Assembly (NCBI GenBank): GCA_025924355.1
Contig: JAICEE010000005.1
Span: 1 to 33,056 of the forward strand
DNA from: Nitrososphaera sp.
GTDB taxonomy: Archaea; Thermoproteota; Nitrososphaeria; Nitrososphaerales; Nitrososphaeraceae
Direction of reading: 5' to 3'
Length of the DNA: 33,056 nt
The notes under the pieces are model-generated. The model saw only the letters and a program-made list of their open reading frames with translations. It was not told where the DNA came from and ran no database searches. The translations under genes were made by a program, and so were the position numbers. This document shows, one piece after another, positions 1 through 33,056 of this stretch (positions are counted from its first letter, which is position 1; the number at the start of each line of letters is the position of its first letter).

Positions 1-2
1 CT

Positions 3-1451
3 ACAATTGTCAACATTTTGTCGGGAAATATGAAGCCCAATCTTGGGAAGTATGATCAAGAAATTTCATGGGAGGAGATTCTGAAATATTATCAAGGCAC
101 TGAAATGAAATCCCACTTTGAAAAAATTGCAAATGGTAAAATGCGCGCTTCGATCAAACCGCAGCTCGTATACCTCATACCAAAGGCATTCAAAGGGACG
201 CCAAAGGAACTGTTGAAAAGATATGACGAGCGCAAAGTGACTGACAAGCTAGTACCACAACTTGGCCTGCAAAACATTTTGGATCGCGACATTGCACAGC
301 TGAGCGGTGGCGAGCTCCAAAGACTTGCAGTGGCTATAGCTGCTGCAAAGGACGCTGAATATTATTTCTTTGACGAGCCATCCTCCTACAACGATGTCTA
401 CCAACGGCTTACAGTTGCCAAAGTGATAAGAGAGCTAGCAGAGCAGGGCAAGAACGTGATGGTTGTAGAGCACGATATGACGCTTCTTGACTACCTGTCA
501 GACTATGTCCATATTATTTACGGTGAGCCGGGAGCATACGGTATAGTTTCTGGCATGCAGAGCACAAAAGTCGGCATCAACAATTTCCTTGAAGGCTTTT
601 TGCCTACTGAAAATGTACGCTTTCGAGAAAAGGCGTTCAGATTTGATATTACTTCTTCAAACGAAGATGTCCTTCTGGATATTTCAATTGCCAGCTATGG
701 CAACTTGACCAAATCATTCCCATCATTTAAACTCAAGGTGGCGGCTGGCAAGATAAGAAGAGGTGAGATAATCGGAATCATTGGTGCCAACGCACTTGGC
801 AAGACTACTTTCATGCGCATGCTGGCAGGCGTAGACAAGCCTGATTCGGGCAAAATAGATGTCGGTGCCACGATATCCTACAAGCCGCAGTACCTGAATC
901 AAGAGTATGATGGTGACGTACGGTCTCTGATGTATATGGCATATCAGAACCCAATTGAAGGATCATCTGTAGAACAGCAGATCCTTCTTCCAATGGGTAT
1001 AAAGAAACTCTATGAAAAGAATGTCAAGAATCTGAGCGGTGGCGAGCTCCAGAAGGTCGCAGTAGCAACGTCTCTCTTGCGCCAAGCAGATATTTACGCG
1101 CTGGACGAGCCGTCTGCATTTCTTGATGCGGAAGACCGGATAGCAGTAGCTAAGTTCTTCCAACGCTTTGTAAGGGCTCAAGGTAAGTCAGCAATTATTA
1201 TTGACCATGATATACAGCTGATCGATCTGGTGGCTGATAGTTTAGTAATATTTGAAGGGCAGCCGGGCCTTGAAGGCTCTGCCACTGAGCCAATTAAAAA
1301 AGAGGAGGGTATGAACCGCTTTCTCAAGGCACTTTCAATTACATATAGGCGTGACGAAACAACGGGTAGGCCGCGCGTCAACAAAGAGGGCGGCAGACTC
1401 GACCGCGAACAAAAGGAATCCGGCAACTATTATTACATGAAGATTCGGTAA
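3..1451 (+). CDS. abce1: ABCE1/Rli1 ribosome-recycling ATPase, 5'-truncated by window edge
   Basis: ABCE1 splits archaeal 70S ribosomes after termination using two ABC ATPase domains and an N-terminal iron-sulfur domain. The reading frame is open to the window edge; the first codons read TIVNILSGNMKPNLG, which follows Walker A in this family, so the gene starts outside the window and the FeS domain and first Walker A are not seen. Visible parts are signature 1 LSGGELQ (about 300-320), Walker B FFDEPSS (about 370-387), Walker A 2 GANALGKTT (about 784-810), signature 2 (about 1032-1052), DEPSAFLD, and the family-typical tail with LDREQKESGNYYY. The first D-loop reads SSYNDV where SSYLDV is common. 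The stop codon is directly followed by the Trm5 ATG, suggesting cotranscription. Family assignment is very safe. Confidence 0.96.
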   Translation, partial: TIVNILSGNMKPNLGKYDQEISWEEILKYYQGTEMKSHFEKIANGKMRASIKPQLVYLIPKAFKGTPKELLKRYDERKVTDKLVPQLGLQNILDRDIAQLSGGELQRLAVAIAAAKDAEYYFFDEPSSYNDVYQRLTVAKVIRELAEQGKNVMVVEHDMTLLDYLSDYVHIIYGEPGAYGIVSGMQSTKVGINNFLEGFLPTENVRFREKAFRFDITSSNEDVLLDISIASYGNLTKSFPSFKLKVAAGKIRRGEIIGIIGANALGKTTFMRMLAGVDKPDSGKIDVGATISYKPQYLNQEYDGDVRSLMYMAYQNPIEGSSVEQQILLPMGIKKLYEKNVKNLSGGELQKVAVATSLLRQADIYALDEPSAFLDAEDRIAVAKFFQRFVRAQGKSAIIIDHDIQLIDLVADSLVIFEGQPGLEGSATEPIKKEEGMNRFLKALSITYRRDETTGRPRVNKEGGRLDREQKESGNYYYMKIR

Positions 1452-2324
1452 ATGCCACACATGCTAAAAAACATGCTATCAAACATTCTATCGTCAGACG
1501 AAGTCTCGGAAGTTTATTCAGCGTTTGACCAGATAGGTGATATCGTTATCATCAAGATACCTGACAACCTGATGCCAAAAAAGAAGCTTATAGCTGACAT
1601 GATCCTTGCTCATGTTAAGACTGCCAAGGTGGTTTTTGCTCAGGTATCGCCAGTGAAAGGCGATTATCGCGTCCGCAACTTAGAGTTTGTTGCAGGCGAG
1701 AACAGAACAATTACTGAGTACAAGGAGCATGGCTGTAGGTTTAGAGTAGATGTCGCCAAAACATATTTTTCACCCCGGCTCTCAACGGAGAGGCTCAGGA
1801 TTGCAAACATGGTGGGCGAAGGCGAAACCATAGTCAATATGTTCGCAGGAGTAGGCACATATTCGATTCTGATGGCAAGAATGAACAAGACGTGTAAAGT
1901 ATATAGCATCGATTCTAATGCTGTTGCTGCAGAATTGTGCGAAGCAAATGCTAAGTTGAACAAAGTACAGGACAGAGTTGTTTCAATTCATGGCGATGCT
2001 AATAAGGTAATCCAAGATGAACTTGCAGGTCAGGCCGACAGGGTGCTTATGCCTCTTCCTGAGCGAGCTAAAGAGTTCGTTGATTCTGCAGTGCTTGCAC
2101 TCAAGAATAAAGGTGTTGTGCATTATTTCATTCATATCAGAGCCGACAACAAAAAGACAAGCCAGGAGCTGGGATTACAGGATGCGCATAACGCTTTTGT
2201 AAAATACCACCACATTGTGCAGCAGGTTAGAGTGGTAAGAGGAGTAGGCCCGCGGATATACCAGATAGTGGCTGATGTTTCAGTGAAAACTAGCCCTGCT
2301 TTTCTTCTTCCCTTGGCGCAGTAA
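1452..2324 (+). CDS. trm5: Trm5 tRNA (guanine37-N1)-methyltransferase
   Basis: Class I SAM-dependent methyltransferase of the archaeal/eukaryotic Trm5 family, which methylates G37 beside the anticodon and prevents frameshifting. The 290-residue length fits archaeal Trm5. The N-terminal half carries the RNA-binding region ending in DVAKTYFSPRLSTER; the SAM loop is NMFAGVGTYSI, followed by the acidic YSIDSNAVA strand; the catalytic-region motif is MPLPERAKEF. The ATG directly abuts the ABCE1 stop (no gap), so the two are likely read together. Its 3' end overlaps a convergent small membrane-protein gene by 35 bp. A wyosine-pathway paralogue (Taw2-like) is the main alternative, but the LP motif favours Trm5. 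Confidence 0.88.
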   Translation: MPHMLKNMLSNILSSDEVSEVYSAFDQIGDIVIIKIPDNLMPKKKLIADMILAHVKTAKVVFAQVSPVKGDYRVRNLEFVAGENRTITEYKEHGCRFRVDVAKTYFSPRLSTERLRIANMVGEGETIVNMFAGVGTYSILMARMNKTCKVYSIDSNAVAAELCEANAKLNKVQDRVVSIHGDANKVIQDELAGQADRVLMPLPERAKEFVDSAVLALKNKGVVHYFIHIRADNKKTSQELGLQDAHNAFVKYHHIVQQVRVVRGVGPRIYQIVADVSVKTSPAFLLPLAQ

Positions 2325-2511
2325 GCATTGTATATCCTATCCACCCAAGCACCGCCAGAAGGATTGTTACTGCAGCTAAGGCGGTAAACTGTAGTATCAA
2401 CATACTCCATTCTGTTGCTAGCAGAAAATATGCGTAAGCGATAAATACCACAATAGATGCAAAAAGAAGAACAGCACCGGCTCCTTTGCCTCCCTTCCTT
2501 TTAACATTCAT
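2290..2511 (-). CDS. small two-helix membrane protein, function unknown
   Basis: A 73-residue protein with a basic start (MNVKRKGGKG), two hydrophobic helices (about residues 12-30 and 36-62) and a charged EEEKQG tail, so an integral membrane hairpin with both ends probably cytoplasmic. I do not recognise a named family. The gene runs against trm5 and overlaps its 3' end by 35 bp. The overlap is unusually long for a real pair, but the clean membrane topology and ATG start make a coding gene more likely than a shadow. It lies 35 bp downstream of the GNAT gene on the same strand and could share its transcript. Confidence 0.6.
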   Translation of the reverse strand: MNVKRKGGKGAGAVLLFASIVVFIAYAYFLLATEWSMLILQFTALAAVTILLAVLGWIGYTMLTAPREEEKQG

Positions 2512-2546
2512 AGCGGAGAGGCATTTGTAGCATCTTAATAATCTTT

Positions 2547-3044
2547 TTAGCTCAGCTCTAGTGCCATAAGGTAGGCATCCTCACCGTCCCTGTAATAAGA
2601 TCGCAATCTGGATTTTATCTCAAAACGCAATTTCTGATACATCTTGATTGCGCTTGTATTGCTGATTCTTACCTCTAGGTATATCTCATCAGCTTTCCTA
2701 TGCATTACGCCGTTAATTCCTTCAAGCATCAGTGCCTTGCCAATGCTCTTGCCTCTGTGCTCTTCTAACACCGCAACAGAAACAACATGACCCTTCTTAA
2801 CAAAGCCTAGTTTGCGAAAGTTTGAAAATCCAAACTCGATCTTGCACATGATGTAGCCGAGTATTTTGTTGTTCAGCTCTGCAAGGATGAACGCCTCTGG
2901 AAGCTCTCGCAGAATCGATTCAAAAAAGTAGTCTGAGTAGTGCTCTGGCAAAGCGGCCATGTTAATATCTATTACTGCTTGGAGGTCACTTGCTTCGCAG
3001 CGGCGTATAACATAGTCGCCTACTTTTCGCAGAGCTGATTGCAA
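2547..3044 (-). CDS. GNAT-family N-acetyltransferase (RimI-like)
   Basis: A 165-residue single-domain acetyl-CoA-dependent acetyltransferase. The acetyl-CoA pyrophosphate-binding motif is in VAVLEEHRGKSIGKALM (RxxGxxK/A pattern), followed by the strand EIYLEVRISNTSAIKMYQKLRF, with the NxxAIxMYxKLxF pattern typical of RimI/Ard1 protein N-terminal acetyltransferases. The likely substrate is a protein N-terminus, but small-molecule substrates cannot be excluded. The start is TTG at 3044-3042. It is divergent from the site-2 protease gene, with 97 bp between the start codons. Confidence 0.85.
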   Translation of the reverse strand: MQSALRKVGDYVIRRCEASDLQAVIDINMAALPEHYSDYFFESILRELPEAFILAELNNKILGYIMCKIEFGFSNFRKLGFVKKGHVVSVAVLEEHRGKSIGKALMLEGINGVMHRKADEIYLEVRISNTSAIKMYQKLRFEIKSRLRSYYRDGEDAYLMALELS

Positions 3045-3141
3045 AGTAACAATTACAACAACAGAAACACACTATTTAACCTTACATGTCCTCTGAAGGA
3101 TAACAATATTTTAATTGGATTAAATCTAAAAGAAATCTTCA

Positions 3142-4302
3142 GTGGCTACTACTTTCCTGAACCGCGATTACTCTCGTGTAATTCCAATAGTTTCATCATT
3201 CTTTACATTAAAAGATACACAGCTGAATGTCAGGGAAGACTACATTGAGTTTCTGGTAGCCGATGCTGACATCAAAGATAAGTTCCCAATCTTGCTCAAA
3301 GAGCTAAGCAAGATTGGCATGGTCGCCACTGCCCGAAGGCAGAAATATTTCTCAAGACTGATGCCTGCCTTGTCGTCCGCAATAAGGCTCCAGATAGCAG
3401 ATGGCATAGTTATCGCAGTAATTAAGGTTCCAAAACAAAAGATTAGAGTCAAAAGAAAACTGCCTTTGCATCTAATATTCTTTGCAATTGCCGTCACCTT
3501 TGTATTCTATGACGGTTTCATGCGGTCAAGCAGTATATTTGCAAAGACCTATGTAAGTGATCCTGTTCTCCTTGCAGGAGCTTACACTATTTCGCTCATG
3601 GGTATACTGGGTATACATGAGCTTGGGCATATGATAGCTCTCAAACATTATAATATCAAGGCCTCATGGCCATACTTTATACCAGGTGTTCCCGGCCTTA
3701 TACCGACATTTGGCGCCTTGATAACCCAGCAGAGCCATATGCCCAACAAAAATGTCATGTTTGATGTAGGCATTGCTGGACCAATTGCAGGGTTGATAAT
3801 AACGATAATTGTGTCGATCTATGGCTCTTCTATATCTACCCTCATACCAATAGAGGAGTACCAGAACCTATCTGAGGAAAACCGGCTATTTTCATTCAAT
3901 ACTTGCTTGCTCATGATTGCTACACTCCATATGACCGACAAGGTGGTGGAGAACATGGTTCTAGTAATGTCGCCTCTTCTTTTTGCTGCCTGGATAGGAT
4001 TTGCACTTACGTCCATCAACCTCGTCCCTGCTTGGCAGCTTGATGGCGGGCATCTTGCTCGTGCTATGTTTGGAGAGCGCTGGCACAGAATTATCACCTA
4101 TGCGGGCATAGGAGCGCTGTTCCTGATGGGATTTTGGCCGATGGCAATACTAGTGCTAATACTTAGCCAGAGGATGCCTAGTAATGCTCCCTTAGATGAT
4201 GTCACATCACTCTCCCAAAGGCGCAAGATGCTCTTTTTCATAACTCTTGGCATTGCCATAGTCACTGCACCCATCCCAAGCTCTATCCTGCCTTGGGCTT
4301 GA
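3142..4302 (+). CDS. site-2 protease family membrane metalloprotease (M50)
   Basis: Intramembrane zinc protease. The zinc motif HELGH is at residues 159-163 and the third ligand lies in NLVPAWQLDGGH (Asp301). Both fall in hydrophobic segments and several further membrane helices are visible. The first ~100 residues form a soluble domain without recognised motif, followed by a basic stretch (KQKIRVKRK) before the first helix; a G-P-rich stretch after HELGH (PGVPGLIPTFGA) is also typical of archaeal S2P. Such enzymes release membrane-tethered factors or process membrane proteins. The start is GTG. The 3' end overlaps the convergent LarA-like gene by 20 bp. No dedicated substrate is encoded next to it. 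Confidence 0.9.
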   Translation: MATTFLNRDYSRVIPIVSSFFTLKDTQLNVREDYIEFLVADADIKDKFPILLKELSKIGMVATARRQKYFSRLMPALSSAIRLQIADGIVIAVIKVPKQKIRVKRKLPLHLIFFAIAVTFVFYDGFMRSSSIFAKTYVSDPVLLAGAYTISLMGILGIHELGHMIALKHYNIKASWPYFIPGVPGLIPTFGALITQQSHMPNKNVMFDVGIAGPIAGLIITIIVSIYGSSISTLIPIEEYQNLSEENRLFSFNTCLLMIATLHMTDKVVENMVLVMSPLLFAAWIGFALTSINLVPAWQLDGGHLARAMFGERWHRIITYAGIGALFLMGFWPMAILVLILSQRMPSNAPLDDVTSLSQRRKMLFFITLGIAIVTAPIPSSILPWA

Positions 4303-5404
4303 GCAGGGTTATGTCTGCATTTGATAAGACGAGTGTCCTGAAGTTCTTGCCATGTTTTTCTTGCAATTTTTGCAAGATGTCTTTAGTGCCAGAGTAAGTG
4401 GCAAAACCAAGTTTTGTCTTGGCATAATAATGTGGAAGAGTGGAGACAAGCCCCATCTCATATTTCAGCCGCAGCTGTTCCATGAACAGCAAATGTTCAA
4501 GACCATCAATATAGGGGCTTAGATGCAGCTGCTCTGGCTTGAGCCGGCCCTCTATGAACATCTGAAGCGCTCCGCCCCCAACTCCTTCGCGAGTTTCTGC
4601 AAGCAGTATCGCCGTGCCGCCCTCCTTGACAATGTGGATAGAGTTCCAAAGTGAGTTGAGCGCATTGGCAAGCGTCAAGTGTGTGCTGGCTTCATCGCTT
4701 GCACTTATTATCGCACATTTGACCGGCTCAGCCCCGACGGTCGAGATTGACTGAAGCTGCGCAATTGCTTTGTAAAACGCTTCCTTGATGCTTCCGATAT
4801 GGATTCCCACCACATTGTCACCGTTAGCCACAAGTTCAATAGATCTCGCCGGTATACTCTCAACTGCATAAGTGGCGATCTTGAGAGGATCTCCTTCAAC
4901 TCCCGGTGTTGGCCTGTTGTCCTTTCTTGCTTTGAACGCCTCTGCCATCTGGTCTGCAAGCAAGTTACGCAGTAAAGCAGTCGGCGCACCTGAGAATCCA
5001 AACAGCGGATCGTATGCAACACTTGAAACAATGATGGTGCTCTGGAACTTGGCCATTCGCTCATTCAGTGACTGGTAGTTAATGCGATTGATTGAGATTG
5101 TTTCAATGTCGGTCAGGTTGGCGCGCAGGGTGCTTGCGATCTTGTGCGGAACATCGATTGTAAAGCTGAACCCCCTTGCATGGGCTTCTTCTGCAAGTAT
5201 CATTATAACCTTGGCCGCAGCCTTTGAGCCAGACAGTCCTAGAAAGAGCATTTTATCAGTTAGGGGTACACCAGATGTTATTGCTGTCTTGACATCTTGT
5301 TCCAGCGGCACCTGAAATGTAGAAGAGATCTGGTTTGCTAAGTTTTCAAACTTGATGTCAAGCACTACGTCGGTAGTGCCATATCTTAGCCAAATCTCTG
5401 GCAT
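4283..5404 (-). CDS. LarA-like (DUF2088 / nickel-dependent racemase fold) protein
   Basis: The 373-residue protein resembles lactate racemase LarA over its length: N-terminal WLRYG followed by a (D/E)NLANQI-like helix, a middle GFSG motif, and a C-terminal domain with VKEGGTAILLAETREGVGGG, matching the GGxxxxxxxxxEG pattern of that fold. In LarA the middle motif continues GGxK, where Lys carries the nickel-pincer cofactor; here it reads FGFSGAPT, so the cofactor lysine appears absent. Function is therefore probably not lactate racemisation, and larB/C/E are not in the window. It is divergent from pyrE with 51 bp between starts, and overlaps the protease gene by 20 bp at its 3' end. Confidence 0.62.
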   Translation of the reverse strand: MPEIWLRYGTTDVVLDIKFENLANQISSTFQVPLEQDVKTAITSGVPLTDKMLFLGLSGSKAAAKVIMILAEEAHARGFSFTIDVPHKIASTLRANLTDIETISINRINYQSLNERMAKFQSTIIVSSVAYDPLFGFSGAPTALLRNLLADQMAEAFKARKDNRPTPGVEGDPLKIATYAVESIPARSIELVANGDNVVGIHIGSIKEAFYKAIAQLQSISTVGAEPVKCAIISASDEASTHLTLANALNSLWNSIHIVKEGGTAILLAETREGVGGGALQMFIEGRLKPEQLHLSPYIDGLEHLLFMEQLRLKYEMGLVSTLPHYYAKTKLGFATYSGTKDILQKLQEKHGKNFRTLVLSNADITLLKPKAG

Positions 5405-5427
5405 AGAGTCTCTGTGTTATGAAGGGT

Positions 5428-5437
5428 TAAAATAAAT
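5428..5437. promoter_or_regulatory. shared AT-rich box in a divergent 51-bp promoter
   Basis: The only AT-rich TATA-like element between the LarA-like start (5404, minus) and the pyrE start (5456, plus). Its centre is about 23 nt from the pyrE GTG and about 29 nt from the LarA-like ATG, so it could serve leaderless transcription both ways. Position and spacing are seen; bidirectional use is inferred. Confidence 0.45.
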
Positions 5438-5455
5438 CCTTTTTTAATGTAAGAT

Positions 5456-6091
5456 GTGCCAATACCGCCCAAGGACTTTGTGTTTCAGTTTGCATCCTTT
5501 CTACTCAAGAGCAATTCTCTGAGGTTTGGTGTGTTCACTCTTGCAAGCGGCAAACAGAGTGCTTACTACATAGACCTGCGGGTACTGCCTAGCTTCCCGG
5601 GATATTTTCGGCTGGGGATAAGTGCATTGAAAGACATGGTGGCGGAAAAGGTAGGCCAGTTTGATACCTTTGCCTCGGTGCCCACCTCTGGGCTTGTGTT
5701 TGGCTCTGCCCTGGCCTATGAAATGAACAAACCCTTCATTTATGTCAGAAAGGAGCCTAAAGCCTATGGCATCAACAAAATGATTGAAGGCTTCCTAGAG
5801 CCGGGTTCAAAAATTATTATTGTAGACGATGTTGCAACGACCGGTACTTCTCTTAGCAGCGCAGTCGAAATAATACGGGCGAACAGCGGTATCGTGGAAG
5901 ATGTAGTGGCACTTGTAGACCGACATGAGGGTGCGGAAGACAAATTAAAAAAGATGGGGATAAAACTGAGCGCAGTGACAGGCATCAACGACATTGTAAA
6001 CGCTCTGTACAAGGCTGGCTTAATAGACGAAAATGCGCTGGAATCGGTACTGAAACAAATGGTTACACAGGGAGAGTATGAAATAGACTAA
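5456..6091 (+). CDS. pyrE: orotate phosphoribosyltransferase
   Basis: Converts orotate and PRPP to orotidine 5'-monophosphate, the fifth step of pyrimidine synthesis. The PRPP-binding motif IIIVDDVATTGTS is at about residues 121-133, preceded by the VPTSGLVFGSALA loop and the FxLASGKQSAYYIDLR N-terminal motif typical of the family. The 211-residue length fits. The start is GTG; an ATG two bases earlier is out of frame. The pathway partner pyrF lies far away at 28.3 kb, so the pathway is not an operon here. The stop codon interlocks with that of the convergent TBP gene in a 4-bp overlap. Confidence 0.95.
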   Translation: MPIPPKDFVFQFASFLLKSNSLRFGVFTLASGKQSAYYIDLRVLPSFPGYFRLGISALKDMVAEKVGQFDTFASVPTSGLVFGSALAYEMNKPFIYVRKEPKAYGINKMIEGFLEPGSKIIIVDDVATTGTSLSSAVEIIRANSGIVEDVVALVDRHEGAEDKLKKMGIKLSAVTGINDIVNALYKAGLIDENALESVLKQMVTQGEYEID

Positions 6092-6651
6092 CCCTCATAG
6101 ATCATTAGGTTCTTCTCTTCCAAGAGTGTATGTAGGTTATGTACGGCTCGGTATACTTCACTTTCTTTCTTGGCACCTGTACACACCAGCTTGCCGGACG
6201 CAAACAGCAGTATGACAGTCTTGGGATCCAGCATTCTGTGAATAAGACCCGGGAACTGCTCGGGCTCGTACATACTCCTCGGCAGCACTCTTGCGGCAAG
6301 CTCTAAGTGGATCTTACCTCCAAGGCTTGCCGATGCCACTATATTTTGGATCTCAATCTGGGGTTCATGCTCGAGGGGTATTCCTCCCTTTTTAAGCTTC
6401 AAAACAACGCTCTTGACAGCCTGGATTGCCATCTTTTCAGACTTGGCGCCTGTGCATACCATCTTACCAGAGCTAAATATCAAAGTCGCAGTCTTAGGTG
6501 ATCTGAGCCTAAAAACCAAGCCGGGGAACTGATCAGGATGGTACTCCACATCTGGAAATATCTGAGTAATTAGGTTGAGGTTGACAGTCTGATTCACTGT
6601 AGCAGAAGCTACCACATTCTCAATGCTTACAATTGGCTTGGTCTGCGGCAT
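6088..6651 (-). CDS. tbp: TATA-box-binding protein (TBP)
   Basis: General transcription initiation factor that binds the TATA box and recruits TFB and RNA polymerase. The 187 residues contain the two tandem TBP repeats: one starting IENVVASATVNQTVNLN with FPGLVFRLRSPKTATLIFSSGKMVCTGAKSE, the second starting IQNIVASASLGGKIHLE with FPGLIHRMLDPKTVILLFASGKLVCTGAKKE. The C-terminus ends NLMIYEG without a long acidic tail. The start ATG lies inside the end of a 28-bp palindrome, and the TATA box is about 26 nt upstream, so the transcript is probably leaderless. It is convergent with pyrE with a 4-bp stop overlap. Confidence 0.97.
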   Translation of the reverse strand: MPQTKPIVSIENVVASATVNQTVNLNLITQIFPDVEYHPDQFPGLVFRLRSPKTATLIFSSGKMVCTGAKSEKMAIQAVKSVVLKLKKGGIPLEHEPQIEIQNIVASASLGGKIHLELAARVLPRSMYEPEQFPGLIHRMLDPKTVILLFASGKLVCTGAKKESEVYRAVHNLHTLLEEKNLMIYEG

Positions 6652-6677
6652 ATAGCGCCTTTATAAAGGCGCTATAT
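6650..6677. promoter_or_regulatory. 28-bp perfect palindrome over the TBP start region (candidate operator)
   Basis: A perfect 28-bp inverted repeat with no spacer. The core is TTTATAAA (6660-6667), itself a good TATA-like site, flanked by GGCGC/GCGCC arms. It spans from the TBP start codon into the TATA box at 6673-6682. If the mRNA is leaderless it begins near 6651, so the palindrome is almost wholly untranscribed and should act as DNA, for example as an autoregulatory TBP site or a dimeric repressor operator. Symmetry is seen directly; the role is inferred. Confidence 0.7.
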
Positions 6678-6682
6678 ATATA
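6673..6682 (-). promoter_or_regulatory. TATA box of the TBP gene
   Basis: Alternating TATATATATA centred about 26 nt upstream of the TBP ATG on the minus strand, the spacing expected for a leaderless archaeal promoter. Its inner half overlaps the outer arm of the 28-bp palindrome. Confidence 0.7.
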
Positions 6683-6736
6683 CCTGCTTGCTACAATTTT
6701 CAAGTAAAAAATGACACATCAAGGATATAAATGAAA

Positions 6737-6756
6737 TTTTAGGTTTTAGGTTTTAG
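6737..6756. repeat. short tandem repeat, TTTTAGG units
   Basis: Two full TTTTAGG heptamers followed by TTTTAG in the 140-bp gap between the yjbQ stop and the TBP promoter. Too short to imply a function; recorded because it is the only tandem repeat I see here. Confidence 0.6.
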
Positions 6757-6791
6757 CTTCAAAGACGTGTAAGTTTCCTATCTGCTGGTGA

Positions 6792-7208
6792 CTATTCGCC
6801 GATTACCTTTACTAGCACCCGTTTTTGTCGTTGGCCATCAAACTCGCCATAGAATATTTGCTCCCACGGCCCAAAATCAAGCTTGCCTCTTGTTATCGCT
6901 GCTACCACCTCGCGCCCCATAATCTGTCGCTTCAAATGAGCATCAGCGTTATCTTCGCCTGTACGATTATGCATGTAGCTTTCCGGGGAATAGGGCACAA
7001 GCTTCTCAAGCCATCTATCAAAATCCTGATGCAAGCCGCTTTCGTCATCGTTGATAAAGACGCTAGCAGAGATGTGCATTGCATTGACAAGGCAGAGGCC
7101 TTCTTTGACGTCACTTTCTGCCACTATATTTGCAACCTGTGGTGTGATATTAATAAATGCGCGCCTAGTTGAGGTGTTAAATATAAGGTATTCCGTCTTG
7201 GACTTCAT
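6792..7208 (-). CDS. yjbQ: YjbQ family protein (UPF0047)
   Basis: A 138-residue single-domain protein of the YjbQ/UPF0047 family, found in all domains of life and linked by some bacterial work to a side activity in thiamine phosphate synthesis; the cellular role is unsettled. Family marks are [34 protein letters not shown] near the N-terminus, [11 protein letters not shown] in the middle and [29 protein letters not shown] with [12 protein letters not shown] at the end. The usual HTTA triad site reads HISA here. The ATG overlaps the end of the signal peptidase gene by 4 bp, so the two genes are translationally coupled. Confidence 0.88.
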
Positions 7209-7771
7209 GTCGGCGGCTTGTCGGAACTGTCGGCTGCAGCAGGTGCAGCATCCTTGTCGCTGTTGTTCTTTTTGCCAAGCCTGTTAAAGAACAAGATCGC
7301 AAGGATGATCGCAATTATGATATAATTGACAGGTGGACTGATCACTTTTGTTATTACACCAATGCCGGGGATGACATAGATCACTTTGCCAATGTAATCA
7401 TCCTGCCTAATGGGGTAGTCGGTACCTGGTATTGATGCAGGATTGGCATCTCCCCTTGTCCTAACCATCCTTTCACTGTCGCCGTCAACATCAATATCAA
7501 CGATACGGTGAACTATGACCCTGTCACCGCCTTCCGGCCTATTGAATACGATGATGTCGCCTATCGTGAGATCCTCCCAAGACCCGCCATCTCTGACAAT
7601 AAGAACATCATTGACTTCGAGCACAGGTTCCATGCTACCGCTTGAGACAACATAAAACGGGTTGGCCCCAAACACGAACCAAATGCCAAGCCAGACTACA
7701 ATAACACCGATGCCAATGATTATAACATCCTTAATGGCAACGGGCAGCCTAGACTTATCCTTATCTAGCAA
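7205..7771 (-). CDS. signal peptidase I (archaeal/ER type, S26B)
   Basis: Membrane serine protease that removes signal peptides from secreted proteins. It has an N-terminal helix (about residues 12-35), the catalytic serine in SSGSMEP (Ser46), the archaeal/ER-type histidine in VIVHRI (His88) in place of the bacterial lysine, an aspartate in RGDANP (about residue 108), and a C-terminal helix ([13 protein letters not shown]). The tail [21 protein letters not shown] is polar. The start is TTG. It overlaps yjbQ by 4 bp in an ATGA arrangement; the functional link to yjbQ is unclear. Ser-His chemistry is established for the family; the residue assignments are by eye. Confidence 0.9.
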
Positions 7772-7814
7772 TGGAGAAAGTAATCATGCCACTCGTTAGA
7801 TAAACTTTTACACT

Positions 7815-8129
7815 CTAACGCATGTCAAATTCTTCCATTATTGACATACGAAGTCGTGGCATCTCCGACATCATTATCGACAAAATATCTATTATTTCAT
7901 CCTTGTCTGGCTGTCTCCCATTCTTATTCTGAAATTGTGTGATAAAATTGCCTATAACCATGCCGGAGAGAAGGCCGTATGCAAAATCCTCAATGTTGCC
8001 CTGATTTGGCACCATCTTGCGGGCAAGCCCTACTGGCATCTTGGGATTGCGGGTAGCTGCCTTGATAAGCGATTCCAGTTCCTTCCTATCGCTGTCTGTC
8101 AGACCCATTACGTAGGTATCACTATGCAT
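7815..8129 (-). CDS. conserved-looking hypothetical, 104 residues
   Basis: A mostly helical soluble protein with no signal peptide. It has a central hydrophobic segment (DFAYGLLSGMVIGNFITQF) that could be a buried or weakly membrane-associated helix, and a C-terminal part rich in Met (SIMMSEMPRLRMSIMEEFDMR). I recognise no family. It is divergent from nop5, with 53 bp between start codons, and 43 bp upstream of the signal peptidase gene on the same strand. The good codon usage and ATG start argue for a real gene. Confidence 0.65.
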   Translation of the reverse strand: MHSDTYVMGLTDSDRKELESLIKAATRNPKMPVGLARKMVPNQGNIEDFAYGLLSGMVIGNFITQFQNKNGRQPDKDEIIDILSIMMSEMPRLRMSIMEEFDMR

Positions 8130-8182
8130 GTTTGTTTAATAATGCTAACATTTTTTATTAGCTAATTGTTGTAGGTTCTTAA

Positions 8183-9469
8183 ATGGAAAATAACACCTGC
8201 TCGGTGGTTCTGTTGGAACTTGGTATGGCCGCATTTGACCGAGGTGGTAGTCTAGTAATGTCTAAAAAGTTCGATAATGCAATCCTGTCTTATAGGCTGC
8301 TCAAGAGCGGAGTGAACCTTGATGAAATAAAATGGTTTATTGAAAAATTACGTTCATTTGAGCCCGTATCAACAAATGATGCAAGCATTGTCTCCGTATT
8401 ACGACAGGCCGGCTTGAATAGTCAGCTGATGCCCGAGGATCAGCAGCAATATATCCAAAACAGCAAGCCAACTCTTATAGTAAAGGCCGGCTTTGCCAAC
8501 AATGAGCAGGATGCAATGCAAGCCCTGCGTGAATTTGCCATAAACCTCTCATCGTCAAGAGTAAAGGAGGCATCCGGGAAGCTCGATCTTCACATCATCC
8601 AGTCAATCAATGCACTAGATGAGCTTGACAAGATAATCAACACAGTGGGTGCAAGGATGAGGGAGTGGTACGGGCTCCATTTTCCAGAGCTTGATAACCT
8701 TGTATCAAACCTTGTTGTGTACGCTGAGATCGTAAGCAAAGCTGGTTTGCGAGAGAATATCCTTGTAGAAATTTTACAAAGCATTGGCTTGCCGGACAAA
8801 AAGGTTGAAGTTATACTCGATGCGGCAAAGCGCAGCAAAGGTGGCGACATGACACCGGAAAACCTTGCAATTGTCAAACGGCTCGCAGATGAGGTCACTG
8901 CACAGTCGGATCTACGCAGGGTGCTTGCAGACCACATTGAAGCTGCAATGGAAACTGTGGCTCCGAACGTCAAAGAATTACTAACTGCGGCAGTGGGTGC
9001 AAGGATAATCTCGAAGGCAGGTAGTTTGGCCCGACTTGCAACATTGCCTGCAAGCACAATCCAGATACTGGGTGCCGAAAAGGCGCTGTTCCGTGCTCTT
9101 AAGACAGGCGCCAGGCCGCCAAAGCATGGGTTGCTATTCCAGCATCCTCTCATTCATTCTGCGCCCAAGTGGCAGCGAGGCAAGATAGCAAGAGCAGTCG
9201 CGTCAAAGGTCGCAATAGCAGCAAGGATCGACTATTATCGCCACAATGGCAAGGACAGCACCGTTTATAGTAAGCTGAAAATCCGCATCGATGAAATACG
9301 AGAGAAATACCGGGAGCCAATGCCTGAGAAGGAGCGGGACAGGAAATACAAGGAGCACATTCAGCGTCAGCAGCAGTATAGAACCGGCCGTGATGTGACA
9401 AGAGATAAACATGATAAGAGAAAGAAGAAGGACAGAAGAAAGAGATTTGGAAAGCGACGACGCTATTAG
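8183..9469 (+). CDS. nop5: Nop5 (Nop56/58-like) C/D box sRNP core protein
   Basis: Scaffold of the archaeal C/D box RNP, which bridges L7Ae-bound guide RNA and fibrillarin for 2'-O-methylation of rRNA and tRNA. The NOP domain is clear: VGARIISKAGSLARLATLPASTIQILGAEKALF, followed by PKHGLLFQHPLIHSAPKWQRGKIARAVASKVAIAARIDYY. A coiled-coil region precedes it. The C-terminus is a long Lys/Arg tail ending KRFGKRRRY. A TATA-like stretch at about 8152-8160 sits 27 nt before the ATG. It is followed by fibrillarin in an overlapping frame, the usual archaeal operon. Confidence 0.95.
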   Translation: MENNTCSVVLLELGMAAFDRGGSLVMSKKFDNAILSYRLLKSGVNLDEIKWFIEKLRSFEPVSTNDASIVSVLRQAGLNSQLMPEDQQQYIQNSKPTLIVKAGFANNEQDAMQALREFAINLSSSRVKEASGKLDLHIIQSINALDELDKIINTVGARMREWYGLHFPELDNLVSNLVVYAEIVSKAGLRENILVEILQSIGLPDKKVEVILDAAKRSKGGDMTPENLAIVKRLADEVTAQSDLRRVLADHIEAAMETVAPNVKELLTAAVGARIISKAGSLARLATLPASTIQILGAEKALFRALKTGARPPKHGLLFQHPLIHSAPKWQRGKIARAVASKVAIAARIDYYRHNGKDSTVYSKLKIRIDEIREKYREPMPEKERDRKYKEHIQRQQQYRTGRDVTRDKHDKRKKKDRRKRFGKRRRY

Positions 9470-10121
9470 ATGGGTTTCAATAAATGGCGAGAAAAATGCC
9501 GCCACCCTCAATCTAGTAAAGGGAGACAATATCTATGGAGAAAAGCTAGTGAAATATGAGGGCGAGGAATACAGGATTTGGGATCCTTTTAGAAGCAAAC
9601 TTGCTGCTGCCCTCAAAAAGGGAATGAAAAATATGCCAATAAAGAATGGCAGCAAAGTACTGTACCTTGGTGCGTCTACTGGGACAACCGTGAGCCATGT
9701 ATCTGATATCGTCGGGCTATCGGGCCTAGTGTTTGCAGTTGAGCCGGCGACAAGGGTTGCAAGAGAACTCATTGAAAATGTTGCTTCAAAGCGCAAGAAT
9801 GTACTTCCAATACTTGAAGATGCAAGAAAACCGCACTCATATTTTGCAGTATTCGGCAAAATAGATGTAGTCTACTGCGACATTGCGCAGCCTGACCAGA
9901 CAGACATTGCGATAGCAAATTGCTCAATGTATTTGAAGACAGGAGGTATAATGCTGTTGGTAGTCAAGACAAGAAGCATAGATGTGACAATGGATCCGCG
10001 AGCGGTAGTGGCACAGGAGGCAAATAAGCTCAAGGAGAATGGTTTCCATATAGATCAGATAATTAATCTCGAGCCTTTTGACAGGGATCACGGTATGATA
10101 TATTGCATCTACAACTCTTAG
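9411..10121 (+). CDS. flpA: fibrillarin-like rRNA/tRNA 2'-O-methyltransferase
   Basis: SAM-dependent methyltransferase of the C/D box RNP. It has the fibrillarin N-terminal motif (NLVKGDNIYGEKLV), RIWDPFRSKLAAAL, the SAM loop LGASTGTTVSHVSDI, VFAVEPATR, and the YCDIAQPDQT catalytic strand. The first ATG at 9411 overlaps the nop5 tail by 59 bp and adds a charged MIRERRRTEERD leader; a TTG at 9447 gives a length closer to family members and a 23-bp overlap. Both starts lie inside nop5, so translation is coupled either way. Convergent with rnhB, sharing a 4-bp stop overlap. Confidence 0.94.
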   Translation: MIRERRRTEERDLESDDAIRWVSINGEKNAATLNLVKGDNIYGEKLVKYEGEEYRIWDPFRSKLAAALKKGMKNMPIKNGSKVLYLGASTGTTVSHVSDIVGLSGLVFAVEPATRVARELIENVASKRKNVLPILEDARKPHSYFAVFGKIDVVYCDIAQPDQTDIAIANCSMYLKTGGIMLLVVKTRSIDVTMDPRAVVAQEANKLKENGFHIDQIINLEPFDRDHGMIYCIYNS

Positions 10122-10780
10122 AGTCTGCAGTGGATTATCTCATCAAGCATAATTCGAAGAGGCTTCCACGACTTTCTTGTAAACTCCGGCGCAGAACCAT
10201 TCTTGGCTACCCAGTCTCGGATAAACCGCATTGTGCGCTCATCCGAAGGGTAGCCACTGCCTATACTTCCATACTTGCTACATATATGTTGGATCTCTTG
10301 GTCCCTTGTTATCTTGGCAATTATCGATGCAGCCGACACGGCCATATTAATTACATCTGCATGGTGCATTGAGTACAACCTTGGCTTGCATGTAAGGTGA
10401 CATTCCATGTACTCTCTGTATCTCTGCGGATTGACATCGCAGCAGTCAACATAGACTTCATCCACCCCAATATTGTTAATCACACTGGCCATAACTTTTG
10501 CTTCAAGTCTGTTGAGTCCCTTAAGTGACACGCTGCCATCGACTTCGATAGGGTCTATCTTGTAGATGCAAACCGAGTCGATGACCTTCATTATTTCGCC
10601 AAAAAGCCTAGCACGCGCTTTGGAGTTCAGAGCCTTGGAATCCTTGACGCCCATCTTGCGCAAAAGAGCAATCTTTGACTCGCGTATACCGATCCCTGCA
10701 ACAACAAGGGGTCCAACAATAGAGCCGCGGCCTGCTTCGTCAACACCACCAACCAGAATACTGTTGCCCTGCCATAGCAA
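10118..10780 (-). CDS. rnhB: ribonuclease HII
   Basis: Cleaves RNA in RNA-DNA hybrids and at embedded ribonucleotides. The N-terminal GGVDEAGRGSIVGPLVVAG carries the first catalytic Asp-Glu (residues 14-15); a further acidic residue is in DEVYVDCCDVN, and HADVINMAVSAASIIAKITRD holds the last acidic residue and the SxxAK motif. The 220-residue length is normal. The start is TTG. The gene is divergent from trm1 over a 112-bp region with TATA-like boxes for both directions. Convergent 4-bp overlap with fibrillarin. Confidence 0.94.
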   Translation of the reverse strand: MLWQGNSILVGGVDEAGRGSIVGPLVVAGIGIRESKIALLRKMGVKDSKALNSKARARLFGEIMKVIDSVCIYKIDPIEVDGSVSLKGLNRLEAKVMASVINNIGVDEVYVDCCDVNPQRYREYMECHLTCKPRLYSMHHADVINMAVSAASIIAKITRDQEIQHICSKYGSIGSGYPSDERTMRFIRDWVAKNGSAPEFTRKSWKPLRIMLDEIIHCRL

Positions 10781-10860
10781 AATTGTCGACTGGTATACTT
10801 ATTCGTGGCTATTTATATTATTACTTGTGCTTATAAAATAAGAATACCGTCTTTCTGCTG

Positions 10861-10869
10861 TTATAAATA
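10861..10869 (+). promoter_or_regulatory. TATA box of trm1
   Basis: TTATAAATA centred about 28 nt before the ATG at 10893. It is too close to the upstream in-frame TTG at 10878 for a transcript including that codon, which decides the start in favour of the ATG. Confidence 0.65.
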
Positions 10870-10892
10870 GCGTATTATTGCAGAGCTGTGAT

Positions 10893-12026
10893 ATGGCAGA
10901 ATTTGTCAGGACAGTTGAGGGTAGAACGATACTTATGGTTCCAAAATCCTCACTTACCTCCAAAGTTCCTTCAAAGATGCCTGCCTTCTTCAATCCTGCT
11001 GCCAAGCTTAACCGTGACCTCTCAATACTGGCCTACAGTGCTTTTGTAGCATCATCTGAAAAAAAGACATTTGCCGATTCGTTCGCCGGTATTGGGGCAC
11101 GCGCTCTTAGGGTTGCAGTCGAGGTCCCGGAAGTAGAACAGGTTTACTGCAATGATATTAACTCTGTTGCAATAGAAGCTGCTAAAGAGGCCGCTGGGCT
11201 TAATTCTGTAATCGGCCGGTGCCATTTCTCTATTGAGGAGGTATGCAAGTTTCTTCTAAAAGGCGACAAGGAGGGTGACCGCTATTCCATAGTTGACCTA
11301 GACCCTTTTGGCACTCCCGCTAGGCATGTAGACTGTGTACTGCGGTCTGTGCTCGACGGCGGGCTTGTCTCGATAACTGCGACAGATACCGCAGTCTTGT
11401 GGGGCGTTTACCCTAAGGTGTGTCTGCGCCGCTACTATGGAAGACCACTCAACAATAGCTATGGCAATGAAACTGCGATCCGGCTGCTGCTTTCACTCAC
11501 CGCATTGACTGCCTCAAGGCTTGAACTTGCGATCAAACCAGTATTTGTACATGCCACAAAGCACTACCTTCGTGTCTATGCAAAGGTATCAGTCAGCAGT
11601 AGTCAAGCAAATGACGTTTATAACAGCATCGGCTATGTAATGCACTGCTTTCAGTGTGGCCATCGTTTCAATACCAAAGAATATGGAAAAGGCAAATGCG
11701 AGCTGTGCAATACCGGGTTGGCTGTCGCAGGCCAACTGTGGACAGGGTCACTATACGACAAAGAATTTGTCAGGAAAATGTTAGAGCAAGACCCAGATAG
11801 ACAGTGCAAAAAGGTGCTCGAAGCGGCAGTAGAAGAAGCGAGCGAAATACCGTATTATTTCCGGGCTGACGAAATTTCATCAAAGCTAAAATCAAACACA
11901 CATTCAGTACAAAGGATAGTTGAAAAACTGCATGCCGCCGGCTTTGTCGCGTCAAAGACTGCACTGAATACTAGCGCATTCAAGACAGATGCAAGGATCA
12001 ACTCGATTCTTGATGTCGTGAGCTAG
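10893..12026 (+). CDS. trm1: Trm1 tRNA (guanine26-N2)-dimethyltransferase
   Basis: Makes m2(2)G26 in tRNA with SAM. Family marks are FFNPAAKLNRDLSILAY (NPxMxxNRD-like), FADSFAGIGARALRVAVE as SAM loop, VDLDPFGTPARHVD as the catalytic DPFG motif, and TATDTAVLWGVYP with RRYYGRPL. A C-terminal zinc-ribbon-like CFQCGHRF and CELC follows, then a winged-helix-like end. The ATG is chosen over the TTG at 10878 because of the TATA box at 10861-10869. Convergent with an anchored hypothetical, sharing a 4-bp CTAG in which both genes stop. Confidence 0.95.
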   Translation: MAEFVRTVEGRTILMVPKSSLTSKVPSKMPAFFNPAAKLNRDLSILAYSAFVASSEKKTFADSFAGIGARALRVAVEVPEVEQVYCNDINSVAIEAAKEAAGLNSVIGRCHFSIEEVCKFLLKGDKEGDRYSIVDLDPFGTPARHVDCVLRSVLDGGLVSITATDTAVLWGVYPKVCLRRYYGRPLNNSYGNETAIRLLLSLTALTASRLELAIKPVFVHATKHYLRVYAKVSVSSSQANDVYNSIGYVMHCFQCGHRFNTKEYGKGKCELCNTGLAVAGQLWTGSLYDKEFVRKMLEQDPDRQCKKVLEAAVEEASEIPYYFRADEISSKLKSNTHSVQRIVEKLHAAGFVASKTALNTSAFKTDARINSILDVVS

Positions 12027-12514
12027 ATAGGCATAGCATTTATCGAGTTGTTGACATAGCCTTCCCATTCTTGCTTTAGGTCATCTAGTTTAACATTGGA
12101 ATCAGGCATTCTGTCATTCTCTCCAATGATTGTTTGTATGAGATCAAGGTATACTAGAAAGCTGTCAAGTGCCTGAATGTAGAACTCATAGCTTTGTTGC
12201 CATTCTTGAGCCGGCGAGGCACTATCAAGCTGCTGCCGCATACTCTGTATATCTGACCGATTAAGGCTTATCTGACTCAGCATGTCACTAGAGGTCACCT
12301 CACCACTTTTCCATAGCTCAAACTTTGACTCAATGCTGGTTGCAAGGCTCTGGTGCTGGGAATACACATCAGAAATAATTCTATTGTCATCGTGACGGGG
12401 GAGTCCAATCATACTGCCAGGACTGCTCTGGGGTATCAGCCATATCAGAAAACTCGATCCAACTATTGCTGCTGCAATGACTGCTGTTATGGCTATGCCC
12501 TTCCTGCTCGCCAA
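12023..12514 (-). CDS. membrane-anchored or secreted hypothetical, helical
   Basis: A 163-residue protein with a basic start (MASRKG) and one hydrophobic segment (about residues 7-27, ITAVIAAAIVGSSFLIWLI), which is a signal anchor or signal peptide, followed by a helical, Gln/Ser-rich extracytoplasmic domain (LATSIESKFELWKSGE, DIQSMRQQLDSASPAQEWQQSYEFY) with likely coiled-coil parts. No cysteines and no family recognised. The start is TTG. Signal peptidase I at 7.2 kb could process it, but that is speculation. Confidence 0.62.
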   Translation of the reverse strand: MASRKGIAITAVIAAAIVGSSFLIWLIPQSSPGSMIGLPRHDDNRIISDVYSQHQSLATSIESKFELWKSGEVTSSDMLSQISLNRSDIQSMRQQLDSASPAQEWQQSYEFYIQALDSFLVYLDLIQTIIGENDRMPDSNVKLDDLKQEWEGYVNNSINAMPI

Positions 12515-12555
12515 ACCAGCATAACTCTAGTCTTCTCTAATAAAAAGGATATCAA

Positions 12556-12563
12556 CATATATC
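12556..12563 (+). promoter_or_regulatory. TATA box of the FNR-like gene
   Basis: CATATATC centred about 25 nt before the ATG at 12584; supports that ATG and a leaderless transcript over the much longer open frame that begins at 12353. Confidence 0.6.
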
Positions 12564-12583
12564 ATACACTAGACATCGTAATT

Positions 12584-13420
12584 ATGAGTCTAGGTGAACA
12601 GGCGCCACCTCATATAGGTAAGATAAACTATCGCAAGAACCTGACTCCAGATCTTGCAATAATTAGGGTGCAGCCTGCTGATGGAAGACCCGTGCCTGAC
12701 TTCAAAGCTGGCCAATTCGTGGCACTTGGGCTTAAACTGGATGGTCATCACAATATAACATACAGGCCATACTCACTATCGTCGCCTCCAGAAGAAAAGA
12801 GGTACTTCGAGTTTTACATCAAGTCTGCATTAGAATACGTAATGAGTAGGTTTACAAGTACCCTTTTCAAAATGTTTGAAGGCGATCTCATTTATTGGCG
12901 TAACCCTTCAGGCGCGTTTACCATTGAGGACAAAAAGGCCGATGGGACTCCCGACACAAGACGACTAGTATTGGTTGCATCAGGAACAGGTCTTGCACCT
13001 TTTATCAGCTATATCCTACATTTGAAAAATATTAAGTCAAAGAGAGAAATAGTACTGCTTCATGGAGCAAAATACGTCCAGGAACTTGGCTATTGTGACA
13101 TGCTTAAGAACCTGTCTGCAAGCGATCCGAATTTCAAATACTTGACGACTGTAAGCAGACCGGACCATGAGCTATCCCGTGACTGGAGGGGAAACATAGG
13201 TAGAGTAGAGACATTACTCGAAGGCAAAGACGGTTACAAATCTCAACTTGAAAAAGCAGTTGGTGAAAAAGTTACCCCTGAAAATTCTTTCTTTCACATA
13301 TGCGGCTACGCTGGAACCGTCAATGCAGTCATTTCGATCCTGAGTCCGCTTGGGTTTTTCCCCAACCGCAAGAAGCGCGAGGATGGATCATTTGACATCA
13401 AGATTGAAACCTACATCTGA
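12584..13420 (+). CDS. ferredoxin-NADP reductase-like flavoprotein
   Basis: FAD- and NAD(P)-binding oxidoreductase of the FNR superfamily, 278 residues from this ATG. The FAD motif RPYSLSSP is at residues 61-68, in a beta-barrel starting at about residue 10; the nucleotide-binding VASGTGLAPFISY is at 131-143; the C-terminal domain has the FFHICGYAGTVNAV strand used for NADP contact. The last residues (IKIETYI) lack the aromatic C-terminus of plant-type FNR. Plausible role: electron transfer between NAD(P)H and ferredoxin; the partner is not identified. A DUF424 gene follows 47 bp later on the same strand. Confidence 0.88.
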   Translation: MSLGEQAPPHIGKINYRKNLTPDLAIIRVQPADGRPVPDFKAGQFVALGLKLDGHHNITYRPYSLSSPPEEKRYFEFYIKSALEYVMSRFTSTLFKMFEGDLIYWRNPSGAFTIEDKKADGTPDTRRLVLVASGTGLAPFISYILHLKNIKSKREIVLLHGAKYVQELGYCDMLKNLSASDPNFKYLTTVSRPDHELSRDWRGNIGRVETLLEGKDGYKSQLEKAVGEKVTPENSFFHICGYAGTVNAVISILSPLGFFPNRKKREDGSFDIKIETYI

Positions 13421-13467
13421 TGATGACAGCAAAACCCTCATTATGCTGTGCTGCAAATTAGCGACAG

Positions 13468-13773
13468 TTGTCATATTATGCAGCGAGAACAATGCGCTAC
13501 CAGGGCTCAATGATGGTCGACATCTGCGATATCGACTTGATTGGGACAAAACTGGAGCAGAATGGCCTTATAGTCCACCTTACAAAGGAATATTACCAAC
13601 AGGAAGTGATCGAGCAGCCATATGCCCGGCAGCTTCTCCAGAAATGCGATATTGCAAACCTTGTAGGCAACAGGATAATAAAACAAGCAATTGAGATGAA
13701 GCTGGCAAAAGAGGTTAGTATAAGAAAGATTGCAGGTGTGCCTTTTCTCATGATCTACAAATTTCATCACTGA
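13468..13773 (+). CDS. DUF424 family protein
   Basis: A 101-residue archaeal protein of the DUF424 family, function unknown. Recognised by the layout: N-terminal strand ending VDICDIDLIGT, then VHLTKEYYQQEVI, then CDIANLVGNRIIKQAIEMKL and a final strand GVPFLMIYKFHH. The TTG start at 13468 is preferred over the ATG at 13492 because the family begins with a strand corresponding to SYYAARTMRYQGSMMVDICD. It may be cotranscribed with the upstream FNR-like gene. Confidence 0.72.
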   Translation: MSYYAARTMRYQGSMMVDICDIDLIGTKLEQNGLIVHLTKEYYQQEVIEQPYARQLLQKCDIANLVGNRIIKQAIEMKLAKEVSIRKIAGVPFLMIYKFHH

Positions 13774-14121
13774 TGAAAAATCTCCATTTCAAATGCAAAA
13801 TCACATAATATAGAATATTCTAATATCAAAAGGGCAGGTGCTTTTGATTACAGCTATATCTGTTTATCGATTTTTGTTTTCTATGTCAATTAGTGTATCT
13901 TTTGCTTTCCCTTCTCTACATCTTCATTTCAAACAGCAGTCTCACATCATGTCTGCCTTTGCCTTCCATGGTTTTATGTCATGGGCAAAATTTCGGGAAG
14001 CATTGCTGTGAATGGAGAAGGAAGATGAGTCTGTTATTTACTTTGTGCTTTCATGTCTAGTTTGAATATTATTGCCCGCCTAGCATTACACATATAATAA
14101 AAGAGCACTAGCTTTTGCATA
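13774..14121. other. intergenic, 348 bp
   Basis: No gene found. It holds a 12-bp palindrome TAGAATATTCTA at 13811-13822, a T-rich middle, and the TATA box of rio1 near its end. Only short open frames occur on either strand; no tRNA fold is visible. Confidence 0.6.
14092..14100 (+). promoter_or_regulatory. TATA box of rio1
   Basis: ATATAATAA centred about 26 nt before the TTG start at 14122, fitting a leaderless transcript and supporting the TTG. Confidence 0.65.
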
Positions 14122-14943
14122 TTGTCAGAAGAGCCTGACGAGCAGCTGCCGAGAGAGGAGAAGCACAAGGCTGCAGCCCGAGCTGATAGATGGCTCTCAA
14201 AATATGAACGCAAAAGTAGATTCCTAAACAAGATGTCTGAAGATTACGACGTTTTTGATAATGTATTTGACATGCCCACTCTTATGACAATAAACGAACT
14301 GAGGAGCGATGGCGTTATACAGTATATCAAGAGCTCACTTGCTGCTGGTAAAGAGTCTAAAGTATATCTTGCAGTTGCGCCAGATGGCTCGCTTCGAACA
14401 GCCAAAATATATCTCACAGTAAATGCCGAGTTCAAAAAGCGAATGCAATACATCGCTGGTGATCCTCGATTTTCTGACTTAAAGCCAGGATCTCGCAGCC
14501 TTATAATGACATGGGCTCGAAAGGAGTTCAAGAACATGCAGACAGCGCACGCTGTCGGAGTAAGGGTACCGCTGCCGATAGCAGTCAAGAAGAACGTGCT
14601 TGTAATGGAGTTTATAGGTGACAGCGAAGGTAATCCTATGCCAGCACTAATAAATACAGAAGAAATTACATTGAACGACTATCAGCAGGTAATCGAGCAG
14701 ATGACTATGCTGTATCAAAAAGCCAAATTGGTGCATGCTGACTTGTCAGAGTACAACATTTTCAAGACAGACCTAGGTATCATGTTGTTTGATTTTGGAT
14801 CTGCTATCGCTATTCAACACCCAAATTCCAAACAATTTTTATTGCGCGATGTCATGAACATGAACAGGTTCTTTGAAAAACGAGGAATTGAGGTCCTCAA
14901 CACTGCTCAAATAGTAGAAGAGATTAGGGGTGACACAAAATAA
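14122..14943 (+). CDS. rio1: RIO1-type atypical serine kinase
   Basis: RIO kinases act in late maturation of the small ribosomal subunit, mainly as ATPases. Seen here are the ATP loop region LAAGKESKVYLAV, the lysine in TAKIYLT, the catalytic loop VHADLSEYNIF and the metal-binding LFDFGSAI. The C-terminal VMNMNRFFEKRGIEV is typical of RIO1. The start is TTG, set by the TATA box 26 nt upstream. It overlaps the KH-protein ATG by 1 bp (TAATG), a pairing seen widely in archaea, so the two form a ribosome-assembly operon. Confidence 0.95.
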   Translation: MSEEPDEQLPREEKHKAAARADRWLSKYERKSRFLNKMSEDYDVFDNVFDMPTLMTINELRSDGVIQYIKSSLAAGKESKVYLAVAPDGSLRTAKIYLTVNAEFKKRMQYIAGDPRFSDLKPGSRSLIMTWARKEFKNMQTAHAVGVRVPLPIAVKKNVLVMEFIGDSEGNPMPALINTEEITLNDYQQVIEQMTMLYQKAKLVHADLSEYNIFKTDLGIMLFDFGSAIAIQHPNSKQFLLRDVMNMNRFFEKRGIEVLNTAQIVEEIRGDTK

Positions 14944-15533
14944 TGAGTTTCCAGCACACGGTCAAGATCCCAAAGGAGAGGATAGGTGCCCTGATTGGCA
15001 AAGGTGGAAAAGTAAAGCAGCAAATTGAAGAAAGATGCGGCGTCAAAATCGAGATTGATAGCGAGACTGGCGATACTATGATCATAGGCAATATCTCCGC
15101 TGATCGTTTGGAAGCTTTTCGGGCGATCGAAGTGATAACCGCAATTTCAAGAGGATTCTCTCCACAGCGAGCTTATCTGCTCTTTGAGGACGAGGAGCTA
15201 ATATTCCAGCAGATCGACTTATATGACTACACCGGCAAGTCTCCAAACGCCCTTGAACGCATCAAGGGCAGGATAATTGGCGAAGGAGGCAAGGCGCGTC
15301 GAACGATTGAAGAGTTGAGCGGATCATATGTATCTGTCTATGGTCATACTGTATGCCTTATCGGCAACTTTAGGGAGATCAAGCTTACAACTGAAGCAAT
15401 TGCCATGCTCGCCAAGGGTAGTATGCATAAGACCGTCTACAATATGCTGCAGGGCGCAAAGAGGAAAGACAAGATGGACATGATGCGCCTGTGGGAAGAA
15501 AATCACGAGGAAACTACGTTCTCTGACTCTTGA
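14943..15533 (+). CDS. KH-domain protein, Dim2/Pno1-like
   Basis: RNA-binding protein with two KH domains: the first has IGALIGKGGKVKQQIEE (GxxG = GKGG), the second RIKGRIIGEGGKARRTIEE (GEGG). The order and 196-residue length match archaeal homologues of eukaryotic Dim2/Pno1, which bind the 3' end of pre-16S/18S rRNA. Coupled to rio1 by a 1-bp overlap. The tail is acidic and short. A T-rich stretch at about 15576-15587 could end the transcript. Confidence 0.92.
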   Translation: MSFQHTVKIPKERIGALIGKGGKVKQQIEERCGVKIEIDSETGDTMIIGNISADRLEAFRAIEVITAISRGFSPQRAYLLFEDEELIFQQIDLYDYTGKSPNALERIKGRIIGEGGKARRTIEELSGSYVSVYGHTVCLIGNFREIKLTTEAIAMLAKGSMHKTVYNMLQGAKRKDKMDMMRLWEENHEETTFSDS

Positions 15534-15694
15534 TGTAAAAGCATGGTAGGGCCATAAAGTCAACGATTGGTTTGTATTCTTTTTGATATCGAGCTATACA
15601 TACATACCTGTCACCTATGCCGCTATATCCTAAATTAACTAGTGGTGCAAGATTATGAATTCTTATGCCCAGCCTTTCTTATTTTTTCTCTTTA

Positions 15695-16252
15695 CTAACC
15701 TCCACTCCAGCGTTTGAAAAGACTGTGGTCGATATTGAATTGATCAAGCACCTTGCCTACCAGATGGTTTAGGAGATCATCCATTGTCTTTGGCCTGTGG
15801 TAGAATCCTGGCATAGCGGGTAGAATTATTGCGCTGGTACTTGCAAGCTTGGTCATATTTTTTAAGTGTATCTTTGACAGCGGTGTCTCTCTTGGCACCA
15901 GAACAAGTTTACGCTGTTCTTTTATGCAAACTCCTGCTGCTCTTGAGACTAAGCTGTCGTCAAGGGCATTTGCAATACTAGCCAGTGTTCTAGTGCTACA
16001 GGGAATGACGATCATGCCGTCGACTTTGAATGAGCCACTTGAAACAGGTGCGGCCATGTTGTCGTCTTCATAATACCTCGTCGCAAGCGATTTAACATAG
16101 TCGGCTGTGCTGTCGGTCTCTATCTTTATGTTCTTGGCGCCCCATTCGGTGATAATAAGGTGTGTATCAATTTTCAGTCTCTTGAGAACTTCAAGTGTCC
16201 TTATACCATAAATGACACCAGAAGCGCCAGTGATCGCAACGACTAGCCGCAA
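15695..16252 (-). CDS. ubiX: UbiX-like flavin prenyltransferase
   Basis: Flavodoxin-like enzyme that attaches a dimethylallyl group to FMN, giving the prenyl-FMN cofactor of UbiD-type decarboxylases. The N-terminal VVAITGASGVIYGIRTLEVL, central VIPCSTRTLASIANALDDSLVSRAA, and RKLVLVPRETPLSKIHLKNM are family hallmarks; PAMPGFYHRPKTMDDLLNHLVGKVLD follows. The 185-residue length is normal and the start is TTG. No ubiD lies in the window, so the client enzyme is unknown. Divergent from the PfkB gene with 82 bp between the start codons. Confidence 0.93.
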   Translation of the reverse strand: MRLVVAITGASGVIYGIRTLEVLKRLKIDTHLIITEWGAKNIKIETDSTADYVKSLATRYYEDDNMAAPVSSGSFKVDGMIVIPCSTRTLASIANALDDSLVSRAAGVCIKEQRKLVLVPRETPLSKIHLKNMTKLASTSAIILPAMPGFYHRPKTMDDLLNHLVGKVLDQFNIDHSLFKRWSGG

Positions 16253-16334
16253 GCAAATATGTGATTACCTTGTTGCTATTTAATGGTGCCTGCAAGCATT
16301 TAATAGTGAAACTATATTGGCTACCAAATAGGCG

Positions 16335-17237
16335 TTGCTGACGGTCTTTGGCACAGTGGCACTAGACACAACACGTACTCCTTTTCGGACAGAGACCAGA
16401 ATACTAGGCGGTGCTGCCACCTTTGCCTCTGTTTCATCAAGCATGTTTGCCCCCACCTCGATAGTGGCGGCAGTAGGATCAGATATGCCAGCTGAACATA
16501 TAAGGGCACTCAGCTCAAAGGGCATAGATACAAAGGGGATCATCATCATACATGGGAGCAAGACTTTCCATTATGATTCTTCATTTGATTACGATCTGTC
16601 AAACAGGACTACTAATAAGACTGAGCTTGGAGCCATAGCCGGCTTTGATCCTGTCATCCCTGAAGAATATATCAAGTCTGATTACGTGTATCTTGCAAAC
16701 AATGACCCAAAGCAGAACATCAAGATTTTGCGGCATTTTCAGAAGCCTAGGCTCGTAGTCTGTGACACTATAGAATTCTGGATAAATGGGAGCCGTGATG
16801 ACGTAGTCAAGATGATAGAGATGACAGACGGAGTAGTGATAAATGACAATGAGGCAAGACTCTTGTGCAAGGAGGCTAATCTTGCAAAATGCGCCAAAAA
16901 GATAATGTCGTGGGGATCGAAATTTGCGATAATCAAAAAGGGTGAGAACGGTGCCATCCTCTTTACTAAAGAGGGATTGGTGTTCCCAGCGGCAGCATTT
17001 TTTCTCGACGAAATAGTCGACCCAACTGGAGCTGGTGACTCCTTTGCAGGTGGCTTTCTCGGCCACATTGCTCGCAGGGGTGTGATGGATTTCTCCACAA
17101 TGAAGGAGGCGGTGATCTACGGCAACGTAATGGGCTCATTTGCTGTTGAAGACTTTGGGATCAAGCGCCTCATATCGATAACAAAGGATGATATAGAGGA
17201 CCGCTACGGAAAATATTGCAATCTGGTGCAATTCTAA
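16335..17237 (+). CDS. PfkB-family sugar/nucleoside kinase
   Basis: A 300-residue ribokinase-fold kinase. The N-terminal GGAATFASVSSSMFAP matches PfkB signature 1 and VDPTGAGDSFAGGFLGHIA (residues 228-246) matches signature 2 with the catalytic base Asp235. Substrate not determined; closest in feel to archaeal ribokinase-type proteins. The start is TTG; a TTTAATAG box at about 16299 is a weak promoter candidate. Confidence 0.9.
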   Translation: MLTVFGTVALDTTRTPFRTETRILGGAATFASVSSSMFAPTSIVAAVGSDMPAEHIRALSSKGIDTKGIIIIHGSKTFHYDSSFDYDLSNRTTNKTELGAIAGFDPVIPEEYIKSDYVYLANNDPKQNIKILRHFQKPRLVVCDTIEFWINGSRDDVVKMIEMTDGVVINDNEARLLCKEANLAKCAKKIMSWGSKFAIIKKGENGAILFTKEGLVFPAAAFFLDEIVDPTGAGDSFAGGFLGHIARRGVMDFSTMKEAVIYGNVMGSFAVEDFGIKRLISITKDDIEDRYGKYCNLVQF

Positions 17238-17329
17238 TCTCTTGTTTTATGCACAATTTTTGCCTGAGCAAACTGACACGCTAGCTGAAGACATACGCTC
17301 AAATCGCTTGAATTAGAAAGAAAAGTAAC

Positions 17330-17692
17330 ATGACAGTCAATCCATCAAACATAGAGCAACTCATCATTTCAGAACTCAAGGTAAGCGAAGATGAAGCCAA
17401 GGTTTACATCGCTATTGTGAAGAAAGGCAAAATGGATCAAGCCAAAATCTCAAGTGCACTTGGCTGGAGCGAGGAGCAGCGCGCGCTTGCTGCAGCGAAA
17501 TCGCTGGTCAACAGAGGTATGGTCATTGAAATAACAAAGACGGAATTTGAGTCACTCCATCCCCGATTTGCAATAACCAATCGCTACAGAAGGCGCTGCG
17601 AGGAAGAGCACATACCCTTCAAAAGGAACCTCAAGATCGACAACATCGGCATAGTGCTTGAAAAACCATATGAGGATGCAAGAACTAAATAG
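17330..17692 (+). CDS. TrmB-like winged-helix protein, 120 residues
   Basis: DNA-binding-type protein. The N-terminal half reads IISELKVSEDEAKVYIAIVKKGKMDQAKISSALGWSEEQRALAAAKSLVNRGMVIEI, which fits the TrmB/MarR-like winged helix (LxxLxLSExEAKxYxALxxxG pattern). The C-terminal half (FAITNRYRRRCEEEHIPFKRN) is basic and lacks the sugar-binding domain of full TrmB, so no effector can be predicted. It is 31 bp upstream of the next gene on the same strand. Possible regulator of the following unknown pair. Confidence 0.68.
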   Translation: MTVNPSNIEQLIISELKVSEDEAKVYIAIVKKGKMDQAKISSALGWSEEQRALAAAKSLVNRGMVIEITKTEFESLHPRFAITNRYRRRCEEEHIPFKRNLKIDNIGIVLEKPYEDARTK

Positions 17693-17723
17693 ATGGTAAC
17701 ACACAACAAGAATATTATCAATA

Positions 17724-18140
17724 ATGACGACTTCGGATCCAACCGGCGGAGACAAGGTAGTCTATTTTGGTGTAATAAATATCAACGAGAATGGCAGGAC
17801 GATGGGTTCAGTGGACATTTGGCGAAGCCTTCTGACAAAGGAAATGTTCTGTGAAGAAAAGCGTTTAGGGGTTTTAGAAATCGTCGATTACCTTGGCATG
17901 CCTAAGATTGACAAAGACAAAAAGTGGGCTGTGGCGATCAGCAGAAACTTAAAAGGTCACCTGCGCTGGCGGCTTATCAAGATAATAAAGGAAGGCAGGA
18001 TGACATTTACAGATGCGGATGATAATGCAGTCGAAGTGGATGTCAAGAACTTTAAAATCGTTGACCCTGAGTGGTGGAGCTTTTTGGTCGAAGAGAATGT
18101 CAACCGTAATATGGAAGTAACGGCTGCGCCAAATAAATGA
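17724..18140 (+). CDS. hypothetical, 138 residues
   Basis: Soluble alpha/beta-looking protein with no membrane segment. Notable parts are DKVVYFGVININENGRTMGSVDIWRSLL and, near the end, DPEWWSFLVEENVNRN. No family recognised. It overlaps the next gene by 4 bp (ATGA), so these two are translationally coupled, and it sits 31 bp after the TrmB-like gene. Confidence 0.65.
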   Translation: MTTSDPTGGDKVVYFGVININENGRTMGSVDIWRSLLTKEMFCEEKRLGVLEIVDYLGMPKIDKDKKWAVAISRNLKGHLRWRLIKIIKEGRMTFTDADDNAVEVDVKNFKIVDPEWWSFLVEENVNRNMEVTAAPNK

Positions 18141-18439
18141 TACGAGATGATGATGACAACATTCCAGTTACCGTATTTGTAAAAAGCGCTAGCGGGAGCG
18201 AAATAGCTAGTAAGCTATCTGGGTATTTTGTCGTCAAGGGTCAGGAATTTCGCTTTACTGCAATAGCATTTGGTCGCATTGGAGGTCACAACGCAAGCAT
18301 CAAGGTACCCAAGACCACTTTAGACAAAATAGCGAAAATGGGGATTGACCCAGAGCAGCTACAAATAACGATTCAGCGCAAGTTGATTGAAGGTGATATT
18401 ATTTTGCCGGAAGGATCGAAGCCACCGCCGTCAGACTAA
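18137..18439 (+). CDS. hypothetical, 100 residues, coupled to upstream gene
   Basis: A small soluble protein with an acidic start (MIRDDDDN), alternating strands ([30 protein letters not shown]) and a Pro-rich end (EGSKPPPSD). No family recognised. The ATG overlaps the upstream stop by 4 bp. The 3' end overlaps the convergent mtnP gene by 9 bp. Confidence 0.65.
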
Positions 18440-19228
18440 AGCGCCTTCAAGTGTCTTGCCACATGTACACTTATTTCTTTCAGCAGGAATTGTAGCCACC
18501 AACTCTGCAATCAATTTCTTTGTCTTTTCCACATTCTTGGCAAGTGTCTCGATTATCTCGGCAGAGGTCACAGGGTAATTTGCCCAAACATCATAGTCGG
18601 TGATGGTGGCTATAGATAAGTAGCAGATTTCGGCTTCTCTTGCAAGGTTAACCTCTGGTACAAGCGTCATGCCAATAATATCTGCCTTAATCACGTCACG
18701 GAAGAATCTTGATTCCGCTCTAGTGGAAAAGCGGGGTCCTTCAATACAGATGTATGTCCCCTCGCTGTGCAATGAATACTTTAGTTTCTTTATTTTATCG
18801 ATCGCGATATCGCGTAGTTCCGGACAAAATGGATCAGCTAAAGAAACGTGACATACTTGCCCACCATCGTAGAATGTATAGCGGCGGTTTTTTGTAAAGT
18901 CAACAAATTGATCAGGAATTGAAATATCGCCAGGCTTGAAAGCCTCTTTAAGGCTTCCAACAGCAGATGGGCCGATAATGCGTTTGACTCCAAGCTGCTG
19001 TAAAGCCCATATATTTGCTCTATTGTTTATCATGTGAGGGGGTATCCTGTGGCCTCGTCCATGACGTGGTATAAATGCTGCTTTCACTCCTGAATATTCA
19101 CCTATTGTCACAAGATCGGAGGTCTCGCCATAAGGCGTATGCACCTTGATCTCGCGCTTTGCACTAAAAAGTTCTGGATCATAGATTCCAGTCCCCCCAA
19201 TTATGCCGATATCTGCGCTATTCTCCAT
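18431..19228 (-). CDS. mtnP: S-methyl-5'-thioadenosine phosphorylase
   Basis: Splits MTA (from polyamine and SAM metabolism) into adenine and methylthioribose-1-phosphate. Marks are [12 protein letters not shown], the phosphate-binding [47 protein letters not shown], and [15 protein letters not shown] plus [21 protein letters not shown]. The C-terminus carries a Cys-Thr-Cys (KCTCGK), similar to the CxC seen in the Sulfolobus enzyme. The ATG overlaps the end of apt by 11 bp, so its adenine product feeds directly to the cotranscribed adenine phosphoribosyltransferase. Confidence 0.95.
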
Positions 19229-19766
19229 GAAAAGTCACCAGTGACTCGACATTATAGCCCATTTTGCGCAACCTGTCAGCACCCTTCAAGTCTGAAAGTT
19301 CAATTATAAACGCAAAGCCAGCGACCTTGCCCCCAAGCTCTTTTATCATCTGCGCAGCTGCTACTGCAGTCCCACCTGTTGCTATCAGGTCATCAGCGAT
19401 CAATATGCTGTTGTCTTTGTCTAACGCATCTTGCTGAAGCTCCATTATTGCGGTGCCGTATTCAATATCATATGGTTTCTTGAGGGTCCTGCCTGGCAAC
19501 TTGCCTGCTTTGCGAACCATTACAATACCCTTGCCGAATTTGAGGGCAAGTGCTGTAGCGATAATAAAGCCCCTTGATTCAATGCCAGCCACCATGTCTA
19601 CCTTTGCCTTGCTATAAATACGGTAAAACTCATCAGCGATATAGTTCAAGGCATCATTTCTTTTGAAAACAGGATTTATGTCGCGGAACAATATCCCTTG
19701 CTTGGGAAAATCAGGATAGGTGGTTATTATCTCGCGCAGGTTGACCTGCTTGGATTTTGCTCCCAC
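19218..19766 (-). CDS. apt: adenine phosphoribosyltransferase
   Basis: Makes AMP from adenine and PRPP. The N-terminus [18 protein letters not shown] is classic; the middle has [13 protein letters not shown] and the PRPP motif [17 protein letters not shown]. The 182-residue length is normal. The start is GTG; a nearby ATG is out of frame. A TTTTTACAA stretch 27 nt upstream on the minus strand is a plausible promoter. First gene of an apt-mtnP salvage operon. Confidence 0.95.
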
Positions 19767-19853
19767 ATCAGTAAGGCCATACTCTGGTTGTAAAAAGATT
19801 GCGAAGCCACTAACCGTTATGCTTTATACAGCTCTAATGTGAATTAAATAATA

Positions 19854-20357
19854 ATGCTTACAGAACAGCAGATGCAGTTTGTAGAGAAGATTGCAAGCCT
19901 GAAGGACTTTGATGAGACCTTTGAATTAGTGAAGGCAGTAATCCTGCAAAAGTTCAAGCTGCATAGAGCAGGACTAAGCCTAATATTGCAAATGATGCCA
20001 AGCAACCTTGGCGCCTACCATATGCTAGGCTCAAATGCAATAGTGGTCAATACTTATCTCTTGACTACATTGAAAAAGATAGTCAAATCAACTGAAGAGT
20101 ATAACTCTTACATATTCATGGTGCTGGCCCATGAATACCTCCACAGCCTTGGAATTGTAGACGAGAACACCGTGCGCCAGATGACTTTTGAGCTATGCAA
20201 GTGGATGTTGGGTAACGATCATGCTGCAACCAAGATGGCAAAGAATGGTCCCTCCGCTATATACCCTGAGTTAAGGTCATTGATGCAGTCACAGTTTGGT
20301 AGGGATTTTCAAGTTGTCAGAAACTTTGACAGGACCAACCAGACCTATATCCAATAA
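19854..20357 (+). CDS. small HExxH protein, putative zinc metallopeptidase
   Basis: A 167-residue soluble protein with HEYLHSLG at residues 93-100 (His93, Glu94, His97), a zincin-type motif embedded in a helix (SYIFMVLAHEYLHSLGI). Before it comes GAYHMLGSNAIVVNTYLL, after it ENTVRQMTFELCKW. No third ligand can be assigned with confidence; candidates are Glu103-104-region residues or the His in NDHAATK. No signal peptide. Function unknown; protease activity is inference from the motif. TTTATAC at 19823-19829 lies 28 nt before the ATG. Divergent from apt. Confidence 0.72.
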   Translation: MLTEQQMQFVEKIASLKDFDETFELVKAVILQKFKLHRAGLSLILQMMPSNLGAYHMLGSNAIVVNTYLLTTLKKIVKSTEEYNSYIFMVLAHEYLHSLGIVDENTVRQMTFELCKWMLGNDHAATKMAKNGPSAIYPELRSLMQSQFGRDFQVVRNFDRTNQTYIQ

Positions 20358-20407
20358 TCTTATGTATTCTGTGACGCTGGTTCAATGTTGATTGAGCTAT
20401 ACTTTAA

Positions 20408-20719
20408 GGAGAAATAGTAGAGATAATTAAAGATGCCATCTTTGCTATAAGAATGTCAGCAGTAGAAGCAAAATTTAGAGGTATGTTGAAGGCACTTATT
20501 GAAAGATGTAGATGCGAATACTACGCTTATAGTAATTTCCTTAAATAACATCTTAAAGCGATCAAGATCTAGGTCAAGAAGCCGGCTGAGGATTAAGGAT
20601 TAAGCTTTCAAATATTGTTCAGTAGGGCAATTATAGACCGGTCCAAGAAGATGTTGTAAAGAAGATATGGTAAGAATGATGAAGCTAACAAGTATTTCTC
20701 GTTCCTACCAAAAGTTTGA
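20408..20719 (+). pseudogene. possible decayed gene (one frame, four internal stops)
   Basis: A 46-codon open stretch (with ATG at 20453, then AVEAKFRGMLKALIERCRC) continues in the same frame through stops at 20546, 20570, 20594 and 20657 to a TGA at 20717, and the intervening parts look protein-like (GLSFQILFSRAIIDRSKKML; RRYGKNDEANKYFSFLPKV). Open lengths of this size also occur by chance, and another frame is open for about 40 codons here too, so this is a suspicion, not a firm call. No family recognised. Confidence 0.28.
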
Positions 20720-20844
20720 ACAATCTGCCACGAGGTTAACTGATCGATGGGTAAATGTTTCAGGCACAGCCATCTAGCCTTTCAGATTTGTGTAAAAATT
20801 ATAACAAATACCGCTATTTCTTGACTATATTGCACTTGAGAAAG

Positions 20845-20853
20845 TATAATAAA
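20845..20853 (+). promoter_or_regulatory. TATA box of abfD
   Basis: TATAATAAA centred about 28 nt before the ATG at 20877 and only about 10 nt before the first ATG at 20859, so it supports the second ATG as the real, leaderless start. Confidence 0.65.
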
Positions 20854-20876
20854 CATTCATGTGCTATATATCTTAT

Positions 20877-22394
20877 ATGACGATTAAGAATGGGGCAGAA
20901 TATATTGAAAGCCTCAGAGGTAGAAATCTAAAGATATACCTTTTTGGAGAGCTTGTAAAAGAGCCAGTTGATCATCCAATGATCCGGCCATCAATAAATG
21001 CAGTGGCAGAGACCTATGACCTTGCGGCAGAAAATCCAGAACTTGCTGCACCCCATTCTTCGCTGACGGGATTACAAGTCAACAGGTTCTTGCACATTGT
21101 AGAAAGCCCGCAGGACCTAGTTGACCAGAACAGGATGCAAAGGAAGCTTGGACAACTCACTGGCACTTGCTTCCAGCGTTGCGTAGGCATGGATGCACTT
21201 AACTCATTATATTCAAGTACGTATGAAATTGACCAAAAGCACAGCACTGATTATCATAAGCGCTTGGTAGAATTTGTCAAGATGTTGCAACGGGAAAATT
21301 TGATGATCGGTGGTGCCATGACAGACGTCAAGGGTGACCGTGGCCTATCGCCTTCACAGCAGGAAGACCCTGACATGTTTGTGCATGTGACAAAGCGTGA
21401 CAGCAAAGGTGTATACATCACCGGTGCAAAAGCTCACCAGACTGGCTGCATCAACTCTCATTGGATAATCGTCATGCCGACAATGAGATTGAAGTCAGAA
21501 GATAAAGACTATGCAATCATTGGCGCCGTCCCTGTCGATGCTCCCGGCATCACCTACATCTATGGCAGACAGTCCTGTGATACAAGGAGTATGGAGGGAG
21601 GCAACATTGATGCCGGCAATGCCATGTATTCAGGCCAAGAAGCCATGGTAATCTTCAAGGATGTTTTCATTCCAAACCACTTAATATTCATGAATGGTGA
21701 ATATGAGTTTGCCTCCATGTTGGTCGAACGCTTTACTTGCTATCATCGTCGAAGCTATGTGTGCAAGACTGGTCTTGGCGACATCCTGATTGGAGCCTCT
21801 GCAGCAATTGCGGACTATAATGGTGTGGCAAACGCATCACACATCAAAGACAAACTGGTTGAAATGACGCACCTCAATGAGACGATATTTGCTGCAGGCA
21901 TTGCATCCTCGTACCGAGCACACAAAACGTCAGCGGGCAACTGGCAAAATGACGACATGCTGGCAAATGTCTGTAAGCACAACGTCACTCGGTTTCCATA
22001 TGAAATAGGAAGGCTTGCCCAAGACATTGCAGGCGGACTTGTAGTGACAATGCCGTCTGAGAAGGAGTTTCGCAATCCTGAGACTGGACCGCTGCTTGAA
22101 AAATACCTGAAGGGCCGGAAAGGCGTATCAACAGAGAACAGGATGAGGGTACTGAGGCTAATTGAAAATATGACTCTTGGACGAAATGCAGTGGGCTATC
22201 TGACAGAGTCAATGCATGGTGCAGGATCACCTCAGGCGCAAAGAATCCAGATTGCGCGCCAAATGCAGCTTGAATCCAAGAAAAAGTTTGCAAAGAGGCT
22301 TGCACAAATCAAGGAAGGTGAGGCTGAAGAAACGGTGCCCGAATCTACAGAATACTTTGATAGAATATTCGGTAATAAGAATAAATCAAAATAA
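20877..22394 (+). CDS. abfD: 4-hydroxybutyryl-CoA dehydratase
   Basis: Radical FAD/[4Fe-4S] enzyme that turns 4-hydroxybutyryl-CoA into crotonyl-CoA, the key step of the HP/HB carbon-fixation cycle of ammonia-oxidising archaea. From this start the protein has 505 residues. By comparison with the clostridial enzyme, cluster ligands are Cys98 and Cys102 (TGTCFQRC), His290 (in FTCYHRRSYVC) and Cys296; the His-Cys spacing is one residue shorter than the one I recall for the clostridial enzyme. MIGGAMTDVKGDRGLSPSQQ and GAKAHQTGCINSHW are conserved substrate/flavin regions. The first ATG (20859) adds only MCYISY. It stands alone with its own promoter and a hairpin plus T run after the stop. Confidence 0.96.
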   Translation: MTIKNGAEYIESLRGRNLKIYLFGELVKEPVDHPMIRPSINAVAETYDLAAENPELAAPHSSLTGLQVNRFLHIVESPQDLVDQNRMQRKLGQLTGTCFQRCVGMDALNSLYSSTYEIDQKHSTDYHKRLVEFVKMLQRENLMIGGAMTDVKGDRGLSPSQQEDPDMFVHVTKRDSKGVYITGAKAHQTGCINSHWIIVMPTMRLKSEDKDYAIIGAVPVDAPGITYIYGRQSCDTRSMEGGNIDAGNAMYSGQEAMVIFKDVFIPNHLIFMNGEYEFASMLVERFTCYHRRSYVCKTGLGDILIGASAAIADYNGVANASHIKDKLVEMTHLNETIFAAGIASSYRAHKTSAGNWQNDDMLANVCKHNVTRFPYEIGRLAQDIAGGLVVTMPSEKEFRNPETGPLLEKYLKGRKGVSTENRMRVLRLIENMTLGRNAVGYLTESMHGAGSPQAQRIQIARQMQLESKKKFAKRLAQIKEGEAEETVPESTEYFDRIFGNKNKSK

Positions 22395-22422
22395 CTTTAA
22401 TGTATTGTCGAGCCATCTATAG

Positions 22423-22446
22423 GTTAGCCTAATCCTAACGATTTTT
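22423..22446 (+). terminator. hairpin plus T run after abfD
   Basis: Five-bp stem GTTAG/CTAAC (22423-22427 with 22435-22439), 7-nt loop, followed at once by ATTTTT. It lies 29 bp after the abfD stop. Archaeal termination mainly needs the T run, so the hairpin may be incidental. Confidence 0.4.
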
Positions 22447-22541
22447 CAGCCATTGCTTTTTACTTTCAAGGAATTTGATCTCAAAAAGGATTATTTATCA
22501 GTTCAACATAATTATTTGGTATTACTCCGGGGTTGTGTTGA

Positions 22542-22940
22542 TTGAAATTAAATGAAGCTCAAATTGAGGATATCACTGGCAAAGTTTTTCGCACTATAAT
22601 TAGCAATGGCAAAGATGGTATACTACAGTCAGAGCTTTGGAAGGAGCTTGACTTGACAAGCCGCGATGGCTCTCGCGTTGCGATTCGGCTTGAAAAACGA
22701 TCACTGATTCGCCGTGAAAAACTGCTAGAAAACGGCAGGTGGACGTACAAACTTTTTGCAGTAAAGCTGCCTGTTGACACTACAAGTATTGAACAGGCCC
22801 CCTGTTTGACATGTCCTTTTGAGCATATGTGCTCAATAGAAGGTTCTTACAGCCCTACAAGCTGTAATTTAATTGAGGAATGGCTCATCAAATCTTTTGA
22901 CAATGCAAGCCTGAAGCCTCCAAAACTTTATAAAAAATGA
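22542..22940 (+). CDS. TFE-beta / RPC34-like transcription factor with Fe-S cysteines
   Basis: A 132-residue protein resembling archaeal TFE-beta, homologous to RNA polymerase III subunit RPC34/RPC39, which helps open the promoter. The N-terminal winged helix covers residues 1-75 (GILQSELWKELDLTSRDGSRVAIRLEKRSLIRR). Four cysteines at 88, 91, 97 and 108 (CLTCPFEHMC, then SPTSC, then NLIEEWL) match the cubane Fe-S layout of RPC39/TFE-beta, where a CxxCP...C...SPxxCxYLxxWL pattern is known. The start is TTG. It overlaps rlmE by 4 bp. A chance HTH with zinc cysteines is the alternative, but the SPxxC-xxxxxWL end is distinctive. Confidence 0.75.
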   Translation: MKLNEAQIEDITGKVFRTIISNGKDGILQSELWKELDLTSRDGSRVAIRLEKRSLIRREKLLENGRWTYKLFAVKLPVDTTSIEQAPCLTCPFEHMCSIEGSYSPTSCNLIEEWLIKSFDNASLKPPKLYKK

Positions 22941-23530
22941 GACTTGCTGACGCTCGACGTGACCAATACCGGCGACTGGCAAAGGATCAGGGATACCGGG
23001 CAAGGTCAGCTTACAAGCTGCTGCAGATGAACCGCTCTTATAACATTCTCAAAAAGGGTGATAAGGTGGTTGACCTTGGGTGTGCACCAGGAGGGTGGCT
23101 GCAGGTAGCCGCAAAGGAAGTAAGGTCATCAGGGAAGGTCATCGGGGTGGACCTCAAGCCGGTTACACCAGTTACTGGTGCAGTAATTCTGCAGGGCAGC
23201 ATAGAGGATCCAAACATGCTAAGCAAAATATCTGAAATTTTAGGCTGCAAGGCTGATGTTGTCCTCTCAGATTTAGCTCCAAATGTGAGCGGCGTATGGG
23301 ATATAGATCATGCAAGGCAGATCTCTCTTTCCACTATTGCGTTACGGTTTGCACAGCATGTGCTGAGAATAGGCGGAAGCAGTGTGTTCAAGGTGTTTGA
23401 GGGCGACATGCTAGAGGAGTTCAGATCGGAATTACAGAAGAGCTTTGGCAAAGTGCTTTTAAACAAACCTTCTGCAAGTCGACAAGAGAGTAGTGAATTA
23501 TATATTGTCTGCTTAAACTTTAAGCAATGA
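22937..23530 (+). CDS. rlmE: RlmE/FtsJ-type rRNA 2'-O-methyltransferase
   Basis: SAM-dependent RNA ribose methyltransferase. The N-terminus has the family pattern DQYRRLAKDQGYRARSAYKL with the first catalytic Lys; the SAM loop is VVDLGCAPGGWLQVA; the catalytic Asp lies in DVVLSDLAPNVSG; the later Lys in SSVFKVFEGD and Glu in SSELYIVCLNF complete the K-D-K-E set. The 197-residue length is normal. Its ATG overlaps the TFE-beta-like stop by 4 bp, so they share a transcript. Confidence 0.94.
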   Translation: MRLADARRDQYRRLAKDQGYRARSAYKLLQMNRSYNILKKGDKVVDLGCAPGGWLQVAAKEVRSSGKVIGVDLKPVTPVTGAVILQGSIEDPNMLSKISEILGCKADVVLSDLAPNVSGVWDIDHARQISLSTIALRFAQHVLRIGGSSVFKVFEGDMLEEFRSELQKSFGKVLLNKPSASRQESSELYIVCLNFKQ

Positions 23531-23727
23531 ACCTCCAAAACATCATTTTAATTGATGATCTGAAGCATAAAATGGCAATTTGGCATGTGGCCTAAGATCA
23601 CCTGGTAGAGATCTCTTACAATTCATTTAATCTTTATATGATACTTTCTCTTTTTCCAAAGTTACGAATAAAATACACATTAGCGACAGCCAACTTGATA
23701 ATAATTTACACGGTATAAGCAATGGTG

Positions 23728-23733
23728 AAAAAA
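23728..23733 (+). other. A6 tract at the N-terminus of the histidine kinase gene
   Basis: Six A residues, six bases from an ATG at 23722. In the given sequence this ATG frame stops after 12 codons. One extra A here would join ATG-GTG-AAA-AAA to the kinase frame (MVKKTQILYGEDL). It may be a sequencing error, a phase-variable tract or a slippage site. Confidence 0.5.
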
Positions 23734-23756
23734 CACAAATACTCTATGGTGAAGAC

Positions 23757-25820
23757 TTGACTACTTATGCTATAGCACAAGGAATGTTGAGTGCAAGAAA
23801 AAAAATCGACATATGTGTAGATGCCACAGCACCGACAGTGGGTATCAAGCTTGAAGTACTCAAGGAGGCAAAAATCAAAGCGAAGAAAAAAGGCGTTAGG
23901 ATAAGGTATATTACAGAAATTACCAAAGACAATATCTCTTACTGTAGAGAGCTGGCTCAAATAGTTGAGCTACGCCATCTTGATAATATTCAAGGTAACT
24001 TCGGACTCAGTGAGAGAGGGTATTGTATGGCTATAGCGCCTATTGAAAAAGAAAAGCCTGTAACCCAAGTAATTTATAGCAACGCAAAACAAGTAATCCA
24101 ACAACATCAATCTCTGTTTGAGACGTTATGGAATAAAGCAATACCTGCTAAACTTAAAATAAAGGAAATAGAAGAGGGCAGACCTGTCTTTGGAAGGACT
24201 GAGGTTCTATATGGAGAAGAAGAAAATGCTATCCCAAAAGGTATTGAATTTATGAAGAATGTAAAGAAGACTATGGACATATACTTCGACTACCTAGGGC
24301 CGTCAATAATTATTGAACTTGATACTTACAGACATGGTTTTCTAGAGATTAGACGACGAGGTGGAAAAATACGGGCTTTAACAGAGATTACAGATCAGAA
24401 TATTCACTATTGTAAAGATCTTTTGAAAATAGTTAACGAGCTACGGCATTTAGAAAGGCTCAAGGGTTGTCTGGCAGTAAGTGAAACAGAAATGATTACT
24501 GCTAGAGTATTGCAAGAAGCTAAACCATTAACTGAATTCATTCATAGCAATGCCCAAGACTTTGTACAGCAAGGGCAGTATATCTTTGATGCCTTATGGA
24601 ATAAAGCTGTTCCTGCTGAGCAAAAAATTAAAGAAATCAAAGAAGGCGTAGAACCAGAATTTGTAGAGGTTATTACAGATGGCAGCAAAGCTGCTCGGAT
24701 TATAATGGAATTCGCAAGGTCTGTAAAGAATGAAGCATTGATACTTATGCCTCACAGCAAGAGTATGATAAGGACAGATAAGCTTGGACTTTGGAACCCC
24801 CTTGTTGATGCGGCAGAAAAGGGTGCTCAAGTAAGGATTATCTGTCCGCTATCAGATGAAAATTCGAAAATTGTTAAACGACTATCTGATAGTAGCAGCA
24901 ATATCAAAATTCTCAACGGTCAAGTAACAGAGTCTGGAATATTCATAGCAGATGGCATAAAGTATTTCAGTGTCGAGAATAGGAACGTAGATGCAGAAGA
25001 GGTTTCTGAAGCAATTGGTATGATGATATATTCGAATAGTAAAAAAGGTACTAACCTCTTCAGATCATTTTTTGATGCATTATGGATCCAAATGGATCTA
25101 TATGAAAAACTGAAGACACATGAAAATGCTCAGAAGGAATTTATTAACATAGCAGCTCATGAACTTAGAACGCCAATTCAACCAATACTAGGATTCGCTG
25201 AAGTCCTACAGGGGCTTATCCACAAGGAACCAGAAAGAGCCTATATTGAATCGATATTGAGAAATGCAAGACGACTTCAGACACTCACCGAGCAAATTTT
25301 GGACGTAACAAGAATTGAAAGCCACCGGAATTTGATATTGAAGAAGGAGCTATTCGATCTTAACGAATCTATAATGACTGCAATTGATGACGCTAAGCGC
25401 TATAATGACAAATTAGGCTTGGTAGCGTCAACAAGATTCATTTATACTCCAACAGATAGGATAATGGTTTTTGCTGATAAAAGTAGGATATACCAAGTTC
25501 TTTCTAATTTGCTAGCCAATGCGGTTAAGTTCAATGACAAAAACGGAGACGTGTTCCTATCTGCTGAAAGGCTTGATAATGAAGTTGTTGTCAAAGTTAA
25601 AGATACTGGGTGCGGTCTAAATTCAGACATTCTACCAAAACTGTTCACAAAGTTCATGACTAAGTCAGATAGAGGCACCGGTCTTGGATTGTATATATCA
25701 AAATATATCATCGAGTCACATGGAGGTACGATAAAGGGAGAAAACAACAAAGATGGAAAGGGTGCCACGTTCACTTTTGTTTTACCCCTAGAGCAAAGAG
25801 TAGAGCGTAAAGATCAGTAA
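23757..25820 (+). CDS. sensor histidine kinase with three tandem PLD/TrmB-like sensor modules; true start uncertain
   Basis: Predicted cytosolic, no membrane helix. Residues 1-135 and 146-292 are two copies of a sensor module (RIRYITEITKDNISYCRELAQIV...ELRHL...GNFGLSE; KIRALTEITDQNIHYCKDLLKIVNELRHLERLKG), and 303-445 is a third, more diverged copy. The kinase follows: phospho-acceptor His468 in NIAAHELRTPIQP, N box around Asn588, Asp616 in KDTGCG and GTGLGL at 640-645. No receiver domain and no adjacent response regulator, as is usual in these archaea. Module 2 begins GRTEVLYGEEE; the equivalent GEKTQILYGED lies in frame just upstream of this TTG (from 23724), where no ATG, GTG or TTG exists back to the stop at 23628. 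The real N-terminus is thus longer than called. Confidence 0.88.
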   Translation: MTTYAIAQGMLSARKKIDICVDATAPTVGIKLEVLKEAKIKAKKKGVRIRYITEITKDNISYCRELAQIVELRHLDNIQGNFGLSERGYCMAIAPIEKEKPVTQVIYSNAKQVIQQHQSLFETLWNKAIPAKLKIKEIEEGRPVFGRTEVLYGEEENAIPKGIEFMKNVKKTMDIYFDYLGPSIIIELDTYRHGFLEIRRRGGKIRALTEITDQNIHYCKDLLKIVNELRHLERLKGCLAVSETEMITARVLQEAKPLTEFIHSNAQDFVQQGQYIFDALWNKAVPAEQKIKEIKEGVEPEFVEVITDGSKAARIIMEFARSVKNEALILMPHSKSMIRTDKLGLWNPLVDAAEKGAQVRIICPLSDENSKIVKRLSDSSSNIKILNGQVTESGIFIADGIKYFSVENRNVDAEEVSEAIGMMIYSNSKKGTNLFRSFFDALWIQMDLYEKLKTHENAQKEFINIAAHELRTPIQPILGFAEVLQGLIHKEPERAYIESILRNARRLQTLTEQILDVTRIESHRNLILKKELFDLNESIMTAIDDAKRYNDKLGLVASTRFIYTPTDRIMVFADKSRIYQVLSNLLANAVKFNDKNGDVFLSAERLDNEVVVKVKDTGCGLNSDILPKLFTKFMTKSDRGTGLGLYISKYIIESHGGTIKGENNKDGKGATFTFVLPLEQRVERKDQ

Positions 25821-26032
25821 TAATACACCTACTCCACAATGCATTCAAGTGGATATAACTCCCAAACAAGAGAACAGCAGAATTTATGTTATATGATGTA
25901 GCCAATGTGTGCGATTATTTCATCTCTGACTTTATAACCGATTTTATGGTTTGATAATAGACTTGATATTTTTCTGCCAATTGCTAGTAGTAGAATGTGT
26001 ATGTTCGTCTATCAGGTGCCCTGGCAATTATA

Positions 26033-26049
26033 GTAACTAAAATAGTTAC
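26033..26049. repeat. 17-bp inverted repeat, GTAACTA / TAGTTAC
   Basis: Seven-bp perfect arms with a 3-bp AAA spacer in the gap after the histidine kinase. Could be an operator half-site pair or chance. Confidence 0.4.
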
Positions 26050-26187
26050 ATTGTAATCAGTTCATGATCGATAATGTAACATGGCAACCTTCAATACAGT
26101 ATAACAACTGCATCCTCCTCCCTCTCTTTTACTGTCCTCTTCAAAGTTATGTGTGTGATACATGCAGTGTATAGCTTTCATCTCATA

Positions 26188-26232
26188 ATCCCAATACTGG
26201 GATCAATACACAAACATCTGACAAAACAGATG
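26188..26232. repeat. two adjacent 6-bp-stem inverted repeats
   Basis: ATCCCA/TGGGAT with 4-nt loop at 26188-26203 and CATCTG/CAGATG with 6-nt loop at 26215-26232, separated by 11 nt. If transcribed they would give two neighbouring hairpins. Confidence 0.4.
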
Positions 26233-26418
26233 AACGTTTTCTTAGCAAACTTTGGAGTTAAGCACAATGACTTAATGATAACCTTTCTAAACTAATATAT
26301 TCAAACCAGCAGAGCTTCGAAAGCCCTCGTTCAAAGAGCTTTTACCTTGAAACAAGAAGAAGAATTGAGGGACTCTTCGGATTATATAAATGAAATTTCT
26401 ATAAGACAAGGAGCAGCT

Positions 26419-26468
26419 AATCTCGCTTTTTAATAAAACCAATGATTCCGCTTATTAGAAAGCGGGTT
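26419..26468. repeat. imperfect inverted repeat upstream of the DUF373 gene
   Basis: Left arm 26419-26436 and right arm 26452-26468 pair over about 17 positions; the two internal mismatches become G-U pairs if RNA. It lies just before the TATA box at 26481, thus upstream of the expected transcript, so a DNA site or the end of an unseen RNA are both possible. Confidence 0.45.
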
Positions 26469-26480
26469 AAATTAATTAAT

Positions 26481-26488
26481 CTATAAAC
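26481..26488 (+). promoter_or_regulatory. TATA box of the DUF373 gene
   Basis: CTATAAAC centred about 28 nt before the ATG at 26513. It rules against the in-frame TTG at 26492, which would be too close. Confidence 0.6.
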
Positions 26489-26512
26489 AATTTGATAGGT
26501 ACTGACAGCAAG

Positions 26513-27664
26513 ATGCCGTATTATATGAACCATGCCAGCGTAAAAGGAGCAAGCAAAGAAGCTATTTATAGCAAGATCTTGGTGCTCTGCATAGACAGGG
26601 ATAACGACATTGGCTCAAAGGGCGGCATTGATACACCAATAGTCGGCCGCGATGCATGCATCAATGCTGGGACTAGGCTTGCACTTGAGGATCCAGAGGA
26701 TGCAGACTCCAATGCCATTTTTGGCGCAGTCAAAACATACGAGGAACTTGTGAGCAAGGGCTACGATGCTGAGGTTGCGGTAGTAGCTGGCAAGTTCAAT
26801 AGGGGTGTCGAGGCTGACGAGAAGATAAGCCTTGAAGTGAAAAGCATACTTGATAGATATCGCGCAGACGGCGCAGTTATTGTCTCTGATGGCGAGGACG
26901 ACGAGACAATCCTACCTGTCATTCAATCAAGAGTGCCTGTGATATCAGTGCGGCGTGTAATTATCCGGCATAGTAGAAGTGTTGAGTATTCGTACGCAGT
27001 GCTGGGCCGGTATCTTAGAATGCTCGTTTATGATTCCCAGTATTCAAAGTTCTTTTTAGGCGTCCCCGGCATCCTGCTAGCAGCAGGGGCACTTGCCGTT
27101 ATATTCGATGCGGCAAAATGGATAACTGCAATTGTGCTTGCAATCCTTGGTGGTGCATTCATCGTCAGGGCATTTGATATCGACAAGGCATTAAGCTCAT
27201 TTGGCAGGCTGACTCCAACGTCATTTATTAAGATATTCTCAATCATCGGCGGCGTGCTTATCATACTTGCAGCCATTGCAAACGGCATATCTAGCATACC
27301 ATCCAACATAATTACTCCTGAAATGAGTGCACTTGACATCGTTTCAAACAGGATTATAGTGGGAAGATTTGCCGACAGTACGATAACTCTGCTATGGATA
27401 GGAATTGCTACAATCATCGGCGGCGTCCTGTTGAGCGATTGGTTCAAGGGAAGCAGCAGGATTATGTCTGATATACTGCGCCTTACTGTACTTGCGCTAC
27501 TATATATCCCACTATTGCAGTTTACATCCGTGCTTACAGCAGGGACAAACCCATTTACGCTCATTTCATCTCTGCTAATAGGTCTTGCAGTATCGCTTGT
27601 AGCTGCAACAGTCCTTTACTATTATTTTAGGAACAGAAAAGGTGGCGAAGTTCTGAAACACTAA
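26513..27664 (+). CDS. DUF373 family membrane protein
   Basis: Archaeal membrane protein family of unknown role. From this ATG there are 383 residues. The N-terminal ~150 residues are soluble: KILVLCIDRDNDIGSKGGIDTPIVGRDACINAGTRLALEDPEDADSNAIFGAVKTY is the family hallmark, followed by AVVAGKFNRGVEAD and AVIVSDGEDDE, suggesting a nucleotide- or metal-binding domain. The C-terminal half has about six membrane helices, starting FLGVPGILLAAGALAVIF. Followed 7 bp later by a small ORF. Confidence 0.87.
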   Translation: MPYYMNHASVKGASKEAIYSKILVLCIDRDNDIGSKGGIDTPIVGRDACINAGTRLALEDPEDADSNAIFGAVKTYEELVSKGYDAEVAVVAGKFNRGVEADEKISLEVKSILDRYRADGAVIVSDGEDDETILPVIQSRVPVISVRRVIIRHSRSVEYSYAVLGRYLRMLVYDSQYSKFFLGVPGILLAAGALAVIFDAAKWITAIVLAILGGAFIVRAFDIDKALSSFGRLTPTSFIKIFSIIGGVLIILAAIANGISSIPSNIITPEMSALDIVSNRIIVGRFADSTITLLWIGIATIIGGVLLSDWFKGSSRIMSDILRLTVLALLYIPLLQFTSVLTAGTNPFTLISSLLIGLAVSLVAATVLYYYFRNRKGGEVLKH

Positions 27665-27671
27665 TGTAAAG

Positions 27672-27860
27672 GTGACTGCAATAAAAATTACGATGCCACA
27701 ACAGCACGGAGACTATGATCCAAAACAGCAAAAATGGTTTTGCAGCTACTGGATGTCGCAAGAAGAATGGTTAGACATACACAACTATGCAGTGCCTGCT
27801 CTACTGCAGGACCAAGAGAAAGAGTCAGCGGCAAAAGAGAATGACTATGACGAAGAATGA
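27672..27860 (+). CDS. small acidic hypothetical, 62 residues
   Basis: A short open frame with protein-like composition: aromatic-rich middle (QQKWFCSYWMSQEEWLDIHNYAVPALL) and an acidic end (AKENDYDEE). The start is GTG at 27672 or ATG at 27693. It follows the DUF373 gene by 7 bp and precedes the Nudix gene by 42 bp on the same strand, so a place in that operon is plausible. No family recognised. Confidence 0.5.
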   Translation: MTAIKITMPQQHGDYDPKQQKWFCSYWMSQEEWLDIHNYAVPALLQDQEKESAAKENDYDEE

Positions 27861-27902
27861 TAGTGCAAAAAATTTACAAACAACCAGATCAATCACAGAC
27901 TA

Positions 27903-28337
27903 TTGATAGACGAGCGGTCGGCTGGTGCAGTGGTATTTTATATGGAAGACAATTCCGAGCCGGAATACCTGTTATTGCATTACTCAGCCGGTCACTGGGA
28001 CTTTCCAAAGGGTAACATTGAGGCTGGCGAAAATGAAAAGCAGACGGCTACTCGTGAAATTCAGGAAGAGACCTGCATTACTGATGTTGAATTTCTAGAT
28101 GGCTTCCGCATGAAGATTGAATACAAATACAGGCATGGCAAGAAGCTCGTGCGAAAGGAGGTTGTGTTGTATCTTGCACGGGCGCGCACACGCAAAGTGA
28201 TCCTTTCACATGAGCACATTGGCTTTGCATGGAGAAAATTCGATGACGCAATGCAGCAACTGACTTATCTAAACGCCAAAAACCTATTGTCCGCTGCAAA
28301 AAAATATCTTCATCAACACTCATTTGCCTATCGATAA
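27903..28337 (+). CDS. Nudix hydrolase, Ap4A-hydrolase-like
   Basis: A 144-residue hydrolase. The Nudix box is GNIEAGENEKQTATREIQEETCI (G x5 E x7 REUxEE), with Cys where Gly is usual at the second last position. The N-terminus (SAGAVVFYMEDNSEPEYLLLHYSAGHWDFPKG) is characteristic of diadenosine tetraphosphatases of the MutT/Ap4A group, making removal of alarmone-like Ap4A the best guess. The start is TTG. The 3' end overlaps the convergent pyrF by 18 bp. Confidence 0.88.
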   Translation: MIDERSAGAVVFYMEDNSEPEYLLLHYSAGHWDFPKGNIEAGENEKQTATREIQEETCITDVEFLDGFRMKIEYKYRHGKKLVRKEVVLYLARARTRKVILSHEHIGFAWRKFDDAMQQLTYLNAKNLLSAAKKYLHQHSFAYR

Positions 28338-29054
28338 AATTCTGTTTTGGATTTCTCCTGCGACCTTGGCAGGCTGCTTGGCCTCAACTATTGACCTGCC
28401 AATTATTAAATAATCTGCGCCGTTTCTGATTGCCTGTCCTGCATCGCCGCCCTGCGCTCCAACTCCAGGTGAATATACCGGCAGTCGTCCTGCGACTTCT
28501 TTTAAAATCTCATCTCGAGTTGCGCCCACCACTATGCCGTCGACACCTGCAGTCTCCGCCCTTTCAAAAAACATTTTGTATAGTCCGCGTCCTTGTATTT
28601 TGAGCCCAAAGCCTTCTTTTGCCTCTGGGTGGCTCATGTAGACAAGCGCAATGATGCCGGCATTTGCCTTGTGTGCCTTTTGCACTAGCGAGGCAAGCGT
28701 GTCTCTACCAATAAAGGGATTTGCTATGGCAGCATCAAATCCCATCTTTGTTAGGTGGTCGACGGCAACAGCGTTGGTGGTTTCAATGTCGTTCAGCTTG
28801 ATGTCTGCTATCGATTGTAGCCCAAAAGAGTGGGCTAGTTTGTTTATGCGCAAAATTTCAGACGCAGAGAGCGGTAGGATGATATGGAAGTTCATTTTGA
28901 CGGCGCAGACGTGGTGCTCGACTTCACAGATGGTCTTTGCTGCAAGTTCTGGCAGCCTTTGATTGCCTCGTGGTCTAGGATCAAGGGCAAGAACTATTGG
29001 GCTTTTTTTTTCAATAGCCGCTGCAGCAATTCTTTGGAAAAATGGCCTAGTCAT
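28320..29054 (-). CDS. pyrF: orotidine 5'-phosphate decarboxylase
   Basis: Makes UMP from OMP, the last step of de novo UMP synthesis. The TIM-barrel landmarks are VLALDPRPRG, CAVKMNFHIIL, the catalytic SIADIKLNDIETTN (D-K-D array), and GVDGIVVGATRDE with PVYSPGVGAQGGDAGQAIRNGADYLIIGRSIVEA for phosphate binding. The 244-residue length is normal. The pathway partner pyrE is at 5.5 kb. It overlaps the upstream unknown gene by 8 bp, suggesting coupling. Confidence 0.94.
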   Translation of the reverse strand: MTRPFFQRIAAAAIEKKSPIVLALDPRPRGNQRLPELAAKTICEVEHHVCAVKMNFHIILPLSASEILRINKLAHSFGLQSIADIKLNDIETTNAVAVDHLTKMGFDAAIANPFIGRDTLASLVQKAHKANAGIIALVYMSHPEAKEGFGLKIQGRGLYKMFFERAETAGVDGIVVGATRDEILKEVAGRLPVYSPGVGAQGGDAGQAIRNGADYLIIGRSIVEAKQPAKVAGEIQNRILSIGK

Positions 29055-29727
29055 AGGTCTTTACCAGCGGGTGATCCTCTGCCAGTCTTATCACCTTGAG
29101 ATAAACGTATCCGTGTTCATCCAGTCTTGTCAAGAATGTTGGCTGATCGGCCCTTTGACTGCTGTAGCGCAAAAATGGCTCCTTTGGCTCTTCTTCCACA
29201 GTTACATAGTAAAAGTAGGAAATGGTCTCATTGTCATTTGCGCTCATTGCAGTCCCTAGCACGATCTTGCCTCCGCGTTCTTTGAACAGAAAGAGCGGCA
29301 AGGGGGGCTCATCGTATATTGTCTTATAGGCTGCCACCTTGGCAAGGCTTGGTAGATCCTTAAGCTTTATGACCGTGTAGCCTGATCGTTTGTCAATCCT
29401 CGCAGATCTTGCAAGCGAGCGGGGGAACTTTTCCACCTTGAGAATAGGCGAATAAACATATGTAGGATTGTCAACCGAGCTGGCAAGCAACACTTCTTCA
29501 ATGCCGCTGCTTACTCTGTAGGCCAGGTACTGACTATCCTTTGAGTCTTCTTGTGTATAATAGATCACAGGCCTTCCATTGATGATATCAGTCTGAACGG
29601 CAAGCACCTCGCGTTTGTTAAACTGAAGTGAAAATGCAGGCAAAGGAGTCCGCTCAAGCGCGCATACTAGCCTTCCAAAATCCCTGAGGCTTGTAAGCGC
29701 AATGTAGCATGGAGCCTTAAGCTGCAA
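29047..29727 (-). CDS. hypothetical, 226 residues, coupled to pyrF
   Basis: Soluble, strand-rich protein (REVLAVQTDIINGRPVIYYTQEDSKDSQYLAY; KIVLGTAMSANDNETISYFYYVTVEEEPKEPF) with no membrane segment, no zinc cysteines and no motif I recognise. The start is TTG. Its end overlaps the pyrF start by 8 bp, so the two are probably translated from one mRNA; a role in pyrimidine or PRPP metabolism would be a guess. Divergent from the 100-residue gene at 29788. Confidence 0.68.
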   Translation of the reverse strand: MQLKAPCYIALTSLRDFGRLVCALERTPLPAFSLQFNKREVLAVQTDIINGRPVIYYTQEDSKDSQYLAYRVSSGIEEVLLASSVDNPTYVYSPILKVEKFPRSLARSARIDKRSGYTVIKLKDLPSLAKVAAYKTIYDEPPLPLFLFKERGGKIVLGTAMSANDNETISYFYYVTVEEEPKEPFLRYSSQRADQPTFLTRLDEHGYVYLKVIRLAEDHPLVKTYD

Positions 29728-29787
29728 ATCGCGATATTGTTAATACTTATGATATTAAAGTCATCCGTTGAGGTAGAATGATTATCA

Positions 29788-30090
29788 TTGGAGAAGCTGA
29801 ACAGGCTTGTAGAGCAGGCCAAATCAATTGTTCTTGAAAGTAGCAACCCAGACAGGATGTCGCTATGGCGTGCCTACGTGGCCCTTGAATACGCAATATT
29901 GGATCTGAAATTACGTCACGGCCTTGAGGGGAATCCTCCCCCCAAGCCTGTCAAGTCAGCAGACCTTGCTGCTGCAAAATCAATGATTGGTAGGCTTAAT
30001 CTATCATCCAGCGACAAGAAAAAACTGCTCTATGACCTGCGCTCATGCAGGGATATCGTAAAGGCGCTGGTGGCAAGTAAGCTACGATGA
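29788..30090 (+). CDS. helical hypothetical, 100 residues
   Basis: A small, highly helical, basic-tailed protein (NRLVEQAKSIVLESSNPDRMSLWRAYVALEYAILDLKLRHGLEG; SSDKKKLLYDLRSCRDIVKALVASKLR) with a Pro-rich linker (NPPPKPVKS) between two helical halves. No family recognised. The start is TTG. The 3' end overlaps convergent purA by 9 bp. Confidence 0.62.
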   Translation: MEKLNRLVEQAKSIVLESSNPDRMSLWRAYVALEYAILDLKLRHGLEGNPPPKPVKSADLAAAKSMIGRLNLSSSDKKKLLYDLRSCRDIVKALVASKLR

Positions 30091-31089
30091 CCTGCGGTCT
30101 ATAACATCGTAGACCTCTCTTCCCGTGCCAATTAGGGTCACCTTCAGGCCGGTCTCGCCTTCAATGTTTTCAATGAATTTTTTTGCATTCTCTGGCAACT
30201 TTGTGTATTCGCGCAAGCCTGCAGACCGTGGGAAAATGACGTCCAGCTTTGTGACTGCAACTTGCGTTGCACTGTTGAGCCTGATCGCTTTCTTGGCAAG
30301 CTCCATATCAAAAGGCGCAGCCCTCCTCTGCCTGCCTGTGACGCTCCCATGCTCGATCCAGCCGCGCTTTCTTGCCTCTTCTTCGCTCAGCTCATTATCA
30401 AGCGGTCCGCTGCCAACACGTGTAACATATGCCTTAAAGACCACTAGTATTTCGTCGACTCTTTTTGGTCCAATGCCAATATGTGAACAGATGCCAGAAG
30501 CAGTCACGTCACTTGATGTGACATAGGGATAGCCACCATGAAACAGCGACAAATAAGTGCCCTGTGTCCCTTCCACTATCACCCTCTCATTGTTGTGTAG
30601 AGCATAGTTAACTGAATTGCTGACATCTTCCATGTAAAGCGATAATTCTGGAATGTCTCTTGCAAGCTTGAGCCTCCGGAGCGCTCTGTCAGCATTAGCC
30701 GGGCCAGTTCCGGTGCCTGTAGTGCCCACCTTGCTCTTGAGGTGGTCTTCGCCTATGTCACGGTCAATATGTATTTGCTCAATGATGCCGCACTGACTGT
30801 CCACAAATGTCCTGTCGTCTGCCTGAAACTTCTCTATTTCATCTACCAAAACCTGCGGGTTGACAAGTACTCCCGCGCCTACCAAAAGCCTAGTTGTCGG
30901 GTTGAGTACAGCACTTGGTAACATGCGCACCTTGTACTCCTTGCCTTCGAAAGTAAAAGTGTGACCTGCATTTGGACCAACGCCTCCACGCACAGCAACC
31001 GCAGGGTTGTCCTTTTTCGCCAAGTAGGCTATAATCTTGCCCTTTCCTTCATCTCCATAGAATCCGCCGACTGTAACAAGGCATGGCAT
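30082..31089 (-). CDS. purA: adenylosuccinate synthetase, short archaeal form
   Basis: GTP-dependent condensation of IMP and aspartate, the first step from IMP to AMP. The N-terminal GGFYGDEGKGK is the nucleotide/catalytic motif, followed by GGVGPNAGHTF; VGTTGTGTGPANADRALR binds IMP; EGTQGTYLSLFHGGYPYVTSSDVTASG is conserved. At 335 residues it is about 90 shorter than the bacterial enzyme, as usual in archaea. Divergent from the gene at 31166. Confidence 0.95.
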   Translation of the reverse strand: MPCLVTVGGFYGDEGKGKIIAYLAKKDNPAVAVRGGVGPNAGHTFTFEGKEYKVRMLPSAVLNPTTRLLVGAGVLVNPQVLVDEIEKFQADDRTFVDSQCGIIEQIHIDRDIGEDHLKSKVGTTGTGTGPANADRALRRLKLARDIPELSLYMEDVSNSVNYALHNNERVIVEGTQGTYLSLFHGGYPYVTSSDVTASGICSHIGIGPKRVDEILVVFKAYVTRVGSGPLDNELSEEEARKRGWIEHGSVTGRQRRAAPFDMELAKKAIRLNSATQVAVTKLDVIFPRSAGLREYTKLPENAKKFIENIEGETGLKVTLIGTGREVYDVIDRRSS

Positions 31090-31165
31090 AAGGTTCTCTC
31101 CTACTAGTGTAGTTATTTAATTCATCCTTAAAATAAGATAAATCCCTCCATTATGCAATCTAATC

Positions 31166-31618
31166 ATGAATAATGCAGCTGGCAACATCATCCAAATACT
31201 TGCAGACCTGCCGGATTTTTTGCGAAAACAAATGCTGCAAAACCGTCTCAAAGAGTTCTATGAAATGAGCGATGACGAAAAGAGCGAAATGATAAACATG
31301 GCATTAGCAGCAGCGCCCACGATAGATCCAAATAAATTGTCTATCCTTTTCAAGACCTGGCTTGAATTATTATCAGAATTTGATGCAGAAAAGCGTGGAG
31401 TGATGTTCCAGACCTACTGCATGCAGATTTTGGCAAATCCTTGCTCTATTACAAAGCTTGACTTTAAGTCGTTGACCACTGCTTTTGTGTCACTTAATCA
31501 AGTACAGCGAGAGCGCCTAACAGATTCATTGCATGAAGTGCTCCTCGGTATGCCAAACAGGAGCAAAATAATAAAGATGATTCCGGAGCACTCGCTAAAA
31601 ACTGTCGGGCTGAAATGA
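31166..31618 (+). CDS. helical hypothetical, 150 residues
   Basis: All-helical soluble protein without cysteine clusters or membrane segments. The parts ADLPDFLRKQMLQNRLKEFYEMSDDEKSEMINMALAAAP and KLSILFKTWLELLSEFDAEKRGVMFQTYC look like repeated helical hairpins, and a third similar helical unit follows (LTTAFVSLNQVQRERLTDSLHEVLLGMP), so an internal repeat is possible. No family recognised. The stop codon is directly adjacent to the end of the convergent zinc-ribbon gene. Confidence 0.65.
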   Translation: MNNAAGNIIQILADLPDFLRKQMLQNRLKEFYEMSDDEKSEMINMALAAAPTIDPNKLSILFKTWLELLSEFDAEKRGVMFQTYCMQILANPCSITKLDFKSLTTAFVSLNQVQRERLTDSLHEVLLGMPNRSKIIKMIPEHSLKTVGLK

Positions 31619-31894
31619 TTAGTGATGGTGATGTTCGTGTTGCGTCTCGGGGTTGTCCGGCTTTTTTTCTATTTCGCCAATACCCTTTTCAAGTCCAAAG
31701 AACGCCCTCTCATACTTGCGGAGCGCCTTTCTGTGTTCTGGCAGTGACATATCCAGTCTCATCTCGTTCATGACCATGACAGCATAAGTGGTCCACTCCT
31801 TCCAGCATGCAGAGCATGCAGGGTACTTCTCAGCAGCTGGATCCTCGATAATCTCCCCAAAAGTCTTACCACACCTCAAGCAAGTCTTACTCAT
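31619..31894 (-). CDS. zinc ribbon fused to a YggX-like (Fe(2+)-trafficking) domain
   Basis: A 91-residue protein from this ATG. Residues 5-30 hold two CxxC knuckles (CLRC and CSAC) of a zinc or iron-binding ribbon. Residues 31-66, WKEWTTYAVMVMNEMRLDMSLPEHRKALRKYERAFFG, match the second half of bacterial YggX, a small protein linked to iron handling and oxidative protection (WxxW...MxxNExRLN...L...FFG pattern). The C-terminus ends QHEHHHH, a natural metal-binding tail. The TTG at 31900 adds two residues and is less likely. Role in iron trafficking is inference. Confidence 0.72.
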   Translation of the reverse strand: MSKTCLRCGKTFGEIIEDPAAEKYPACSACWKEWTTYAVMVMNEMRLDMSLPEHRKALRKYERAFFGLEKGIGEIEKKPDNPETQHEHHHH

Positions 31895-32270
31895 CTGCAA
31901 ATGATGATGCTGTGGATATTATAAGTTGTTAGATTGTGAAAACTCCTAAATCCTCTCTATTCTTGGAAAAAGGCGTACTAATCCTGCTAGATATAACATA
32001 GCAGCAAAGGTACCCTGACCTGCTTTCTGTCTTGTTGTAAAAGACGATGATGTATATCAGAATTGCACGTTCATTGCAAACCCCTATCAAAGCAAAACAA
32101 AGACAGAAAATGCAGTCCAGCACTAGGCTTGCACCTATTGGCGAATTTTATTGTCAACATTCATCTCAGGTGCTGTCCACAGATTACCTGACAGTTGTTT
32201 GGCTTATAACCTATTACAACTCCGACCAAATTTGACAACATTATTATACTTTCTGGGTTCAAAATGACAC
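31895..32270. other. 376-bp intergenic with nested inverted repeats
   Basis: No gene recognised. It has a 6-bp stem with 9-nt loop (31984-32004) and a 10-bp perfect inverted repeat with arms at 32024-32033 and 32100-32109 enclosing a small hairpin (32063-32079). At its end lies the TATA box of the next gene. Confidence 0.5.
32242..32249 (+). promoter_or_regulatory. TATA box of the 54-residue zinc-ribbon gene
   Basis: TATTATAC centred about 25 nt before the ATG at 32271, the leaderless spacing seen elsewhere in the window; it also favours this ATG over an out-of-frame ATG seven bases upstream. Confidence 0.6.
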
Positions 32271-32435
32271 ATGAAGGTTCACTGTCCTGACTGCAAGGAA
32301 GCTGCAGAGCTGGCAGATGATTTTTCATTTGTCAAGTGCTCTAACTGTTCATTTGATATGACTTATGGCGAATACGTAAAGTACATAGCGTATAAGGACT
32401 CGCGCTACCGAGATATACTTTCAGACTACAAATAA
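32271..32435 (+). CDS. 54-residue zinc-ribbon protein
   Basis: A short gene starting ATG. The N-terminus MKVHCPDCKEAA and the later VKCSNCSF give two CxxC knuckles (Cys5, Cys8, Cys23, Cys26) 14 residues apart, a compact zinc ribbon. The C-terminal half is aromatic and charged (DMTYGEYVKYIAYKDSRYRDILSDYK). Its own TATA box and the stem-loop after the stop support expression. Partner unknown; such tiny ribbons usually bind nucleic acid or another protein. Confidence 0.72.
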   Translation: MKVHCPDCKEAAELADDFSFVKCSNCSFDMTYGEYVKYIAYKDSRYRDILSDYK

Positions 32436-32446
32436 ATGTAGAAAAA

Positions 32447-32478
32447 CTCTTCAAGGCTGCGGCTGAAGAGGTTTATTT
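32447..32478 (+). terminator. hairpin after the zinc-ribbon gene
   Basis: Perfect 7-bp stem CTCTTCA/TGAAGAG (32447-32453 with 32464-32470), 10-nt loop, followed by GTTTATTT. It begins 11 bp after the stop codon. Likely transcript end or 3' stabiliser. Confidence 0.45.
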
Positions 32479-32496
32479 GAGGTATCGATGATGAAT

Positions 32497-32529
32497 CTGC
32501 TGAATGTGAGATCCGGCCTTTTTCAGCAG
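32497..32529 (+). repeat. 8-bp-stem inverted repeat
   Basis: Arms CTGCTGAA (32497-32504) and TTCAGCAG (32522-32529) with a 17-nt loop containing a T5 run. It may be part of the termination region or an independent site. Confidence 0.45.
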
Positions 32530-32926
32530 GTTAGACTACGCTACCATTTCAGTCTCTAACATGCTGTACCTGATCTTTGTATCCATCTACATATCAATAC
32601 GTCCTGGTCGGCTTGTCGTTGAATTCTTATGTAATCTAGAAAATTCTCAGCCAGTAACCAAAGCAGGTCTGGCTACCTTTGCTCATGTTCGTTCTGTTCT
32701 GAAAACTGTCGAATTCGATCACGGTATAATGACGTGCTATATATTGCAGGTCCGCACAGCTATCCAATATGAGTTAGGCACATGGGTTATATGCGTCCAT
32801 TCCAACGCCCTTCATAGAGACTCAGTCATAATGTTTTTACTCTTATGTAATCAAATTAGTGTAGAGAGATTAGTCAAAATAAAGATAAGTGAAAACAGGA
32901 AATCCTCTAGTTCGACATACAAGATC

Positions 32927-33055
32927 TCAAGTTTGTGGAGATCTTAGAGCCAGATACAACTTGGCGCCTTCATCTTCGTCGCCAAACTCATCTTCCTCCT
33001 CTTCATCAAACTCTTCATCAAAGTTGTCGTCAAAGTTATTATTGACTTCTTCAGA
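32927..33055 (-). CDS. C-terminal acidic tail of a protein cut by the window edge
   Basis: Open frame running in from the right edge on the minus strand, 42 residues before the TGA at 32929-32927. The visible part is a long Asp/Glu-rich stretch with spaced Phe (NNNFDDNFDEEFDEEE, then DEFGDEDEG) ending AKLYLALRSPQT. Such tails are typical of unstructured acidic C-termini on nucleic-acid- or protein-binding factors; the protein cannot be named from this part. Confidence 0.6.
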   Translation of the reverse strand, partial: SEEVNNNFDDNFDEEFDEEEEDEFGDEDEGAKLYLALRSPQT

Positions 33056-33056
33056 C

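Follow-up and report, generated by a model that had tools for sequence, protein, structure and literature searches.

A four-cysteine variant of the YggX family in ammonia-oxidizing archaea, with a probable metal site in its core

Introduction

Archaeal ammonia oxidizers carry out much of the world's nitrification. The window analyzed here, the whole 33,056-nucleotide stretch of a Nitrososphaera sp. contig, contains a small gene that raises a question about metal handling in these organisms. The initial annotation described its product as a zinc ribbon joined to a YggX-like domain, with three potential metal sites, and suggested a role in the handling of iron or copper. Is the protein a member of the YggX family, how many metal sites does it appear to possess, and which function can be proposed for it? 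Studies of YggX in enteric bacteria report that it binds Fe(II) weakly. A four-ligand form in the same fold makes it possible to probe directly the role of the N-terminal core and the identity, iron or zinc, of the metal in it. In addition, a small protein that is present in nearly all of the ammonia oxidizers examined, in a conserved neighborhood, merits functional attention.

The gene and its protein

The gene (31619..31894, minus strand) was taken from a program-made list of open reading frames and is further marked as a four-cysteine YggX-like gene by Pfam PF04362, by homologues, and by the predicted fold. It runs from an ATG start to a TAA stop and encodes 91 amino acids. A TTG codon six bases upstream of the ATG could give a protein of 93 amino acids. 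The ATG is preferred because close relatives open with MSK or MTK at that position. In order, the protein contains CLRC (residues 5-8), CSAC (residues 27-30), WKEW, VMNEMRLDMSLPEHRK, and a terminal HEHHHH, with W31, W34, and VMNEMRLDMS among its residues. The two CxxC pairs, the YggX-like helix, and the histidine end that had been claimed are thus all present in a real open reading frame.

The first CxxC, an N-terminal knuckle, is encoded at 31871..31882 and the second, at the start of the main helix, at 31805..31816, both on the minus strand. The main helix and the one that follows it (residues 28-65; 31700..31813, minus strand) carry CWKEW, NEMRLDMS, and HR, the YggX signature region, as seen from invariant columns and from the region of the Pfam match. 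The assembly of the window has 991,503 bases and is 66% complete. Of 101 related genomes, 70 (that of the window among them) have a homologue at E <= 0.001, and every one of the 83 distinct proteins read from ammonia-oxidizer families has CxxC-(17 to 19)-CxxCWxxW. The set of motifs is therefore not a product of chance. The remainder of the signature is less strict, and some ammonia-oxidizer proteins have ND instead of NE, or H or K instead of R.

Relationship to the YggX family

The window protein is a homologue of YggX. This is borne out by a Pfam score above the cut-off, by profile-profile comparison, by two predicted structures compared with the PDB, and by a chain of intermediate sequences. 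The Pfam match to Iron_traffic (PF04362) is barely over the cut-off (28.6 bits versus 27) and joins residues 29-67 to profile positions 37-75 of 88 only. The NCBIfam equivalog model for oxidative damage protection protein, PRK05408.1, gives 33 bits, which is below its cut-off of 74. Thus, the protein is filed as a relative inside the Pfam family and not as an equivalog of canonical YggX. The PDB sequences matched at E < 0.01 are the YggX entries 1yhd, 2mzy, 1t07, and 1xs8. A profile search of the PDB sequences also returned four entries, all of them YggX, and the alignments shown for 1t07 and 2mzy are without the extra cysteines. A plain pairwise match to E. coli YggX spans 31 residues. When 16 archaeal sequences were compared as a profile with eight canonical bacterial YggX sequences, the probability was 98.2% (E 3.7e-14). 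The residues W31 and W34, NEMRL, and C5 fall in columns aligned with the conserved YggX tryptophan pair, the NExRL motif, and the N-terminal cysteine.

To obtain intermediate sequences, five deep thaumarchaeal sequences served as queries against named genomes. The single pattern used was narrow and 10 loci were confirmed; the four-cysteine form is therefore under-sampled in bacteria. Seven are thaumarchaeal MAG loci (L101-L107) with CxxC...CxxC and a bacterial-like middle, and a further thaumarchaeal locus (L110) has a short middle. A Myxococcales MAG locus (L108) also has CxxC...CxxC, and a delta-proteobacterial MAG locus (L109) has a single N-terminal cysteine. The Myxococcales locus matches E. 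coli yggX by tblastn with 39.7% identity (E 7e-7). Nine four-cysteine relatives, five archaeal and four bacterial including the Myxococcales one, were searched against Pfam and all nine scored above the cut-off of 27 (33-63.6 bits). The match extends over most of the profile in six and over part of it in the other three (L110, L159, and L171; L159 at 44.5 bits). The four-cysteine archaeal protein is thus well supported as a variant of the known YggX family.

A single tblastn scan of viral contigs found no relative, and the three genes searched against PHROGs had no match. An archaeal YggX is not mentioned in the titles and abstract openings of the open-licence PMC literature that pairs YggX with archaea. 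That literature likewise returned nothing on an iron-trafficking protein with Nitrososphaera, nothing mentioning PF04362, nothing on an oxidative damage protection protein with Thaumarchaeota, and nothing combining ammonia-oxidizing archaea, core genome, zinc finger, and iron.

Predicted fold and position of the cysteines

Two AlphaFold models were built on small alignments of 8-11 sequences. The first used the window protein with ten relatives (mean pLDDT 77), and the second used it with seven archaeal four-cysteine relatives and no bacterial sequence (mean pLDDT 76). Helices are predicted at about 19-23, 28-44, and 52-65 in both, and the C-terminal blocks from residue 71 on have a mean pLDDT of 43-55. 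No metal is included in the prediction. In Foldseek searches of the PDB, the top three matches for both models were YggX. They were the sole clear matches (probability 0.98-1.00), with modest E-values of 0.009-0.08, none of which is below 0.001. Structure comparison with YggX gave Z-scores of 8.6, 7.7, and 6.6 for the first model and 8.9, 7.9, and 6.7 for the second, from residue 1 to residues 71-74. The best of these (8.6 and 8.9) are just above the level of about 8 that the tool warns of for common arrangements, and the sequence evidence concurs with them. The comparison that had been proposed as a check on the YggX relationship therefore came out in its favor.

The proposed architecture did not stand. 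Window residues 1-71 as a whole align to residues 4-82 of YggX 1yhd, so the CxxC pairs belong to the N-terminal part of the YggX fold and are not an added ribbon. A ribbon fused to YggX was rejected; there is no extra N-terminal domain, and a Pfam ribbon model scores 12.3, below its cut-off of 27. Nor do two knuckles precede the conserved helix, for the second CxxC (residues 27-30) lies at the start of the helix predicted at 28-44.

The ligands of a treble clef are nevertheless all there, with the knuckle formed by CxxC 5-8 and the second pair at the start of the core helix. Of the beta-hairpin expected between knuckle and helix, both models show only strand pieces of two residues each, at 3-4 and 11-12. 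Treble clefs besides YggX reach at most Z 2.1 in the structure comparisons, which is not evidence against a treble clef. In an alignment of 77 sequences, the two CxxC pairs stand opposite a canonical C..L (in places C..F, C..Y, or C..H) and S..A or S..G. The first cysteine of the first pair aligns with the lone N-terminal cysteine of E. coli YggX, and the second aligns with a leucine. A fold survey, in the part of its text available, lists YggX among treble clefs whose characterized members are without zinc (PMC4999995). Its supplement describes YggX further and may already mention relatives with ligands.

These observations reduce the three metal sites that had been counted. Two separate knuckle sites were rejected, as the four cysteines should make one four-ligand site. 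C5, C8, C27, and C30 probably bind one metal in the protein core, because four cysteines are kept where the well-studied bacterial YggX keeps one. The count becomes one probable core site and an optional tail.

Distribution among archaea

In a draw of 300 genomes from the phylum, 50 match the Pfam model at E <= 0.01, 34 of them above the cut-off, and 49 match a model of archaeal AmoA. All 49 AmoA-positive genomes are among the 50, and the one remaining is the incomplete assembly of the window. A draw of 201 genomes from the order was searched with the 16-sequence profile. The protein was found in 122 genomes, AmoA in 108, and both in 106. Two genomes of this draw (G024 and G078) have AmoA without the YggX-like protein. 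The opposite state was seen in 16 of the 93 genomes that were without AmoA. Four of the 16 belong to one family, f1 (G000, G027, G035, and G055), and are 66-95% complete; the other 12 belong to families f11, f14, and f17. Five of these 12 were read (L066-L070); the CxxC pairs are separated by 24 residues in four and by 17 in L066. The archaeal protein occurs twice in one genome (G355), on separate contigs (C40 and C81).

The ammonia oxidizers are close kin. The co-occurrence with AmoA is therefore confounded and does not count as independent support for a functional link; the match between the two may reflect one inheritance event.

Gene neighborhood

The neighborhood was examined at 65 loci from ammonia-oxidizer families, and the misses among these include loci cut by contig ends. 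Downstream of the YggX-like gene is a conserved gene for a protein of 150 amino acids with no assigned function (31166..31618, plus strand). It is present in 63 of the 65 loci, always convergent, so that the two genes lie tail to tail, and the stop codons are no more than 60 nucleotides apart in 57 of the 63. The stop-to-stop gap is -4 in 12 of the 63. No convincing Pfam or NCBIfam match was found for this neighbor. It is present in 115 of the 201 genomes of the order draw, five of these in families f10, f14, and f17.

Upstream is a gene for a zinc-ribbon-like protein of 54 amino acids with two CxxC pairs (32271..32435, plus strand), which was found in 27 of the 65 loci and is divergent in 26 of those 27. 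The same assembly has a second, nearly equal match to it (G000:C14:20447-20608; 118.2 versus 119 bits), and many relatives carry a second, weaker match. The third neighbor (30082..31089, minus strand) is an adenylosuccinate-synthetase-like gene, presumably purA from its sequence, and is on the same strand in 55 of the 65 loci. None of the three was found near the five deeper loci L066-L070, and the conserved neighbors provide no iron or redox context.

The histidine tail

The terminal HEHHHH (residues 86-91; 31622..31639, minus strand) is genus-specific and predicted to be disordered, as can be seen from the comparison of tails and codons and from pLDDT. When the 991,503-base assembly was searched for HEHHHH plus a TAA or TGA stop, with codon degeneracy allowed, the YggX-like gene was the one hit. 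The terminal residue is histidine in 18 of 18 genomes searched of the window's genus. At least three histidines are present in the last ten residues of 11 of 17 distinct proteins from this genus, with a range of one to five, and related tails in the genus include HHGHHH, HSGHMH, and DHMH. The histidine codons are a mixture of CAC and CAT that changes between close relatives. In other ammonia-oxidizer genera, 66 of 66 distinct proteins have no histidine in the last ten residues. Conservation of the tail in relatives, which had been named as a check, is thus confined to one genus and is of variable strength within it. The tail was accordingly rejected as a family-wide trait and as a defining third site.

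Cysteines in bacterial relatives

The earlier statement that bacterial YggX lacks an N-terminal CxxC fits canonical YggX. As a rule for the family at large it was rejected, since all four cysteines were found in 13 of 71 fetched loci from the phylum of the Myxococcales genome (L112, L143, L145, L149, L159, L160, L162-L164, L167, L168, L170, and L171). The family is present in 84 of 282 genomes of this phylum, at 86 places, of which 71 were read; the 15 left out are 14 with mid-range scores and the weakest one, which is under the cut-off. In a second bacterial phylum, in which 39 of 45 genomes have the family, four cysteines were found in none of the 30 fetched loci. Nine places were unfetched there, and one of these is that of L109/L111, a single-cysteine protein.

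Intermediate states are also present in the first phylum. Three cysteines are found in two loci (L144 and L155), and five loci have none of the four (L156, L158, L161, L165, and L166). These five have aspartate in place of the first cysteine and open frames of 216-364 codons. A tree of 77 sequences, asked to omit the cysteine columns, requires at least five changes of the four-cysteine state; L066 and L168 were left out, the former because of a very long branch in a 68-sequence tree. In that 68-sequence tree, the ammonia-oxidizer proteins form one clade with a support of 100/100, and many other forks are unresolved. Both trees were built on chosen subsets of loci and are unrooted, giving no direction of change. 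It is possible, if rather unlikely, that a four-cysteine, metal-holding YggX was ancestral. The zinc-less form of Proteobacteria would then be a degenerate descendant, and archaeal ammonia oxidizers would have retained the metal form and remodeled it as a nearly universal cell component, perhaps guarding Fe-S enzymes against the NO and oxidants of ammonia oxidation.

Possible functions

From the homology, the predicted fold, the conservation of the site, and its distribution, we lean somewhat toward a YggX in which the complete four-cysteine site is a zinc brace and the surface shared with other YggX proteins serves the upkeep of Fe(II) or Fe-S clusters; what we infer is which metal is bound, that its role is structural, and that the protein acts on iron or Fe-S clusters. 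A single ion, Zn(II) being the most likely one, would be held jointly by C5, C8, C27, and C30, and the site would brace the treble-clef-like N-terminal part onto the long helix at its first turn. In canonical YggX the core is the same and three of the four ligands are missing. Many bacterial relatives are without the ligands, whether by loss or for lack of gain, and retain the remainder of the protein; this suggests a bracing role for the metal site and not that of the active part. The working surface would then be what is common to both forms, the tryptophan pair, NExRL, and two helices, and it would most likely serve cytoplasmic Fe(II) or Fe-S cluster upkeep, as proposed for YggX. In the available portions of the sources, the roles proposed for YggX are protection of Fe-S clusters and trafficking or binding of Fe(II) (PMC1360075), and a Kd for Fe2+ of about 1e-6 M is listed for S. 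enterica YggX (PMC9268430). By this analogy, an archaeal iron-handling protein is our best guess. The published function was obtained in enteric bacteria and may not carry over to archaea.

The cysteines could instead be the working part of the protein, either binding Fe(II) directly in a rubredoxin-like manner or acting as a redox switch, which would make it an iron carrier or a sensor of oxidants. The four cysteines are invariant in the ammonia-oxidizer proteins read (83 of 83), and canonical YggX keeps one at the first position. Portions of the literature report that canonical YggX binds Fe(II) weakly (PMC9268430, PMC3989283) and that NO is a key intermediate of archaeal ammonia oxidation (PMC6308003). 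We nevertheless regard this reading as unlikely. In many bacterial relatives, between one and four of the cysteines are absent from an otherwise retained protein, which suggests that the cysteine site is dispensable for the shared activity. In addition, an N-terminal CxxC with a second CxxC at the start of a helix is the ordinary layout of a structural zinc site. Less likely still is that the ammonia-oxidizer protein has left iron handling and is now a zinc finger associated with nucleic acid or the ribosome. Zinc fingers, treble clefs included, have many functions, among them nucleic acid and protein binding, according to the part of the fold survey available (PMC4999995). The weak structural match to a nuclear-receptor DNA-binding domain (Z 2.1) would agree with such a function, but this value is the reporting floor. 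The zinc-ribbon-like neighbor would agree with it as well, but was not found nearby in 38 of the 65 loci, a number that includes loci truncated at contig ends. The YggX signature region, moreover, is largely kept.

With the zinc-braced YggX still preferred for the core, the tail can be considered separately. It would be a disordered, genus-specific addition outside the core mechanism that may loosely pick up divalent metal. Neutral drift is a real possibility for this crowded end of the gene, where convergent stop codons abut and tail length wanders, although we place it a little short of even. The stop-to-stop gap is 0 in seven loci, the window included, and -15 to +30 in 54 of 63, and both the length of the tail and its number of histidines vary. 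Against drift, the terminal histidine is found in all 18 members of the genus despite the changes of codon, in a sample of one genus. The last residue staying histidine while its codons change hints at selection on the protein at the tail. That the tail is a functional site of a copper- or nickel-handling protein is very improbable. HEHHHH and kindred ends, with their mixed codons in 18 of 18 genomes, are what speaks for it. Other ammonia-oxidizer genera likewise depend on copper, yet none of their 66 distinct proteins has tail histidines, and even within the genus the final ten residues contain anything from one to five. The copper handling first suggested found no backing, since Pfam and NCBIfam scans gave no match to a copper family and nothing else spoke for copper. 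The words "YggX" and "trafficking" are absent from the main text of a study of copper limitation in N. viennensis (PMC7785015), to the extent that this text was available.

Comparison with known systems

The closest known system is YggX itself (PF04362; 1yhd, 1xs8, 1t07, and 2mzy). The window protein resembles it in the fold over residues 1-71, the tryptophan pair, NExRL, the first cysteine, and a size of about 90 amino acids. It differs in having four cysteines instead of one, in being archaeal, and in carrying a C-terminal extension of its own. The gene neighbors also differ from those of E. coli yggX, whose record shows mutY and mltC. Treble clef zinc fingers share with it a CxxC knuckle followed by a CxxC at a helix start, whereas the strand pieces predicted in the window protein are only two residues each and its zinc site is a predicted one. 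The four-cysteine proteins of bacteria, which bear no separate name in the sources consulted, have CxxC...CxxC[W/Y] in the same columns (12 of 13 by alignment, L168 by motif) and the same signature, but a longer stretch between the CxxC pairs. Among archaea, the spacing of the pairs is 17-19 residues in ammonia oxidizers as compared to 24 in the deep relatives L067-L070.
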